DNA of 60,327 bases from Treponemataceae bacterium. Lineage in GTDB: Bacteria > Spirochaetota > Spirochaetia > Treponematales > Treponemataceae. The stretch is from positions 1-60,327 of the forward strand of contig JAILBN010000090.1 in the NCBI GenBank assembly GCA_024680915.1. The letters run 5' to 3'. Shown piece by piece: positions 1 to 60,327 of the stretch. The stretch's first letter is position 1, and each line of letters begins with the position of its first letter. Below the pieces are notes generated by a model, which was not told where the DNA came from, searched no databases, and saw nothing but the letters and a program-made list of their open reading frames with translations. The position numbers were made by a program, and so were the translations under genes.

Positions 1-211
1 CCTTCTCCACCGCCACCAGATCGTATTTTGTGCGCCTGGCGGGGTTCCCGCTTTCTTCCAGATAGACGACGGTATCCGGCAGGAGCAGTTCCTTGCAGCG
101 GCCTGTGTTTTTCACGTGGACTGTCTCCGGCTTGCCGTCAATCAGGACATGGGCTATGAATCTGTTGGGCCTGTCTATGAAGACCGCCTTTTTGATTTTA
201 CTGTAGCGCAT
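1..211 (-). CDS. sfsA: DNA/RNA nuclease SfsA-like protein, N-terminal part (cut by window edge)
   Basis: Only the first 70 codons are in the window; the gene runs off the left edge on the minus strand. Starting at the ATG at 211, the translation reads MRYSKIKKAVFIDRPNRFIA, followed by a VKNTGRCKELLLP stretch and ESGNPARRTKYDLV. This is the SfsA layout (N-R-F-x-A near the start, a [N/H]xNTGR segment, then NPxRKxKYxL). SfsA proteins were named for sugar fermentation stimulation and are now regarded as nucleases. The spacing of these motifs is right for the family, so I am fairly sure of the identity. Catalytic residues lie outside the window. It is divergent from the YjbR-type gene at 273. Confidence 0.8.
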   Translation of the reverse strand, partial: MRYSKIKKAVFIDRPNRFIAHVLIDGKPETVHVKNTGRCKELLLPDTVVYLEESGNPARRTKYDLVAVEK

Positions 212-260
212 GGAAGGATTATAGCATAAAAATACTCTTCTTTTTCCTTCCTTTCCTTTG

Positions 261-275
261 TATAATCTTCTTATG
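261..275 (+). promoter_or_regulatory. -10 box giving a leaderless start for the YjbR-type gene
   Basis: A perfect TATAAT (261-266) is followed by exactly six bases (cttctt) and the ATG at 273. There is no purine-rich Shine-Dalgarno in the pyrimidine-rich stretch upstream. Transcription from this box would begin at or within a base of the ATG. No good -35 is visible. Confidence 0.55.
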
Positions 276-917
276 GACTTCTCCCACTTTCTTAGAACCT
301 CACTTCCTCTTGAAGAGCGTCTTGTATCCTTCGGCTTTGAGAGGAAGTCTGACGGCTGGCACCTGGAAAAAAGGCTGGATAAAGACTTCTATGCGAGGAT
401 CCTCATCACAGAAGGAAAAATCTCAGTTGATGCGATTGAAGAGGAGACCGGGGAAAGGTATATCCTTCTTGATGTAAAGACAGCAAAGGGCAGCTTCGTG
501 GGCGGACTGAGGGAGAAGGTCAGCAGGCTTATGGAGCAGATCAGGGCAGAGTGCTTTGTCACCAATGACCTGACCGAGGCGTATATCAGCTGGATAAAAG
601 AAAGCTTGGGGATTGAGGGGGAGTTTCCCTGGGAAGATAATGATGCTGAGGTTTTCAGGTGTCCCAACGGCAAGTGGCTGGGGCTTATCATGTATATACC
701 CTTTCAGAAGCTGGGCATAGACAGTGAGGAAAAAGTCCATGTGGTGAATCTTAAGGCGGAGGATATCCCTTCTCTTGTGGACAAAAAATCAGTTTTCCCT
801 GCCTGGCATATGAACAAAAAGTACTGGATAACGGTGCTTTTGACCACAGTGACAGACTTTGAAAAGCTTAAGACTCTCACTCTGCGAAGTTACCAGCTGG
901 TTATGGATAAGAAGTAA
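273..917 (+). CDS. MmcQ/YjbR family protein with an extra N-terminal domain
   Basis: 214 residues. The C-terminal half is the CyaY-like fold of the MmcQ/YjbR family: a FRCPNGKWLGLIMYIPF beta-strand region at about 128-145, then the hallmark FPAWHMNKKYWITVLL (about 173-188) and a terminal SYQLVM helix. YjbR proteins are small (about 120 aa) DNA-binding proteins of unclear role. Here an additional region of about 90 residues precedes it, rich in charged residues and unassigned. I chose the ATG at 273 over an in-frame TTG at 258 because a TATAAT lies at 261-266, which places the TTG upstream of the likely transcription start. It is monocistronic, with a convergent GNAT gene downstream. Confidence 0.75.
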   Translation: MDFSHFLRTSLPLEERLVSFGFERKSDGWHLEKRLDKDFYARILITEGKISVDAIEEETGERYILLDVKTAKGSFVGGLREKVSRLMEQIRAECFVTNDLTEAYISWIKESLGIEGEFPWEDNDAEVFRCPNGKWLGLIMYIPFQKLGIDSEEKVHVVNLKAEDIPSLVDKKSVFPAWHMNKKYWITVLLTTVTDFEKLKTLTLRSYQLVMDKK

Positions 918-972
918 AGGCCTGGAACAGCTCGCAAGCGGCTTATAAGTCCCTTGCCCTAAAATTCCACTT

Positions 973-1461
973 TTACAGCTCTATGTAATGGGGAATTATA
1001 TCCTCATAATGGCCGTTTTTCAGCAGAAAGCCCTTGGGAATCCTGCCCAGCTGTGTGAAGCCCAGCTTTTTATAAAGCCTTAGGGCATAGGTGTTGGTGG
1101 CTACCACAGCGTTGAACTGCATGATCTTGAAGCCCAGCTCTTTTGCCTTTGCAAGACAATCCTTGACCAGCAGCTCCCCTATCTGCTGTCCTCTTTTATC
1201 CTTCCTTACGGCATAGCTAGCGTTGGCAATATGTCCGCAGCGGCCCAGGTTGTTGGGGTGGAGTATATATAATCCGACGGTTTCCCCCGTGTCGGAATCA
1301 AGGGCCAGTCCTGTGAAGGATTGAGATTTGAAAAACTCGTCTCCACCTTTTTCATCCAGTGCTTCCATCTGCGGAAAGGCCAGACCATCCTCCACCACAT
1401 CGTTCCAAATATCTATCGCTGCTTTCACATACTCATCAATGTATTTCTCAATTTTAAGCAT
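973..1461 (-). CDS. GNAT family N-acetyltransferase
   Basis: 162 residues, the normal size of a single GNAT domain. The acetyl-CoA binding motif A is visible as VRKDKRGQQIGELLV (about residues 85-99, the Q/RxxGxG/A loop being RGQQIG). Motif B follows with NTYALRLYKKLGFTQLGRIP, the usual end of the fold where an aromatic residue after the helix packs near the cofactor. The substrate cannot be told from sequence; relatives include phosphinothricin- and amino-acid-type acetyltransferases. The start ATG sits 5 nt after a TATAAA on the minus strand with no Shine-Dalgarno, so this may be another short-leader or leaderless gene. It converges on the YjbR-type gene. Confidence 0.85.
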   Translation of the reverse strand: MLKIEKYIDEYVKAAIDIWNDVVEDGLAFPQMEALDEKGGDEFFKSQSFTGLALDSDTGETVGLYILHPNNLGRCGHIANASYAVRKDKRGQQIGELLVKDCLAKAKELGFKIMQFNAVVATNTYALRLYKKLGFTQLGRIPKGFLLKNGHYEDIIPHYIEL

Positions 1462-1547
1462 ACTATTTTATATTCCCGCTCCGATCCATAGTTTACTGCC
1501 TCAGACTCCTGGGGTATTTTTCCTGGAGCTGCTTGTGACATTGCGAG

Positions 1548-1799
1548 TTACTTCTCTTCTTTTTCCTCTTTATGCTCTTCCTCGTATTTTCTGGAAGCCG
1601 ACTCTTCTTTTTCAGCCTCTTTCTTGTCCTTTATGTCTGCCACTCCGATAAAAATCGCCAGAATACCTATAAGCGCAGATAGAACAGGCGCGCAGCCTTT
1701 CAGGAACATTACGATCTCTTCTCCCCATCCTAGAAAACACGGAAGAGCTGCTGCAACCGTAAAGGCAATAAGAATCACACCCACTATCATAGATACCAT
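1548..1799 (-). CDS. small two-helix membrane protein with a charged C-terminal tail
   Basis: 83 residues. Two hydrophobic helices (about 2-20 and 34-55, the second APVLSALIGILAIFIGVAD) are followed by a tail of almost only K and E (KDKKEAEKEESASRKYEEEH). I start it at the ATG at 1799 because AGGAGG lies eight bases upstream; a longer in-frame reading from 1880 has no ribosome binding site. No family was recognised. The tail suggests a cytosolic coiled-coil or electrostatic contact, but that is a guess. It stands alone between the GNAT gene and the divergent aldo/keto reductase. Confidence 0.6.
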   Translation of the reverse strand: MVSMIVGVILIAFTVAAALPCFLGWGEEIVMFLKGCAPVLSALIGILAIFIGVADIKDKKEAEKEESASRKYEEEHKEEKEEK

Positions 1800-2002
1800 A
1801 CTTTTTTCCTCCTGAAGGTTTTTCAGCGGATTCTGCGAATCTGCATTCGTTTGTAACCACTGTATTTTAATATAATTCAAACTTAAAAACAGGGCAACCT
1901 TAAAATCGTTCCCAAGCAGATGGGGAAAAGCAATAATCCTTGCTTTTTATGGAGTTAGCCTTTGCTTATGTCTGTAATTGATATTTCTTTTTTCAGCTTA
2001 TG

Positions 2003-2020
2003 TGTTATAATCGTATTATG
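2003..2020 (+). promoter_or_regulatory. extended -10 with leaderless ATG, aldo/keto reductase gene
   Basis: TGTTATAAT (an extended -10, TGnTATAAT, 2003-2011) is followed by six bases and the ATG at 2018. No Shine-Dalgarno is present. Confidence 0.6.
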
Positions 2021-3184
2021 AATTACAGACATTTCCCAAAAATTGATGATTGCAAGATATCCGCTCTAGGTTTCGGATGTATGAGGTTTCCCCTTGTTCA
2101 GGGCACGAACGAGGTCGACAAGGAAAAGACCCGTCAGCTGATAAAGGCGGCTTTTAAAGAGGGCGTCAACTATTACGATACAGCCTGGCCCTATCACGGC
2201 GGAAAGAGTGAAGAAATAATCGGCAGTATTTTTGAGGAAGAGAAGCTTCGGGACAGCATCTACATAGCGGATAAATGTCCTGTCTGGGAGATTAAGCAGG
2301 AAGCAGATTTCGACAGAATCCTTGACGAGCAGCTGAGGCGGCTCAGGACGGATCATATAGATTTTTACCTTCTCCATGCCATGGGAGCTTCCCGCTGGGA
2401 GGAGATGAAGAAACTGAACGCTTTAAGTTTCTTGGAGCGTGCTAAAAAAGCAGGGAAGATCCGGCATATAGGCTTTTCCTTCCACGATTCTCTGGAAGTA
2501 TTCAAGAAGATGATAGATGAATACCAGGGATGGGAGTTCTGTCAGATTCAGTACAATTATCTGGATGACGACGGAGAGAAGCAGACCTCCAATCCTGGAA
2601 AGCAGGCCCTGGAGTATGCGGCAAAAAGGGAAATAGGCGTAATAGCCATGGAGCCTTTAAGGGGTGGTATGCTTGCCAATCCGCCTGTAGGAGTCCGGAA
2701 TATTTTTGCGGCGGCGGAGACCCCCAGGCTTCCTGCTGAATGGGGCCTGCGTTTTGTTCTTGAAAGCCAGGAGATTGTCACCGCCCTGTCCGGAATGAAC
2801 GATATGACCCAGGTGCTTGTGAACTGCGCGACGGCTTCCTCAGCCTTCCCCAATTCCCTGCCGCAGAAACAGCTGGCCGTGGTGAAAAAGGCCAAGGAGT
2901 GGTTCGAAAGCCGGGTAAGGGTTCCCTGTACCCACTGCAACTACTGTATGCCCTGTCCTCAGGGTGTAAGTATTCCCGATGTCTTCAGCGAGTATAACAA
3001 GGCTTCCATGAACGGGGCCTTTGAGGATGGCGTTACCAAGGTGGTCTCTTCAGGTTATCTCAAGCTTCTGAATAATGGGAAGGGTGCAGATAAGTGTGTC
3101 AAGTGCGGTCTTTGTGCAGCTAATTGTCCACAACATATAGATATACCAAGTGTATTGGAGGAGGCTGGAGAAAAACTGGCTTAA
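2018..3184 (+). CDS. aldo/keto reductase with C-terminal 4Fe-4S ferredoxin-like domain
   Basis: 388 residues. An N-terminal AKR barrel carries the usual catalytic set: D and Y in NYYDTAWPYHGGKSEE, K in ADKCPVWEIK and H in DFYLLHAMG. The C-terminal about 85 residues bind iron-sulphur clusters: CTHCNYCMPCPQGVSIPDVF and CVKCGLCAANCPQHIDIP. This two-domain architecture is widespread in anaerobes, where it couples NAD(P)H-type carbonyl chemistry to ferredoxin-level redox; the substrate is unknown. The ATG at 2018 is preferred over an upstream in-frame start at 2000 because the promoter's TATAAT overlaps the latter's codons. A second member of the same family is at 15592. Apparently monocistronic. 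Confidence 0.88.
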   Translation: MNYRHFPKIDDCKISALGFGCMRFPLVQGTNEVDKEKTRQLIKAAFKEGVNYYDTAWPYHGGKSEEIIGSIFEEEKLRDSIYIADKCPVWEIKQEADFDRILDEQLRRLRTDHIDFYLLHAMGASRWEEMKKLNALSFLERAKKAGKIRHIGFSFHDSLEVFKKMIDEYQGWEFCQIQYNYLDDDGEKQTSNPGKQALEYAAKREIGVIAMEPLRGGMLANPPVGVRNIFAAAETPRLPAEWGLRFVLESQEIVTALSGMNDMTQVLVNCATASSAFPNSLPQKQLAVVKKAKEWFESRVRVPCTHCNYCMPCPQGVSIPDVFSEYNKASMNGAFEDGVTKVVSSGYLKLLNNGKGADKCVKCGLCAANCPQHIDIPSVLEEAGEKLA

Positions 3185-3389
3185 TTTTCCTTTTTTTTTC
3201 AAATTAGCCCTATAAAACATATTGACAACAGGGGGCATTTTATTCCATTGTTCATGTTGCAGCTTTGAGGTTTTCTGACGATTTCTGCGGGGCCTGACAG
3301 GTATCGGCCACAGGGAAGGGCACATGGGTGCTGAGGATGAGCAGAATCCGGCTGATATTATGTTTTCATCAGGAGGAACATAAAAAACA

Positions 3390-4529
3390 TTGAAAGGAAG
3401 TACAGTTACTGTCAGCAACGTTTCAAAGGAGTTCGGAACTTTTCATGCGCTTGATAACGTTGATTTTACTATAAAGAAGGGGGAATTCTTCTCCCTTCTT
3501 GGCCCGTCCGGGTGCGGAAAGACAACTCTTCTCCGTATTATCGCAGGATTCGAATTCCCGGATTCTGGGACTGTTCTTTTTGATGACAAGGATATAACCC
3601 CCCTTTCTCCTGATAAAAGACCCTCTAACACAGTTTTCCAAAGCTATGCACTTTTTCCTCATCTTTCTGTTTATGAGAATGTTGCTTTTCCCCTTCGTCT
3701 TAAGAAGCTTGGAAAAGAGGAAATCGATGCTAAGGTGAAGGAGTATCTTCATCTTGTCCAGCTTGATACCCAGATGGAGAAAAAGCCCAACCAGCTTTCT
3801 GGTGGTCAGCGGCAAAGAGTGGCTATAGCCCGTGCCCTTATAAACGAGCCTTCTGTCCTTTTGTTGGACGAGCCTCTTTCTGCCTTGGACGCAAAGCTCC
3901 GTACCCAGCTTCTTGTAGACCTTGATGCGCTTCACGATAAAATAGGAATCACCTTCATCTACGTTACCCACGATCAGGCAGAGGCTCTCTCTGTCTCTGA
4001 CCGTATCGCGGTAATGAACCAGGGAGTGGTTCTTCAGGTGGGAACTCCTTTCGAGATTTACGAGAGTCCTGCTACTGAATTCGTGGCTAAGTTCATAGGC
4101 GAGACAAACCTTTTCGCCGCCAATGTGCAGGAGTGCAAGCTCTATACCCCTGAGGGCAGGGATCCTGAATATATGTGCAAGCTTGATATACCAGAGCTTC
4201 CGGCCCCTGTTCTTGTCACCGACTATGAGCAGACCAACCCAGGCCAGAAGGTCTGCGTGTCTATCCGCCCTGAGAAAATCCGTATATCTACCGAGGCGCC
4301 CCAGACGACCCGCAAGGATATAAATGTATTTGAAGGAATCGTAGAGGAGCCGGTCTACTCCGGTTTCCAGTCTAAGTTCTATGTAAAGCTTGAGAACGGA
4401 AGTATCATAAAGGTTTTCAAGCAGCATACGAACTATCTTGATGACGGTCCGGAAATCGCATGGAAAGACAAGGTGTTCGTCTCGTGGAGTGCGAATGACG
4501 GCTATATCGTCGAGGATATAGACAAATGA
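3390..4529 (+). CDS. potA: spermidine/putrescine ABC transporter, ATP-binding protein PotA
   Basis: 379 residues. Walker A GPSGCGKT (38-45), signature LSGGQ (136-140), Walker B VLLLDE (156-161) and the H-loop THDQ (H194) are all intact. The C-terminal part has the TOBE-type segment (CVSIRPEKIRIS) typical of PotA/MalK-like ATPases. It energises polyamine import with PotB, PotC and PotD. The start is a TTG at 3390, 13 nt after AGGAGG, which is long spacing; no better codon is in frame before the conserved beta-strand. It overlaps potB by 4 nt (ATGA), so the two are translationally coupled. The upstream 205 bp carry a TTGACA at about 3222 and a TGATATTAT-type extended -10 close to the gene. Confidence 0.93.
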   Translation: MKGSTVTVSNVSKEFGTFHALDNVDFTIKKGEFFSLLGPSGCGKTTLLRIIAGFEFPDSGTVLFDDKDITPLSPDKRPSNTVFQSYALFPHLSVYENVAFPLRLKKLGKEEIDAKVKEYLHLVQLDTQMEKKPNQLSGGQRQRVAIARALINEPSVLLLDEPLSALDAKLRTQLLVDLDALHDKIGITFIYVTHDQAEALSVSDRIAVMNQGVVLQVGTPFEIYESPATEFVAKFIGETNLFAANVQECKLYTPEGRDPEYMCKLDIPELPAPVLVTDYEQTNPGQKVCVSIRPEKIRISTEAPQTTRKDINVFEGIVEEPVYSGFQSKFYVKLENGSIIKVFKQHTNYLDDGPEIAWKDKVFVSWSANDGYIVEDIDK

Positions 4530-5425
4530 GCGCTTCCCCTGTCCACGAAAAAATAGAGAAAGAGAGAAAGCATCGTAAGAATCTTGGAATCACATACGCC
4601 TGGCCTATGGGTATATGGTTCACTGTTTTTTTCGTAGCTCCTCTTGTCATCATAACTTTATACAGCTTTCTTAAAAAAGGTCTGTATGGTGGCGTAGTAT
4701 GGGAATTCTCCCTGTCTGCCTATGCTCAGATGTTCAGTAAGTCATACGGAATCGTTTTCCTCAGGACCTTGTGGATATCCATCATCTCATCCCTTATTAC
4801 CATACTTATAGCACTGCCCTGCGGCTATGCCATCGCCAGGAGCAAGAAGCAGACCCTGCTTCTTATGCTCATCATAATTCCCTTCTGGACCAATTCCCTT
4901 ATCAGGATTTTCGCCTGTATGTCCATATTGGGAAACGATGGCCTTATAAACACTATGCTTATAAAGATAGGCCTCATCGATGATTATCTGCCTCTGCTAT
5001 ATAACCAGCGTGCGGTAATCCTCCTTTCCGTGTATATGTATCTTCCTTATGCCATACTGCCCATTTTCACCTCCATCGACCGTTTTGACTTCTCTCTTCT
5101 TGAAGCTTCCCGTGACCTTGGGGCCACAAAGTTCCAGTCAATGGTAAAGATACTCCTGCCCAGCATAAAAAGCGGTGTCGTGACGGCTCTCATATTTACT
5201 TTTATCCCGATTTTCGGGGCTTACACAGTTCCTCTTCTCGTGGGCGGAAAAGATTCCTACATGCTTGGAAACGTAATCGTGGATCAGGTCAACAAGACCC
5301 GCAACTGGCCTCTTGCCGCCGCCTTCTCCATGGTCATAACCCTCGTAAGTACAGCTGGTGTTCTTTGGATGATGAGCACATCAAAGAAAGATGCTGCGTT
5401 GAAAACAAGCAGCAAGAGGAAATAG
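4526..5425 (+). CDS. potB: spermidine/putrescine ABC transporter permease PotB
   Basis: 299 residues with six predicted membrane helices, the first at about 24-48. The EAA loop that docks on PotA is EASRDLGATKFQSMVKILLP (from about residue 193). Its order behind potA and before potC/potD is the standard operon order of polyamine importers. The start ATG overlaps the potA stop. The C-terminus is lysine-rich and cytoplasmic. Confidence 0.92.
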   Translation: MSASPVHEKIEKERKHRKNLGITYAWPMGIWFTVFFVAPLVIITLYSFLKKGLYGGVVWEFSLSAYAQMFSKSYGIVFLRTLWISIISSLITILIALPCGYAIARSKKQTLLLMLIIIPFWTNSLIRIFACMSILGNDGLINTMLIKIGLIDDYLPLLYNQRAVILLSVYMYLPYAILPIFTSIDRFDFSLLEASRDLGATKFQSMVKILLPSIKSGVVTALIFTFIPIFGAYTVPLLVGGKDSYMLGNVIVDQVNKTRNWPLAAAFSMVITLVSTAGVLWMMSTSKKDAALKTSSKRK

Positions 5426-5429
5426 CATA

Positions 5430-6308
5430 ATGAACAAAACACCATACCGCTGGCTTCTTAACAGGCTGCACAAAAAAACTCCCTTATCTGAGCCTGCAAA
5501 ACATGCAAAAAGGGCATTCCAGAAAAAGAAGCACCATTTCTCCTTATCTGTGACAGTGCTGGCAATAACGATTCTGTTTTTGTTCCTTCCTCTTTTCTAT
5601 ATAGTCTTCTTTTCCTTCAATGAGGGGAAGGGGAGCGAATTCACTGAATTCTCCTTGGTCTGGTACAAAAAGCTTTTCTGCGATTCCGATGATTTGTGGG
5701 AGGCTTTCTTGAACAGCATCATAGTGGCCCTGCTTTCTTCTGCGGTAGCCACCGTTCTTGGAACTTTGGCGGCCATAGGAATAAACTGGTATAAGTTCAA
5801 GGGGCGGATGTATATACAGACTATAAGCTTCCTGCCTATGGTCCTCCCCGAGGTGATAGTGGGTGTCTCCACCCTTATCTTCTTTTCCGGGGTACATGTA
5901 CCGCTGGGGCTTTTCACTATTTTTGCCGCCCACACGACATTCTGTCTTCCCTTTGTGTTCCTGCTGGTCTCTGCCCGTATTGAGGAGTTCGATTTCTCCA
6001 TAATCGAGGCGGCCCATGACCTGGGAGCCACTGACAGGCAGACCATGCTTAAGGTTATAATTCCTGCCATCCTTCCAGGTGTCCTCTCTGGTTTCATGAT
6101 GTCCGTCACCATGTCTCTTGAGGACTTCGTCATAACCTTCTTCGTATCTGGTCCAGGTTCTACGACCCTGCCCCTCTATGTCTATTCGATGATACGTTTC
6201 GGTGTGTCCCCTGTAATAAACGCATTGTCCTTTGTGGTGATTCTGGCCACTGTTCTTATAACTTTCTCTTTGCGGCGATTTCTTAAGGTTATTGCCGCAA
6301 GTAATTAA
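5430..6308 (+). CDS. potC: spermidine/putrescine ABC transporter permease PotC
   Basis: 292 residues. A basic cytoplasmic N-terminus of about 40 residues, longer than in the enterobacterial protein, is followed by six helices and the EAA loop EAAHDLGATDRQTMLKVIIP (from about 193). The start is four bases after the potB stop, so the genes are coupled. Together with PotB it forms the membrane channel. Confidence 0.92.
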   Translation: MNKTPYRWLLNRLHKKTPLSEPAKHAKRAFQKKKHHFSLSVTVLAITILFLFLPLFYIVFFSFNEGKGSEFTEFSLVWYKKLFCDSDDLWEAFLNSIIVALLSSAVATVLGTLAAIGINWYKFKGRMYIQTISFLPMVLPEVIVGVSTLIFFSGVHVPLGLFTIFAAHTTFCLPFVFLLVSARIEEFDFSIIEAAHDLGATDRQTMLKVIIPAILPGVLSGFMMSVTMSLEDFVITFFVSGPGSTTLPLYVYSMIRFGVSPVINALSFVVILATVLITFSLRRFLKVIAASN

Positions 6309-6329
6309 ATTCCAATGGAGGATATAAAC

Positions 6330-7370
6330 GTGAAAAACAAATTTTTCCTGGCTTCAATGATGCTTCTGGCAGTGCTGTTTATTTTTGCAGGCTGTAACAA
6401 ATCAGAGAAAAAAGAACTATATCTTTTTAACTGGACATATTATACACCGGACTCTGTCATAGAGCAGTTCAAAAATGAATTTGGTATAGATGTGCATGTG
6501 GACAATTTCGCTTCCAACGAGGAGATGTTCGCCAAGCTGAAGGCTGGAGCCTCCGGCTACGATGTAGTCTTCCCATCCCAGGATTACGTCTCCATCATGA
6601 TCGCCGAGGGAATGCTTAAAGAACTTGATCATACGAAGCTTCCTAATCTCAATAATATAAATCCCTTTGTACTCAGCAAAGCCACATACGATCCAGAGAT
6701 GAAATATTCCGTGCCTTATTACATGGGTATCGCAGGAATCGCCGTCAATAAGACTAAAGTCTCTGAATACGGAAAAAGCTGGAATATTTTTGGAAGGGAA
6801 GATCTCAAGAACAGAATGTGCATGATGGATGACCTGCGAGAGGTCATAGGAGATGCCCTTGTTTATCTTGGATATTCCGTTAACTCGACGAACGATGCCG
6901 AGCTTACCAAGGCAAAGAACCTTATTATCAATGATTGGAAGCCTAACCTTGTCACCTTCGATGCCGAGGGCTTCGGAAAAGCTTTTGCCCGCGGAGATTT
7001 CTGGGTAGTCCAGGGATATGAGGAAGTCGTTTTCAGCGAGATTGAGGAAGCCAAATGGGATACGGTAGATTTCTTCATTCCGGATGAGGGAGGTCCTATG
7101 TACCTTGACTCAATGTGCGTGCTTAAGGACAGCAAGAATTACGAGGCAGCCTTTCAGTTCATAAACTTCATCCACAGACCTGAGGTTTATGCTCAGTTCC
7201 TTGATTATTTCCGTTTCCCCAACAGCGTGAACAAAGAGGCTGACAAATACATGCAGAAAGAGCCTGCCTATAATGCCACAGATATGGAGAGGGGAGAGCT
7301 GAAATACGATCTGGGAGAAGATCTCGCAAAGTATAATGCTATCTGGCAGGATATCCGATTTACAGAGTAG
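6330..7370 (+). CDS. potD: polyamine-binding lipoprotein PotD
   Basis: 346 residues. I start it at the GTG at 6330 because GGAGG lies eight bases upstream. That gives a proper lipoprotein signal (MKNKFFLASMMLLAVLFIFAGC, shown here as n-region KNK and lipobox FAGC). The ATG at 6315 would add acidic residues before the signal and would lie over the ribosome binding site. The mature protein begins with the PotD signature LYLFNWTYYTPDSVIEQF and has ASGYDVVFPSQDYV and YYMGIAGIAVNKTKV. It is the periplasmic (in a spirochaete, inner-membrane anchored) receptor for spermidine/putrescine. Last gene of potABCD. Confidence 0.93.
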   Translation: MKNKFFLASMMLLAVLFIFAGCNKSEKKELYLFNWTYYTPDSVIEQFKNEFGIDVHVDNFASNEEMFAKLKAGASGYDVVFPSQDYVSIMIAEGMLKELDHTKLPNLNNINPFVLSKATYDPEMKYSVPYYMGIAGIAVNKTKVSEYGKSWNIFGREDLKNRMCMMDDLREVIGDALVYLGYSVNSTNDAELTKAKNLIINDWKPNLVTFDAEGFGKAFARGDFWVVQGYEEVVFSEIEEAKWDTVDFFIPDEGGPMYLDSMCVLKDSKNYEAAFQFINFIHRPEVYAQFLDYFRFPNSVNKEADKYMQKEPAYNATDMERGELKYDLGEDLAKYNAIWQDIRFTE

Positions 7371-7435
7371 AGTGTTTTCTGTGTTATCAAGGAGTGAACC
7401 TGCTGACCTGAAATATTCTTGAGAGGAGGAGTTAT

Positions 7436-8677
7436 ATGAAGACAGACAATAAAAAAATCATTTTTTTGATGCTGGTGTTGCTTCTTATGACTTCTTCCCT
7501 GCTTTTTTCGGAGCAGTTCCGCTTCAAATATAACAAGGGTGAGGAATACCGCATCCTTTCCACGGTTCACGAATCCGTATACTACAACGGAGTCTTCGAC
7601 CATTTCTCAGAGATAGTGAACCGTATCTCCGTTTCTGTTACCGATGAGAAAAACGGTATAGGAAGCCATGAGGCCGTCTTCATGACGACGGAGAATGCCA
7701 CTGAGGAGAAGCCTGATGACGGGACGACGATTTCCCATTCCGTGACAGGTACCTTTCAGTGGGGAGAAGAGTATCTTAGCGTTTTCGACCGTGACCAATA
7801 CGGCCTTTACACGATAGACGACATATATTTCATGCCCATCGTGCGTGATGTTCCTGTCTTTCCTGACTACGACCTGGAGCCTGGCGACTCCTGGGAGCAT
7901 GACGGTGAAGAGGTCCACGACATGCGCGTCAATTATGGTGTTCAAGAGCCCTTCCGTATTCCCTTCACCACGGAATATACCTATGAGGGTACGGTGGAAA
8001 AGGATGGCCTTACCCTTCATGTAATAACTGCCGATTATTCTCTTTTTTATGATGTCCCGGTGGCCCAGGATGCAAAGGGAACGGCTCCAGTCAAGGCTAT
8101 GGGCTACTCCTACCAGACAATCTACTGGGATAATGAGGCGGGTGCCATTCACTCCTATGAGGAGGATTTCCGCATAGTAATCGATACGAAAAACGGTGAC
8201 AAGATTGAGAATCGTGGTACTGCCAGCGCGGAATATGCGGAGAAGCCCCACTTCTCGAAGGAAGAGGCCTTGCAGGATATTCAGAAGCAGATAGAAGACC
8301 TTGAGGATACTGAAGTCACCATTGATGAGAAGGGAATTACTCTGAGACTTGAGAATATCCGTTTCCGGGCTGACTCTGCGGTGCTCCTTGAAAGCGAGAA
8401 AGAAAAGCTGGAGAAAATTTCCGAGATACTTAAAGCTTATTCTGGTAACGACCTGCTTATAAGCGGCTATACGGCCCGCGCTGGTACGGAGGAGTCATGT
8501 ATAGTGCTTTCCCAGGAAAGGGCTTCAGCCGTCGCAGATTTCCTTGTAGAGCTGGGGGTGAAGGATCCCCGCTACATATTCACCCAGGGCTTCGGCTCTG
8601 CATTCCCCATAGCGGACAATTCCACGGCAGAGGGCATGGCCCGGAACCGCCGCGTAGAAATCACCATAATGAACTAA
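7436..8677 (+). CDS. exported protein with C-terminal OmpA peptidoglycan-binding domain
   Basis: 413 residues. An N-terminal signal peptide (about 1-25, ending LLFSEQ) is followed by about 260 residues of beta-rich sequence with no recognised family. The last about 110 residues are an OmpA domain: FRADSAVLLESEKEKL, ISGYTARAGTEESCIVLSQERA, and the terminal MARNRRVEITI that forms part of the diaminopimelate/ornithine-binding site. Such proteins tie the outer membrane or periplasm to the cell wall. A good Shine-Dalgarno (GAGGAGG) precedes the ATG. It is 65 bp behind potD but with no shared logic, so it probably has its own expression. Confidence 0.85.
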   Translation: MKTDNKKIIFLMLVLLLMTSSLLFSEQFRFKYNKGEEYRILSTVHESVYYNGVFDHFSEIVNRISVSVTDEKNGIGSHEAVFMTTENATEEKPDDGTTISHSVTGTFQWGEEYLSVFDRDQYGLYTIDDIYFMPIVRDVPVFPDYDLEPGDSWEHDGEEVHDMRVNYGVQEPFRIPFTTEYTYEGTVEKDGLTLHVITADYSLFYDVPVAQDAKGTAPVKAMGYSYQTIYWDNEAGAIHSYEEDFRIVIDTKNGDKIENRGTASAEYAEKPHFSKEEALQDIQKQIEDLEDTEVTIDEKGITLRLENIRFRADSAVLLESEKEKLEKISEILKAYSGNDLLISGYTARAGTEESCIVLSQERASAVADFLVELGVKDPRYIFTQGFGSAFPIADNSTAEGMARNRRVEITIMN

Positions 8678-8821
8678 AAGGGGAGGGTTGCCCAAGGTCG
8701 GCACCCACTTTGATGCTTTTGTGCGGTTTCGTGCGCCTTGTGCGCATATGACCCAGACTTCAGCCACATGCTGGGGTTAAAACTTGTGCCACCGCCTTCT
8801 GCCACATGATTCCGCAAAAAA

Positions 8822-8873
8822 TTGACAATTCGTATTCCAGGGACAATATAGGTCCCTGTCTCTATGCTAAAAT
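8822..8873 (+). promoter_or_regulatory. two overlapping promoters with a perfect dyad upstream of rmuC
   Basis: TTGACA (8822-8827) is 17 bp from AATATA (8845-8850). A perfect 7-bp dyad, CAGGGAC (8838-8844) and GTCCCTG (8852-8858), surrounds that -10. A second box, TGCTAAAAT (8865-8873), lies 8 nt before the rmuC ATG. The dyad looks like an operator that would block the first promoter; the regulator is unknown. Confidence 0.5.
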
Positions 8874-8881
8874 CCCAAAAT

Positions 8882-10246
8882 ATGGAAATTATCATTTTTC
8901 TTTCAGGCATTGCCTTTTTGTCACTTGTGGGAATCATCTTGATGGGGATTCTTCTTAAGAAAGTCAGCAGCGGTATTCTGGGCAAGATTCCCGCTCTTTT
9001 AGACAAGCTTGAGCTCCGTCTTGAGCAGCTTGAGCGTAATATGCGGGATGAGTTCGAGCGTAACAGGAAGGAGAGCTCCCAGTCCCTGTCAGCCTTCCGC
9101 AAAGAAAATTCAGAGTCTCTTATGAGCTTCCAGAACTCCATCAACGGAAAGCTTGATACTCTTACCCACAATACTCAGGATTCTATTACGGGTAGCCTGA
9201 CAAAATTTATGGGAACCTTGTCATCCCGCTTCGATTCCTTGACCAAGGCCTTACAGGAGACACTGAACCATCAGCAGCTTACCGTCCAGACCAGTCTTAA
9301 GAATATGCAGGACAGTAACGAGAAAAAGCTTGAGGAAATGAGGGTCACTGTGGATGAGAAGCTTCAGTCCACGCTGGAGAAAAGACTTACAAGCTCCTTT
9401 GGAATCGTCACCAAGCAGCTGGAGGCTGTGCAGAAGGGGCTGGGCGAGATGCAGAACCTTGCCAGCGACGTGGGCGGCCTGAAAAGGGCTTTGACCAACG
9501 TAAAGACGGCCGGTGGACTGGGGGAGATACAGCTTGAGGCTCTCCTCCGTCAGATGCTCTCTCCTGAGCAGTTCATAAAAAATGCCCACCCCAATCCCTC
9601 CAATGAGAAAAAGGTCGTGGAATTCGCTGTGAAGATTCCTTCCAAAACCAGTGACGGCGAATATGTCCTGCTGCCTATAGACTCAAAGTATCCCTCCGCG
9701 GTATGGGACAAGCTGAGTCTTGCCTACGACAATGCCGACAAGGATGAGATTGAGATTCACAAAAAGGCCCTGATAAGTGACATAAAGAAGATGGCCAAGG
9801 ATATAAAGGAAAAGTATATAGAGGTGCCTTACACCACTGACTTCGGCCTTATGTTCCTGCCCTTCGAGGGCTTGTTTGCCGAGGTAATCCGGGTTCCGGG
9901 GCTTTTCCAGTACATACAGAATGAATACAAGGTCACTATCACCGGGCCTACCACCCTGGGGGCTTTCCTTAATAGCCTGCAGATGGGCTTCAGGACCTTC
10001 GCCATTCAAAAGGAGACCTCCAGAATTTGGGAGCTTTTAGGAAGTGTAAAAACAGAGTTCGGAAAGTTCGGCGATGTTCTTGCCGCCACAAAGAAAAAGC
10101 TTGATGCTGCCTCCAAGGAAATAAGCAATGCTGAGGTGCGGTCCAGAACCATAGAGAAAAAGCTTAAGAAGGTGGAGGCCCTTCCTTCCTCCGGCGGAAA
10201 AGATGATGACGATCTCTTCCTTGAGGATTTTTCGGAAACGGAATAA
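8882..10246 (+). CDS. rmuC: RmuC family DNA recombination protein
   Basis: 454 residues. An N-terminal membrane helix (about 3-25) is followed by a long coiled coil (about 30-190), then the RmuC nuclease-like domain with LGEIQLEALLRQMLSPEQF, KIPSKTSDGEYVLLPIDSKYP (the D/K positions of a PD-(D/E)XK-like core) and PYTTDFGLMFLPFEGLFAEV. RmuC limits DNA inversion at short inverted repeats in E. coli; the exact activity is unsettled. The ATG at 8882 is chosen because an in-frame ATG at 8864 lies inside the extended -10. Its neighbours are unrelated. Confidence 0.9.
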   Translation: MEIIIFLSGIAFLSLVGIILMGILLKKVSSGILGKIPALLDKLELRLEQLERNMRDEFERNRKESSQSLSAFRKENSESLMSFQNSINGKLDTLTHNTQDSITGSLTKFMGTLSSRFDSLTKALQETLNHQQLTVQTSLKNMQDSNEKKLEEMRVTVDEKLQSTLEKRLTSSFGIVTKQLEAVQKGLGEMQNLASDVGGLKRALTNVKTAGGLGEIQLEALLRQMLSPEQFIKNAHPNPSNEKKVVEFAVKIPSKTSDGEYVLLPIDSKYPSAVWDKLSLAYDNADKDEIEIHKKALISDIKKMAKDIKEKYIEVPYTTDFGLMFLPFEGLFAEVIRVPGLFQYIQNEYKVTITGPTTLGAFLNSLQMGFRTFAIQKETSRIWELLGSVKTEFGKFGDVLAATKKKLDAASKEISNAEVRSRTIEKKLKKVEALPSSGGKDDDDLFLEDFSETE

Positions 10247-10260
10247 TTTTTCTTAAGGTA

Positions 10261-10313
10261 TTGACAAGTTCCTATATGCGTTATATTGTGTATATACAAT
10301 ATATACAATATAA
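10261..10313 (+). promoter_or_regulatory. promoter and palindromic operator for the ABC/GntR operon
   Basis: TTGACA (10261-10266) stands 17 bp from TATTGT (10284-10289). The -10 lies inside a dyad at 10281-10313 with 9-bp arms TTATATTGT and ACAATATAA and an inner GTATATAC. This fits autorepression by the YtrA-type GntR protein encoded as the third gene of the operon. It is followed by a 60-nt leader. Confidence 0.7.
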
Positions 10314-10374
10314 AAGAAACGTTGGAGCTGTGCTGCGGATTGGTCGGTGACATAAACACGTTTCGGGAGCTGCC

Positions 10375-11223
10375 ATGAACATTTTGGAAGTACACGGACT
10401 TTGCAAGAATTTCGATAAGTTCCAGCTTAAAAATGTGGACATAACGCTGGAAGAAGGCTTCATAATGGGCCTTATCGGCCGTAACGGAGCCGGTAAGACT
10501 ACCACTCTCAAAGCAATCCTCAATCTTATGAATAACGACGGGGGCTCAATAAGCATCTGCGGTCTTGCCCTTCCCAAGGATGAGATAGAGATAAAGAAGC
10601 AGGTGGGCTATGTTTTCGGTGGAGTTAATTTTTACCCTGAGCATAAAATAAAGAAAATCACCAATATAACTAAGGAATTCTACGAGAATTGGGATGAAAA
10701 TCGCTATAAGGAGCTTTGCCAGCGCTTTGAGATAGATCAGGACAAGAAATTCAAGCAGCTTTCCTCAGGAATGAAGGTAAAATACGCCTTAGCCGTAGCT
10801 ATGAGCCATAATCCCAGGCTTCTTATACTGGATGAGCCCACCAGCGGGCTTGATCCTGCCGCCAGGGACGACCTTATCTGCATACTGCAGGAGTTCATTG
10901 AGGATGGACAGCACTCCGTCCTCTTCTCTACCCACATAACATCAGATTTGGAAAAATGCGCTGATTACATCACCTACATAAAGGAAGGGCAGGTGATAGC
11001 CTCTGCAGAAAAAAGCGAATTCAAGAATAAATACCTTATGGTAGCTGGAAAAAAAGACCAGCTCACGGAGGAGCTTAATGCTAAGCTGATAGGCTGCCAT
11101 ACCCATCAGTTCGGCTTTGAAGCCTTGATGAAAAAAGAGGACGAGGAGCTTGTCCTTTCAACTGGCATTGAGAGTGCAGAGCCCACTCTTGAAGACATTA
11201 TGGTGCATATAGAAAGAAGGTAG
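10375..11223 (+). CDS. ABC transporter ATP-binding protein (YtrB-like)
   Basis: 282 residues. Walker A GRNGAGKT (35-42), a variant signature LSSGM, Walker B LLILDEPTSGLDP and H-loop STHIT are intact. LSSGMK in place of LSGGQ is typical of exporter-type ATPases paired with short GntR regulators (YtrA systems). It pairs with the membrane protein at 11233. In characterised YtrA operons these transporters respond to cell-wall-active compounds; the substrate here is unknown. Shine-Dalgarno GGGAG is five bases before the ATG. Confidence 0.88.
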   Translation: MNILEVHGLCKNFDKFQLKNVDITLEEGFIMGLIGRNGAGKTTTLKAILNLMNNDGGSISICGLALPKDEIEIKKQVGYVFGGVNFYPEHKIKKITNITKEFYENWDENRYKELCQRFEIDQDKKFKQLSSGMKVKYALAVAMSHNPRLLILDEPTSGLDPAARDDLICILQEFIEDGQHSVLFSTHITSDLEKCADYITYIKEGQVIASAEKSEFKNKYLMVAGKKDQLTEELNAKLIGCHTHQFGFEALMKKEDEELVLSTGIESAEPTLEDIMVHIERR

Positions 11224-11232
11224 GGAAAGAAT

Positions 11233-11982
11233 ATGAATACTATGAAGCTTTTTAAGAAGGAATTGAAACTTGAAGCCAACATGTCAATGTACATCTGGTT
11301 TTTTTGTGTAATTGGTTTTTATTTTATACCCTCTTATCCTGTATATATTGGACCCTATTATCTTACTCTCTCCGTAATGATGACCTTTGCTTTGAATCAG
11401 GTTTCCAACGGAATGCTTTATACGGTTCTTCTGCCTGTCAGGAAGATTGATACAGTGAAGGCCAGGTTTTTATACTGTGCTTTTATAGAATCATCCTTTA
11501 TTCCTTTTGCCATAATAGCAGGAATAATAAGGAACTCTGAAGCCTTGGGCTTCCCGGCTAACAATGCTGGCATCGGAATAAACGTGGCCTATATAGGCTT
11601 AGAGCTGATTCTGCTAGCTGTCTTCAATTTGATTTACCTGGGCCGTGTTTATAAGGATCCTTTGAAGCCTGGCTTGAAATTCTTGTTTGCCTCTATCGTG
11701 TACTTCCTTTTTTATGTGCTTTGTGAGCTTCCTGTCTGGATCTATAATGGAAAAATGAAGGCTTTTGTAGGAGACGGCTTGTCTGACGTGGATGCTGCTA
11801 TGAAAATCAATAGCCTGCCCTGGTTTGATCCTTCCCGGATTGGACAGTTCCTCAAGCTCACAGATTTCTCTGGTCAGTTGAGTCAGCTTCCTATACTTAT
11901 CGTGGGGCTTTTATTCTTTGTCTTGAGCTTTTTTATTGCCTTCCGTTTTGCAAGCAGACAATTTGAAAAATACGATATGTAG
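11233..11982 (+). CDS. ABC-2 type membrane protein, partner of the preceding ATPase
   Basis: 249 residues with about six hydrophobic segments (for example FFCVIGFYFIPSYPVYI near the start and LSQLPILIVGLLFFVLSFFIA near the end). No specific family motif was recognised. Its role is inferred from position: it starts nine bases after the ATPase and ends five bases before the GntR gene, the usual place of the permease in YtrA-type operons. Confidence 0.75.
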   Translation: MNTMKLFKKELKLEANMSMYIWFFCVIGFYFIPSYPVYIGPYYLTLSVMMTFALNQVSNGMLYTVLLPVRKIDTVKARFLYCAFIESSFIPFAIIAGIIRNSEALGFPANNAGIGINVAYIGLELILLAVFNLIYLGRVYKDPLKPGLKFLFASIVYFLFYVLCELPVWIYNGKMKAFVGDGLSDVDAAMKINSLPWFDPSRIGQFLKLTDFSGQLSQLPILIVGLLFFVLSFFIAFRFASRQFEKYDM

Positions 11983-11987
11983 CTGCT

Positions 11988-12353
11988 ATGGATATAGTAT
12001 TATCGCAAAAAAGTGACAAACCCATTTATACCCAGATTTATGAGCAGATTTCCGCCCAGATCATGAATGGGGACATTGCGGCCGGGGAAAAGCTGCCGCC
12101 CATAAGGACGGTGGCTGTGAACCTCAGGGTAAGCGTAATCCCGGTGAAGCAGGCTTGGGAGCAGCTGGAGAGGGAGGGCTTCATCTCCACTGCCCCGGGC
12201 AGGGGAACCTTTGTAAGTCAGTTCGCCCATGGAGAGATTTCCGACAAGCGCTCCGCAGCGGCGGCGGAGCTTTTACGGAAGGATGTGAAAGCCTGCCGGG
12301 ATATGGGGCTTTCCCTGGATGAGATTATAGATATAGTTCGTAAGAGCTTCTGA
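11988..12353 (+). CDS. YtrA-subfamily GntR transcriptional regulator
   Basis: 121 residues. The N-terminal 70 are a GntR winged helix (PIYTQIYEQISAQIMNGDIA, GEKLPPIRTVAVNLRVS, AWEQLEREGFISTAPGRGTFV). The C-terminal part is only about 45 residues, which defines the YtrA subfamily: two short helices for dimerisation rather than a ligand domain. Such proteins repress their own operon, and the palindrome at 10281-10313 is the obvious target. Last gene of the three-gene operon; the AraC gene is convergent downstream. Confidence 0.88.
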   Translation: MDIVLSQKSDKPIYTQIYEQISAQIMNGDIAAGEKLPPIRTVAVNLRVSVIPVKQAWEQLEREGFISTAPGRGTFVSQFAHGEISDKRSAAAAELLRKDVKACRDMGLSLDEIIDIVRKSF

Positions 12354-12417
12354 TTTCAGAACTATGTAAGGCAAAAGCCCATAGCTTTTGATTGGGGGCG
12401 TCCGCGCACAGATAGCC

Positions 12418-13254
12418 CTATGACAGCAGTTTCCTGTAATCCCTGGGGCTGCGGCCTGTGAACTCCCGGAACATTTTGTTGAAGGTCGTGGTGGATTGGA
12501 AGCCTGCCTCAAAGGCGCAGTCCGTAACGGACATGCTTTCCTGGGCCAGAAGGTTTATGGCGTTCCTTACTCTTATACCGGAAAGGTATGAGGGAAAGCT
12601 CATTTTTGTATATTCCTTGAAGAGCTTTGAGAAGTAATATTGGCTAAGTCCTGTTCTTTCAGCCACCTCTGCCTGGCTTATGTTCTCCGTGGAATGCTCG
12701 GCTATATAGCTGCAGGCGTAACGTATGTAATCCCACAGCTTGTTTGAGAATTTGCGGTCTCCCAGACTCTCCTTGTACTCCTTCATCACGTATTCCCCCA
12801 CAAGCAGGAGAGCCTGGTAGACCAGAATTTTGCTCCTGGTCTCAGTAAAATACTCTTTTTTGTTGTTCACATCCCGTATTTTATAAATAAGGTCTCTTAT
12901 TTTCTCTGTCAGCTCAGGATTCTCTTTTCCTTTTATTATGTGGCATTTGTTTATAAAATATGAGGAAGCTACAAGGTCGTTGTTGCTTTCTATAATACAG
13001 GAAGAAAACTGCACGAAAACGACGCTTTCTTCAGGTATTCTGATAAGCTCGTGCAGCTCCCTGGGCCAAATAAGGAGGATGTCGCCAGCCTCCGGTTCGT
13101 ACAGGGTTCCGTCTATCCTGTACCGGCAGCCCTCCTTCAGAACAGTAATAAACTCCGCTGCATTGTGCCAGTGAGGTGGAAATATTGAGGGAATGTCCCT
13201 TTCTGTGAAGGATACCCCGCTTACATTGGGATATCTGATTATTTCTCTTTCCAT
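12418..13254 (-). CDS. AraC family regulator with N-terminal cupin domain
   Basis: 278 residues. The N-terminal half is a cupin (FPPHWHNAAEFITVLKEGCR, PEAGDILLIWP, about 20-75). The C-terminal 100 are two helix-turn-helix motifs (NISQAEVAERTGLSQYYFSKLFKEY and SVTDCAFEAGFQSTTTFNKMFREFTG). I start it at 13254: a minus-strand TATATT ends exactly six bases before this ATG and there is no Shine-Dalgarno, so a start further upstream at 13287 would lie before the transcript. It is divergent from the four-oxidoreductase operon and probably controls it in response to a small metabolite. Confidence 0.85.
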   Translation of the reverse strand: MEREIIRYPNVSGVSFTERDIPSIFPPHWHNAAEFITVLKEGCRYRIDGTLYEPEAGDILLIWPRELHELIRIPEESVVFVQFSSCIIESNNDLVASSYFINKCHIIKGKENPELTEKIRDLIYKIRDVNNKKEYFTETRSKILVYQALLLVGEYVMKEYKESLGDRKFSNKLWDYIRYACSYIAEHSTENISQAEVAERTGLSQYYFSKLFKEYTKMSFPSYLSGIRVRNAINLLAQESMSVTDCAFEAGFQSTTTFNKMFREFTGRSPRDYRKLLS

Positions 13255-13266
13255 AGTCTTAATATA
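13252..13266 (-). promoter_or_regulatory. -10 and leaderless start of the AraC gene
   Basis: On the minus strand TATATT (13266-13261) is followed by aagact and ATG (13254). The -35 is weak. The 103 bp between this ATG and the divergent gene must also hold the operon promoter and any AraC sites. Confidence 0.5.
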
Positions 13267-13357
13267 AGAATAGCAAAAAATGGGCAATTTTCAATAAAAT
13301 TCTTCTATTATTTTTAAGGAAGTGGTCTTATTCTAGTTATAAAGGAGATTTTAACCC

Positions 13358-14533
13358 ATGGATAATTTTACTTTTTACTCACCCACATTTTTTGTTTTTG
13401 GAAAAGATTCCGAGAACCAGGCTGGCGACTATGTCAAGAAATTCGGCGGAAGCAAGGTGCTGATTCATTTCGGTGGCAAAAGCGCTAAAAGCTCCGGTCT
13501 TTTGGACAGGGTTGAAGCATCCCTAAAAAAATCAGGTATTCCCTTCGTAAGTCTTGGCGGCGTAAAGCCTAATCCAAGAAGCGGTCTTGTATATGAAGGA
13601 ATCGAGCTCTGTAAAAAAGAGAAGGTAGATTTTATTCTTGCGGTTGGTGGCGGCAGCGTTATCGACTCTTCAAAGGCAATTGCCGCTGGTGTTCTTTATG
13701 ACGGCGACTTCTGGGATTTCTACTCCGGCAAGCCAATAGAAAAAGCTCTTCCTGTGGGAACAGTCCTTACCATTGCTGCGGCTGGCAGTGAAGGCAGCCC
13801 CGATTCCGTAATCACAAAAGAAGAGGGGATGTTCAAGCGTGGAGCAAGCGGAAACGCCATCCGTCCTAAATTCAGTATTCTGAATCCGGCCCTGACTCAG
13901 ACTCTTCCGCCCTATCAGTCTGCGGCCGGAATCACTGATATAATGGCCCACCTTTACGAGCGTTATCTAACCAACACAAAGGAAGTAGAGGTAACGGACA
14001 GGCTTATAGAGGCTCTTCTTCTTACCATGAAGCACGAGGGCCCCAGGGTAATAGCTGATCCCAACAACTATGACGCCCGTGCCAATATCATGTGGGCCGG
14101 AATGATGGCTCACAACAACTCCTGCGGTGTGGGCCGCAGCCAGGACTGGAACAGCCACAACATAGAGCATGAGCTTTCTGCCCTTTATGACTGCGCCCAC
14201 GGTGCGGGACTTGCGGTAACAATGCCGGCGGTCTTCAAATACGTCATGAAGCATGATGTAATGCGCTTCGCCAAGGTTGCCGTCCGTGTCTGGGGCTGCC
14301 AGATGGATTTTGACCATCCTGAGGTGACCGCCCTGGAGGGAATTGAAGCCTTCAGAAGCTTCCTTATCTCCCTGGGTATGCCTAGGAACTTTAAGGAGCT
14401 GGGAGCAAAGGAAGAGGATATACCCAAGCTGGTCGAGGTGCTTTGCAGGGGTGACGGACGGACGGGTTCAATATCCGGCTTTGTTACTCTGAACGAGGAC
14501 GACTGCGCGAAAATCTACAAGATGATGGTATGA
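13358..14533 (+). CDS. iron-containing (YqhD/BDH-type) alcohol dehydrogenase
   Basis: 391 residues. The nucleotide-binding GGGSVIDSSK (97-106) and all four metal ligands are present: D194 and H198 in GITDIMAHLY, H267 in DWNSHNIEH and H281 in DCAHGAG. These numbers coincide with those of E. coli YqhD, a NADPH-dependent aldehyde reductase; I infer the same broad chemistry. AAAGGAG lies upstream of the ATG. First gene of an operon with an SDR, an aldo/keto reductase and a Gfo/Idh oxidoreductase, divergent from an AraC regulator. Confidence 0.92.
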   Translation: MDNFTFYSPTFFVFGKDSENQAGDYVKKFGGSKVLIHFGGKSAKSSGLLDRVEASLKKSGIPFVSLGGVKPNPRSGLVYEGIELCKKEKVDFILAVGGGSVIDSSKAIAAGVLYDGDFWDFYSGKPIEKALPVGTVLTIAAAGSEGSPDSVITKEEGMFKRGASGNAIRPKFSILNPALTQTLPPYQSAAGITDIMAHLYERYLTNTKEVEVTDRLIEALLLTMKHEGPRVIADPNNYDARANIMWAGMMAHNNSCGVGRSQDWNSHNIEHELSALYDCAHGAGLAVTMPAVFKYVMKHDVMRFAKVAVRVWGCQMDFDHPEVTALEGIEAFRSFLISLGMPRNFKELGAKEEDIPKLVEVLCRGDGRTGSISGFVTLNEDDCAKIYKMMV

Positions 14534-14550
14534 TAAAAGAGGAGACTGAT

Positions 14551-15582
14551 ATGGCTAGAACAAAGGCTTTGTTTATAGGTGGAACTGGAACCATCAGTAC
14601 CGCCATAGTGAAGAAGCTTGCCCAGGATCCCACCTGGGAGGTGTGGCTTTTGAACCGCGGGAACAGGGGGAAGGAGGTTCCCTCCAATGTTCATCAGATA
14701 ATCTGCGATGTTTCTGACGAGAAGGATGCGGAGAAAAAGCTTGCCGGCATGGAATTCGATGTGGTAAGTGAGTTCATAGGCTTCACCTTGGACCAGGTAG
14801 AGCGGGATTACAGGCTTTTCCGTGGAAAAACCAAGCAGTATATGTATATCAGCTCTGCCTCCGCCTACAACAAGCCTGCTGCCAATTTCGTCATTACTGA
14901 GGGTACCTCCTTGGCCAACCCCCATTGGGAGTATTCCCGCAACAAAATAAAGTGCGAGGACTTCCTCATGAAAAAATACAGGGAAGAAGGCTTTCCTGTT
15001 ACCATAGTCCGCCCAAGCCATACCTATGACGAGCGCAACCTGCCGCTGGGCGTCCACGGCAAGAATGGCTCCTACCAGGTCCTGAAGCGCATGATGGCCG
15101 GTAAGCCCGTCCTGGTTCATGGCGACGGAACTTCTCTTTGGGCCCTTACCTTCAACCAGGACTTCGCCACCGGCTATATCGGCCTTATGGGAAACCGCCA
15201 TGCCATAGGAGAGGCCTTTCAGATAACCGGCGACGAGACCCTGTCCTGGAACCAGATCTACCAGACCATAGCCGATGCCCTTGGTGTGGAGCTCAAGGCC
15301 TATCATGTCTCCTCCTACTACTTGAGCTCGGTGGGCGACAAATACGGCTTTGACTTTGAGGGAAGCCTTATCGGTGACAAGGCTGTGTCTGTGGTCTTCG
15401 ACAATTCCAAGCTGAAAAGTCTTGTTCCCCAGATGCAGACCACTATCCCCTTCCACAGAGGTGTACATATCGCCTTGGATTACATCCTTTCTCATCCTGA
15501 GTGCCAGAAGGAGGATCCGGAGTTTGATGCCTGGTGTGACAAGGTGATATCTGTCCTTGAAGAGACAAAGAATAAAATCTAG
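14551..15582 (+). CDS. NAD-dependent epimerase/dehydratase (extended SDR)
   Basis: 343 residues. A Rossmann start (KALFIGGTGTISTAIVKKL), the active-site YSRNK (YxxxK, about residue 128) with upstream serines in MYISSASAY, and PVTIVRPSHTYDERN mark an extended SDR acting on a nucleotide sugar or related compound. The ATG at 14551 is chosen for its GAGGAG six bases upstream; an in-frame ATG at 14530 overlaps the previous stop but has no ribosome binding site. Resembles the nucleoside-diphosphate-sugar epimerases found beside Gfo/Idh genes. Substrate unknown. Confidence 0.85.
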   Translation: MARTKALFIGGTGTISTAIVKKLAQDPTWEVWLLNRGNRGKEVPSNVHQIICDVSDEKDAEKKLAGMEFDVVSEFIGFTLDQVERDYRLFRGKTKQYMYISSASAYNKPAANFVITEGTSLANPHWEYSRNKIKCEDFLMKKYREEGFPVTIVRPSHTYDERNLPLGVHGKNGSYQVLKRMMAGKPVLVHGDGTSLWALTFNQDFATGYIGLMGNRHAIGEAFQITGDETLSWNQIYQTIADALGVELKAYHVSSYYLSSVGDKYGFDFEGSLIGDKAVSVVFDNSKLKSLVPQMQTTIPFHRGVHIALDYILSHPECQKEDPEFDAWCDKVISVLEETKNKI

Positions 15583-15591
15583 GAGACTGTT

Positions 15592-16728
15592 ATGGGAATC
15601 GATTTAAGTAAAATGTCAAAGCTGGGCTTCGGGCTTATGAGACTGCCCGAAAAAGACGGTGAGATTGATATTGAAAGGGTTAAAACCATGGTTGACAAAT
15701 ACATGAAGGCTGGCCTCAACTATTTTGACACGGCCTATGTATACCACGGAGGAAAGTCCGAGGTGGCAGCCCGCGAAGCTCTTGTAAAGCGCTATCCCCG
15801 TGACAGCTTTATGATAGCCACAAAGCTTCCTGCCTGGGAAATAAAAAAAGAAAGCGATGTGGAGAGAATCTTCAAGGAGCAGTGCGAAAGGGCAGGGGTT
15901 GATTATTTTGATTTCTACCTTCTTCACTCAATTGAGGATGGCTCCAATTACGATACCTACGAGAAATATGACTGCTTCAACTGGGGCATAAAGAAAAGAG
16001 AGGCCGGGCTTATCAAGCATCTGGGCTTTTCTTATCATGGCAGTCCTGAGCTTCTGGTTCAGGTTCTGGATAAGCATCCAGAGATTGAGTTCGTTCAGAT
16101 TCAGCTCAATTACCTTGATAGGACAAACCCCGTCGTCCGATCCCAAAAGCTTTACGACATCCTTCACGAGAGAAATATCCCAATGATTATTATGGAGCCT
16201 GTTCGCGGCGGTATGCTGGCTAACATGGCACCGGAGATAGAGGCCAAGTTCAAGAGTGTAAGGCCGGAAAAATCTGTTGCTTCCTGGGCTCTGCGTTATG
16301 TAGGTTCCTTGGACGGCATAATGACCATACTTTCTGGAATGTCCAGCGAAGAACAGATGGATGATAACCTGAGTACCTTCACTAACTTCGAGCCGCTTTC
16401 TGCAGGCGAGATGAAGGTCATCGACGAGGTTACGGAGGAAATCCTTCGTATTCCCCAGATCGGTTGTACCGCCTGCAAGTATTGCACCGACGGCTGCCCT
16501 ATGAAAATCAGCATTCCCGACGTGTTCAGGACCATAAACACCCTGCGCCGCTATCCTGACGACTGGCGGGCCAAGAACTTCTATTCCGGGCTGGTGTCCT
16601 CCCGCAGCGGAAAAGCTTCGGACTGTATTGCCTGCGGTCAGTGCGAGGGTGTCTGCCCTCAGCATCTGCCGATTATAGAGCTGCTCAAGGAAGCCGCCGG
16701 CATCCTTGACGTGAAGAAAGAGGCATAA
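15592..16728 (+). CDS. aldo/keto reductase with C-terminal 4Fe-4S domain
   Basis: 378 residues. AKR tetrad visible in YFDTAYVYHGGKSE (D, Y), ATKLPAWEIKK (K) and DFYLLHSIED (H). C-terminal cluster motifs are CTACKYCTDGCPMKISIPDVF (split around the third and fourth Cys) and CIACGQCEGVCPQHLP. It is a paralogue of the protein at 2018 but sits in an operon, nine bases after the SDR gene. The iron-sulphur tail suggests electron transfer to or from ferredoxin in an anaerobe. Confidence 0.88.
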   Translation: MGIDLSKMSKLGFGLMRLPEKDGEIDIERVKTMVDKYMKAGLNYFDTAYVYHGGKSEVAAREALVKRYPRDSFMIATKLPAWEIKKESDVERIFKEQCERAGVDYFDFYLLHSIEDGSNYDTYEKYDCFNWGIKKREAGLIKHLGFSYHGSPELLVQVLDKHPEIEFVQIQLNYLDRTNPVVRSQKLYDILHERNIPMIIMEPVRGGMLANMAPEIEAKFKSVRPEKSVASWALRYVGSLDGIMTILSGMSSEEQMDDNLSTFTNFEPLSAGEMKVIDEVTEEILRIPQIGCTACKYCTDGCPMKISIPDVFRTINTLRRYPDDWRAKNFYSGLVSSRSGKASDCIACGQCEGVCPQHLPIIELLKEAAGILDVKKEA

Positions 16729-16743
16729 AAAGAGGGGGCTTTT

Positions 16744-17718
16744 ATGGAGAAAATCAACTGGGGAATAATGGGAACCGCCAATATCGCAAGATGGGCTACG
16801 ATTCCGGGCATGAAGCTTGCTCCCAATGCAAGGCTTTATGCAGTGGCAGGACGCAGCTTGGAAAAGGCAAAGAGCTATGCTGATGAATACGGCTTTGACA
16901 AGTATTACGGAAGCTACCAGGAGCTTTTGCAGGACGATAAGGTTCAGGCGGTTTATATTCCCCTGCCCAACAATCTTCACTTGCAGTGGGTTACAGCTGC
17001 CCTGAAGGCGAAAAAGCATGTCCTTTGTGAGAAGCCCCTGGCCTTGACTGAGGCCGAGGCCCGCCTTATGTTCAAGACTGCGGAGGAGAACGGCGTCTAT
17101 CTGATGGAAGCATACGCATACCTTCATGGGCCTTATGTGAAAAGCCTGAAGGAGGATGTGAGGAATGGCCTTATAGGAGACGTGGATTTTATCGATACCG
17201 CCTTCGTGACCCAGGGCTACAAGGAGGATATCCGCCTTTACAAGGAGCTGGGCGGCGGTGCTGTCTATGACTTGGGCTGCTACTGCACCACCATGATACT
17301 CTCTTTGATCGACTCAGAGCCGGTGAGCGTAAAAGCCGCCGCTGAGTTCACTGATAAGGGAGTGGATGAGATTACCACAGGCTTTATCCGCTTCAAGAAC
17401 GGAGCCAGGGCATCTTTTAACGTGGGTATGATCCTGGGGCAGAATACCAACGCCCGCTTCGACAGGCTTTATATCCACGGCACAAAGGGCTTCATTAAGT
17501 CAGAGGTGGAGTATAATCAGGCAGGAGCCGTGACATACCAGATTTTCACGGAAAAAGGTCTTACTGAGCGCAAAATCGATGTGCCTCAGAATTATTCCCT
17601 GGAGATAGAGCAGCTGGGCAGCTGCATACTTTCAGGGGAAAAGACTTACGTGACCGCAGATTTCTCCATTAAGAACGCAAAGCTCATGGATTCTATTTTC
17701 AAGGAAATAGGCTATTAA
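16744..17718 (+). CDS. Gfo/Idh/MocA family oxidoreductase
   Basis: 324 residues. The N-terminal NAD(P) fold begins WGIMGTANIARWATIPGM (G-x-G-x-x-A), followed by the family signature HVLCEKPLAL (K of EKP is catalytic) and LMEAYAYLHGPYVKSL. The C-terminal domain has the substrate-side GGAVYDLGCYCTTM. These enzymes oxidise or reduce hydroxyls of sugars and inositols. Last gene of the four-oxidoreductase operon. A hairpin with 7-bp arms TGCAGCC/GGCTGCA (17723-17755) follows, but it lacks a T-run. Confidence 0.9.
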   Translation: MEKINWGIMGTANIARWATIPGMKLAPNARLYAVAGRSLEKAKSYADEYGFDKYYGSYQELLQDDKVQAVYIPLPNNLHLQWVTAALKAKKHVLCEKPLALTEAEARLMFKTAEENGVYLMEAYAYLHGPYVKSLKEDVRNGLIGDVDFIDTAFVTQGYKEDIRLYKELGGGAVYDLGCYCTTMILSLIDSEPVSVKAAAEFTDKGVDEITTGFIRFKNGARASFNVGMILGQNTNARFDRLYIHGTKGFIKSEVEYNQAGAVTYQIFTEKGLTERKIDVPQNYSLEIEQLGSCILSGEKTYVTADFSIKNAKLMDSIFKEIGY

Positions 17719-17868
17719 TAATTGCAGCCATAGTCATTGAAAAAAAACGGCTGCAGCTGGTGCCAGGTAGAGGATGTGTCCCTGTCGCGGAGCTTCCTCT
17801 GCTTGGTCCGAAAGCCTTAAATCTCAATATACTCTGGAATTATATTCCTGTATTCCTTCCTTACTCCA

Positions 17869-18489
17869 TCAATACTTTATCTTCATAACTCCAAAGGCTT
17901 TGAAGCGAGTGTCATCCTCAGGGTAGTGCCTGTATGTGACCCCGTTTATGTCATCAATGCCATCACCGTCGGAATCTTTTCTCGTGCTGTCGATAAAGTA
18001 GATATTCCCATTCTCCAGCTTGTCGAATAAAGCGATATGTGAGACTCCGTTATTTCCGGCTTCACCCATAAAAATCAGGTCGCCCCTTCTCATCTCATTT
18101 TTCCCAACCGGGCTGGAAGCGTTTTTGTACATATAGTCCGCAGTCATATCGGATACCAGCAGAAGATACTTCGTGTCCACCAAGGCATATTTATAGCACA
18201 TTATGACAAGCCCGGAGCAATCGATTCCCACGATGCGAAGGGGATCTTGTCCGCCATATCTGTATTCCGTTTCAGTCTGGTCATATAACTCCGCGAAACT
18301 GTATGCTCTTTCTGCGATCTGGGCAGAGGCATTGATTATGGTATATCGTCCCTCCTGATTATCAAGCTGATTATCAGGAGGATTTTCAAGCTGATTATTA
18401 CAGGATGAAAATAATAATGATATAAAAACGATAAAAACAGCGGAAAGCTTCTTTCCTTGTGTTCCAAGTGACAGGCAGCGGTATGACAT
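17869..18489 (-). CDS. NlpC/P60 family lipoprotein
   Basis: 206 residues. An N-terminal lipoprotein signal ends with the lipobox LLFSSC. A short N/Q/P-rich linker (NQLENPPDNQLDNQEG) encoded by a short imperfect DNA repeat precedes the NlpC/P60 domain: catalytic Cys in YGGQDPLRIVGIDCSGLV, and His in NNGVSHIALF after RRGDLIFMG. These are cysteine peptidases or amidases that trim peptidoglycan peptides. A near-terminal DSDGDGIDD resembles a calcium-binding loop. GAGAGGAAG lies upstream of the ATG, and a TGATATAAT box near 18571-18579 on the minus strand gives a leader of about 75 nt. Divergent from a second envelope lipoprotein gene. Confidence 0.82.
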   Translation of the reverse strand: MSYRCLSLGTQGKKLSAVFIVFISLLFSSCNNQLENPPDNQLDNQEGRYTIINASAQIAERAYSFAELYDQTETEYRYGGQDPLRIVGIDCSGLVIMCYKYALVDTKYLLLVSDMTADYMYKNASSPVGKNEMRRGDLIFMGEAGNNGVSHIALFDKLENGNIYFIDSTRKDSDGDGIDDINGVTYRHYPEDDTRFKAFGVMKIKY

Positions 18490-18636
18490 CTATTCTTCCT
18501 CTCCGGCATGATTCTCTTACATATGCTGAAAGTTTTCATCCCACCTTATGAAGGTAAGGAGAATGACTATATTATATCATGCCCGGAGATTTTTCGCGTA
18601 TGATTCGCAAATATGAAAGCAGGAAAATTGAAGATA

Positions 18637-18675
18637 TTGATGTATGAGAATTTGCACTGTATAATACGGCTTATG
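18637..18675 (+). promoter_or_regulatory. complete -35/-10 promoter with leaderless start (transglutaminase-like gene)
   Basis: TTGATG (18637-18642), 17 bp, TATAAT (18660-18665), seven bases, ATG (18673). No Shine-Dalgarno. One of the clearest leaderless arrangements in the window. Confidence 0.7.
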
Positions 18676-19578
18676 AATAAAAGAGCATTACCTTTCGCTA
18701 TTTTTCTTTTTGCCTCTGTGCTTTTCTTTTCTTGTGCTGGAACTAACTATATTATTGCAGACTATGAGGATAACAAGCAGAAGCTTGTGCTTTGCCAGGC
18801 TTATACCGATGGCCTTTATGGAATAGAGACAAGTTATCTTGTGGATGAGGAGCGTGCTGCTGAGATCCGAGGATACTACAAAGAGAATGCCGGCCTTGAT
18901 CTTGATGAGCTGGCAGCCTCCTCAGTGTCAACTTGGGGAAAAGCCGTGGAACTTGCGGTTTTTGTCGAAAAAAACATTCCCCATGACAATCAGAAGGAAG
19001 GTCTTTCCAAGAAAAACGCCATAAGCTTGTGGGAGTATTCCCGCCGAGTGCCCACGGGCTTTAACTGCCGCTGGCACAGCATCCTGTTAAGCGAGCTTAT
19101 GTTGTCTGCCGGCATAAAGAATTATTTCGTCACCTGCCGGCCCGAGGACAAAGATGACGGAGACTGTCACGTGGTAAACCTGGTCTGGCTTCCTGAGCTT
19201 GAGAAATGGGCCATGATTGACTGTGACATGATGGAGTACGTGACCGGCGATGACGGGCTCCCTCTTTCCTTGGAGGAGATGCGGGAATACGTGGTTGAGG
19301 GGAAAGAGCTCAACATAAATGTTCTGCCCGGCTTCGAGGATTCCTGGGTGGCGAAGGAATCCGGCATAAAGTATATGAAAGCCTATTGGACCAAGAACCT
19401 CTACTGGTTCGAGGCCCACTCCACTATGGGCTTTGATCTGGAGGGAGAAATGCTGCTGCCTGATTCCTATATAGCTCTGGTTCCTCCCAGCTACCTTTCC
19501 ACCGCTGAGACTCTTTCCTCCGCAGATATAATGACCACCAATGCCGGGGATTTCTGGCGGAGAATAATGCTGGAATAG
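18673..19578 (+). CDS. lipoprotein with transglutaminase-like cysteine protease fold
   Basis: 301 residues from the ATG at 18673; a longer frame from 18613 runs through the promoter. The signal peptide MNKRALPFAIFLFASVLFFS ends at a lipobox Cys. A transglutaminase-like Cys-His-Asp triad is readable: Cys in TGFNCRWHSILLSELMLSAGI, His in DGDCHVVNLVWL and Asp in KWAMIDCDM. The domain could act as a peptidase or be a catalytically altered cell-wall protein; substrate unknown. Divergent from an NlpC/P60 lipoprotein and convergent with a FemAB gene, which suggests a small cell-wall neighbourhood. Confidence 0.75.
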   Translation: MNKRALPFAIFLFASVLFFSCAGTNYIIADYEDNKQKLVLCQAYTDGLYGIETSYLVDEERAAEIRGYYKENAGLDLDELAASSVSTWGKAVELAVFVEKNIPHDNQKEGLSKKNAISLWEYSRRVPTGFNCRWHSILLSELMLSAGIKNYFVTCRPEDKDDGDCHVVNLVWLPELEKWAMIDCDMMEYVTGDDGLPLSLEEMREYVVEGKELNINVLPGFEDSWVAKESGIKYMKAYWTKNLYWFEAHSTMGFDLEGEMLLPDSYIALVPPSYLSTAETLSSADIMTTNAGDFWRRIMLE

Positions 19579-19597
19579 GTTTTTCTCGTCCCTCTTG

Positions 19598-20719
19598 TCA
19601 TTTTCTAAGCAGAAGGGTCTCGTTGATTCTGAATGCCTGGTACTCCTCTTTTTTCAAGGGATAATCCCAGGCACCCGCATAGTGGGTCACCGCACCTCCA
19701 AAGCCGGTCTTGAATATGTATAAGCCGGCCATGGGTGAGTTTGAATCCGACTTGGGCGGAATTCCCATAAAGTCATACCTGGTGCAGCCCTGGCTTCGGG
19801 CAAAGCGGATTACCTCCCATTGAAGACCGTAGTTGGGCATACACTCCCTCTTGTTCATGCTGCTGGCGGCATACATGTAATAAGCGTTGCTGCCGCATAT
19901 TGCCAGGATAAGGCTGCTTAGCAGGGTCTTGTCTTTTTTTGCCGTGAAAAGATAGAACTTGGGCGGAGGTGCCACTGCATCCAGAGGAACCAAGCCCTTT
20001 TCGAAGCTGGTGTCTGCCTTAGGCTTTATAAAATCCTTGTTCAGCTTGAAAAGCTTATCGAAGTAGTCAAATTTCTCAAAATAGAAGTTTTTCCTTAGGG
20101 CAGTGTCTTTATAGATCAGGTAAGTCTTCTCAAGCAGCTCAGGCAAATCCGGGCTCATGGCGTCAAGTATGATGAAGGAAACCTCCTCGCGGTAGGCTCT
20201 GCGTATGGAATTCCGCGTCTGCTGCCTCATATTGTTCAGAATCTGCTGAGGGGAGGGGCCTAGGTTCAGTATGCAGGTGGAGCTGCTCAGATGGTTTGAG
20301 GGAGCCTTATGCAGATTATGATATTTGCTTCCGTAGTTCATCATTATCTCAAGCATCTCTGATCTTCTGCCAGGATCCGGGTTGAGCCAGGGAAGGTCAT
20401 AGCGGATGAAAATCACAGTCTCAGGAAGATGAGGCCTGAGGGCTTCCGACAAGTCCTCCAGGAAGCCTGTTTTATCGGCAGGTATACTTTTCTCCTCAGG
20501 AGCACGCTGTACATAGGCGTAGACGAACTGCCCTCTGATTTTCCTGAGCAAGACAAGTAGAGGAATGTAGTTGCTTTTGTTCTCGTCATCGGTAAAGCTG
20601 ATCTGAAAATATAGAGCCTTCTGGTCGGCTCCTTCTTTCAGGCTTCCCCAGAAATGAGTCTGGAAAAGGTTGTCTGATGGCGGAAAGGTTTCGGGGGGAA
20701 CTTTAGAGAGCGCAATCAT
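19598..20719 (-). CDS. FemAB family aminoacyltransferase
   Basis: 373 residues. Both GNAT-like halves are recognisable: SSTCILNLGPSPQQILNNMRQQTRNSIRRA (the Fem motif where K/R-rich helix follows L-x-x-x-x-x-x-x-W/M) and MPNYGLQWEVIRFARSQGCTRYDFMGIPP, ending with the YIFKTGFGGAVTHYAGAWDYPL signature. FemAB proteins add amino acids from aminoacyl-tRNA to the peptidoglycan peptide. I start at the ATG at 20719; the open frame continues to 20845 but there it runs into low-complexity sequence next to a tandem repeat. No good ribosome binding site is seen for either start. It reads away from the tRNA-Thr region. Confidence 0.82.
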   Translation of the reverse strand: MIALSKVPPETFPPSDNLFQTHFWGSLKEGADQKALYFQISFTDDENKSNYIPLLVLLRKIRGQFVYAYVQRAPEEKSIPADKTGFLEDLSEALRPHLPETVIFIRYDLPWLNPDPGRRSEMLEIMMNYGSKYHNLHKAPSNHLSSSTCILNLGPSPQQILNNMRQQTRNSIRRAYREEVSFIILDAMSPDLPELLEKTYLIYKDTALRKNFYFEKFDYFDKLFKLNKDFIKPKADTSFEKGLVPLDAVAPPPKFYLFTAKKDKTLLSSLILAICGSNAYYMYAASSMNKRECMPNYGLQWEVIRFARSQGCTRYDFMGIPPKSDSNSPMAGLYIFKTGFGGAVTHYAGAWDYPLKKEEYQAFRINETLLLRK

Positions 20720-20928
20720 ACGCAAGCAAAAAAGTTGTGATGTTTTCCATGAGGTCAGTATAGGACATAAAGAGGAAAGGGGGAAGCCCTGGCTTAATCC
20801 CGTTTTTTTTGCCTGCGAGCCGCCTCCGGACGCTGACGGTACCATCCTGGCACCTTTCCGTAAAAAAGCTGCGCACTGCTCGCTTTTTTACGCGCGTCCT
20901 CCCTTGGTTGGTTCAGCGGGCACAAAAA

Positions 20929-20959
20929 AAGCAGCCTTCCTTCGTTTGGAAAGCTGCTT
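20929..20959 (-). terminator. intrinsic terminator, first repeat copy
   Basis: On the minus strand AAGCAGC...GCTGCTT with an inner TTCC/GGAA pair, followed by seven T. It is the copy of the tRNA terminator but lies behind a tRNA remnant. Confidence 0.65.
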
Positions 20960-20969
20960 CTTATTAAAA

Positions 20970-21019
20970 GCCGACTGTCGGACTTGAACCAACTCTCCGG
21001 TCGCCGACGTCCTGTCGGC
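20970..21019 (-). pseudogene. tRNA-Thr remnant
   Basis: 20970-20993 equals the last 24 bases of tRNA-Thr(CGU) (T-arm and acceptor 3' strand). Directly upstream (minus sense) is GCCGAC-aggac-GTCGGC, a mini-hairpin made from the tRNA acceptor-stem sequence (21003-21019). No anticodon arm remains, so it cannot work as a tRNA. Confidence 0.7.
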
Positions 21020-21138
21020 TCCCTGCGAGCCGCCTCCGGACGCTGACGGTGCCATCCTGGCACCTTTCCGTAAAAAAGCTGCGCACTGCTCGCTTTTTTA
21101 CGCGCGTCCTTCGTTGGTTGGTTCAGCGGACATAAAAA

Positions 21139-21169
21139 AAGCAGCCTTCTTATATATTGAAAGCTGCTT
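21139..21169 (-). terminator. intrinsic terminator of tRNA-Thr
   Basis: Minus-strand AAGCAGC/GCTGCTT hairpin followed by seven T, about ten bases after the tRNA 3' end. Confidence 0.75.
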
Positions 21170-21178
21170 GTAAAAAAA

Positions 21179-21251
21179 AGCCGACTGTCGGACTTGAACC
21201 AACCACCTGCGCGTTACGAATGCGCTGCTCTACCGGATGAGCTAAGTCGGC
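21179..21251 (-). tRNA. tRNA-Thr (anticodon CGU)
   Basis: 73 nt without an encoded CCA. Acceptor stem GCCGACT/AGTCGGC is perfect; D-arm GCTC...GAGC; anticodon loop TTCGTAA with anticodon CGT in the middle; T-arm contains GGTTCAAGTCC. The base pair next to the anticodon loop is an A-C mismatch. A run of T follows directly after the discriminator base. It lies 41 bp behind the tandem-cNMP regulator on the same strand and may be read with it. Confidence 0.9.
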
Positions 21252-21292
21252 AATGTTTCGAATAAGATATCAGAAAACTGCCTGGTGGTCAA

Positions 21293-22549
21293 TCATGATT
21301 GGCGTGCCAGAGCTTTCTGGTCAACGATACGCTTCATGTCCACGATATTGTTCACGACGATGCTGGTGTCATAAATCTCGATACGACGTTTCTCAGCGAA
21401 CTTGTTCAGTTCATCGCGGACTGTCTCCACAGGAAGCCCCGCCCAGTGGGAAAGGTCCTGTACCGTTATGTTGAACTTACGGGATCTGTCCGCATGGTTC
21501 GGCGACGGATTCATCTCGTCAAACATCAGGAATACATCGGCAAGCCTTGCCTGTATATCAGGAATCACGAGGATCTTGAAGCGCCGCTTCTGGTCGTAGA
21601 TACGTTTGCAGAAGAGCTTGAGCAGGATAAGGGCAATCTGCGGGTTTCCTGTTATAAGAATCTCGAAATTCTCCTTGTTGAACTCCAGGACCTCTACAGT
21701 ATCTATGGCTACGCAGGTGGCGGACCTGGGGGTATTCTCAAGTATAGCCATCTCACCGAAGAATTCTGACGGCATAAGGATATCAAGGTTTTTCTTCGCG
21801 CCGTTCACGCATTTTACCAGCTGGACCTGTCCGGACTGTATCAGGTAGAAGCAGTCCCCCGGCTCGTACTCTGAGATTATGACATCACCGGGATTGAAGG
21901 TCTTTGCGAAACGAGAGAAAGCGGGAAGCGAGAACTGCTTCATAGCTCCTTGTGAGCCCATTCCTGTGATTATGGAACCTGACGGTTCTATGGACGTGCC
22001 TCTGGCAGCCTGCATATCCGCACGTTTTTTTGCATCGGTATATAATTTCGCCAGACTGTTTTTGTTGGGGGCGGTGGGGAATCTTGAAAGAGCTTTCAGA
22101 CATACGTCACAACAGGATTTGTACTGCTCATCGTTATAGAAGCTTTGTGCGACAAGCTGCATTCCTGTATATTGGTTTACACCGTCATTGCTGTTAAGGA
22201 TCGATTCAATTTTCTTGTGGATTGAGCGAAGCTGGTTGGAGAAAACTCTCAGCATCTTCATGATTATCTGTTTGTTGCTGCTGAATAAGTTCTCGAACTC
22301 GGAAACAGTCATAGAAATAGTTATGGAATCTGTCACGACAGTAGCGGTCTCTTCCCGGGGAAAGTGTCCGAAGGCCGATTTTACCCCGAAGAACTCACCC
22401 TCCCGTATATATTCTGTTACGGGAGCTCCTGTCTCTATGTCAGTACTCGTAAGAAATATTACGCCCTTCTGAAGGATGAATATACGCTCATCTTTATCGC
22501 CAGAAAAGTAGATTATTGATCCTTTTGTGTATTGTACTGCTCTTGGCAT
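21293..22549 (-). CDS. regulator with two cyclic-nucleotide-binding domains (Crp-like)
   Basis: 418 residues. First cNMP domain about 1-115 (KGSIIYFSGDKDERIFILQKG, EGEFFGVKSAF). A linker of about 100 residues follows. The second domain is about 215-340 (FNPGDVIISEYEPGDCFYLIQSG, PSEFFGEMAILENTPRSATCVAI), with the fuller phosphate-binding cassette FGEMAILxxxPRSAT. The C-terminus has a helix-turn-helix-like VQDLSHWAGLPVETVRDELNKF, so DNA binding is likely. The ligand (cAMP, c-di-nucleotide or none) cannot be decided. GAGGAA precedes the ATG. Divergent from the PHP gene. Confidence 0.82.
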   Translation of the reverse strand: MPRAVQYTKGSIIYFSGDKDERIFILQKGVIFLTSTDIETGAPVTEYIREGEFFGVKSAFGHFPREETATVVTDSITISMTVSEFENLFSSNKQIIMKMLRVFSNQLRSIHKKIESILNSNDGVNQYTGMQLVAQSFYNDEQYKSCCDVCLKALSRFPTAPNKNSLAKLYTDAKKRADMQAARGTSIEPSGSIITGMGSQGAMKQFSLPAFSRFAKTFNPGDVIISEYEPGDCFYLIQSGQVQLVKCVNGAKKNLDILMPSEFFGEMAILENTPRSATCVAIDTVEVLEFNKENFEILITGNPQIALILLKLFCKRIYDQKRRFKILVIPDIQARLADVFLMFDEMNPSPNHADRSRKFNITVQDLSHWAGLPVETVRDELNKFAEKRRIEIYDTSIVVNNIVDMKRIVDQKALARQS

Positions 22550-22599
22550 TGGAAATTCCTCTTAATATACTTTTTATTCTAACATAAAAAATAAAAATA

Positions 22600-22617
22600 T
22601 GCTATTGTTTTTTTATG
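22600..22617 (+). promoter_or_regulatory. extended -10 with leaderless ATG, PHP gene
   Basis: TGCTATTGT (22600-22608) is an extended -10. Six T residues follow and then the ATG at 22615. No purine stretch exists before the start. Confidence 0.55.
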
Positions 22618-23481
22618 ATAGATCTACATACTCATTCATCGGCATCTGACGGTGAATATTCACCGTCTCAGGTCGTTTTTTTTGCGGCGGAGAGGGGCTT
22701 ATCCCTGATCGCGCTTACTGACCACGACACAGTGCAGGGGTTGGAGGAGGGAGCCGCCGCCGCTGCTGAGAAAAAAATAGATTTCGTAAAAGGTATCGAG
22801 ATTAATATAAACAGGGCGAAAGGAGAGTTCCATCTCTTGGGGCTGGGACTCGATAATATTTCCTCCTCCCTCTTGGAGCTTGCGGAAAGACTCCAGAATG
22901 ACAGGATCGCAAGAAACCGGAGGATTCTGGAGAGGATGAAGGATGACGGATATCCCGTGGATTATGGTGAGATGATATCCTTGTATCCGGGGCAGAGTAT
23001 CGGTCGTCCCCATATAGCCGGATATCTGTTAGAGAAAAAAATCGTCAGGCGGCGCCAACAGGCCTTCGACAGGTTCATAGGTCATGGCCGGCCATATTAT
23101 ATCAGCAAGCAAGGGGCGGAGCTTGACCAGGCCATACAGGCCATATCTGAAAGCGGGGGAGTCCCTGTGATAGCCCATCCTCTTTCCTTGTATATTTCAT
23201 GGGGAAAAATGGAAGCTGCCTTGAGCGAGCTGCACTCTTCGGGAGTCCTGGGGCTTGAGGCCTGGCATCCGGGAGCAAAGGTAGCGGCTTGCCGTCGTCT
23301 TGAGGAAATGGCAAGAAAAATCGGTTTTTTTATCACGGCAGGAAGTGACTTCCATGGAGAGTCCATAAGGGCGGATAGAAAATTAGGCCATACTGCTGGA
23401 AAAATCGAGATAGCGGATTCTTTCTGGACTGAGGAGCTTCAGCCTGCCCTTCAGATGAAAAGAGACGGGATCAACCGATAA
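22615..23481 (+). CDS. PHP-domain phosphoesterase (TrpH/RNase AM-like)
   Basis: 288 residues. The metal-binding PHP motifs are complete: DLHTHSSASDGEYSP (HxH), LIALTDHDTVQGLEEG, FVKGIEINI, IGRPHIAGYL, VPVIAHPLSL and TAGSDFHGE. The closest described family is TrpH/YciV, which removes 5'-terminal nucleotides or hydrolyses 3',5'-bisphosphonucleotides. It converges on the LacI-type gene, and the two coding regions overlap tail to tail by 11 bp. Confidence 0.87.
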   Translation: MIDLHTHSSASDGEYSPSQVVFFAAERGLSLIALTDHDTVQGLEEGAAAAAEKKIDFVKGIEININRAKGEFHLLGLGLDNISSSLLELAERLQNDRIARNRRILERMKDDGYPVDYGEMISLYPGQSIGRPHIAGYLLEKKIVRRRQQAFDRFIGHGRPYYISKQGAELDQAIQAISESGGVPVIAHPLSLYISWGKMEAALSELHSSGVLGLEAWHPGAKVAACRRLEEMARKIGFFITAGSDFHGESIRADRKLGHTAGKIEIADSFWTEELQPALQMKRDGINR

Positions 23482-24502
23482 CACTGACAGAGGCTCTTTT
23501 CTCCACGTAGGCCGGCAGTATAATAGAAGTGCATGATTCTCCGTTGAGTTTCCTTAACAGAAGCTCTGCTGCGGCTATTCCCTTCTCATAACCTGGCTGG
23601 TGTACTGTCGTAAGTCCTGGTTTGAAAATGCTGGAAATGGGGAGGTCATCGAAAGAGACTATGGATAAATCCTCCGGTACTTTCAGTCCTAGTTCCTCCG
23701 CTGCCCTGTAGAAGCCCAGGGCCTGTATGTCACCCATGCAGAAGACCGCGGTGGGGCGGTCCTGGTCCATCAAGTATATTCTGGCGATTTCATAGGATTT
23801 GTCGAAGGATGTCTCTGACTCAAAGAAGCGGAAATTCTTTTTGTCTTCCTCTGTAAGGTTGTGTTTTTTTATCGATTTCTCTATTCCTGCCCGGCGGGCG
23901 TCCGTCGTGGAGGAATGCATTCTGTCTGCTATATCCACAGAAATTGGTTTCAGGGCGCAGAAGCTTATTTTTCTGTGTCCGTTGTCAAGCAGTATGTCCA
24001 TCAGCTCTTCCGCAAGCTTCTTATCATCAATGCCTACATTCGTGTATTCCTCTGTTATTGCCGCATCAATGGCAATATAAGGCATGTTCCTCATTCTGAA
24101 GGCTTCGTGAACCGTGCTGTCCCTGTCTACTCCCAGTACTATCATTCCGTCCACAGCCGCATTTTGTATGGTGTGGTTTACGATTCCTCTGAAGGGAGAA
24201 AGGAGTGTGAGTGCCAGCCCCTCCCTGTCGCATACTGCGCTTACCCCACGTACAAGCTCGGCTATATAAGGGTTTTGCAGAACTTCTGTTATCGCTTGCG
24301 GGAAAAGGAGTCCTATAGTCTGGGTCTGGTGGGTGGCAAGGATCCTTGCTACGGGATCTGGGGAATAACCGATTTCCTTCGCTATTTTCATTATCCTTTT
24401 GTATGTCTCGGAGGATATACGTTTAGGATTGTTGAACGCGAATGATACTGCTGTCTTGGAGACCCCTGCTTTTTCTGCCAACTCTTTTATAGTTACTTTC
24501 AT
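23471..24502 (-). CDS. LacI family transcriptional regulator
   Basis: 343 residues. The HTH and hinge are classical: VTIKELAEKAGVSKTAVSFAFNN, ISSETYKRIMKIAKEIGYSPDPVAR, then the periplasmic-binding-like effector domain beginning TQTIGLLFPQ. I use the ATG at 24502; the frame continues upstream through the promoter. No sugar gene is adjacent, so the regulon cannot be read from context. A short dyad upstream suggests that it represses itself. Confidence 0.88.
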   Translation of the reverse strand: MKVTIKELAEKAGVSKTAVSFAFNNPKRISSETYKRIMKIAKEIGYSPDPVARILATHQTQTIGLLFPQAITEVLQNPYIAELVRGVSAVCDREGLALTLLSPFRGIVNHTIQNAAVDGMIVLGVDRDSTVHEAFRMRNMPYIAIDAAITEEYTNVGIDDKKLAEELMDILLDNGHRKISFCALKPISVDIADRMHSSTTDARRAGIEKSIKKHNLTEEDKKNFRFFESETSFDKSYEIARIYLMDQDRPTAVFCMGDIQALGFYRAAEELGLKVPEDLSIVSFDDLPISSIFKPGLTTVHQPGYEKGIAAAELLLRKLNGESCTSIILPAYVEKRASVSVIG

Positions 24503-24536
24503 GTTGATTCCATATTTCCCACTGATTTCGAGAGAA

Positions 24537-24578
24537 ATTATAGTTTTACAGACAAAAACAGTCAAGTAAAACGGTTTT
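24537..24578 (-). promoter_or_regulatory. promoter and likely LacI-type operator
   Basis: On the minus strand TTGACT (24565-24560), 17 bp, TATAAT (24542-24537). AAAACGGTTTT (24568-24578), a centre-symmetric LacI-like site, lies just upstream of the -35. The leader is about 30 nt. Confidence 0.6.
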
Positions 24579-24698
24579 CTTATTCCTGTTTTTATGATTT
24601 ATATCGATTATTTTTGAAAAAAAAAGAAAAGCTCATTTTTTTTTCATTCTCCGTCAAATATTCAATATAGAAAACTCTTTTTTGGAGGCATATGAAAA

Positions 24699-26336
24699 AT
24701 GCAGATAATAGGTTTCTCTCCTTTTGGATATGAGGGGGCACTTGTGACTGTTGAGGTCGATCTCAGGCGGGGAATACCGGCGGTGGATCTTGTCGGGCTT
24801 GCGGATAATGCCGTGAAGGAGGCTCGTGAGCGTATGCGGGCTGCGATACGGAACTCAGGCTTTGATTTTCCACCGGAGAGGGTTCTTATAAGCCTTTCTC
24901 CTGCGGACGTGAAAAAAGAAGGCTCGGCTTTCGATCTTGCCATTGCCCTTGCGGTTCTGGCTGCCAGTGATGAGGGTGCTTCTCCGGCGGGAGCGTCTTT
25001 TCCTTCGGAAGCCTTTGATGCTGAGAAGCCTGTCCTTGTCATGGGCGAGCTGGAGCTTTCCGGCAGGGTGAGACCTGTAAGGGGCGTTCACTGTGCGGTT
25101 TCCGCCGCCTTGGAGCAGGGTATCCGCCACTGTATACTACCGGAGGAGAATGCGATGGAGGCAGGGATATTCACGGATATGAAAATATCTGTCGTGAGGA
25201 ATCTTTCAGAGGCAAGGCATGAGTATATGAGAATGGCCGCGGAATGTGTCTGCCCTGAGGACCCCGGGGTCTCATCTGGAGAACAAAAAGGGAATAGAAA
25301 AAAAAGCCTGCTTTTCCCGCGGGATACTAGCGTGGAATTCGCTCCCGTGATTGAGGAAGAGGACTTTGCCTTTGTCACTGGACAGAAAAAGCTTGTCCGC
25401 GCTCTTCAGGTAGCGGCTGCCGGAGGTCACAACTGCATGGTTTTCGGCCCGCCCGGCTGTGGTAAAACCCTTGCCATCCAGCGCTTCTCCTCCCTCCTGC
25501 CTCTGCTTTCCGGCAAAGATGCCGCTGAGGTCACCCGTATCTACAGCATTGCGGGGCTTCTTCCTCCTGACGTCCAGCTGATAAGGAAGCCGCCTTTCCG
25601 TATTCCCCATCAGGGAGCCAGCCTTGAGGGAATGGCAGGAGGGGGCATAGGCTGCAGACCTGGAGAGATATCCCTTGCCCATAACGGTGTTCTTTTCCTT
25701 GATGAAGCCGCCGAGTTCCGCACTGCCGTGCTGCAGTCCCTGCGCGTGCCCCTTGAGACTGGCTGTATAAAGCTCAGCCGGGCGGGCCGGCATACTGTTT
25801 TCCCGGCTCAGTTTCAGTTGTTGCTCGCTACTAACCCCTGTCCCTGCGGTAATTTCGGCAGTCCCGATAAAATCTGTGTGTGCAGCATAAAGTCTGTGGA
25901 GCAGTACTGGAAGAAGTTCTCGGCTCCTCTCCTTGACAGGATTGATATCCGCTGTCCTGTTATTGGCAACTCAGTGTCCCTGGTTAAAAGCCGTGATGAC
26001 ATAGACAAAAGCGATACGGTCTCATCAGAGGAACTCCGTAAGGATATTGGGAGGGCGGTGAATATTCAGCTCAGCAGGCAGGGCAAGAAGAACAGCCGTC
26101 TTTCTCCGGAGGAAATTCAGTATTATTGTAAGTTGACCCCGGAATGCAGTGCTTTTCTGACGGAAGTCGTCTCGAAAAAAGATTTTTCGGCCAGGGCGGT
26201 TCACAGCTGCATAAAAGTAGCCCGTACTATCGCGGATATGGCAGGTTCCTTCAATATAAGACAGGAGGATTTGGAAGAAGCCGTAGAGCTGAGAAAAACG
26301 GAGGGAAGTCTTGATATCTGTTTTGCTTCTCTGTAG
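24699..26336 (+). CDS. comM: YifB/ComM family Mg-chelatase-like AAA+ ATPase
   Basis: 545 residues. The N-terminal ChlI-like domain starts MQIIGFSPFGYEGALVTVEVDLRRGIPAVDLVGLADNAVKEARERM. The AAA+ core has Walker A VFGPPGCGKTLA, HNGVLFLDEAAEF (Walker B and adjacent) and ATNPCPCGNFG, and the C-terminal region matches Mg_chelatase_C (FSARAVHSCIKVARTIADM). In competent bacteria ComM is a helicase for branch migration during transformation; in others the role is less clear. GGAGG lies 10 nt before the ATG. metY follows after 23 bp. Confidence 0.9.
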   Translation: MQIIGFSPFGYEGALVTVEVDLRRGIPAVDLVGLADNAVKEARERMRAAIRNSGFDFPPERVLISLSPADVKKEGSAFDLAIALAVLAASDEGASPAGASFPSEAFDAEKPVLVMGELELSGRVRPVRGVHCAVSAALEQGIRHCILPEENAMEAGIFTDMKISVVRNLSEARHEYMRMAAECVCPEDPGVSSGEQKGNRKKSLLFPRDTSVEFAPVIEEEDFAFVTGQKKLVRALQVAAAGGHNCMVFGPPGCGKTLAIQRFSSLLPLLSGKDAAEVTRIYSIAGLLPPDVQLIRKPPFRIPHQGASLEGMAGGGIGCRPGEISLAHNGVLFLDEAAEFRTAVLQSLRVPLETGCIKLSRAGRHTVFPAQFQLLLATNPCPCGNFGSPDKICVCSIKSVEQYWKKFSAPLLDRIDIRCPVIGNSVSLVKSRDDIDKSDTVSSEELRKDIGRAVNIQLSRQGKKNSRLSPEEIQYYCKLTPECSAFLTEVVSKKDFSARAVHSCIKVARTIADMAGSFNIRQEDLEEAVELRKTEGSLDICFASL

Positions 26337-26359
26337 AATAACAGAAAAGTGAGGTTCTT

Positions 26360-27637
26360 ATGAAAGCGGAAACATTATGTCTTCATGCAGGATATTCTCC
26401 TAAAAATGGAGAGCCCAGAGTCGTGCCCATAGTTCAGAGTACGACATACAAATTCGATTCGACTGAGCATGTCGCAGCTCTTTTCGATAAGCCTACGGAA
26501 TATATGTATTCCCGTTTCGCCAATCCTACCTGCGATGCGGTGGAGAAGAAAATCGCTGCCCTGGAGGGTGGGGTGGGAGCCATGCTTACCTCAAGCGGGC
26601 AGGCTGCATCCCTCTGCTCCATATTGAACCTATGTTCAGCAGGTGACAGCTTTATATCAAGTACCTGTATCTACGGCGGTACAGTCAACCTTTTCAGCTT
26701 TACCCTCAAAAAGCTGGGCATTGAGTGTATCTGGGTAAAGGCCGATGCCAGCGAAGAGGAGATTCTTGCCGCCTTCAAGCCTAACACCAAGTGTGTCTTC
26801 GGCGAGACTATAGCCAATCCGGCTCTCACTGTGTTCGATATTGAGAAATGGGCTGAAGCCGCCCACAAGAAGAATGTTCCCCTTATCGTGGATAATACCT
26901 TCGCTACTCCTATTCTATGCCGTCCTTTTGAGTGGGGCTGTGACATCGTGATCCACTCCACCACTAAATATATGGACGGTCATGCTGTCCAGGGCGGTGG
27001 TGTTATCGTTGACAGCGGTAAGTTCGACTGGGTCAAGGCAAATAAGGCTACAGGCTTCTTTGCCGATATGGTGGAGCCTGATGCAAGCTATCATGGCCTC
27101 AATTATACGAAGGAATTCGGTAATGCCGCTTATATCATAAAAGCCCGCACCCAGCTTATGAGGGATTTCGGCTGCTATCCTGCGGCCCAGAGTGCTTTTT
27201 ACCTTAATATGGGACTTGAGACCCTGCCTCTCCGCATGGCCCGTTATTGCGAGAATGCTCTTAAGGTGGCTGAGTTCTTCAAGAAATCTGACAAAATTGC
27301 TTCTGTAACCTATCCTGGACTTCCAGGGGATAAAAGCTATGATCTGGCTCAGAAATACCTGCCGGATGGTGCCAGCGGTGTGGTTTCCATAAGCATAAAA
27401 GGTGGCCGTGATGCCGCGGTTCGTTTCATGGATGCCCTAAAGCTTGCCAGCGATGAAGTGCATGTCGCAGACATAAGGACCTGCGTCCTTCATCCTGCCA
27501 GCGCTACCCACCGTCAGCTTACGGACGAGCAGCTTGTTGCTGCGGGAATTGACGGCGGAATGGTTCGTTTCAGCTGCGGCCTTGAGAATATAGATGACAT
27601 AATTGAGGATATAAAGCTCGGTCTTGCCGCTATATAA
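26360..27637 (+). CDS. metY: O-acetylhomoserine (thiol)-lyase / aminocarboxypropyltransferase
   Basis: 425 residues, the length of MetY rather than of shorter cystathionine synthases. The PLP lysine is in HSTTKYMDGHAVQGGGVIVD; other marks are VPIVQSTTYKFDSTEHVAALF, YMYSRFANPTCDAVEKKIAALEGG, and ADIRTCVLHPASATHRQL near the end. It makes homocysteine from O-acetylhomoserine and sulphide. No SAM riboswitch or S-box is visible in the 23-bp gap from the ComM gene, so it may be read from upstream. A terminator follows. Confidence 0.9.
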   Translation: MKAETLCLHAGYSPKNGEPRVVPIVQSTTYKFDSTEHVAALFDKPTEYMYSRFANPTCDAVEKKIAALEGGVGAMLTSSGQAASLCSILNLCSAGDSFISSTCIYGGTVNLFSFTLKKLGIECIWVKADASEEEILAAFKPNTKCVFGETIANPALTVFDIEKWAEAAHKKNVPLIVDNTFATPILCRPFEWGCDIVIHSTTKYMDGHAVQGGGVIVDSGKFDWVKANKATGFFADMVEPDASYHGLNYTKEFGNAAYIIKARTQLMRDFGCYPAAQSAFYLNMGLETLPLRMARYCENALKVAEFFKKSDKIASVTYPGLPGDKSYDLAQKYLPDGASGVVSISIKGGRDAAVRFMDALKLASDEVHVADIRTCVLHPASATHRQLTDEQLVAAGIDGGMVRFSCGLENIDDIIEDIKLGLAAI

Positions 27638-27673
27638 CTGATGGAAACTATATAGACAGAGAATGAGGTTTTG

Positions 27674-27728
27674 CTGGGAGCTTAAGTATTGTTTTAGCCT
27701 GTTTTTAGCTCCCGGCATTGTTTTTTTT
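27674..27728 (+). terminator. intrinsic terminator after metY
   Basis: Nine-base-pair stem CTGGGAGCT/AGCTCCCGG (one G-T pair) with a 24-nt loop, then catt and eight T. The distal side overlaps the -35 region of the next gene. Confidence 0.65.
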
Positions 27729-27737
27729 AAATTTTAT

Positions 27738-27756
27738 GCTAAAATATTAGAGTATG
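27738..27756 (+). promoter_or_regulatory. extended -10 close to the start of the surface operon
   Basis: TGCTAAAAT (27737-27745) and eight bases to the ATG at 27754; TTGTTT at 27718-27723 is a possible -35 with 16 bp spacing. No Shine-Dalgarno. The leader would be zero to two bases. Confidence 0.5.
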
Positions 27757-28245
27757 TACGGGAAAAAGTTTTTTATAATAACATTGGTAATGTTGATTTC
27801 TCTTTCCGGGCTTTTCGCCCAAAGCCCTGATGAGCTTTCACGGATGATAGAGACTGAGGAAGCTACCGTGGGCCAGGTGGGATATTTTCTTGCTGTATAT
27901 CTTGAGCTGGTACCTGATGTAGCTAATGGAAGGGCTTCTCTTGATGCTCTTGAGACGGCAGGGTATGGGAGCTATCGTAATGCTGATGCCCCGATAACCC
28001 TTTCTCAGCTTGCCGGTTTGTGTATGAAGGTTTGGAAGATGGAGGGAGGTCTTATGTATTCTCTTTTCGGTTCAAACCACTATGCTTTCCGTGAGTTCCA
28101 GTCAAAAGGATATCTTTCCTTTTCTGATGATCCTATGGCTCATTTGTCGGGCTACAAGGCTTTGAACTTGATTTACAAATGCCTTGAGACGGCTGATGCC
28201 TCAGAACCAGTTGCAGAGACTGATTCAGAAGAAAGCGGAGAGTAA
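27754..28245 (+). CDS. secreted protein of unknown function, first gene of surface operon
   Basis: 163 residues. A clear signal peptide (MYGKKFFIITLVMLISLSGLFAQ, cleavage after LFA) is followed by a helical, weakly acidic mature part containing GYFLAVYLELVPD and a C-terminal E/S-rich tail. No family recognised. The next gene starts three bases after its stop, so it is made together with an outer-membrane-like barrel, a FecR-domain protein and a lipoprotein; a periplasmic partner role is an inference from that context. Confidence 0.7.
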   Translation: MYGKKFFIITLVMLISLSGLFAQSPDELSRMIETEEATVGQVGYFLAVYLELVPDVANGRASLDALETAGYGSYRNADAPITLSQLAGLCMKVWKMEGGLMYSLFGSNHYAFREFQSKGYLSFSDDPMAHLSGYKALNLIYKCLETADASEPVAETDSEESGE

Positions 28246-28248
28246 AAG

Positions 28249-29436
28249 ATGAAAAAAAGAGTTATAAGCATAGTAATCACTATAATCTTGATATTTGCCG
28301 CTGTCTCTCCTGTCGCTGCGTTCGATTTGGGTGGACAGCTTGATACGAGTATCAGCATGGGTGGCCGTCAGTGGTTTACTGACAATTTCGGTGGTGTTAT
28401 AGGTGCTACCGAAAGAGCTTCCGTATGGTTCCGTACACCACTTCCTTTCGGTACGCTTTCTCTTGAGGGCGGATGGAACCTCAATGTAAGTTATGGATTC
28501 GTATGGCCTCTTACTTTGTTCGATGCACAGGTTTTCAATTTCCTGAACACCCTCGACTTAAGGCTTGCTAAATACAATTTCGCTATCAATATAGGCAGCC
28601 TTGCTATGGACTTTAATGTGGGCCGTTTCCCTCTTTCTGATTCGACGGGGTTGATTTTCAATCAGAACATAGATGCCTTGTATGTCTCCCTGCCATTCAG
28701 CTTGTTCACGGTCTCAGCGGGAGCTGGCTATACCGGATTGCTTAATGCTAAGACATCGGGTGTTTATGGTATCCCTGTGGATATTCCTGCTGATTCTTTT
28801 TATGTTTTTGCCCCTGGTTATGTGGCTGTTCTTTCCCGAATCACAGCTCCTAGTCTTATAGCCGGTCAGACCTTTGATGCAGATGTCAATTTGTTCATCA
28901 ACTGTAATACTACAGAAAGCTCTGATAGCAGGACTCGTTTCTATGCTACTGTGGGAGCTCATGGTCCTATTATTCCTCTCCTGTACTACAATGCTTCCTT
29001 CTGTTTCGGCTATGCCATGGGACCAGAGCAGAAGCTTGGCGTTCTTGGAAACGCAGGCCTCAGTTTCTACCCGAATTTCCTTTCCTCGACTATTTCTTTC
29101 AATACCTTGTTCGTGACGAAAGATTTCCTGCCCTTTACGGATATACCGCTTTCTGTAGATGGTATGATAGGATGCTCCAATGTCCTGAAGCTTGCTCTTG
29201 CTTTCTCGATGAAACCTGTAGACAAGTGGCTTGCAAACACAGAGGTTTCTCTATTCTATTCTTCAGTGGATGAGGTCTCTTCTTTCGTGCTGAATGAGCT
29301 TCAGGCTAATTTGAACGTGAAATTCCAGTGGTTTAGTGATTTTTGTCTGAGTGCATCCGGTGGTGTGGTGATACCTGTGAGCGACACAAGTGTTTCATTC
29401 TTTACAGCCTCTGTCAGGGCCCAGCTTTCGTTCTGA
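28249..29436 (+). CDS. predicted outer-membrane beta-barrel protein
   Basis: 395 residues. A signal peptide ends at SPVAAF. The mature protein shows alternating polar/aromatic strands throughout (for example LEGGWNLNVSYGFVWPL, SVSAGAGYTGLL, ASFCFGYAM) and finishes in VRAQLSF, an aromatic C-terminal residue as used by the BAM machinery. No named porin family was recognised; this type is common in treponemes. It is directly coupled to the preceding gene. Confidence 0.7.
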   Translation: MKKRVISIVITIILIFAAVSPVAAFDLGGQLDTSISMGGRQWFTDNFGGVIGATERASVWFRTPLPFGTLSLEGGWNLNVSYGFVWPLTLFDAQVFNFLNTLDLRLAKYNFAINIGSLAMDFNVGRFPLSDSTGLIFNQNIDALYVSLPFSLFTVSAGAGYTGLLNAKTSGVYGIPVDIPADSFYVFAPGYVAVLSRITAPSLIAGQTFDADVNLFINCNTTESSDSRTRFYATVGAHGPIIPLLYYNASFCFGYAMGPEQKLGVLGNAGLSFYPNFLSSTISFNTLFVTKDFLPFTDIPLSVDGMIGCSNVLKLALAFSMKPVDKWLANTEVSLFYSSVDEVSSFVLNELQANLNVKFQWFSDFCLSASGGVVIPVSDTSVSFFTASVRAQLSF

Positions 29437-29481
29437 TGGAGTCGTTTTTGTCATAGCCCGTTTTGGGCGTAGGAGGCAGAT

Positions 29482-30519
29482 ATGAGTGCTTTGAAAAAAA
29501 TATTGTTTATTGCTGTATTATGCTGCGTTTTCGCGTCATTAAGTTCTATGGAGGTAAAGGTCATAGAGCTTAGTGGGAAAGTTGAGGTCCAGCAGGGTAA
29601 CAAGTGGGTTGCGGTTACCAAGGGACAGGTGCTTCCTGCTGGTTCTGTTATATCTACTGGTTTCAAGTCAGAGGCAATTCTTTCCTTCGACGAGACTGTG
29701 ATAAAGGTGAAGGCTCTTACCCGTCTTACGATAGAGCAGCTGTTCGAGAAAAATGGGGATAAAGCTTCTTCCGTCTACCTTGATACGGGTTCAATTTCTG
29801 CTGATGTAAAACCAGCCGAGAACAAGCGAGTCGGCTTTTCAGTCAAAACTCCTGCTGCGACGGCTTCTGTACGTGGAACCAGCGGAGACGTTTACTCAGA
29901 CGGAACTGTAATCGGTACGTCAGGAAGATGGTGTATCACACCTCCTGAGGCCAAGATGGTTTTTGTTCCGGTCGCACAGACAGCCGCTTCTTCTTCAGAG
30001 GAGGAAACTGCGGTTGAAGGCGGAACAGAGCCTGCTGTTGAGCCAGTCGCTGAAGTACCGGAATCTTCTGCGGTTGAAGGCGGAACGGAGCCAGTCGCTG
30101 AGCCTTCTGAAGGGGAGCCTGCTGCGGCTGAGCCAGTCGCTGAGACACAAGCACCTGTTGCTGAGCCAGCTCCTGTAAGTCAGACTCCGGCTGTAGAGCC
30201 TGTATCTGAAAGTGTTACGGTACCTGCTATGGAAGACTTCGATTTCTCTTATCCCGATATTATGGGTGCGGTTTATGTCAGCAAGGGAGAGAATGTCACC
30301 GTGTCCGGAGGTTCTTTTGTAACACCACAAGAGAATAAGATTCTTAATGCGACAGGAAGTTCTGGTGTTCAGTTGTTAAGCGAGACTGAGAAGGTCGTTC
30401 CTGCTGCACCTCAGGTTGTTTCTGAATCAAGTATATCTTCTTCTACTGAAATTGAGGTTCCTGAGAAACCGAAGTATGGAACCGTAAATATTACGGTTAC
30501 CTTGCCCTCTTTGAATTAA
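29482..30519 (+). CDS. FecR-domain exported protein with Pro/Glu repeat region
   Basis: 345 residues. After a signal peptide (about 1-22) comes a FecR domain (about 25-140: ELSGKVEVQQGNKWVAVTKG, LPAGSVISTGFKSEAILSF, VYLDTGSISADVKP, VKTPAATASVRGTSGDVY). Residues about 165-255 are a low-complexity E/P/A/V region with repeats of AVEGGTEP and EPVAE; the DNA repeats 25 bp at 30008 and 30068. A structured tail (about 255-345) follows. There is no membrane helix and no FecI-type sigma factor nearby, so this is not a classical anti-sigma protein. It may use the FecR fold as a surface or periplasmic binding module. Confidence 0.78.
   Translation: MSALKKILFIAVLCCVFASLSSMEVKVIELSGKVEVQQGNKWVAVTKGQVLPAGSVISTGFKSEAILSFDETVIKVKALTRLTIEQLFEKNGDKASSVYLDTGSISADVKPAENKRVGFSVKTPAATASVRGTSGDVYSDGTVIGTSGRWCITPPEAKMVFVPVAQTAASSSEEETAVEGGTEPAVEPVAEVPESSAVEGGTEPVAEPSEGEPAAAEPVAETQAPVAEPAPVSQTPAVEPVSESVTVPAMEDFDFSYPDIMGAVYVSKGENVTVSGGSFVTPQENKILNATGSSGVQLLSETEKVVPAAPQVVSESSISSSTEIEVPEKPKYGTVNITVTLPSLN
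30008..30092 (+). repeat. 60-bp periodic coding repeat in the FecR-domain gene
   Basis: A 25-bp segment beginning ctgcggttgaaggcggaac recurs at 30008 and 30068 with one mismatch; gagccagtcgctga recurs three times nearby. Such repeats can expand or contract by slippage. Confidence 0.7.
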
Positions 30520-30532
30520 TAAGGAGTTTGAT

Positions 30533-31054
30533 ATGAAGAAATATATAAAAGCAGCGATTCTCGTTTTTCTCGTCGCGATTGTTCTTTCTATTTCTGGTTG
30601 TGCTTTGTTCTCCTCTTTTGGAAATGTCGTCGTTGGAATAGCGAATGGGGAGGCTGGTGATAATTCTCCTTCATTCAAGATATCTGCATATCTTTATGAG
30701 ATTCAGGATGATGGAAGTGTTAAGGAGCTTGAGAAACAGACTGCCAATGATTATACTCCGGGTACACAATGCAATATAGTCTTTGAATCTCAGATCCGTA
30801 TGGGGAAACGTGTTAAGGTTTTCATAGGACTCAAGTCGAGGACTTCTGCGGAGGGTGCTTTGATCGGGGTCGGATCAGGTATAGGTAATCAGAATCCAGA
30901 CCAAGTGCAAGATGCTGTCGGGGACGCCGAAGGTCCTGCTCACAGATATTTCAAATCTGAGATGGAATTTGTCATGGCTGAAGGTGTGAATTCTCCTACT
31001 TTGCCGGCCTTCAGAGAGGTGGATCCAGAAGTCGATGATGTCTGGTGGTATTAA
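30533..31054 (+). CDS. small lipoprotein of unknown function, last gene of surface operon
   Basis: 173 residues. The signal MKKYIKAAILVFLVAIVLSI is followed by lipobox SGC (Cys about 23). The mature part is beta-rich (FKISAYLYEIQDDGSVKELE, VFIGLKSR) and ends in the unusual tail VDPEVDDVWWY. No family recognised. AAGGAG precedes the ATG. It ends three bases before the convergent AraC gene, with no visible terminator between them. Confidence 0.7.
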   Translation: MKKYIKAAILVFLVAIVLSISGCALFSSFGNVVVGIANGEAGDNSPSFKISAYLYEIQDDGSVKELEKQTANDYTPGTQCNIVFESQIRMGKRVKVFIGLKSRTSAEGALIGVGSGIGNQNPDQVQDAVGDAEGPAHRYFKSEMEFVMAEGVNSPTLPAFREVDPEVDDVWWY

Positions 31055-31057
31055 ATC

Positions 31058-32149
31058 CTAAACTTCTGAGTTTTTTGATATGGTGTTGTGCCGGTATTCC
31101 CCCGGTGTGACACCATATTTTTTTTTAAATGTACGTATAAAATGCTCCGGGTTTATATATCCCGTCTGTATTGCGATGTCACCTACCGGGATTTTCGTGT
31201 CAGAGAGCAGGGAGCAGGCATGTTCCATCCGCATATGCAGGACTATATCCGTAAAGTTTCTGCCCGTAAGCTGCTTTATCAGCTTGGAGGCATACTGGGG
31301 TGAGAAATTGAATGCCCCAGCTATTTTATCCAGGGATATGTCAAAACGGTTTTCCTGTATGTATCTGATTATATCGAAACGGAGCATGGTATTCTTGTTA
31401 ACGTCCGGGGGAAGGTCGTAGGAGGAGCTGAATTTTCTTACGAGGAAGATGAAAAGCCGGTGAAGGTCAGCCTGCAGCATGTCCTGTGAAAAAGAGTCCG
31501 TGTCCGTCGTTTCCTTGTACATTCCTAAGACAAGGCTTCGTATTGTTTCTATGTTGTCGGCTCCTCCGGTTTTCTGTCCGTCCTGAAGATCCGTATGGAA
31601 TATTATGTAATCTGCGGCCTTTGTGCTGTACATGTTTGACAGGAAGAAGGATGAAAGTATGTTCTCGGTACGAAGGAAGTTGCTGAAAATATCCTCGAAG
31701 GTCGTCTGCCTTATAAGGATATTCAGGATTATGCTGCTGTCGAACACGCTTATGCTGTGCTTGACGTTGGGGGGGATAAGACAAATGTCGCCTTTTTTCA
31801 TATGGAATTCCATCCCGTTGATGACCTGCTTTGTCTGTCCCTCCAGAACGTAGAAAAGCTCCAGGAATTCATGGCAGTGATAGAAAACGGGAGTGTAATC
31901 CGGGTGTTTCCTTATGACTATGTTTTTTCTCCGGTTGCTGCCGAAGAACCATTCTTCAGGAAGTATATCAGGTGTAGTTTCTGGGAAATCAGGAATAAAT
32001 AAAGTCTTTTCTATTAAATCGACTGGATTCAGCTTGACCAGGAATTGCTTCAGCAGGGCAGGATTCTTTTTGGCGTCAAAATATTCCTTGTATAGAGTCT
32101 CATCATAGCTTTCTTTGAGTAATTCTTCGGGAATATCACTCATCTGCAT
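31058..32149 (-). CDS. AraC family regulator, probably of the rhamnose genes
   Basis: 363 residues from the ATG at 32149. A cupin-type sensor domain (YHCHEFLELFYVLEGQTKQV, KKGDICLIPPNVKHSI) lies at about 95-150, and a C-terminal AraC double HTH (ISLDKIAGAFNFSPQYASKLIKQLTG, PVGDIAIQTGYINPEHFIRTFKKKYG) fills the last 100. A start at 32167 is possible on paper but would lie in the -10 region: TTGATA-17-TATAAT ends exactly six bases before 32149. Divergent from rhaB, it most likely activates the rhaBAD genes with rhamnose or a derivative as effector; this role is inferred from position. Confidence 0.82.
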   Translation of the reverse strand: MQMSDIPEELLKESYDETLYKEYFDAKKNPALLKQFLVKLNPVDLIEKTLFIPDFPETTPDILPEEWFFGSNRRKNIVIRKHPDYTPVFYHCHEFLELFYVLEGQTKQVINGMEFHMKKGDICLIPPNVKHSISVFDSSIILNILIRQTTFEDIFSNFLRTENILSSFFLSNMYSTKAADYIIFHTDLQDGQKTGGADNIETIRSLVLGMYKETTDTDSFSQDMLQADLHRLFIFLVRKFSSSYDLPPDVNKNTMLRFDIIRYIQENRFDISLDKIAGAFNFSPQYASKLIKQLTGRNFTDIVLHMRMEHACSLLSDTKIPVGDIAIQTGYINPEHFIRTFKKKYGVTPGEYRHNTISKNSEV

Positions 32150-32184
32150 GATAAAATTATAAAGCATAGTTTAAAATATATCAA
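32147..32184 (-). promoter_or_regulatory. complete promoter with leaderless start, AraC gene
   Basis: Minus strand: TTGATA (32184-32179), 17 bp, TATAAT (32161-32156), six bases, ATG (32149). Near-consensus and no Shine-Dalgarno. Confidence 0.72.
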
Positions 32185-32279
32185 TAAAAATAGACGTATC
32201 CGCTTGTACCACTTTCATCCAAAATGGCTTTAACATAAAGATACTTGGAAATTTTATATAATAGGCGCAAGGGGGATGT

Positions 32280-33686
32280 ATGGAGACTTTTTTTCTTGCA
32301 GTTGATATAGGAGCTTCCAGTGGACGTCATATCATAGGCCACAGAGAGGATGGAAAGCTCTGTATGAAGGAAATCCACCGTTTTGATAACGGGATGGTGG
32401 AAAGGAATGGTCATCTTTGCTGGAATCTTGATATTTTGTTCGGTCATATAAAAGAAGGCATGAAAAAATGCAGGGCAGAGGGAATCACTCCTAAAAGCGT
32501 AGGCATTGATACCTGGGGATGTGACTTCGTCCTCCTTGATTCCGAAAAAAGGCTTCTTGGCGATTTCGTCGCCTATCGTGATTCCCGCACCACGGGAATT
32601 CCTGAGAAGGTGGCGGCTGTTATCCCGGACAGCGAACTTTATGAGGTTACGGGCCTTCAAAAGCTGCCCTTCAATACTCTCTACCAGCTGTTGGCCTTGA
32701 AAGAAACCAATCCTGAGCTTCTTGAGAAAGCCCGGTATTTCCTCACCGTCCCCGATTACTTCAATTATCTTCTTTCCGGGGAAATCACAAACGAATATAC
32801 CTGCGCCAGTACGACGGAGCTTGTGAATGCTTCCCGTATGGACTGGGATTATGATCTTATAAAAAAGCTGGGGCTTCCGGAGCGGCTTTTCAAGCCAGTG
32901 ACGAAGCCTGGAAGCATAATAGGCAAGCTGCTTCCCTCTATAGCGGAGGAGGTCGGCTTCAACTGTGACGTAGTCGCTCCCTGTACCCACGACACAGGCT
33001 CCGCTGTGGCGGCTCTTCCTGTCTACGGAGATAAGAAGGACGGCGAGACCTTGTACATAAGCTCAGGAACCTGGTCCCTTCTTGGAACGGAGCTGGCTTC
33101 TCCTGAGAAATCAGAGAAGGCCCGCCTCCTGAACTATACTAATGAGGGCGGCTATGAGGGACGCTACCGTTTCCTTAAGAACATAATGGGACTGTGGATG
33201 ATTCAGTCCATAAGGAAGGAACTGCAGGAAAGGGAAGGCCGGAAGATTCCTTTCGATGAGCTTGACCAGGAGGCGGAGAAAGCCGACATCACTTCTGTAG
33301 TTGACTGCAACAGCTCTGTATTCCTTGCCCCCTCTTCTATGATTGATGCAGTTAAGGATGAGTGCCGTAAGAAGGGCTGTCAGGTGCCGGAGACGAAAGG
33401 GGAGCTCGCTTCCGTCGTCTACAGAAGCCTTGCCGTATGCTATGCTGAGGCTGTGAAGCAGCTGGGCGAGATATTCAATAGGACTTATACAGACTTGTAT
33501 ATTATCGGTGGAGGCTCAAAATCTCTCCTTCTGAACAAGTGGACCGCTGAGAAAACAGGGCTTACCGTTCATACAGGTCCTGTGGAGGCTACAGCCGCAG
33601 GAAATCTTCTCGTACAGATGCTCACCGCAGGTGTGTTCTTATCGCTTGATGATGCGCGTAAATGTGTCGCATCATCAGGCTTGTGA
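32280..33686 (+). CDS. rhaB: rhamnulokinase
   Basis: 468 residues of the FGGY kinase fold. The start FFLAVDIGASSGRHIIG is the phosphate-1 loop in the form typical of RhaB (DIGASSGR). Further family marks are GIDTWGCDFVLLD, YRDSRTTG, CTHDTGSAVAALP and the adenosine motif IIGGGSKSLLLNKWTAE. It phosphorylates L-rhamnulose at C1. A TATAAT near 32257 gives a leader of about a dozen bases with AAGGGGG before the ATG. Operon with rhaA and rhaD. Confidence 0.93.
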   Translation: METFFLAVDIGASSGRHIIGHREDGKLCMKEIHRFDNGMVERNGHLCWNLDILFGHIKEGMKKCRAEGITPKSVGIDTWGCDFVLLDSEKRLLGDFVAYRDSRTTGIPEKVAAVIPDSELYEVTGLQKLPFNTLYQLLALKETNPELLEKARYFLTVPDYFNYLLSGEITNEYTCASTTELVNASRMDWDYDLIKKLGLPERLFKPVTKPGSIIGKLLPSIAEEVGFNCDVVAPCTHDTGSAVAALPVYGDKKDGETLYISSGTWSLLGTELASPEKSEKARLLNYTNEGGYEGRYRFLKNIMGLWMIQSIRKELQEREGRKIPFDELDQEAEKADITSVVDCNSSVFLAPSSMIDAVKDECRKKGCQVPETKGELASVVYRSLAVCYAEAVKQLGEIFNRTYTDLYIIGGGSKSLLLNKWTAEKTGLTVHTGPVEATAAGNLLVQMLTAGVFLSLDDARKCVASSGL

Positions 33687-33711
33687 TAGATTTTTCCTTA
33701 AGGAGGTTTAT

Positions 33712-34962
33712 ATGAGTATTGAGACAAGGTACAAGGAAGCAGCGGACTTTTATTCAGCTGCAGGAGTCGATACAGAAAAGGCTTTGGATAAGCTTAAGAA
33801 AATTTCCATCTCTATGCACTGCTGGCAGGGAGATGATGTGAACGGCTTTGAGGATGCAGGTTCCCTCACAGGCGGTATCCAGACCACTGGAAATTACCCT
33901 GGTCGGGCACGTAACCCCCAGGAGCTTATGGACGATATAGACAAGGTTCTTTCCCTGGTCCCTGGAAAGCACAGATTGGCTCTTCACGCAAGCTATGCTA
34001 TGCCTGCAAACGGAAAGAAGGTCGAGCGCAACGAGCTCAAGCCTGAGGATTTCGCTCCCTGGGTTGAATTCGCAAAGAAAAGAGGCCTGGGTCTTGATTT
34101 TAACCCTACTTATTTCTCCCATCCCCTCTCCACGGATGCCACCCTTTCCAGCGAGAATGAGGAAATCCGTAAGTACTGGGTACAGCATGGAATCTGCTGT
34201 CTCAAAATATCAGAGTATTTCGCAAGGGAGCTTGGAACTCCTTGTGTGATGAATATATGGATTCCAGACGGCTTTAAGAACGCTCCTGCTGACAGGGCTG
34301 CTCCCCGGGCCAGACTTAAGAAATCCCTTGATGAGATTCTTGCCATGCCCTATGACAAGTCCCTTGTATACGTAACAGTAGAGTCCAAGGTTTTCGGAAT
34401 CGGTCTTGAGAGCTACACTGTTGGCTCCCACGAGTTCTACATGAACTATGCCGCGAAGAACAATGTTCTCTGCCTTCTTGACAGCGGCCATTTCCATCCT
34501 ACGGAGTCCGTGGCTGATAAGATTCCTTCCATGCTCCTTTTCTCAGACAAGGTTGCCCTTCACGTGTCACGTCCTGTACGCTGGGACAGCGACCATGTGG
34601 TATTGTACAACGACGAGGTAAGGGATATAGCCCGTGAGATAGTGAACAACGGACCTGAGAAGGTTCTTTTGGCAATGGACTATTTTGATGCCAGCATCAA
34701 TCGTATCGCTGCCTGGGCAACGGGTATGCGCAATATGCAGAAGGCTCTTCTTGAGGCTCTTCTTTTTCCGCAGGCAAAGGCAGCGGAGCTTCAGGACAAG
34801 CGTGATTTCACGGCTCTCATGAATCTTCAGGAAAAAATGAAGATGTTCCCCATAGGCGATGTCTGGAACGAGTTCTGCCGAAGGAACGGAACACCTGATG
34901 AGACCTGTTGGTACGAGGATGTTGTGGCCTACGAGAAGGATGTTCTTTCCGCACGAAAATAA
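33712..34962 (+). CDS. rhaA: L-rhamnose isomerase
   Basis: 416 residues. Recognised by ISMHCWQGDDVNGFE near the N-terminus, DFNPTYFSHP, NIWIPDGFKNAPADRAAPR, LLDSGHFHPTESVADKI and HVSRPVRWDSDHVV; these contain the metal-binding E/H/D residues of RhaA. It converts L-rhamnose to L-rhamnulose. AAGGAGG is six bases before the ATG at 33712, which is why I reject the upstream in-frame start at 33631 that overlaps rhaB. Confidence 0.95.
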   Translation: MSIETRYKEAADFYSAAGVDTEKALDKLKKISISMHCWQGDDVNGFEDAGSLTGGIQTTGNYPGRARNPQELMDDIDKVLSLVPGKHRLALHASYAMPANGKKVERNELKPEDFAPWVEFAKKRGLGLDFNPTYFSHPLSTDATLSSENEEIRKYWVQHGICCLKISEYFARELGTPCVMNIWIPDGFKNAPADRAAPRARLKKSLDEILAMPYDKSLVYVTVESKVFGIGLESYTVGSHEFYMNYAAKNNVLCLLDSGHFHPTESVADKIPSMLLFSDKVALHVSRPVRWDSDHVVLYNDEVRDIAREIVNNGPEKVLLAMDYFDASINRIAAWATGMRNMQKALLEALLFPQAKAAELQDKRDFTALMNLQEKMKMFPIGDVWNEFCRRNGTPDETCWYEDVVAYEKDVLSARK

Positions 34963-34968
34963 TAATAT

Positions 34969-35045
34969 CTTCGCCGGCCAGTCTTCGTTTGGCAGCCTTG
35001 AAGCAGGAAAGGCTGGAGGCTGGGCTTGAAGGATCGTCGGCGAAG
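34969..35045 (+). other. nested stem-loop between rhaA and rhaD
   Basis: Outer arms CTTCGCCG (34969-34976) and CGGCGAAG (35038-35045) are perfect. An inner hairpin has AGCCTT/AAGGCT arms. There is no T-run, so it is not a terminator; a processing or stabilising element that sets the rhaA:rhaD ratio is plausible. Confidence 0.5.
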
Positions 35046-35066
35046 GTTCTGAAAGGATGATACAAG

Positions 35067-35888
35067 ATGAGTATAAATTGCATTACAGAAGCTGAGTTTT
35101 TCAAGGGCTTTGTCCGTATGGCCGATGACGGCTGGCAGCAGGGCTGGCACGAAAGAAACGGAGGAAATCTTTCTTACAGGCTTAAGGATTCTGATGTGGC
35201 TGAGGTAGCTTCTTTCCTCAAGCATGATGCCCCATGGCAGCCTATAGGAGTTACGGTTTCCCTGCTTCAGAAAAGCTACTTCCTTGTTACAGGAAGCGGA
35301 AAATATTTCCGTAACGTAAAGGATTTCCCGGAGGATTCCTTGGCTGTCATCGAGATCGATGAGACCGGCCTGCAGTACAGAATCTGCTGGGGTCTGGTGA
35401 ATGGCGGCCGTCCCACAAGCGAGCTCCCCACCCATCTGATGAACCATGCTGTGAAGCTTGCGGCTGGTAAGACCGAGAACCGCATCATCTACCATGCCCA
35501 TCCGGGAAATCTTATTGCCCTTACCTTCGTGCTTCCTCTTGATCACGAGACCTTTACCCGTGAGCTTTGGGAGAGTGCCACGGAGTGCCCGGTAGTATTC
35601 CCCGACGGTATCCGTGTTGTGCCTTGGATGGTTCCGGGAGGCAGAGAAATCGCCGAGGCTACAGGCGTTCTTATGAAAGAGTGTGATGCGGTGGTTTGGG
35701 CCCACCACGGACTTTTCTGCTCCGGTGAGACCTTCGACTCCACCTTCGGTCTGATGCATACAATTGAGAAGGCCGCGGAGATTCTTGTGAAGGTGATATC
35801 CATGTCAGGCGGTAAAAAGCTGCAGACAATCACTAAAGAGAATTTCATCGACCTGGCTGAGGCTTTCGGTGTGAAGCTGGCCTATTAA
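35067..35888 (+). CDS. rhaD: rhamnulose-1-phosphate aldolase
   Basis: 273 residues, class II aldolase. Substrate loop HERNGGNLSYRL and zinc ligands in YHAHPGNLIALTF and VVWAHHGLF are present, with PTSELPTHLMNH between. It splits rhamnulose-1-phosphate to dihydroxyacetone phosphate and L-lactaldehyde. No lactaldehyde reductase or rhamnose transporter is next to it. A strong terminator follows. Confidence 0.94.
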   Translation: MSINCITEAEFFKGFVRMADDGWQQGWHERNGGNLSYRLKDSDVAEVASFLKHDAPWQPIGVTVSLLQKSYFLVTGSGKYFRNVKDFPEDSLAVIEIDETGLQYRICWGLVNGGRPTSELPTHLMNHAVKLAAGKTENRIIYHAHPGNLIALTFVLPLDHETFTRELWESATECPVVFPDGIRVVPWMVPGGREIAEATGVLMKECDAVVWAHHGLFCSGETFDSTFGLMHTIEKAAEILVKVISMSGGKKLQTITKENFIDLAEAFGVKLAY

Positions 35889-35908
35889 AGCGTAGAAATC
35901 AGATTCGT

Positions 35909-35968
35909 AATGCGCCCTTTTGCTTGAACCGGGAATTCAGTTTTACGGGCGCATTTTTTTATTTTTTT
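35909..35968 (+). terminator. intrinsic terminator of the rhamnose operon
   Basis: Perfect 9-bp arms AATGCGCCC (35909-35917) and GGGCGCATT (35947-35955), then a T-rich run. It sits between rhaD and the convergent rhomboid gene, whose stop lies in the T-run. Confidence 0.85.
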
Positions 35969-36684
35969 GAGCGTTTCCCAGAAGCTGCTGCCGCCATGAA
36001 GCCCAGGATGCTGCCGCATATACCGCCTGCAATATGAGCCACGGTGGTGACGGCAGATACTCCTTCCCCTCCCTGAGAGAGAAATTCCTTACCGATATAA
36101 GTCAGGCAGACTAAAATAAAGGTGAGAGGGATTTTTGTCTTGTCTATGGTGGTATATGATGAAAGCAGTATCATCATGAAGACAGTTCCGCTTGCACCCA
36201 TAAGAAGTGATGGAATAAAACAAACATTGATTATACCTGTGACAAAGGCTGTGATGGTTATCATAAGGGCAAGCAGTCCGCTTCCGAATTTATCCTCGAG
36301 GGCTGGTCCCAGAAGCAGGATAAAAGCAAGATTCCCTGAAAGCTGGTTCCAGTCTGTATGCCCGAATACATGCATGAAAAGTCGAATATAATGAACCGGA
36401 TCTTTCCAGTTAAAGGCGAATTCGCTTGTCTGACAGCCCGGAGCCGTGAAAATTACGGGAAGCAAGTTCAAATTCTGCTTTATTATTATTACTGCAATGC
36501 ATGTGAGCGAGAAGGTTAGGGTCACGGGGGCGTTGAATACTATGCCGATGTGTTCTTTCTTTTTTGTCGTAGTTTTTTTTGCTGTGGTCTTCTTTTGTTT
36601 TTGTTCTTTTTTCTCTTCGACAGGTGCTATATTCTGGGGTTCATCATTGAACAAGGCTATCTGATTTTCTGTTTCCTTTTTCAT
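35959..36684 (-). CDS. rhomboid family intramembrane serine protease
   Basis: 241 residues. A highly charged, lysine-rich cytosolic N-terminus (about 1-45) is followed by six helices. Rhomboid marks: HxxxN in FGHTDWNQLSGNLAF, catalytic Ser in LLMGASGTVFM and catalytic His in TTVAHIAGGICGSILG. Intramembrane cleavage of unknown substrates. The long polar N-terminus is unusual in bacterial rhomboids but not unknown. No Shine-Dalgarno is seen. Divergent from clpS. Confidence 0.85.
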   Translation of the reverse strand: MKKETENQIALFNDEPQNIAPVEEKKEQKQKKTTAKKTTTKKKEHIGIVFNAPVTLTFSLTCIAVIIIKQNLNLLPVIFTAPGCQTSEFAFNWKDPVHYIRLFMHVFGHTDWNQLSGNLAFILLLGPALEDKFGSGLLALMITITAFVTGIINVCFIPSLLMGASGTVFMMILLSSYTTIDKTKIPLTFILVCLTYIGKEFLSQGGEGVSAVTTVAHIAGGICGSILGFMAAAASGKRSKK

Positions 36685-36857
36685 ATTTATATTTTCGGCT
36701 TCAGATGGCTGATATTTATCTTTTATGTGTTATAATTAATAGTACTTCAGTTTTTGGAGTTTTTGTAGTATATTATATATAAAGCATAAAAAAGCTCGAT
36801 ACTTACATGGCGGGGGTTTTAAACAAAAGGGCAGTGGTTTCTGAAAGTTATTCTCTT

Positions 36858-36895
36858 TTGGAAATAACAGTAGTTTTGTGTATAGAAGCAGTATG
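36858..36895 (+). promoter_or_regulatory. promoter with leaderless start, clpS operon
   Basis: TTGGAA (36858-36863), 17 bp, TATAGA (36881-36886), six bases, ATG (36893). No Shine-Dalgarno. A second box, TGTTATAAT (36728-36736), lies 150 bp upstream and could give a longer transcript. Confidence 0.62.
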
Positions 36896-37204
36896 AATTG
36901 GAAAATCGAAGAATTTACCGACAGTGTTACGATTACAGAAGAAGAAATTACAACTCCAGATAGTTATAATGTTATTCTGTATAATGATGATTATACTACG
37001 AAAGAATTCGTCGTAACTCTTCTGATGAGTATATTCAGCAAACCAGAGTCGGAAGCTGTTACGCTCATGGAGTCAGTTCATAGAAAGGGGGCTGCCGTAA
37101 TCGGGGTTTATAGCTTTGATATCGCCAGGACTCTTGCCTCCGCGACAATACAGAATGCCCGTAAAAATGGATTCCCGCTAAGGTGTGAGTTGGAGGTTGC
37201 ATGA
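36893..37204 (+). CDS. clpS: ClpS, N-degron adaptor of ClpA
   Basis: 103 residues. The ligand pocket and ClpA-contact motifs are present: PDSYNVILYNDDYTTKEFVV (N-D-D-Y/F-T) and VHRKGAAVIGVYSFDIA. An acidic flexible N-terminus precedes the fold, as usual. It hands proteins with N-terminal Leu, Phe, Tyr or Trp to ClpA. I use the ATG at 36893; an in-frame GTG at 36878 lies upstream of the -10. Its end overlaps the clpA start by 4 nt. Confidence 0.93.
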   Translation: MNWKIEEFTDSVTITEEEITTPDSYNVILYNDDYTTKEFVVTLLMSIFSKPESEAVTLMESVHRKGAAVIGVYSFDIARTLASATIQNARKNGFPLRCELEVA

Positions 37205-39636
37205 CGCTGGACGATGAACTTCAACAAGTTCTTGACAGTGCTTTAGCTGCGGCAAAAAAAAATAAACATGGATTTATAACCCCTGAGCATGTTCTGGCGG
37301 CTGCCCTTGAGCTGGGGGCTATAAAAGATCTTTTCCTTGTTTGTGGTGCTGATCCTGAATATATCCTATCTGGTGTTAATTCTTATCTGAATAAACAAAT
37401 ACCTTGCTTTGATGATTCAGAGCCGATGCAGACTTTGGGCTTTCAGTCTCTTCTGCAGCGTGCTGTAATACATTGTATCTCCGCTGAGAAAAAAAATGTG
37501 GAGCTTACTGACGTTATAGTCTGTATGTTCGATGATTCAAGGGAGTACTGTTCCTATTATCTAAGGAAAGGTCATCTCGATAAGCTTCGCCTTATGGAAG
37601 TGCTCAGCTTCAATACCTATGGAAAAGATTCTCCCTATAGCAGCGATTTTCCCTTGGATACGGAAGAAGCGGAGAAGCTTAAAAAATCGACTCCTCAGAC
37701 CGATGATTCCGAAGCTTCAAGCCAAGAGCCTGCAAAGCCGAAGCGGAGTAAGGATAATAGGTCTGCCCTTGCTAAATATACCAGGAATCTTACGGAGGAA
37801 GCCTCTGACGGTAGTTTTGACGTACTTGTGGGCCGTGATGACGAGATAGAACGTACAATTCAAGTGCTTTGCAGACGTGTAAAAAACAACCCCATTCATG
37901 TGGGGGACGCAGGTGTGGGAAAAACAGCCGTTACCCAAGGCCTGGCCCGTCGTATAGTGGACGGGGAGGTCCCTGATGTTCTCCGTGGAGTCTCAATTTA
38001 CTCCCTTGATATGGGCGCTCTTATAGCCGGTGCAAAATTCCGTGGTGATTTTGAGGAAAGACTGAAAAAGGTCCTTGACGAGCTTCAGAAAAAAAAGAAA
38101 GCTATACTTTATATCGATGAGATTCATACGATTGTCGGTGCAGGTGCCGTTTCTGGCGGTACTTTGGATGCGGCGAATATTCTGAAGCCGGTTCTGTCTG
38201 ACGGGCGGATCAAGTGCATCGGTTCCACAACGTTCGAGGAATATGCAAGGACTTTCGAGAAAGACAGGGCTCTTGCCCGTCGTTTCCAGAAAATAGAAAT
38301 ACAGGAGCCTTCGGCAAAGGAAGCTGTCGAGATATTGAAAGGACTCCGTTCACGATATGAGGATTTCCATCAGGTACGCTACACAGACGAGGCTCTCGTC
38401 TCTGCGGTGGAATTGTCAGTGCAGTTTCTTCAGGAAAAAAGACTTCCTGATAAAGCCATTGACATAATGGATGAGGCAGGAGCTTGGATGCGTATTCATC
38501 CTGACTATCCTGGAGTTGGAGGTCGGAAAGGGAATACTGACCGATATCCGGATGACGCAGGGATTGCTGATTCCGGAAAGGCTGCCGCCGGAGCAGGGAA
38601 AGTTCAGGCGGCACCACGGGGGACGGAGGATGATCTCCCGGTCGTTGATACACATATAATTGAGAAACTCATAGCGAAGATGGCAAAGATTCCTGAGCGG
38701 ACTGTAGCCGCTGACGAAAAAGCCCAGCTTCGGGATCTTGAGAAGCTTCTTTCAGGAAAGGTATTTGGGCAGGATAAGGCTGTGTCCCTTCTTGTCCAGG
38801 CTGTGAAGCGTTCCAGAGCTGGTTTCAGGAATCCGGACAAACCCGCCGGCTGCTTTTTGTTCGCTGGTCCTACAGGAGTGGGAAAAACAGCTCTTGCTGT
38901 GGCCTTGTCTGAGGTTCTGGGCCTTAAGCTTCTCCGCTTCGATATGAGCGAATATCAGGAAAAGCATACAGTCAGCCGCCTTATAGGATCGCCGCCGGGC
39001 TATGTCGGTTTTGATGAGGGCGGTCTGCTTACCGATGCTGTCCGCCGGGAGCCCCATTCTGTTCTTCTGCTTGATGAGATTGAGAAAGCTCACCGAGATA
39101 TATACAATCTGCTTCTCCAAGTTATGGATTATGCCTCGTTGACGGATAACCAGGGACGCAAGGCAGACTTCCGTAACACTATAATAATAATGACAAGTAA
39201 TGCCGGCGGCGCGGAGCTTTCAAAACCTCTTATCGGCTTTGGAAGCAAGGTGCAGACTGAGGAAATCGTCCATGAGACTGTAGGCGGCATTTTTACTCCT
39301 GAATTCCGTAACAGGCTGGATGCTGTTATTCCTTTTTCTCATCTTGAGCTTGATGTTATGAAGGACATAGTAAAAGCTGAGCTTTCAAAGCTTGAGGCTC
39401 GTCTTTCAAAGAAGAATGTGGAGCTCTCTCTTTCTGAGGCTTGCGTAGAGTATTTCGCGAAAAAAGGTTGTTCGCCTGAATATGGTGCGCGTAACGTAAG
39501 TCGTCTTATTGACAGTGAGATTTCAGCGGTTCTTGTGGATGAGGTGCTCTTCGGGCGTCTTGTTCAGGGAGGCAGGGCTTTATGTTCCCTGAATGAAGAC
39601 GGATCGGCCGTCGTAATTTCTTATGAGTCTGTATAA
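37201..39636 (+). CDS. clpA: ATP-dependent Clp protease ATPase subunit ClpA
   Basis: 811 residues. N-domain (about 1-145), then D1 with Walker A GDAGVGKTA and GALIAGAKFRGDFEERLK, and D2 with Walker A GPTGVGKTA, RFDMSEYQEKHTVSRLIG and GFDEGGLLTDAVRR. Between D1 and D2, about residues 438-480 are a low-complexity G/A/K/D-rich insert (around GGRKGNTDRYPDD) that E. coli ClpA lacks. ClpA unfolds substrates for ClpP; clpP is not in this window. It is overlapped by clpS at its start and by aat at its end. Confidence 0.94.
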   Translation: MTLDDELQQVLDSALAAAKKNKHGFITPEHVLAAALELGAIKDLFLVCGADPEYILSGVNSYLNKQIPCFDDSEPMQTLGFQSLLQRAVIHCISAEKKNVELTDVIVCMFDDSREYCSYYLRKGHLDKLRLMEVLSFNTYGKDSPYSSDFPLDTEEAEKLKKSTPQTDDSEASSQEPAKPKRSKDNRSALAKYTRNLTEEASDGSFDVLVGRDDEIERTIQVLCRRVKNNPIHVGDAGVGKTAVTQGLARRIVDGEVPDVLRGVSIYSLDMGALIAGAKFRGDFEERLKKVLDELQKKKKAILYIDEIHTIVGAGAVSGGTLDAANILKPVLSDGRIKCIGSTTFEEYARTFEKDRALARRFQKIEIQEPSAKEAVEILKGLRSRYEDFHQVRYTDEALVSAVELSVQFLQEKRLPDKAIDIMDEAGAWMRIHPDYPGVGGRKGNTDRYPDDAGIADSGKAAAGAGKVQAAPRGTEDDLPVVDTHIIEKLIAKMAKIPERTVAADEKAQLRDLEKLLSGKVFGQDKAVSLLVQAVKRSRAGFRNPDKPAGCFLFAGPTGVGKTALAVALSEVLGLKLLRFDMSEYQEKHTVSRLIGSPPGYVGFDEGGLLTDAVRREPHSVLLLDEIEKAHRDIYNLLLQVMDYASLTDNQGRKADFRNTIIIMTSNAGGAELSKPLIGFGSKVQTEEIVHETVGGIFTPEFRNRLDAVIPFSHLELDVMKDIVKAELSKLEARLSKKNVELSLSEACVEYFAKKGCSPEYGARNVSRLIDSEISAVLVDEVLFGRLVQGGRALCSLNEDGSAVVISYESV

Positions 39637-40312
39637 ATACGAGTTCCCTGATCCTGAGACCGCTTCCGACGGCCTTGTATGCTATGGGGGCGACCTTTCC
39701 TGTGATATGCTCCTTTCTGCCTATTACCAGGGAATATTCCCCTGGTATTCTGAGAACGATCCCATCTTATGGTGGTCTCCGGACCCCAGGTTCGTTCTTT
39801 TTCCTGAGAACATCCATGTTCCCAAGCGTCTTTCCCGTTTTATGCGCCATAATGAAAGCCTTTCTGACAGAGAACGTTTCGTTTTCACCATGGATGCGGC
39901 CTTCCGTTCTGTCATAAACGCCTGCAGCAGTGTCAAGCGTCAGGGACAGAATGCTACCTGGATTACCCCCGATATGGTCGAAGCCTATTGCGCTTTTCAT
40001 GAGGCAGGTTTCGCCCACTCCTTTGAGACCTGGCAGGACGGGAATCTTGTGGGTGGTTTCTATGGGGTGCAGCTGGGATCAATGTTTTTCGGGGAATCTA
40101 TGTTCACTATAGTTCCTGAGGCTTCGAAATGCGCTTTTGTAACTTTTGCAGAAAAATTTCGTTTATCAGGTGGACATCTTATTGATTCTCAGCTTTATAC
40201 GGATAATATCGCTCGTTTCGGTGGTAAGAACATTTCACGCAGCTCTTTCTTAAGATATGAAGGAATGTACCTGAATGAAAGTATGGAAAAAGATATTTCC
40301 CTTTTTTATTAA
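39623..40312 (+). CDS. aat: leucyl/phenylalanyl-tRNA-protein transferase
   Basis: 229 residues. Family marks are YQGIFPWYSENDPILWWSPDPR, GGFYGVQLGSMFFGESMF and HLIDSQLYTDNIARFGG. It adds Leu or Phe to N-terminal Arg/Lys and so makes primary N-degrons for ClpS. Its first 14 bases lie inside the end of clpA, so translation is coupled. Together clpS-clpA-aat encode tagging, recognition and unfolding in one transcript. Confidence 0.94.
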   Translation: MSLYKYEFPDPETASDGLVCYGGDLSCDMLLSAYYQGIFPWYSENDPILWWSPDPRFVLFPENIHVPKRLSRFMRHNESLSDRERFVFTMDAAFRSVINACSSVKRQGQNATWITPDMVEAYCAFHEAGFAHSFETWQDGNLVGGFYGVQLGSMFFGESMFTIVPEASKCAFVTFAEKFRLSGGHLIDSQLYTDNIARFGGKNISRSSFLRYEGMYLNESMEKDISLFY

Positions 40313-40363
40313 TTTTTTCTTAAATTTCCATTAAAAAAAGCAGGAATATCTTTTTTTTTTTTT
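40292..40363 (+). terminator. intrinsic terminator of the clpS-clpA-aat operon
   Basis: GATATTTCC (40292-40300, inside the end of aat) pairs with GGAATATC (40343-40350) with one bulge; a further A/T inner pairing and 13 T follow. Confidence 0.6.
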
Positions 40364-40373
40364 CTAAGTGGGC

Positions 40374-40478
40374 TATAATATCTAGCATGAAGGTAAGTTA
40401 AAAAATCTTCATGACTCTTCGGTGAAAAGAGATTATATCATTTGAGTGGATCACAAATTGTGACTACAGGAGTTTTTT
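40374..40478 (+). promoter_or_regulatory. promoter and structured leader of the small barrel gene
   Basis: TATAAT (40374-40379) gives a leader of about 93 nt containing two small hairpins (TGAAG/CTTCA and CTCTT/AAGAG) before AGGAG and the ATG. The leader is long for this window, where most promoters lie next to the start. Confidence 0.5.
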
Positions 40479-40970
40479 ATGAAAAGACGTGTTTTTTTAG
40501 TCGCTGTTTTAATGCTTTGTGCAGTTTTTACTGTATCAGCGTTCAATCCTTTCGGATATGCTGACAGTATCAAGAAAGGCGGAATGATTATTGACGCAGG
40601 TGTTGGTTATGGATGGGGTTTTGACATCCATGCTACATGTGATGTTCTTGTTCCTATCGCTGCAGGCAGTGTAAACCTTCCTCTTTCTTTCGGTGGAAAC
40701 GTTGACTTCGCTTTCGGTTCTGGAATGGGTCTTGCTGTAGATGCTCGTGCTATGTGGCATTTCGATATTGGTATTCCTGAACTTGATGTTTATATAGGAC
40801 CATCTTTAGGTTTCTGGATGTATGGTATCGGCAAAAAAGCTGTTGGAGCATTTGATGCTGGTGGTGTAACTGGTGCACGCTGGTTCTTCACAGACAGCAT
40901 GGCTGCATTCTTGGAGGCTGGTTATACTGGTCTTACATATGCAAAAGCAGGTGTATCATTCCTTCTCTAG
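40479..40970 (+). CDS. small outer-membrane beta-barrel-like protein
   Basis: 163 residues. A signal peptide ends VSAFNPF; the mature about 140 residues alternate glycine/aromatic strands (GMIIDAGVGYGWGFDI, SVNLPLSFGGNVDFAFGSGMG, FFTDSMAAFLEAGYTG) as in eight-stranded barrels. No named family. It has its own promoter, a good Shine-Dalgarno and a strong terminator, the pattern of a well-expressed single gene. Confidence 0.72.
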   Translation: MKRRVFLVAVLMLCAVFTVSAFNPFGYADSIKKGGMIIDAGVGYGWGFDIHATCDVLVPIAAGSVNLPLSFGGNVDFAFGSGMGLAVDARAMWHFDIGIPELDVYIGPSLGFWMYGIGKKAVGAFDAGGVTGARWFFTDSMAAFLEAGYTGLTYAKAGVSFLL

Positions 40971-40990
40971 TCTATAGTTAATTTTATATG

Positions 40991-41031
40991 AAAAAGCCTT
41001 TGGAAGCCTTTGCTTTCCGAAGGCTTTTTTT
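40991..41031 (+). terminator. strong intrinsic terminator after the small barrel gene
   Basis: AAGCCTT-t-GGAA and TTCC-g-AAGGCTT form a near-perfect stem, followed by seven T and preceded by five A. An open frame from 40988 runs across it, but this is a terminator, not a signal-peptide coding region. Confidence 0.85.
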
Positions 41032-41035
41032 ATTA

Positions 41036-41074
41036 TTGTGTTTTATGGATTTTGGGCTTATAGTATATCCTATG
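41036..41074 (+). promoter_or_regulatory. promoter with leaderless start, 102-aa protein
   Basis: TTGTGT (41036-41041), 17 bp, TATAGT (41059-41064), seven bases, ATG (41072). Confidence 0.55.
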
Positions 41075-41380
41075 GATATTCAGACTATTTGTAAGAAAAT
41101 CTATAATCTTACTCTGGGCTATGCCGGGAAGTTGAATGCCCCTGTAGCATATATCAATGTGGAGGTAGGGTCTAATTTCGCTTATGAGGATAACCAGCTG
41201 TGGGAAGCCTTCAATAAAATCCGTTGGGATACGGTTTTGTCATCTGCAGAATTATTTATTGTAAGAAAAACTTTCTCTGGTGTATCGGACGATTCTCTCA
41301 GGGTTGTTTCTATCACGGTTTTTGAGGATGACAGCGGTAATTCTCCTGTTATTCCTGTTGTCGATGGTCTCATAGTTTAA
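41072..41380 (+). CDS. small conserved-looking protein of unknown function
   Basis: 102 residues from the ATG at 41072 (MDIQTICKKIYNLTLGYAGK). The mixed alpha/beta sequence ends VFEDDSGNSPVIPVVDGLIV. No family recognised. The frame is open from 40988, which would add a hydrophobic, signal-like N-terminus, but that part is encoded by a terminator hairpin and lies upstream of the promoter, so I take the protein to be cytosolic. Confidence 0.6.
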   Translation: MDIQTICKKIYNLTLGYAGKLNAPVAYINVEVGSNFAYEDNQLWEAFNKIRWDTVLSSAELFIVRKTFSGVSDDSLRVVSITVFEDDSGNSPVIPVVDGLIV

Positions 41381-41478
41381 GAAGCAAAAAGCTTTTATCT
41401 ATATTGAGTTATAATAATTCGCTAAATTTTTATAAAATAAAAAATTGTATCTAGACTGCTTTTCTTGGCCTTATATAC

Positions 41479-41516
41479 TTGAAAAAAAAGACGGACAGTA
41501 TTAAAGTGTAACCATG
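41479..41516 (+). promoter_or_regulatory. promoter with leaderless start, PilZ gene
   Basis: TTGAAA (41479-41484), 17 bp, TAAAGT (41502-41507), six bases, ATG (41514). No Shine-Dalgarno. Confidence 0.6.
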
Positions 41517-41891
41517 CAGTTTGAACAAAGAAAAGATGAACGTTTCGATGATATCGGACGTGTAGATGCTCCTGAGCTTTGTGTTTTTCCTGGTGTTCTT
41601 GTTGATATAAGTATGCTGGGCTGCAGAATTCGCTTCCCTGCTTCGGTCTCTGTAGATATGGATTCTGACTTTGACCTGAAAATTACTTCCCCCCGTAAAG
41701 GTTCTGCACAGTCATTCACTCTTATTGGTCATCCAAGATGGATAAAAGAAGAAGAGAATTCAACTGAGGTTGGATTCAGGTTTCTTCGTTCTCCTGGATC
41801 AAGGCTTTTATACAAGTACATTGAAAAATTGGCTATGGCGGCTGCTGAGTACGAGGAAGAAGAAATGTACTCTCTATGCATGACTGTCTGA
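41514..41891 (+). CDS. PilZ-domain c-di-GMP-binding protein
   Basis: 125 residues, a single PilZ domain. The c-di-GMP binding residues are visible: RxxxR as QRKDER (about 5-10) and the D/N-x-S-x-x-G motif as DISMLGC (about 34-40), with WIKEEENSTEVGFRF later. Probably a diffusible c-di-GMP receptor for motility or surface behaviour. Its end overlaps the methyltransferase gene by 16 bp. Confidence 0.85.
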   Translation: MQFEQRKDERFDDIGRVDAPELCVFPGVLVDISMLGCRIRFPASVSVDMDSDFDLKITSPRKGSAQSFTLIGHPRWIKEEENSTEVGFRFLRSPGSRLLYKYIEKLAMAAAEYEEEEMYSLCMTV

Positions 41892-42895
41892 AAAAGCTTC
41901 CTGGCGCATTTTTTCTATCTTTTCCAGAAAAAAAAGATTTTCTTGTATCAGAAATAGAAGAAAGATTTCCTGAATTCGGCAAGGCTGTCTTCTACGGAGA
42001 TTTACTCTATTATCCTGATGCATCTGTCTTATCTCCCGTTGATATTCCCTATTGGTGCAGTACGGCTATGCTGGAAGCATCAAGAGCAGATTTTTCTTCT
42101 ATAGGAGAAGCTGCCGGCATTCTTAAAGGAATCCAGAGAAGCTGGGGTTCATATCAGTTCACTCAGTTCCGCCGTTCCTCTTTGATTCAGGAAAAACTAC
42201 CGTATATAAATACAAAAGACAAAAACTTTCCTTTTGAAATACCACGGTCTCCCATAGGCTTGTATACTCTTCTGGATGCCAACCATATGGTTTTCTCAGG
42301 TAAGACTACATCCAGTCTTCCTGCGGGACTTATTAGGTTTGTGGAGGATCATGAGAATCCTCCCAGCAGGGCCTATCTGAAAATCCAGGAGTCTCTTGTC
42401 CGCTTCTCGAGCTTTTTCGGTCAGGAAGGGCTTCTGCCAGGACCTGGCCAGCGTTGCTTCGATGCAGGTGCTTGTCCTGGCGGTTGGACCTGGGTCCTGC
42501 GTAAGCTGGGTTGCAAGGTTTTCGCTGTGGACAGAGCTCCCCTGGCAGATTCCCTGATGAATGACCCCGAAGTTTCTTTTATGACCCATGATGCTTTTAC
42601 CCTTAAGCCCCAGGAGCTGGGCTTTTTCGACTGGGTTTTCTCTGATGTTATATGTTATCCTGAACGTCTTTATGACTGGATTCTGATGTGGCTGGAATCC
42701 GGCATGTGCCGTAACATGATATGCACTATAAAAATGCAGGGTGAAACTGATTGGAAGCTTGTCGAGAAATTCGCAGACATTCCAAACAGCAGAGTCCTTC
42801 ATCTGTGTTATAATAAACATGAGTTGACATGGCTTCATTCGGGTCAGCAGGAAGGAGAAAAAAATGAGTCAGACGGAAAGAATCCTATACATTGA
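41876..42895 (+). CDS. RlmM/FtsJ-like SAM-dependent rRNA methyltransferase
   Basis: 339 residues. The RrmJ/FtsJ-type core is in the C-terminal half: RCFDAGACPGGWTWVLRKLG (motif I, D-A-x-P-G-G-W), VFAVDRAPL, FFDWVFSDVICYPERL and ICTIKMQGETDW (catalytic K). The N-terminal about 170 residues resemble the THUMP-like part of RlmM, which 2'-O-methylates 23S rRNA. It overlaps the PilZ gene upstream and the WYL gene downstream (32 bp). Confidence 0.82.
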   Translation: MHDCLKKLPGAFFLSFPEKKDFLVSEIEERFPEFGKAVFYGDLLYYPDASVLSPVDIPYWCSTAMLEASRADFSSIGEAAGILKGIQRSWGSYQFTQFRRSSLIQEKLPYINTKDKNFPFEIPRSPIGLYTLLDANHMVFSGKTTSSLPAGLIRFVEDHENPPSRAYLKIQESLVRFSSFFGQEGLLPGPGQRCFDAGACPGGWTWVLRKLGCKVFAVDRAPLADSLMNDPEVSFMTHDAFTLKPQELGFFDWVFSDVICYPERLYDWILMWLESGMCRNMICTIKMQGETDWKLVEKFADIPNSRVLHLCYNKHELTWLHSGQQEGEKNESDGKNPIH

Positions 42896-43817
42896 CAGGC
42901 AGATACGACTTGTCGGAAAAACAACGATAAATGAAGTAGCTAAGAAATTCGAGGTTTCTGTCAGGCAGGTAAAGCGTGATATTGAGTATTTGCGGGAGAG
43001 GCTTCAGGCTCCTGTAGTTTATAACCGGAAGCTTAAGGGCTACATGTATGATGAGGATTTTCATTCGCTGGAGTTCGCGGATCAAAGTCTGATTCTTTTT
43101 TATGTCATGATAAAATCCCTGGTAAGCAATGAGCATTATATTCCTGTATACAGCAATGAGATACTGAAGCAGCTTGAAAGCAGCATCCCGGAGGAATATC
43201 GTGCCGTATGCGACCGTATTTCCTACCAGTTCCCCAAGGCCGGTGTCATATCCTCCGAATACTTTGCCATCATTTGTGAGGCTGTAAAAAACAGGCTATG
43301 CCTTGATATCGGGTATATTAATCTTAACAATGAAGCTTCCCGCCGTATTCTTGAGCCGGAGCATCTGATAAATTATGACGGAGCCTGGTACATAATAGGC
43401 TTTGACAGAACTCGCGAGAAAATCCGTACCTTCAATATCTCCAGGATAAGTGATATTGCCCTTACGAAAGAAAAATTCCGCAGGAGGGACAAAGAACAGG
43501 CAAAAGAACTGGCTGATTTGATTTCAAGTGGCTTCGGTATTTTCAAAGGTAGTAAAATATCCACCGTAAAAATCCGTTTCTATGATACTGCGGCTCGTAT
43601 AGTTTCGTCCCAGCAGTGGCACCGTGATCAAGTTTTCCGCTGGATTGGAAAAGACAGGAGAGTGGCGGAATTGTCATTTCCTGTGGCCAATTATACTGAG
43701 GTTTTGGGTAAGACCCTGTCCTTCGGGGCTTTGGCTGAACCCCTTTCTCCTAAAAAGTTCGTTGATGTTTGGAAGGATGAGATAAAAAAAATGTATGAAA
43801 AGCTGGAAAAGCAATAA
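42864..43817 (+). CDS. WYL-domain transcriptional regulator
   Basis: 317 residues. N-terminal HTH (TINEVAKKFEVSVRQVKRDIEYLRERL, about 17-45) is followed by the WYL domain with the ligand-contact arginines in NYDGAWYIIGFDRTREKIRTFNISRI. WYL proteins often respond to nucleic acid ends or cyclic nucleotides. GGAGAAAAAA precedes the ATG, and a TGTTATAAT inside the methyltransferase gene (about 42806-42814) could give it a separate transcript. Convergent with the Hpt genes. Confidence 0.85.
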   Translation: MSQTERILYIDRQIRLVGKTTINEVAKKFEVSVRQVKRDIEYLRERLQAPVVYNRKLKGYMYDEDFHSLEFADQSLILFYVMIKSLVSNEHYIPVYSNEILKQLESSIPEEYRAVCDRISYQFPKAGVISSEYFAIICEAVKNRLCLDIGYINLNNEASRRILEPEHLINYDGAWYIIGFDRTREKIRTFNISRISDIALTKEKFRRRDKEQAKELADLISSGFGIFKGSKISTVKIRFYDTAARIVSSQQWHRDQVFRWIGKDRRVAELSFPVANYTEVLGKTLSFGALAEPLSPKKFVDVWKDEIKKMYEKLEKQ

Positions 43818-43834
43818 TTTTATGAGGCAGCTTC

Positions 43835-44191
43835 TTACAGGCCGTTTTTCGTCATTATCTGCTCGAATTTTTTTCTTGCATCCATAAGTTCTTTGTATTT
43901 GTCATCGTGGCCGGTCACGATTCCTTTGCGAAGAGGTTCCATAATCTCTATGGCTATGTTGTACATGGGGGTGAGTCCCATATTGGCAAGGAAACCCTTT
44001 ATGTTATGAGCTGCCTCAAAGGCATTTTTCAAGTTCTGCTCTTCAAGGGCCTTGCCTAGTCGATCGAAGGAGTTGTCTTCAAGGACCCCATATAGACAGG
44101 ACATAAAAAGAGTCTGGTCATTAAGGAAGCGGGCTTTTGTTCCGGCGACGTCGCAGCCCCATTCTTCCAGTTTACGGAAAACATCATTCAT
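43835..44191 (-). CDS. single-domain Hpt phosphotransfer protein (second of pair)
   Basis: 118 residues. The Hpt helix is AFEAAHNIKGFLANMGL with the phospho-accepting His at about 62. No kinase or receiver domain. Its start overlaps the stop of the upstream Hpt gene by 8 bp. The companion's motif is AHTLKG; here it is AHNIKG, still compatible with phosphorylation. Confidence 0.85.
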   Translation of the reverse strand: MNDVFRKLEEWGCDVAGTKARFLNDQTLFMSCLYGVLEDNSFDRLGKALEEQNLKNAFEAAHNIKGFLANMGLTPMYNIAIEIMEPLRKGIVTGHDDKYKELMDARKKFEQIMTKNGL

Positions 44192-44540
44192 CGGCAGAAG
44201 CCTCTTTTATTGCTTTGATTGCTTGTTCGTATGCTTTTGTGACATTGTCAAGAAGCTTTGTAAGGTTTTCCGTTCGTTTTACCCGTAAATCTTCCACAAG
44301 CAGACTGGATGCATGGTATAATTCGGTAAGGCTTAAATTCCCAGCAGTTCCTTTCAAGGTATGAGCAGATGAGAATGCTTTTTCAATATTATTATTTTTT
44401 ATTGCCTCTACCGTTTCATTATAACTGGGATCTTCCGGGAACATTCGAAGGAATTTCTGATATACGGCATCTAGTCCGCTGAACCTTTCGTATCCACTAT
44501 CATAATCAATGCCAGCATTTTTTAGGATGTCAATATTCAT
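44184..44540 (-). CDS. single-domain Hpt phosphotransfer protein (first of pair)
   Basis: 118 residues from the ATG at 44540, preceded by GAGGA; a start at 44552 is upstream of that site. Hpt helix AFSSAHTLKGTAGNLSL with His at about 60. No hybrid kinase or response regulator lies nearby, so both Hpt proteins are orphans serving partners elsewhere. Divergent from the uracil permease gene. Confidence 0.85.
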   Translation of the reverse strand: MNIDILKNAGIDYDSGYERFSGLDAVYQKFLRMFPEDPSYNETVEAIKNNNIEKAFSSAHTLKGTAGNLSLTELYHASSLLVEDLRVKRTENLTKLLDNVTKAYEQAIKAIKEASADE

Positions 44541-44614
44541 TAAAGTCCTCACTACTATGCATTCTTTTTATCGGTAAAAATATTGTAAAACTACACTATG
44601 GAAAAATACATTGT

Positions 44615-44644
44615 ATTTGCCATTTACCACTGTTTTGTGATATA
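44615..44644 (+). promoter_or_regulatory. promoter of the uracil permease gene
   Basis: TTGCCA with 18 bp spacing to TATAAT in the extended form TGATATAAT (ending near 44645). The leader of about 75 nt contains a GGG/CCC hairpin near 44670-44690 but no recognised riboswitch. Confidence 0.55.
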
Positions 44645-44727
44645 ATGTTGCAATTTGTGCAGAATATAGTGCGGGATTTACCCCCTGTTTTCTCACAGAT
44701 GACTAATACAAATATGAGGAGATGGAA

Positions 44728-46059
44728 ATGAGTTCGCAATTTTACGGACCGAACGACAAGCCACCGTTATCCAAATGGATTCCGTTGAGCTTTCAGCATG
44801 TGTTCGCTATGTTCGGTGCAACTGTTCTTGTTCCGCTGCTGACGGGATTAAGTACTTCAACTGCCTTGTTCACAGCAGGAACAGGAACCTTGATCTACAT
44901 TCTAATTACAGGTGCGAAGGTGCCCGCCTTTTTGGGGTCTTCGTTCTCCTTTATACCGGGACTGATTGCAATCAGCCAGGCATACGGTGCTTCCTATGCT
45001 ATGGGCGGTGCAATTTTTGCCGGTATTTTTTATGCCATAATCGCATTGATAATCAAGTTCGCAGGAAAATCCTGGATAGACAAGGCTCTTCCTCCTGTGG
45101 TTATAGGCTCTGTAATTATCGTAATCGGTCTTGGTCTTGCTCCTACAGCTATTAAAGAGTTCTTCTACATCGGTTCTTCCGGTGCGGATGCCGACTACTC
45201 CCTGGTTTATGCCAGCATCGGAGCTGTAACTCTTATAATCGCAGTTATCGCTACCATTTTCTTCAAAGGCTTTTTCAACACACTCTCTATCCTTATAGGG
45301 CTTTTGGGAGGTTACCTCTTCACCTTGATCATGGGCTTCTTCTTCCCAGCCTACAAGCTCATCGATTTCAGCGGTGTAGCTTCTGCCCGTTGGTTCGCCC
45401 TGCCTTTCCTCCATGCTGATGACAGCCTGCATACTCTCGGCTGGAGCTGGATAGCACCCAAGTTCAACCTTGTCTCTGTCATTACTTTCATAATCATCTC
45501 TATTTCAACAGTGTGCGAGCACCTGGGTGATATGCTCACCACATCAAAGGTCGTAGGTCAGGATTATTACAAGAATCCTGGACTTCACAGAACTATTCTT
45601 GGTGACGGTGTGGCTACAGCCTGGGCCGCTATCTGGGGTGGACCGCCGAACACCACATACGGTGAGAATATCGGTGTTATGGCCATAACAAAGGTTTATT
45701 CCGTATGGGTAATCGGTGGCGCCGCAATAATCGCCATTATCCTTTCCTTCTGCGAGAAATTCGGTGCTCTTATAAATACTATCCCTACACCTGTTTTGGG
45801 TGGTATCTGTACCCTGCTTTACGGACTTATCGCATCAAGCGGTCTTCGCACGATTGTAGATGCTGGAATCGACTATCAGGATAAGAGAAACCTTACTATC
45901 TCTTCTGTTATCCTTGTTATAGGTATCGGTGGAGGTACCCTTAAGTTCGCAGTGGGCTCAAGCTTCAATTTCGCATTGGGCGGAGTCGCCTTGTCAACTC
46001 TTGTGGGTATTATCCTGAATCTTGTTATTCCCAAGAAGAAAGCCGCTGATAAGAAATAA
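44728..46059 (+). CDS. uraA: uracil permease (NCS2 family)
   Basis: 443 residues. NCS2 features: PLSFQHVFAMFGATVLVPLLTGL at the N-terminus (QH motif), AFLGSSFSFI, ISTVCEHLGDMLTTSKVVG with the conserved E, and PPNTTYGENIGVMAITKVYS (NxxxxxENxG). These favour uracil over purine transport. GAGGAG lies six bases before the ATG at 44728; the ATG at 44722 directly abuts it and is too close. A terminator follows. Confidence 0.88.
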   Translation: MSSQFYGPNDKPPLSKWIPLSFQHVFAMFGATVLVPLLTGLSTSTALFTAGTGTLIYILITGAKVPAFLGSSFSFIPGLIAISQAYGASYAMGGAIFAGIFYAIIALIIKFAGKSWIDKALPPVVIGSVIIVIGLGLAPTAIKEFFYIGSSGADADYSLVYASIGAVTLIIAVIATIFFKGFFNTLSILIGLLGGYLFTLIMGFFFPAYKLIDFSGVASARWFALPFLHADDSLHTLGWSWIAPKFNLVSVITFIIISISTVCEHLGDMLTTSKVVGQDYYKNPGLHRTILGDGVATAWAAIWGGPPNTTYGENIGVMAITKVYSVWVIGGAAIIAIILSFCEKFGALINTIPTPVLGGICTLLYGLIASSGLRTIVDAGIDYQDKRNLTISSVILVIGIGGGTLKFAVGSSFNFALGGVALSTLVGIILNLVIPKKKAADKK

Positions 46060-46082
46060 CGAAGCTTTTGTAGCAGAATACG

Positions 46083-46117
46083 AGCTGTCCGTTGGAATGT
46101 GCGGGCAGCTTTTTTTG
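46083..46117 (+). terminator. intrinsic terminator after uraA
   Basis: Nine-base-pair stem AGCTGtCCG/CGGgCAGCT (one G-T pair) with a 10-nt loop and seven T. Confidence 0.85.
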
Positions 46118-46245
46118 TTTAAATGGCGCGAAGCTGGATAGGCTTACCCGGCTTTGCGCGGCGTGCTGACGCGTGGTCTTGAGCTGACAAGTCCGCTCAA
46201 GACTCGCCTGGGGCGACCGCTACAAGCCGGCGCAGGGTATCCTTG
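46118..46245. other. dense intergenic inverted repeats, candidate structured RNA
   Basis: Stem 1: GCGCGAAGC (46126-46134) with GCTTTGCGC (46151-46159). Stem 2: GTCTTGAGC (46176-46184) with GCTCAAGAC (46195-46203), perfect. The loop of stem 2 contains TGACAAG, and CTGACAAG (46184-46191) is complementary to CTTGTCAG (46232-46239), so a loop-to-downstream pseudoknot can be drawn. No open frame. It lies between the uraA terminator and the stop of a minus-strand gene. Confidence 0.5.
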
Positions 46246-46992
46246 TCAGTGTTTTGTGTCAGCCGCTTCAAAGTGAAAGGCTGCGAACTTTTTCGGCTGA
46301 TGGAAGCTGACTAAGTCCGTATCCTCTATCAGGCAAGAGAAGCCGCAGTTTTCGCTTCGCTTCTCCCCTGCCACTGCCCGGCTTCTTGCCCCGGCATCAA
46401 CCCTGTTTACCGTTCCGTACCAGGTTCTTCCGGCTTCCGGTGCTTGTGAAAGCCCCATATCTCCCCAGGGGATAAAAAGCTCCATATACCAGAAGCCATC
46501 TTCAATTTCTATGCGCCGTACCGCATTACTTTTCCAATCATAATCGAAGAGCAGGGGAAGTCCTGCCACCGTATCAGTAAGAGACCCGTATATTTTTTCA
46601 CCGCCGTCATATTTTTTGCTGTTTTCGCTGGCTTGGGCTCTGTCCCCTGTGAAAACCCTGTAGTCCAGGCAGGCTCCGTTCGGGTTTATTTCCCAAGCAT
46701 AGTAGATAGAGTCCTCCGGGCTTATGAAGAGCTCCAGGCAGTCGTCCTCGAAAACCTTGCTTTTATCCTCTGTCCTGCGGGAGACCAGCTTTCCCCCCGG
46801 CACCTCCGCACAGAAGGATAAGGCAAAGCCATCTTTGCCGGCAGCCACAAAGACGCCGGTGAAGAGCTTTCTTGGCTTATAGCCTTCCCAGGGATATTCC
46901 AGCTCTATACCGGGAACCTCCCGATCATTCATTTTCTGGTCGGTATTTTTCTCAAGATTCATATCAAGTATGGGTATGTAGAATTCCTTCAT
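46246..46992 (-). CDS. CBM9-like carbohydrate-binding fold protein, apparently cytosolic
   Basis: 248 residues. The sequence matches the CBM9-like/DOMON-related fold seen in bacterial sugar-binding modules: FTGVFVAAGKDGFALSF, VFEDDCLELFISPEDSIYYAWEINPNG and WYMELFIPWGDMGL. There is no signal peptide, which is odd for a secreted-type module; it may bind cytosolic glycans or be a stand-alone protein of unknown role. A minus-strand TGATATAAT ends seven bases before the ATG, a leaderless arrangement. Confidence 0.7.
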   Translation of the reverse strand: MKEFYIPILDMNLEKNTDQKMNDREVPGIELEYPWEGYKPRKLFTGVFVAAGKDGFALSFCAEVPGGKLVSRRTEDKSKVFEDDCLELFISPEDSIYYAWEINPNGACLDYRVFTGDRAQASENSKKYDGGEKIYGSLTDTVAGLPLLFDYDWKSNAVRRIEIEDGFWYMELFIPWGDMGLSQAPEAGRTWYGTVNRVDAGARSRAVAGEKRSENCGFSCLIEDTDLVSFHQPKKFAAFHFEAADTKH

Positions 46993-47008
46993 GAATGCAA
47001 TTATATCA
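46990..47008 (-). promoter_or_regulatory. extended -10 with leaderless start, CBM9-like gene
   Basis: Minus strand TGATATAAT (TATAAT 47005-47000), seven bases, ATG (46992). No Shine-Dalgarno; no clear -35. Confidence 0.58.
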
Positions 47009-47132
47009 CGAAAGCTTGCCTAATAAAAAGAAATGGCGCAGGTTTCAGTTCGCGGCGTAATGAAGCTGGCAGAAGGCCAGGTATTGCGTCTCGGGGAGAA
47101 GGCTTTCCTCCTGACTATATCCCTTTCATACC

Positions 47133-47173
47133 TTGCGTGAAATGCCGGCTGCTGTTATGCTTCAAGGTATATG
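47133..47173 (+). promoter_or_regulatory. promoter close to the start of the ThrE-like gene
   Basis: TTGCGT (47133-47138), 17 bp, TATGCT (47156-47161) in the extended form TGTTATGCT, then nine bases to ATG (47171). The leader would be about two bases. Confidence 0.5.
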
Positions 47174-48514
47174 GGTATTACTTGCGAAGATATGATCGAT
47201 ATAGCCATAAGGGCTGGTTCCATAGTTCTTGAGAACGGAGGAGAAACCTACCGGACAGAGGGAATCGTCAACAAAATAGCTGCTGCCCTGGGGGCAAAAA
47301 CTTCCTCCAGCTTTGTGACTCCTACGGTCATTCAGTTCTCTTATACTGATGATAATGACCACTATCATTCTGCCATAAGGCGTATAACAAAGCGTGGCGT
47401 GAATCTTGATAAAATATCCTTGATCGACGAGCTTACCCGCCGCATAGAAAAAAAACAAAAGACCTATGAGCCCAGGGTCATTGAGAGCCTGCTCTCCCGT
47501 ATAGAGAATTCACCTGTCTATAAAAAGCCACTGGTTCTTTTTGCAGCAGCCTTAAGCTCCTTCTGCTTCGCCTTTATGTTCGGCGGCTCCTTGGCAGAGG
47601 CCTGTGCTGCCTTTATGATTGGCTTTATCCTAAGGCTTTTCCTCCTTTTCTCTCAGAAAAGACTTTTTGGAAGCTTCTCGTCTTCCCTGCTTTCAGGAGC
47701 CATTAGCTCCGTCCTTACAGAGATTGTTTTCCTTCTGGGCTTTATTCCCTCCACGGAAGTCACTCTTATTTCAGTTTTGATGCAGGTTGTTCCAGGGCTT
47801 GCCATCGTCAATGCCATCAGGGACATAATAGAGGGTGATCTTGTCTCTGGTGCTGCCCGCCTGCTTGATGCCTTTATGGTGGCTGCAGGTCTTTCCGTGG
47901 GTGCTGTGGCCGGACTTTTTGTTTTCAAGGGTAGCTTTCAGGAGGAATTGGCCCGGGAGCTGGGAAAATCTATGGCGGATGCTGCTTCCTCTGCTGTAGA
48001 GCCCTCTGCCCAGGCTCTTGGCGCTGCCATCGTTGGTGAGAAGGCTGGCTTTGTAAGCCTTCTGGTCGCATCTCTTGTCGCAGCTTTGTGGGGTGGGGGT
48101 GCTTCAGGCTTCAGCTCCGTTTATCTTCATTCCAAACCTTTGGACATATTGTTGGGGGCTCTTTGTGGTGCCGTGGGCTGGTTCGTCTTTACCTTGACAG
48201 GAGGGGAGGGGGCTTCTTCCTACCTTGCGGGAGCCTTCACCGTCGCCGTTCTATCAGAGCTGCTGGGAGCCCTGCTTAAGACTCCCGCTACGGTTTATCT
48301 TCTGCCAGGCCTGCTTCCTTTGGTTCCAGGAGGCGGAATGTTCCTTACCATGAGAAGTGCTGTGAACGGATTCATGGAAGAAGCCGCGTCTTATGCCTAT
48401 ACGACTCTTTTCGCGGCTGGAAGTATAGCTTTAGGGATAGCCTTAGCCTCTTCCGGCAGAAGGCTTCTTATGCAATTCAGATTGTTCAGCCGGGCAGGCC
48501 TTTCCCGGTACTGA
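47171..48514 (+). CDS. ThrE-like threonine/serine exporter
   Basis: 447 residues. The soluble N-terminal part (IRAGSIVLENGGETYRTEGIVNKIAAALG, IRRITKRGVNLDKISLIDEL) and the about ten membrane helices that follow match the two-part ThrE family (ThrE plus ThrE_2 fused in one chain). QVVPGLAIVNAIRDIIEGDLVSGAARLLDAF is a strong family segment, as is LLPLVPGGGMFLTM in the second part. Probably exports threonine, serine or a related amino acid. Confidence 0.85.
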   Translation: MGITCEDMIDIAIRAGSIVLENGGETYRTEGIVNKIAAALGAKTSSSFVTPTVIQFSYTDDNDHYHSAIRRITKRGVNLDKISLIDELTRRIEKKQKTYEPRVIESLLSRIENSPVYKKPLVLFAAALSSFCFAFMFGGSLAEACAAFMIGFILRLFLLFSQKRLFGSFSSSLLSGAISSVLTEIVFLLGFIPSTEVTLISVLMQVVPGLAIVNAIRDIIEGDLVSGAARLLDAFMVAAGLSVGAVAGLFVFKGSFQEELARELGKSMADAASSAVEPSAQALGAAIVGEKAGFVSLLVASLVAALWGGGASGFSSVYLHSKPLDILLGALCGAVGWFVFTLTGGEGASSYLAGAFTVAVLSELLGALLKTPATVYLLPGLLPLVPGGGMFLTMRSAVNGFMEEAASYAYTTLFAAGSIALGIALASSGRRLLMQFRLFSRAGLSRY

Positions 48515-48545
48515 TAAAGGTTTTTGATTACTGCTTGGTGGTATA

Positions 48546-48616
48546 AGCGGATAGCGGGAGTCGGACCCGTCTCTCAGGCTTGGGAAGCCCACGTACTACC
48601 GATGTACTATATCCGC
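48546..48616 (-). tRNA. tRNA-Gly (anticodon CCC)
   Basis: 71 nt, no encoded CCA. Acceptor GCGGATA/TATCCGC; D-arm GTAC...GTAC; anticodon loop TTCCCAA; T-arm CGGG-TCCGACT-CCCG. Position 55 is C rather than U (loop starts TC instead of TT), and the outer T-stem pair is A-C, so the T-arm is slightly degenerate. It lies behind the chemoreceptor gene on the same strand. Confidence 0.85.
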
Positions 48617-48627
48617 AGGGAAGTCAG

Positions 48628-48661
48628 AGGGGGAAGAGGAAAAATCCTGGCCCCCCTTTTC
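48628..48661. terminator. G/C-rich hairpin between the chemoreceptor gene and tRNA-Gly
   Basis: GGGGG...CCCCC arms with inner AGGA/TCCT. It is followed by TTTT on the + side only, so it may end transcripts entering from the left, while for the minus-strand chemoreceptor it lacks a good T-run. Confidence 0.4.
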
Positions 48662-50532
48662 TATTGAATCTTGAATCTATCAAGCTCATTAGTTATGTTA
48701 CGGACAGATGTTTTGTTCTGATCCGCTTTTTCTTTTACTGTCATGAAGGAATTAGAGAAATCCTTTATGACAACCTCAGATTCCTGCATCGCTTTGTTAA
48801 CAATTTCGGCAAGATTCACGATATCCTCAATACCTTTTTTTATACCCTTCGTATATTCCGTCTGACTCTTTATCAGATTATTGACTTCAGAAATATTCTG
48901 AGTGGTATTCTTGGTATTTGAAAGAACCTTGTTCGCTTTTTCGGACTGATTTATGATTGATTTTGAGATCTCGTCCACAGCCTTGAACTGTATATCAATC
49001 TTCTCGCCTATCTTTCCGAAAGCCGTCTGAGTATCGATCATGCTTTGTTCTCCTGTCTGAATGACAGAGACAATCTCATCGATGATCGTACCGATGTCCC
49101 TAGCTGATTTCTGAGTGTCTTCAGAAAGCTTCCGTATTTCTCCCGCTACGACAGCGAAGCCTTTGCCTGCCTCTCCTGCATGGGCAGCCTCTATCGCCGC
49201 GTTCATAGCAAGAAGGTTTGTCTGGTTTGCTACGGAATCGATAACTTGGATTACGTCGTTCATCTTTTTGGATTTCTCAGAAATCTCGTTTATGACGGCC
49301 TTGCTCTTCTCAACTTCCGTTTTTCCTGAAGAAGATTCCTGTGTAAGCTCGTTGGAAAGGACCTGAGCCTTTTCAATCAGACTAGCCACAGAAGAAAGGC
49401 CTGAGACCATAGCTTCTATCGAATTAGCATTCTGCTTTTCGGAAGAGGCCTGATTCTCCATAATCTTGCTGACAGTATAGGCTTTTTCGTTAAGTTTGTC
49501 TATGTTCATCTTTGCCTCGTCAAGAAGCTGGCCCTGCTGGTCATTCTGTTTGCTCATATTCTCAAAGGATGAGACTATTTGGGTTATACCTGAGAAAGAA
49601 TTCTCTGTTACATTCATCAGATCCCTTGCGTCCACATCGACACTTTGACTTTCTTTTTTCAAAGTGGATATGGAGTTCTTAAGGAAATCCATGAGCTTGT
49701 TCGTTTCTGTCATTACTATGCCGAAGTCATCAAATGTACTTATGCTCAATCTGGAGACAAGATCTCCGTTCTCCCTGAGAGAAGCAATCTGCTTGATAGT
49801 AGTTTTGAACCGTGTCCTTAGGGAATGCAAGGTTATCATGTATAGGGGAGCAGCAAATAGGAAACCATAGATAAAGGCTATCGCCATTTTCTTGAAAAAC
49901 TCCGGCAGAGGCCATTGATGGCGGATAGCACTGTAACCACTGCAGAACATGTGCCAGCAGCAGGAAAGGACGATACAAATAAAAATTCTTGATACTGTTG
50001 AAGAATAGGGTTTTGCTTTTATTCCTTCAATACTATGTATCTTCAATTTCGCAAGTTCATTACTTGCGACGACCGTGAAGCATGTAACGCAGTATTCAAT
50101 CGCAATGATCGCATAAAGAATGATCAGTATGAATATGAAAATCAGTTCCTTGGTGTTGTAAGCGACCTTTCCTGTAAGAGTCTTTATTATGATCGTAGCC
50201 CCGTTGCCGATGGGATAGCCTATTATAAGAGAAATAATCGTGACCAGCTTAAGCTTTTTCAAGACGTGGGTAGATTTTTTCTTCTCTTCTTCAGAAAGCT
50301 GTCTTTTTTCAGAATCTTTTATCAATATTAAAAGAGGCTTGGCGATCAGGTAATTGATAATCGAGACTATCGCGACCAGTGCCAAGGCAGGACCAAAGGT
50401 GGCTCCCAAGTTTGCGAACCATTCTCCATAGGTGCCTCCCTTTATCTGGGTTATTTGAAAAGAGGAAAGTAAAGGAACCCCTATAACTGTGGAAAGCCCG
50501 AAAAACAACATGTAAATAGCATATATATTCAT
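48661..50532 (-). CDS. methyl-accepting chemotaxis protein with multi-pass membrane domain
   Basis: 623 residues. Instead of two helices flanking a periplasmic sensor, the N-terminal 245 residues hold about six hydrophobic segments (for example ALALVAIVSIINYLIA, LIFIFILIILYAIIAI, IAFIYGFLFAAPLYMITL) and almost no loop. The signalling hairpin tip is canonical: NQTNLLAMNAAIEAAHAGEAGKGFAVVAGEIRKLSE. It should couple to CheA/CheW and sense something in or at the membrane. GAGGGG lies before the ATG. Confidence 0.88.
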   Translation of the reverse strand: MNIYAIYMLFFGLSTVIGVPLLSSFQITQIKGGTYGEWFANLGATFGPALALVAIVSIINYLIAKPLLILIKDSEKRQLSEEEKKKSTHVLKKLKLVTIISLIIGYPIGNGATIIIKTLTGKVAYNTKELIFIFILIILYAIIAIEYCVTCFTVVASNELAKLKIHSIEGIKAKPYSSTVSRIFICIVLSCCWHMFCSGYSAIRHQWPLPEFFKKMAIAFIYGFLFAAPLYMITLHSLRTRFKTTIKQIASLRENGDLVSRLSISTFDDFGIVMTETNKLMDFLKNSISTLKKESQSVDVDARDLMNVTENSFSGITQIVSSFENMSKQNDQQGQLLDEAKMNIDKLNEKAYTVSKIMENQASSEKQNANSIEAMVSGLSSVASLIEKAQVLSNELTQESSSGKTEVEKSKAVINEISEKSKKMNDVIQVIDSVANQTNLLAMNAAIEAAHAGEAGKGFAVVAGEIRKLSEDTQKSARDIGTIIDEIVSVIQTGEQSMIDTQTAFGKIGEKIDIQFKAVDEISKSIINQSEKANKVLSNTKNTTQNISEVNNLIKSQTEYTKGIKKGIEDIVNLAEIVNKAMQESEVVIKDFSNSFMTVKEKADQNKTSVRNITNELDRFKIQ

Positions 50533-50848
50533 ATAATTCCCCTCTGATGTGTGGTATTTTTATAATGAAGTAAACGTCTGTTACTTCAGAAGTTGTTTTG
50601 CTAGAACAAATACCTACAAAAGCATTTTATACTGAAGATAAAGAAATGCACAAGAAAAATATTCTGAGGGTGCAGGGAAAGTCTGCAGCCTGCCTCTGAG
50701 CCTTGGCTCAGCTTTTTCCGTCCTGGGAAAAGGACCCGGAGAAAAAAAATCCACCCCTTTTATGTGATATGTGTCCAGAATTATGGGTACATATCATATG
50801 CAGGAGTGGATTATTCCTTGTATAAGCTTGCAAGATGCGGAAATTTTC
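50533..50848. other. intergenic region upstream of the chemoreceptor gene
   Basis: 316 bp without a gene. It holds the chemoreceptor promoter region (minus strand, AT-rich 50540-50650), a perfect TGAGCC-tt-GGCTCA hairpin (50698-50711), a second stem CTTTTTCCG/CGGAGAAAAA and the nested terminator of the cellobiose phosphorylase gene. Confidence 0.6.
50742..50812 (-). terminator. nested terminator of the cellobiose phosphorylase gene
   Basis: On the minus strand AATCCACTCC (50812-50803) pairs with GGGGTGGATT (50758-50749), followed by seven T. Inside the loop ATGATATGT pairs with ACATATCA, so the whole is a two-tier stem. Confidence 0.7.
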
Positions 50849-53332
50849 TCAGCCTATTATAGCCTTGACGAAAACTTCCGTTGCTTTGTCATCAGCCTTC
50901 ACTACAAGACCTTTTGCCGTACCGCCCTTTACATCGAGCTTTACGTCGCCGGTGTTTTCCTTGTTCTCAACACTTATGTGGTATGTCACTCCTCGGAATT
51001 TTCTTGTGAATTCAGCAGTTTTTACGTGGCTTGGAAGCCTTGGCTCAATCTCAAGTCCTTCATGGCTTGGACGCAGTCCGCAAATGTATTGGCTCAAAGC
51101 AACGAAGTTCCAGGCCGCAGTTCCTGTAAGCCAGGAGTTCTTTGCCTCACCGAAGCGGCGGGCTTCTTTACCAGCAACCATCTGACTGTAGACATAAGGC
51201 TCCGTGCGGTGTATGTCACTGAATTCCTCGACCCAGGAAGGAGCTATCTTCTTGTAGTGGTCAAAGGCATCGTCCGGTCTTCCGTTCACCACTTCTCCGA
51301 TGATTACCCAAGGATTGTTGTGACAGAAAATACCTCCGTTCTCTTTGTATCCAGGTGGATAGGAAGAAACCTCTCCCAGCTCCACGTGGTAATTCTGGTA
51401 GGCAGGCCAGAGAATTGAGATTCCGTATTTTGAATCCAAGTATTTCTTAACGCTGTCCAGAGATTTCTCGGGGTAGCCTTTGTCTTTACCTATTCTAGCC
51501 ATGGTTCCGAAGCCCTGGCTCTCTATGAATATCTTTCCGTCCTGACATTCCTTGGAACCGATTTTCTTTCCGAAGTCATCATAGGCCCGTACATACCATT
51601 CTCCGTCCCAGCCTGCCTTGCAGATGGCTTCCTCCATTTCCTTGCAGAGCTTTTCGGCTTTTCTGGCCTCTTCTTCATCGCACATGAGGCGGCACATGGC
51701 GGCATAATCCGGTGTTACGAAGACGAACATCTGGGCTATCATTACGGATTCAGCGTTCTTTCCGTCTTTGTTGGTGGAAGTCTGGAAAGAGTCGTTGGGG
51801 TCAGTGGAGAAACAGTTAAGGTTGAGGCAATCGTTCCAGTCGGCCCGGCCGATAAGAGGAAGTCCGTGGGGACCCATATGGTTGGGGATATAGTTGTAGG
51901 AGCGGCGCAGATGCTCGAACATTGTCGCCTTGTTTGTCTCGCTGTTGTCGAAGGGGACATCCACCTTGAGGAATTGTGTGTCTCCTGTCTCTCGGATGTA
52001 GTTGCCCACACCAAGGACCAGCCAGAGGGGATCGTCGTTGAAGTTTGAGCCGATGTCGGCGTTGCCCCGTTTTGTCAAGGGCTGGAACTGGTGGTAGGCA
52101 GAGCCGTCCTCGAACTGGGTGGCAGCTACGTCGTAAAGGCGCTCACGTATACGGGAGGCCGGCAGCTGATGTGCAGCCCCCAGCATGTCCTGGCTTGTGT
52201 CGCGGAAGCCCAGTCCCCGGCCTATACCGCTCTCAAAATAGCTGGCGGAACGGGCAAAATTGTAGGTAACTACGCACTGGTACTGGTTCCATACAGCCAT
52301 GCGGTCCAGCTTCTCGTCGCCGGTCTTTATCTCGAAGTGGGAGAGAGTCTCGTCCCAGAAGGCCCGGAGGTCATCGTAGGCTTTCAGTACCTTCTCCTTT
52401 GTATCGAACTTTTTCTGCAGGGCGTAGGCTTTTTCTTTGTTGATCACTCCGCTGGCTGTATTTGTTCTGAGTAACCCTGCCTTGAGGGCAGCCTCTTTCT
52501 CAGCCTCTGGAAGGAATTTCTTGTCATCCTCCATCTCTATATAACCAAGGATGAAGATGACAGTCTTTTCTTCTCCAGCCTTGAGCTCCAGCTCCAGTCT
52601 GTGGGAGGCTATGGGACTCCAGCCGTCTGCCACGGAATTTCCGCTTTTTCCCGCCACAACTGCAGCCGGTGCTGATATCGGGTTGTAAAGCCCTAGGAAG
52701 GTCTCCCTGTCTGTATCGAAGCCGTCTATTTTCTGGTTGCAGGAATAGAAGGTATAGTGGTTTCTTCTTTCCCTGTATTCGGTCTTATGGTAAATCGTGC
52801 TTCCCTCAATCTCGACTTCTCCAGTGGAGAAATTCCTCTGGAAGTTCTGGCAGTCATCGCTGGCATTGTAAAGACACCATTCTACGAAGGATACCAGGCT
52901 TATCTTTTTTGTGGAGCTTCCTTCGTTCTTAAGGGTGAGCATCTCCAGCTCGCAATTCTCTCCGTTGGGCACGAAGTAGAGGGCGTCTGCCTTTATCCCG
53001 TCCTTTTTTGCGCTGAATTTGGAGTAGCCGAAGCCGTGCCGGCATTCGTAAAAATCAAGCTTGGTCTGGCAGGGCTGCCAGCCTGGGTTCCAGATTGTGT
53101 CTCCGTCTTTTATGAAGAAATAGTGACCATTGTTGTCCAGAGGCATGTCGTTGTAGCGGTAACGGGTCAGGCGGCGGAGTCTTGCGTCAGTATAGAATGA
53201 GTAACCGCCTGTGGTGTTAGAGATGAGCGAGAAATATTTTTCGTTGCCTAGGTAGTTGATCCAAGGATATGGAGTCTGCGGTGTCGTGATGACATATTCC
53301 CGTGCAGAATCATCGAAGTGACCGAATTTCAT
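50849..53332 (-). CDS. cellobiose phosphorylase (GH94)
   Basis: 827 residues, full length for GH94. The N-terminus MKFGHFDDSAREYVITTPQT and PYPWINYLGNEKYFSLISNT, the catalytic Asp in GRADWNDCLNLN, and NNPWVIIGEVVNGR, HRTEPYVYSQMVAGKEARRFGEAKNSWLTGTAAWNF follow the clostridial cellobiose phosphorylase pattern rather than chitobiose phosphorylase. It cleaves imported cellobiose with phosphate to glucose-1-phosphate and glucose in the cytosol. GAGAGGAAA precedes the ATG. Divergent from nagA; a dyad GAAAACC-ga-GGTTTTC (53369-53384) and a ROK-like dyad lie between. Confidence 0.93.
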   Translation of the reverse strand: MKFGHFDDSAREYVITTPQTPYPWINYLGNEKYFSLISNTTGGYSFYTDARLRRLTRYRYNDMPLDNNGHYFFIKDGDTIWNPGWQPCQTKLDFYECRHGFGYSKFSAKKDGIKADALYFVPNGENCELEMLTLKNEGSSTKKISLVSFVEWCLYNASDDCQNFQRNFSTGEVEIEGSTIYHKTEYRERRNHYTFYSCNQKIDGFDTDRETFLGLYNPISAPAAVVAGKSGNSVADGWSPIASHRLELELKAGEEKTVIFILGYIEMEDDKKFLPEAEKEAALKAGLLRTNTASGVINKEKAYALQKKFDTKEKVLKAYDDLRAFWDETLSHFEIKTGDEKLDRMAVWNQYQCVVTYNFARSASYFESGIGRGLGFRDTSQDMLGAAHQLPASRIRERLYDVAATQFEDGSAYHQFQPLTKRGNADIGSNFNDDPLWLVLGVGNYIRETGDTQFLKVDVPFDNSETNKATMFEHLRRSYNYIPNHMGPHGLPLIGRADWNDCLNLNCFSTDPNDSFQTSTNKDGKNAESVMIAQMFVFVTPDYAAMCRLMCDEEEARKAEKLCKEMEEAICKAGWDGEWYVRAYDDFGKKIGSKECQDGKIFIESQGFGTMARIGKDKGYPEKSLDSVKKYLDSKYGISILWPAYQNYHVELGEVSSYPPGYKENGGIFCHNNPWVIIGEVVNGRPDDAFDHYKKIAPSWVEEFSDIHRTEPYVYSQMVAGKEARRFGEAKNSWLTGTAAWNFVALSQYICGLRPSHEGLEIEPRLPSHVKTAEFTRKFRGVTYHISVENKENTGDVKLDVKGGTAKGLVVKADDKATEVFVKAIIG

Positions 53333-53368
53333 GAGTGTTTCCTCTCTGATTTAAAAATTCGTCATCTT

Positions 53369-53384
53369 GAAAACCGAGGTTTTC
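53369..53384. promoter_or_regulatory. perfect dyad in the leader of the cellobiose phosphorylase gene
   Basis: GAAAACC and GGTTTTC separated by two bases. It resembles a LacI/GalR-type operator and shares the AAAAC...GTTTT halves with the site upstream of the LacI gene at 24568, though the spacing differs. Confidence 0.4.
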
Positions 53385-53436
53385 TTGAGAACGGTGTTTA
53401 CTTTGCTGTCGACGTATCTAATACAGCAGGGTCTTT

Positions 53437-53465
53437 TTAGTTGGTTGATTGCCTAAACCAATTAA
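53437..53465. promoter_or_regulatory. candidate ROK operator between cellobiose phosphorylase and nagA genes
   Basis: TTAGTTGGTT (53437-53446) and AACCAATTAA (53456-53465) are inverted with one mismatch. Read with 7-bp spacing it is GGTTGAT-N7-ACCAATT, close to the AGTTGAT-N7-ATCAACT dyad before the ABC importer (57420-57446). Confidence 0.55.
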
Positions 53466-53516
53466 CTGAAATATAGCACATATTCTTGCAGGATGTCAAA
53501 TTTCATATTTTTTTTC

Positions 53517-53554
53517 TTGCGGTGCAAAAATGATTGTGCTACTATACGCTCATG
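53517..53554 (+). promoter_or_regulatory. promoter with leaderless start, nagA
   Basis: TTGCGG (53517-53522), 17 bp, TACTAT (53540-53545) in the extended form TGCTACTAT, six bases, ATG (53552). No Shine-Dalgarno. Confidence 0.65.
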
Positions 53555-54727
53555 ACGAAAAATATTTGTCTTCACAATGGTACTATTTTAAGTGGTGTTT
53601 CAACCCTTGAGAAATGTGCCGTCCTTATAAAAGACGGCATCATAGAGGATGTGTTCAGCGAGAATCGCTTGGCGCAAAAAAATCTTGGAGCGGATGTTGA
53701 GATCATTGACGTGGACGGGGCCTATATATCTCCCGGTTTCATAGATACCCATATCCATGGCTTCCGTGGTACAGGTACAGATAATCCCTCCGCCGACGCC
53801 ATCCTTCAGATGTCTGAGTCTCTCGCACAGTTCGGAGTCTCCGCTTTCAATCCCACCTTCTATCCCTCGTCAGAGGAGAACATGATCCATGGTATCAAAG
53901 AGGTTTTGAAAGCCATGGGCCATGAGAAGGGGGCCAAAATAATGGGAATCCACCTTGAGGGACCCTTTTTGTCGCCTGAGAAGCTGGGTGTCCAGAGGCC
54001 GGAGACTGTAAAGAAGGTTGACCTTGCCCTTATGGACCGGCTTTGGAAGGCTTCTGAGGGACATATCGTGAATATGACTGTGGCTCCCGAGCTGAAGGGT
54101 ATGAGGGATCTTGCCCTCGACTGTCTGAAAAAAGGAATAGTCCTTCAGGCCGGGCATACCAACGCTGAGTACAAGCATATGACTGAGGGAATGCAGGCAG
54201 GTATCCTTCATTCGACCCACCTTTTCAACGCCATGAGCCAGCTCCATCACAGGAACCCTGGCGCCGTGGGCGCTGTCCTTATCCACCCGGAGATGTCCTG
54301 CGAGATAATCGCCGACGGCATCCATGTCCATCCTGATCTGATAAGGCTGCTTATCCGTGATAAGCCCTTGGACAAGATAGTTCTTGTGACTGATGCCCTT
54401 ACTCCTACTGAACAGACGGAAGGTCCTCTTTTCGCCAATGGTGAGGAGGTGGTTTTCAAGGGAGGCTGCTTCCACAGGAAAAAAGATGATGTTATAGCCG
54501 GTTCTGCCCTTACTATGATCCAGGGAGTCAAGAATCTTGTCTCTTACGGCCTTGAGCCTGGCCAGGCTGTTAAATGTGCGGCCACAAACCCTGCTCAGAT
54601 AATGCATTTCTACCATAAAGGAATGATTATTCCTGATAAGGATGCGGATGTAATCGTTTTTGACAAGAATTTCAAGCTTCTTATGTCCATAATAGGTGGA
54701 GAGATTAAGAAGAATATCCTGGATTGA
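53552..54727 (+). CDS. nagA: N-acetylglucosamine-6-phosphate deacetylase
   Basis: 391 residues. Metal and substrate residues are in ISPGFIDTHIHGFRGTG, GIHLEGPFLSPEKLG (E), LQAGHTNAEY (H), THLFNAMSQLHHRNPG (H) and LVTDALTPT (D). It removes acetate from GlcNAc-6-P. The ATG at 53552 is chosen from the leaderless promoter; the in-frame ATG at 53534 lies upstream of the -10. nagB follows after 72 bp. Confidence 0.94.
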   Translation: MTKNICLHNGTILSGVSTLEKCAVLIKDGIIEDVFSENRLAQKNLGADVEIIDVDGAYISPGFIDTHIHGFRGTGTDNPSADAILQMSESLAQFGVSAFNPTFYPSSEENMIHGIKEVLKAMGHEKGAKIMGIHLEGPFLSPEKLGVQRPETVKKVDLALMDRLWKASEGHIVNMTVAPELKGMRDLALDCLKKGIVLQAGHTNAEYKHMTEGMQAGILHSTHLFNAMSQLHHRNPGAVGAVLIHPEMSCEIIADGIHVHPDLIRLLIRDKPLDKIVLVTDALTPTEQTEGPLFANGEEVVFKGGCFHRKKDDVIAGSALTMIQGVKNLVSYGLEPGQAVKCAATNPAQIMHFYHKGMIIPDKDADVIVFDKNFKLLMSIIGGEIKKNILD

Positions 54728-54799
54728 CGGTTTGGATATTCCTGATTTCAAGTTGTTGACTTGCCGGAGATGCTGGCAATGTACAAAAAAGGAGAAAAT

Positions 54800-55603
54800 A
54801 TGAGAGTTATAGTAAGACCTGACTATGACAAATGTTCACTTTGGGCTGCGAACCATATAGCCCGCCGCATAAATGATTTTGCACCTACTGCGGACAAGCC
54901 CTTTGTTCTGGGGCTGCCGACCGGGAGTACTCCTCTTGGTACCTATAGCGAGCTTATAAAGCTCAATAAGGCCGGAAAGGTTTCCTTCAAAAATGTTGTT
55001 ACCTTCAACATGGACGAGTATGTCGGACTGACGGAGGATCATCCCCAGAGCTACCATTACTTTATGTGGAGCAATTTCTTCAGTCATATTGACATAAAAA
55101 AAGAGAATGTCCACATTCTGAACGGAATGGCTAAGGACCTTGAGGCGGAGTGCGCCGCCTACGAGGAAGCTATCAAGAAGGCAGGCGGAATAAACCTCTT
55201 CCTAGGCGGAGTAGGTGTGGATGGTCATATCGCCTTCAACGAGCCTGGTTCTTCCCTGGCCTCCCGTACCCGTGTGAAGACTCTTACAAAGGATACCATT
55301 ATCGTGAACTCACGTTTCTTCGACAATGACGTCTCAAAGGTTCCGACCACGGCTCTTACCGTTGGTGTCGGTACTATAAACGATGCCGAAGAAGTCGTGA
55401 TCCTTATAACCGGGCACAACAAGGCTGCAGCCCTGAAGCATGCCATTGAGGAAGGAATCTCTCAGATGTGGACGGTAAGCAGCCTGCAGATGCACAAAAA
55501 GGCCGTTCTGGTTGCTGATGGTGCTGCGACTGATGAAATCAAGGTAGGAACCTTGAAATATTTCTTAGATATAGAAAAAAATAATTTCAACAACGAATTG
55601 TAG
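54800..55603 (+). CDS. nagB: glucosamine-6-phosphate deaminase
   Basis: 267 residues, full length. Marks: [29 protein letters not shown] (catalytic D), [22 protein letters not shown] (H) and [10 protein letters not shown]. It converts GlcN-6-P to fructose-6-P and ammonia. AAGGAG precedes the ATG at 54800; the frame is open further upstream but without a ribosome binding site. Allosteric residues were not assessed. Confidence 0.95.
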
Positions 55604-56085
55604 GATTCATTTTTTTTGAAAGCAGTACGGAAAATTTCCCGTATCAGAAAAAATGCGTAGTGCCAGACCAGTAAAGCCGAAGCCTTTGCGTGCGGGATTA
55701 CTGAGGGCATACGCTGCGCCAATTATGTGACAGCAGGTGCGCGGAGCAAGGTATCTGACTCGCGGGCGACGGGCTTTGAGCAAGTAAGGTATGTCCGTCG
55801 CCCAGCTCGCACAGCGCAAGGCTGTCCCATACTTGTCTCCGCTCCGCCCTCAGGCATTCCCTCCGGATGATGTGCAGCGACATTGTGCACAGGCAGGCCG
55901 CCTGTGGCAATCAGCGACATTGGACGCACACAGGAAGCCTGCGGGAAAATGTCGCTGCAGGCTTCCCGCAAGCAGCGAGGATTTACCTTTGGCACGAGAG
56001 CATTTTTATGGTAAAAAAGTGTATGTATTCCACGTTCAAAAAAACTCTTGTCAAATTTAAAAAACACTGCTATGCTAGTTGAAGG
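55604..56085. other. 482-bp intergenic region with two large nested hairpin blocks
   Basis: No convincing gene. Block A (55701-55853) nests CTGAGGGC/GCCCTCAG, GCGGAG/CTCCGC (55741-55746 and 55837-55842) and GGGCGACGG/CCGTCGCCC (55764-55772 and 55795-55803). Block B (55874-55958) has GCAGCGACAT/ATGTCGCTGC as outer arms, an inner AGGCAGGCCGCCTG palindrome, and CAGCGACATTG repeated directly at 55876 and 55912. A nagB-proximal hairpin TACGG/CCGTA lies near 55627-55643. The ROK promoter is at the right end. Confidence 0.6.
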
Positions 56086-56101
56086 ATGAAATCAATCAAC
56101 T
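56048..56101 (+). promoter_or_regulatory. promoter and dyad at the start of the ROK gene
   Basis: TTGTCA (56048-56053), 17 bp, TATGCT (56071-56076; extended form TGCTATGCT), nine bases, ATG (56086). AGTTGA (56077-56082) and TCAACT (56096-56101) flank the ATG and share half-sites with the dyad at 57420, but with wider spacing. This suggests autoregulation. Confidence 0.6.
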
Positions 56102-57297
56102 CGCTTTCAGACATCAATGTTTCTCGAATTCTGCGTCTTATCTGGCAGCGCAAGGGGATTAGTCGTGTAGAGATAGCTAATACCTTGGGTATAGATAAGT
56201 CGACAGTCACTAAAATAGTGGCTTCCCTCCATGATATCGGTATTATCAGTGAGATGGCAGAGGGCGTTACGGGACCTCAGGGTGGCCGTAAGCCTATATT
56301 CCTTGAGATTTCTCCTATGTTCGCCTGTGTAGGTGGTATTGAGATAAACCCTGAGCGCTTTGTATGCTGTCTGCTGGATTTGCATGGTTCCATTCTCTTC
56401 CAGCACCAGGAGGTTATCAGGCCGGAGACTTATCAGGAGCTACGTATAGAAGGCATTTTCTCCAAGGCCTACAAGATGATAGCTTATGAAGCCTTAAAGC
56501 TGGGCGTCAAAATGATCGGTATAGGAGTAGGGCTTCCTGCTCTCGTAAATTCTGACAAGGGACTGATTGAATGCTCTGTTCCCCTTATGATAGAAGGCCC
56601 TTACCCCTTTATAGAGAATGTTTCGAAATACACTGATATTCCTATTTCTGTGGAGAACGATGCCCGTTGCTGCTGCTATGGCGAGATGATGATATCCGGC
56701 GATCCCCTGGTGAAAAATATGGTCTTCCTGCTTACAGAGTACCGTATTTTACAGCCTACCAAAAACTCGAAGAAAAACCTTTCCATAGGCCTCGGGTTGG
56801 TTATGAACGGCCGGCTCGTAAAAGGTCCTGAGTGCTCTGCCGGTGAGTTCCGCAGTATGCTCTGGGAAGAGGGCAACAGGGGCCAGTTCTTTTCCGGCCA
56901 GGACAGCCTTGCTTCTATAATAACCGATAATGATGAGATGAACTCAATATTCTACGAGCTTGCCCAGCATATCGCCTTCCTTGTTAATACACTGAACCTT
57001 CAGCTTGTTTATATTGGAGGAATTGAACCCCAGCACGCGAGACAGATAGAAAGCCATATAAGAGACAGGGTAAGGATTCAGTGGCCTTATGAAAGAAAAT
57101 CAATTTTTGATGTAAGGATGGCCTCTTTCGGAAGTTTGTCCGTTTCTTATGGGGCGGCTGCTATGTTCATAGAACAGCTTTTCGCGCTTCCCAGTCTTTC
57201 TACTCCCTCTGAGAAAGGACCTTCTATTTTGGAGTATCTAGCGACTATGGCTGCGAAAAAACAGGAGCTGAAGGTTTCCGAACTGAATAAAAAATAG
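56086..57297 (+). CDS. ROK family transcriptional regulator lacking the zinc motif
   Basis: 403 residues. Winged HTH at the N-terminus (GISRVEIANTLGIDKSTVTKIVASLHDIGII, about 24-54), then the ROK fold with GIGVGLPALVNSDKGLIEC and PISVENDARCCCYGEM. Where ROK proteins usually have a G-H plus CxCGxxGC zinc site, this one reads AGEFRSMLWEEGNRGQFFSG, without the His and Cys residues. So it is a regulator, not a sugar kinase, with an altered effector site. Position between nagAB and the ABC importer points to control of both. Confidence 0.85.
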   Translation: MKSINSLSDINVSRILRLIWQRKGISRVEIANTLGIDKSTVTKIVASLHDIGIISEMAEGVTGPQGGRKPIFLEISPMFACVGGIEINPERFVCCLLDLHGSILFQHQEVIRPETYQELRIEGIFSKAYKMIAYEALKLGVKMIGIGVGLPALVNSDKGLIECSVPLMIEGPYPFIENVSKYTDIPISVENDARCCCYGEMMISGDPLVKNMVFLLTEYRILQPTKNSKKNLSIGLGLVMNGRLVKGPECSAGEFRSMLWEEGNRGQFFSGQDSLASIITDNDEMNSIFYELAQHIAFLVNTLNLQLVYIGGIEPQHARQIESHIRDRVRIQWPYERKSIFDVRMASFGSLSVSYGAAAMFIEQLFALPSLSTPSEKGPSILEYLATMAAKKQELKVSELNKK

Positions 57298-57387
57298 GGA
57301 ATTCTTTTGGGATGATTCAGAATCCCTTGTCGAATAAAGACTCTTCCGAATTCTATCAAAAAAAGTAAAAAAAATGAAAAAAAAAGC

Positions 57388-57446
57388 TTTACAGATTTTT
57401 AAAGTGATGATATTCTGTCGTTAGTTGATGAAAACAATCAACTAAC
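57388..57446 (+). promoter_or_regulatory. promoter and ROK-type operator of the sugar ABC importer
   Basis: TTTACA (57388-57393), 17 bp, TATTCT (57411-57416; extended TGATATTCT). Immediately after it lies a perfect dyad, GTTAGTTGAT (57420-57429) and ATCAACTAAC (57437-57446), over the expected transcription start. Classic steric repression geometry. Confidence 0.72.
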
Positions 57447-57529
57447 TAATCGGGCTTTTCCCTGATATCCCCTGTGGATAGTCAGGTTGAAGTATATTAT
57501 TTAGGAAACTCTTTAGGAGGAGAAAAATT

Positions 57530-58822
57530 ATGAAACTTTCAAAGAAAGTTGTGTTGGTTTGCTTGTTCGCAATCCTCGCATTCGGACTTGTTTTTGCAGG
57601 TGGAAAGAAAGAATCTGCTGCTTCCAGCAAAAAAGTTACTCTTAACATTATGGGTTATGGTGATAACTCTAATGCAGAAGGTCAGACATTCAAGAGAATT
57701 TGTGAAGAATTCATGGCTGAGAACCCAGATATCGTAATTAATTACGAACTTCTTTATGATGAAGCATATCATCAGAAGGCTGTATCCCGCCTTGCAGCTG
57801 GCGATGTACCAGATGTAGCTTACATGGGTGCTGATGCTCGCTGGGGTGCTGAGTGGCAGGAAGCTGATCAGCAGGTAAACAATGTTCCTTACTATCCTTC
57901 AAATATCGATGTAAATCTTATCCCTGATTTCTTTGGTAACGGAACAAGACCTTATCTCCCGCTTGGTGGATCAAACTTCTGTACAGTAGTTGGTGTTAAC
58001 ATGCAGATTCTCAATGAGATTGGTGGAAAGCTTCCTACAACATACGATGAGTTCAAGGCTCTTGCTAAGCTCTGCAAAGACAAGGGTTATGTATGTCTTT
58101 CAACACACGGTGCTGATGCTTGGGTTTGGGGTTCATGCGTTATGTCAGGTATCATTCCTCGCACAACAGGAAACGCAACATGGATCGAAGATGCTTGCAA
58201 CAAGAAAGTTAAGTTCACAGACGCTGACTTCGTAGCAGCTCTTGACGTTCTCTCACAGTGGGTAGCAGACGGTATCCTTACTCCTGATTCAGCTCTTACA
58301 GACGATGGAACAGGTAAATCAAACTTCGCTAACGGCAAATACCTTATGTACATTGACGGACAGTGGGGATTCGGTGAGTCCAACTACGGTGCTCTCTCCA
58401 AGGATATCAAACTTATCCCAATTCCAGCAGTTCCTGGTGAAAAAGCTATGAGCGGTTCAATCGCTGGTGCATGGCAGGTTGGTTATGGTATCACAAAGAA
58501 GGGTGCTTCTGACCCAGCAGTTCTTGATGCTGCAAAGAAATGGATCGCTTACTACTACAGTGAGGAAGAGACACTTCAGCGCCTCCAGGACGGTGGTATT
58601 TCTTGCCCAATCCTCAAGAACTTCGTAACACCTGAGGGAATGGATCCTCTTATCGCAGAAAAAGCATCACTCGGTGCATATCCTTCATGCTACGTTATCG
58701 ACTCATACCTCACAGGTGCTGCTAACGACGCACTCAATGCTGGTATGCAGGATATCGTAATGGGCAAGCAGACAGCTGCTGGTCTTGCTGAAGTTGTTCA
58801 GAAGGCTTTCGACGCTCAGTAA
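57530..58822 (+). CDS. carbohydrate ABC transporter substrate-binding protein
   Basis: 430 residues of the family-1 solute-binding type. Signal peptide MKLSKKVVLVCLFAILAFGL, cleaved near VFAGGKKES; there is no lipobox Cys, so it is either free in the periplasm or held another way. Typical parts: VTLNIMGYGDNSNAEGQTFKR, LAAGDVPDVAYMGAD, GKYLMYIDGQWGFGES. Codon choice (frequent GCA, TCA, ACA, AAC) differs from its neighbours and fits very high expression. GGAGGAG precedes the ATG. A terminator separates it from the permease genes. Confidence 0.88.
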   Translation: MKLSKKVVLVCLFAILAFGLVFAGGKKESAASSKKVTLNIMGYGDNSNAEGQTFKRICEEFMAENPDIVINYELLYDEAYHQKAVSRLAAGDVPDVAYMGADARWGAEWQEADQQVNNVPYYPSNIDVNLIPDFFGNGTRPYLPLGGSNFCTVVGVNMQILNEIGGKLPTTYDEFKALAKLCKDKGYVCLSTHGADAWVWGSCVMSGIIPRTTGNATWIEDACNKKVKFTDADFVAALDVLSQWVADGILTPDSALTDDGTGKSNFANGKYLMYIDGQWGFGESNYGALSKDIKLIPIPAVPGEKAMSGSIAGAWQVGYGITKKGASDPAVLDAAKKWIAYYYSEEETLQRLQDGGISCPILKNFVTPEGMDPLIAEKASLGAYPSCYVIDSYLTGAANDALNAGMQDIVMGKQTAAGLAEVVQKAFDAQ

Positions 58823-58833
58823 TTAACATAAAA

Positions 58834-58872
58834 CTTATGGAGTAGAGCTTCTTCGAGGCTTTCCTCCATAAG
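58834..58872 (+). other. stem-loop after the binding-protein gene
   Basis: Perfect 9-bp arms CTTATGGAG and CTCCATAAG with a 21-nt loop, 12 bases after the stop codon. It has no T-run and may protect the 3' end of the message. Confidence 0.6.
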
Positions 58873-58880
58873 AGGTTCTG

Positions 58881-58916
58881 AAAAAGGGGGATGATTTATT
58901 ACCGTCTCCCTTTTTT
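58881..58916 (+). terminator. internal terminator inside the ABC importer operon
   Basis: AAAAAGGGGGA pairs with TCTCCCTTTTTT (one G-T pair), stem directly followed by the T-run. It probably lets only part of transcription reach the permease genes. Confidence 0.75.
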
Positions 58917-58980
58917 GTATAAACGCCTCTGGAACAGGAGTGTTATGGAGGTGGCCGTTTACAGCTCAAAAGGAAACAAC

Positions 58981-59928
58981 GTGAAAAAAACAGATAAAAG
59001 AGACCTTCTTACTTTTATCGGGTTCATTGCTCCCGGTCTTCTAGTATACCTCTTTATAATTGCTTACCCGATTTGTTATTCAGTTTTTCTGAGTTTTACA
59101 GACTATAATCCGACAATGACCGAATCCCCCTCTTTCGTGGGCTTCGCTAACTATATAAAAGTATTTACCATGAACAAGGGTATCGTCGATTCAACGACTG
59201 AGATTCCTGAGTTCTGGTATGCACTTAAAAACAATATGATTGTTGTGGCGGTTTCTGTTTTCGGACAGATTCCTATAGGATTTGCCCTTGCTTTCATCCT
59301 CTACAGAAAGCAGGTTAAGGGAGCTACCTTCTTCCAGTCAATGGTATTCCTTCCTCAGTTCCTTTCAACGATCGTTATCGGTATCATGTGGCGTATGCTT
59401 TTCATGATCGATGGTCCTGTTTCTCGCCTTATGCAGTATTTCCAGGATGACCCTAACGTTCAGTTCAGTATGCTCATGGATCCAAAGAAAGCAATGTTCC
59501 CTATCGGAGTAGCACTTATATGGATGTATACCGGTTTCTATATGATTATCTTCCTTGCTAACCTGCAGAAAATCAATGAGAGTATGTTTGAGGCTGCAAA
59601 AATAGACGGTGCATCCGAGTTCCAGATTTTCTATAAGATAACAATTCCTTTACTGGCTGGTGCAATCCTTACTTCATGTATCCTGGCTATAGCCGGTTCC
59701 TTGAAGGGATTCTCCCTTATCTTCGCTTTGGCTTCAGAAGGAAAGCAGCGTATCAATACGGAAGTTCTTCCTATTTATATGTACCGCATATCCTTCAACA
59801 ATGCTAAGGACCCGCTTAGGTTCGCTTATGGTGCGACTATCTCGAACATAGTCGTTTTAATCAGCGTACTGCTCATTACCTTCAGTAACTGGGTAGGTAA
59901 GAAACTTGGTACAGATGAGGAGTATTAA
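58981..59928 (+). CDS. carbohydrate ABC transporter permease (first)
   Basis: 315 residues from a GTG at 58981 with AAAGGA six bases upstream; an in-frame ATG at 58891 lies in the terminator and one at 58945 has a poorer context. Six helices starting LLTFIGFIAPGLLVYLF; EAA loop EAAKIDGASEFQIFYKITIP. Marks of the MalF/UgpA type (LSFTDYN, PSFVGFANYIKVF). The coupled second permease starts two bases after the stop. Confidence 0.88.
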   Translation: MKKTDKRDLLTFIGFIAPGLLVYLFIIAYPICYSVFLSFTDYNPTMTESPSFVGFANYIKVFTMNKGIVDSTTEIPEFWYALKNNMIVVAVSVFGQIPIGFALAFILYRKQVKGATFFQSMVFLPQFLSTIVIGIMWRMLFMIDGPVSRLMQYFQDDPNVQFSMLMDPKKAMFPIGVALIWMYTGFYMIIFLANLQKINESMFEAAKIDGASEFQIFYKITIPLLAGAILTSCILAIAGSLKGFSLIFALASEGKQRINTEVLPIYMYRISFNNAKDPLRFAYGATISNIVVLISVLLITFSNWVGKKLGTDEEY

Positions 59929-59929
59929 T

Positions 59930-60327
59930 ATGGCAAAACACATTCAGGGCGATGCTCCTAAAACAAGTTTTTTTGGACAATATCTTGCAAAGCCTATTTC
60001 TTATTTCGTTTTTATACTTTGGACGATAATCACCCTCATCCCTCTTGTATGGATGCTCTATTCTTCCTTCAAGACAAATGAGGAGCTCACGAAGGATATC
60101 TATTCTTTACCCTATGAGCTTTTCCATGCCGGTGACAATTACTTTGATGTGGTCGCACCCCAGACGAATATTGTCTATCCTGACGGACTTCTTGAATCCT
60201 TAGGCATTAAATCAACAAAGCAGCGTGATGAGATTAATGATAAGATTATCATTCTTGAGTCTCCTACAATTGGTGCCCACAAGAGGATAATGGTTCATTT
60301 CATTAAACGTTCGGATATTCCGGATGG
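59930..60327 (+). CDS. carbohydrate ABC transporter permease (second), cut by window edge
   Basis: The first 132 codons are present. After the cytosolic start comes a first helix (YFVFILWTIITLIPLVWMLY) and SSFKTNEELTKDIYSLPYEL, as in MalG/UgpE-type permeases. Then, where related proteins pass quickly to the second helix, this one continues with at least 60 polar residues (DNYFDVVAPQTNIVYPDG onward), presumably a periplasmic insert. GAGGAG precedes the ATG. Confidence 0.82.
   Translation, partial: MAKHIQGDAPKTSFFGQYLAKPISYFVFILWTIITLIPLVWMLYSSFKTNEELTKDIYSLPYELFHAGDNYFDVVAPQTNIVYPDGLLESLGIKSTKQRDEINDKIIILESPTIGAHKRIMVHFIKRSDIPD

Follow-up and report, generated by a model that had tools for sequence, protein, structure and literature searches.

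What do four secreted proteins encoded side by side in a spirochaete do together, when one of them carries a FecR domain? The question arises from an operon of a Treponemataceae bacterium on contig JAILBN010000090.1 (C88), whose 60,327 nucleotides are referred to as the window, the whole stretch of DNA that was analysed. The original prediction was that the four genes could form an outer-membrane assembly or export system in which the FecR domain is a binding module.

Gene layout of the window operon

The operon lies between a gene for a Cys/Met-metabolism PLP enzyme (26360-27637) and a convergent gene for an AraC-type regulator (31058-32167). Its four plus-strand genes are as tightly packed as predicted, with spacers of 3, 45 and 13 bp (P1/P2, P2/P3 and P3/P4, respectively).

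27754-28245, plus strand: P1, 163 aa, secreted; modelled SLH trimer fold
28249-29436, plus strand: P2, 395 aa, modelled 18-strand outer-membrane beta-barrel
29482-30519, plus strand: P3, 345 aa, FecR-domain protein, periplasmic
29647-29907, plus strand: FecR domain in P3 (residues 56-142), PF04773
29977-30237, plus strand: E/P/A/V-rich linker in P3 (residues 166-252), from composition
30533-31054, plus strand: P4, 173 aa, small lipoprotein with lipobox ISGC

Hydropathy analysis gives each of P1-P4 a signal peptide and no second membrane helix (the highest 19-residue mean outside the N-terminal signal peptide is 1.35), which agrees with the earlier statement that P3 has no membrane helix. The lipobox ISGC likewise supports the description of P4 as a lipoprotein. 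No Pfam or NCBIfam family reaches its cut-off with P1, P2 or P4. The single promoter proposed for the four genes could not be confirmed: sigma-70-like sites in the window operon are no more frequent than in shuffled sequences, and the DNA directly before P1 has none.

P3 does carry the FecR domain attributed to it (PF04773, 5.3e-10). The E/P/A-rich repeats described previously correspond to residues 166-252, of which 89% are E, P, A, V, S or T. The length of P3 differs between orthologues, and a profile search found no sequence relatives of P3 in the PDB. The PF04773 domain is what would favor Fec-type sigma/anti-sigma control of iron uptake as the function of the operon. However, contig C88 encodes no Sigma70_r2 match or other sigma-70-family protein (the prediction had also noted that no FecI sigma factor is near), P3 lacks the cytoplasmic N-terminal domain and single membrane helix of an anti-sigma factor, its N-terminus being signal-peptide-like, and P2 is a 395-aa 18-strand barrel, not a plugged TonB receptor. 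With no sigma factor, no plug and no transmembrane anti-sigma, Fec-type regulation is so improbable that we rule it out. P3 is no anti-sigma factor of the Fec type. Its FecR domain is best regarded as a binding module of the periplasm; a binding role was the original proposal.

P1, P2 and P3 are kept together across spirochaetes

If the four proteins work together, their genes are expected to stay together in related genomes. This is the case for the trio P1-P2-P3 and not for P4. Among 80 named loci found by the FecR pattern, P2 lies upstream in 77 and the complete P1-P2-P3 arrangement is present in 72, always as separate genes (72/72). Relatives of P4 occur in 3 of 59 genomes, namely the window species and two congeners, which rules out P4 as a conserved member of the module. 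A search with the barrel retrieved P2 in 24 of 59 relatives, and the majority of the 28 regions inspected encode P1, P2 and P3 on one strand and in this order. Profile counts in 119 relatives were 79 for the P2 barrel, 79 for P1 and 89 for P3, the last figure taking in weak generic FecR matches. TP0483/TP0485 of T. pallidum might be a counterpart of this set.

In a phylum-wide sample of 247 genomes, 101 have the P1 family. We selected 20 regions by P1 alone, mostly outside the class of the window. All of them contain P3 (20/20), 18 contain P2, and 16 contain a gene for a CHASE2 cyclase, described below (the match is weak in L177, and L162 is cut by the contig end); all four genes are present in 14. 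Pfam confirmed the domain content of these distant regions. Their gene orders include P3-P1-P2-cyclase, P1-P3-P2-cyclase, cyclase-P1-P3-P2 and P1-P2-P3-lipoprotein-cyclase. Membership is thus kept while order is shuffled, and this strongly supports a functional unit. In L170, a 387-aa secreted ORF (6855-8018) occupies the place of the barrel and the P2 profile matched nothing there; this ORF is possibly a barrel that has diverged past detection.

The trio is linked to a CHASE2 adenylate cyclase

In many relatives, the gene beside the trio encodes a protein of 900-980 aa in which a CHASE2 domain (PF05226) is joined to a cyclase domain of class III (Guanylate_cyc, PF00211). In class III cyclases, a Lys/Thr pair is the adenylate signature. 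Both this signature and the class III catalytic residues are intact, including in the copy of the window genome, and the predicted product, judging from these residues, is cyclic AMP. A profile search found no sequence relatives of the CHASE2 part in the PDB.

For 68 named loci, more than 1.2 kb of upstream sequence was available. The cyclase is divergent and 43-234 bp from P1 in 51 of them (distances taken from profile edges), and 1.2-4 kb away in three more. Across the 119 genomes, 78 have both the barrel and the long CHASE2 cyclase, 38 have neither, and three are discordant (concordant, 116): G092 has the barrel only, while G032 (63% complete) and G088 have the cyclase only. Because the 119 genomes are mutually related, a Fisher value computed on these counts is not a true probability. 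The two genes are <10 kb apart in 48 of the 78 genomes with both. Neither G025 (a single contig of 1.1 Mb) nor G060 has the trio or any CHASE2 protein; since their congeners keep both, this suggests that the two were lost jointly. Overall, the linkage between the trio and the cyclase is well supported. Most relatives also encode a second type of CHASE2 protein of ~700-750 aa, distinct from the partner of the trio (e.g., G002:C16 and G074:C1:463116).

The conserved fourth gene thus encodes a CHASE2 adenylate cyclase rather than P4, which argues for signal transduction and not for the assembly or export role originally suggested, to which the neighboring genes lend no support. The trio almost always occurs with, and usually adjoins, a membrane sensor whose predicted product is cAMP, so the set probably joins the outer surface to an internal second messenger.

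The cyclase does not adjoin the trio in the genus of the window and in some other lineages (e.g., T. putidum, L064). In the window genome it is encoded on another contig, C127 (L054):

5216-8017, divergent to P2b: CHASE2 cyclase with intact catalytic residues
3976-5109, divergent to the cyclase: P2b, a second, diverged barrel paralogue that has neither P1 nor P3 as a neighbor

Given this separation, the trio of the window genus would act in trans. Contig C127 looks as if the trio had left and the barrel copy P2b had stayed beside the cyclase. Besides four class III cyclase domains, there are nine cNMP-binding matches in the window genome, which therefore has possible cAMP effectors. A 418-aa protein encoded ~5 kb upstream of the operon (21293-22549, minus strand) has two cyclic-nucleotide-binding domains and is a possible cAMP effector.

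The region between the cyclase and P1

In 37 of 52 loci (L058-L137), the cyclase and P1 share a palindrome between them that resembles GTATAACATATGTTATAC (at most five mismatches); first-order shuffles would give 0.9. The element looks like two mirrored -10 boxes and has ATGACA ~17 bp before the box on the P1 side, which suggests a compact two-way promoter. The cyclase start codon is near the ATGACA -35 in many loci, and the cyclase transcript may perhaps be nearly leaderless. The palindrome is absent from the window operon. CRP/FNR-type palindromes are not enriched between the cyclase and P1.

Predicted structures of P2 and P1

The prediction that P2 is a beta-barrel was borne out by a high-confidence AlphaFold2 model (pLDDT 93.5) with 18 strands. 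Its closest structures in Foldseek are AlgE (E 7.8e-11), Occ/OprD and MOMP, so the model places P2 in the AlgE/OprD class of outer-membrane barrels. Neither P2 nor the 72 aligned treponeme members match PF13372 (Alginate_exp). However, in six regions from other spirochaete classes the barrel of the same cluster passes the cut-off of this family, which ties P2 to the Alginate_exp superfamily through intermediates. Although the 18-strand fold is shared with AlgE, the window operon has no adjoining polysaccharide synthesis genes.

P1 is all helical in an AlphaFold2 model built from 72 sequences (pLDDT 91). The 14 top-ranked Foldseek matches are SLH domains without exception, and comparison with the SLH structure 6bt4 gave a VIA Z of 12.0 over 115 residues (2.8 A), against 3.0 for the first unrelated fold. 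P1 is thus modelled as folding like a stand-alone SLH trimer. PF00395 (SLH) has no sequence match in P1 and matches one of the 72 family members, at E 0.044. With motif positions assigned by eye, the Arg of the TRAE-type SLH ligand motif is found in 1/72 members at position 39 and in 0/72 at position 83, Gly133 is kept in 71/72, and an RYAF motif (109-112) is conserved, reading HYAF in the P1 of the window. The Arg of the usual ligand motif thus seems to be absent from P1.

The combination of an SLH fold with an outer-membrane barrel recalls OmpM of diderm Firmicutes, which unites both parts in one chain (PMC10628300). P1 and P2 could then be an outer-membrane-to-peptidoglycan tether resembling a split OmpM, with P3 structural and the cyclase link reporting envelope stress secondarily. 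The SLH fold of P1 (Z 12) and the adjoining barrel gene fit this explanation. Nevertheless, OmpM is a single fused chain with a coiled coil (PMC10628300), whereas P1 and P2 are separate genes and the SLH fold seems to lack its usual motif. P1 also has no SLH match in Pfam, the ligand-motif Arg is missing where the alignment was read by eye, and a main tether should not be absent from a third of the relatives. We consider a tether of this kind fairly unlikely. As OmpM is stated to be absent from Gracilicutes (PMC10628300), the pairing of an SLH-fold protein with a barrel in spirochaetes is of interest in itself.

Input or output?

The gene set itself, namely the P2 barrel, the secreted FecR protein P3 and the secreted SLH-fold protein P1, kept together with the cyclase, is defined by sequence, structural models and comparative genomics. 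We propose a cAMP signaling module of spirochaetes, with P1-P2-P3 as its envelope half and the CHASE2 class III adenylate cyclase as its other half, and we judge this to be probably correct. The direction in which the signal would pass, as sensor input or as cAMP-controlled output, is a further inference.

As an input, the P2 barrel, or whatever passes through or binds to it, would report on the outside. P1 would hold or read the contact of the barrel with peptidoglycan, and P3 would relay the signal through contact with the CHASE2 ectodomain of the inner-membrane cyclase. The cyclase would then alter cAMP (up or down), to which cNMP-binding regulators would respond. With the cyclase of the window species encoded on C127, its trio would act in trans. 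There is precedent in Sinorhizobium meliloti, where the outer-membrane barrel NsrA is reported to be needed for signaling through CHASE2 cyclases (PMC7529298, PMC13001267). Several points speak against this proposal: the cyclase does not adjoin the trio in the window genus and some other lineages, P2b, which adjoins the cyclase of the window genome, could be the real partner of that cyclase, and P1 seems to lack the usual SLH ligand motif. In its strongest form, this proposal describes a Spirochaetota-wide trans-envelope sensor in which the barrel, a wall-reading P1 and the FecR relay directly gate the CHASE2 cyclase, with cAMP set by the state of the envelope or by a ligand from outside. We hold this form only tentatively, as a possibility that is more doubtful than the module itself.

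Alternatively, the trio may be the output, a cAMP-controlled transport or attachment complex of the outer membrane whose expression is set by the adjoining cyclase. P2 belongs by its model to a class of transport barrels (AlgE/OprD), and the divergent promoter region is common to the cyclase and the trio. A precedent is smc02177 of S. meliloti, a FecR gene that adjoins cyaD1: it is a target of Clr-cAMP and is dispensable for perception (PMC5498481), so an output role is conceivable for the envelope genes as well. On the other hand, the intergenic region shows no enrichment of CRP-type palindromes, a CHASE2 ectodomain needs extracytoplasmic input, and the genes remain clustered despite changes in order, as expected of interacting parts. 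On balance, an output role appears unlikely, with a chance that is still appreciable.

Comparison with known systems

The original prediction had found no described system that matches. This holds for the literature that we searched on spirochaetes, where we found no spirochaete version, SLH-fold subunit, AlgE-class barrel or shared divergent promoter, and nothing on CHASE2 in spirochetes. It does not hold for other phyla, in which similar CHASE2/FecR clusters are described (PMC9239204, PMC5192318, PMC5498481) and CHASE2 proteins are already known to pair with FecR proteins and outer-membrane barrels.

In the best reading, the set is an envelope-spanning module that would work like NsrA and the CHASE2 cyclases of rhizobia, with an SLH-fold part that is new. 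The S. meliloti system (NsrA, CyaK/CyaD1/CyaD2 and SMc02177) shares with it a barrel, CHASE2 class III cyclases and a FecR gene near a CHASE2 cyclase. By reported length and architecture, however, NsrA differs from P2: its barrel forms residues 600-1200 of a much longer protein (PMC7529298), whereas P2 has 395 aa. No SLH-fold protein is described for the S. meliloti system, and SMc02177 is a cAMP target unneeded for perception (PMC5498481).

A cluster in Campylobacterota also combines a CHASE2 adenylate cyclase with a FecR envelope protein, but has a phosphodiesterase and a TPR protein, and no separate barrel or SLH-fold gene is reported for it (PMC9239204). In the BiofilmReg operon of Burkholderia, a CHASE2 sensor adjoins a FecR-domain protein; there, CHASE2 is carried by a histidine kinase, FecR is fused to LysM and the barrel is absent (PMC5192318).

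Among spirochaetes, secreted FecR-domain proteins include leptospiral Lsa33, LipL45 and LIC11834, and the operon might by analogy encode a FecR-domain surface adhesin. Lsa33 is the best NCBIfam match of P3 (2.4e-12), and LIC11834, which has a FecR domain, is described as a binder of host matrix proteins (PMC3444417). The Lsa33 match nevertheless scores 46.7 bits against a cut-off of 420, so the likeness lies in the shared FecR domain only. Moreover, these proteins are described as adhesins outside this gene set, and an adhesin would leave the constant barrel, the SLH-fold protein and the cyclase unexplained. We regard this explanation as very unlikely.

Few of the signals of CHASE2 domains, which are widespread sensors, are known. 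A four-gene set kept phylum-wide names likely parts of a path by which information would pass from the outer membrane to an inner-membrane cyclase, and treponemes that can be cultured allow this path to be put to the test.

Lipoproteins downstream of the trio

Unrelated lipoproteins lie downstream of the trio in 24 of 73 treponeme loci, against a background of 3%, as counted with a simple lipobox rule that gives some false positives. There may thus be a lipoprotein slot after the trio, filled by no single family. One other lipoprotein family, of 250-270 aa, often starting CKKEK and unrelated to P4 by BLAST, lies 3' of P3 in L067, L073, L077, L080 and ~17 more treponeme loci.
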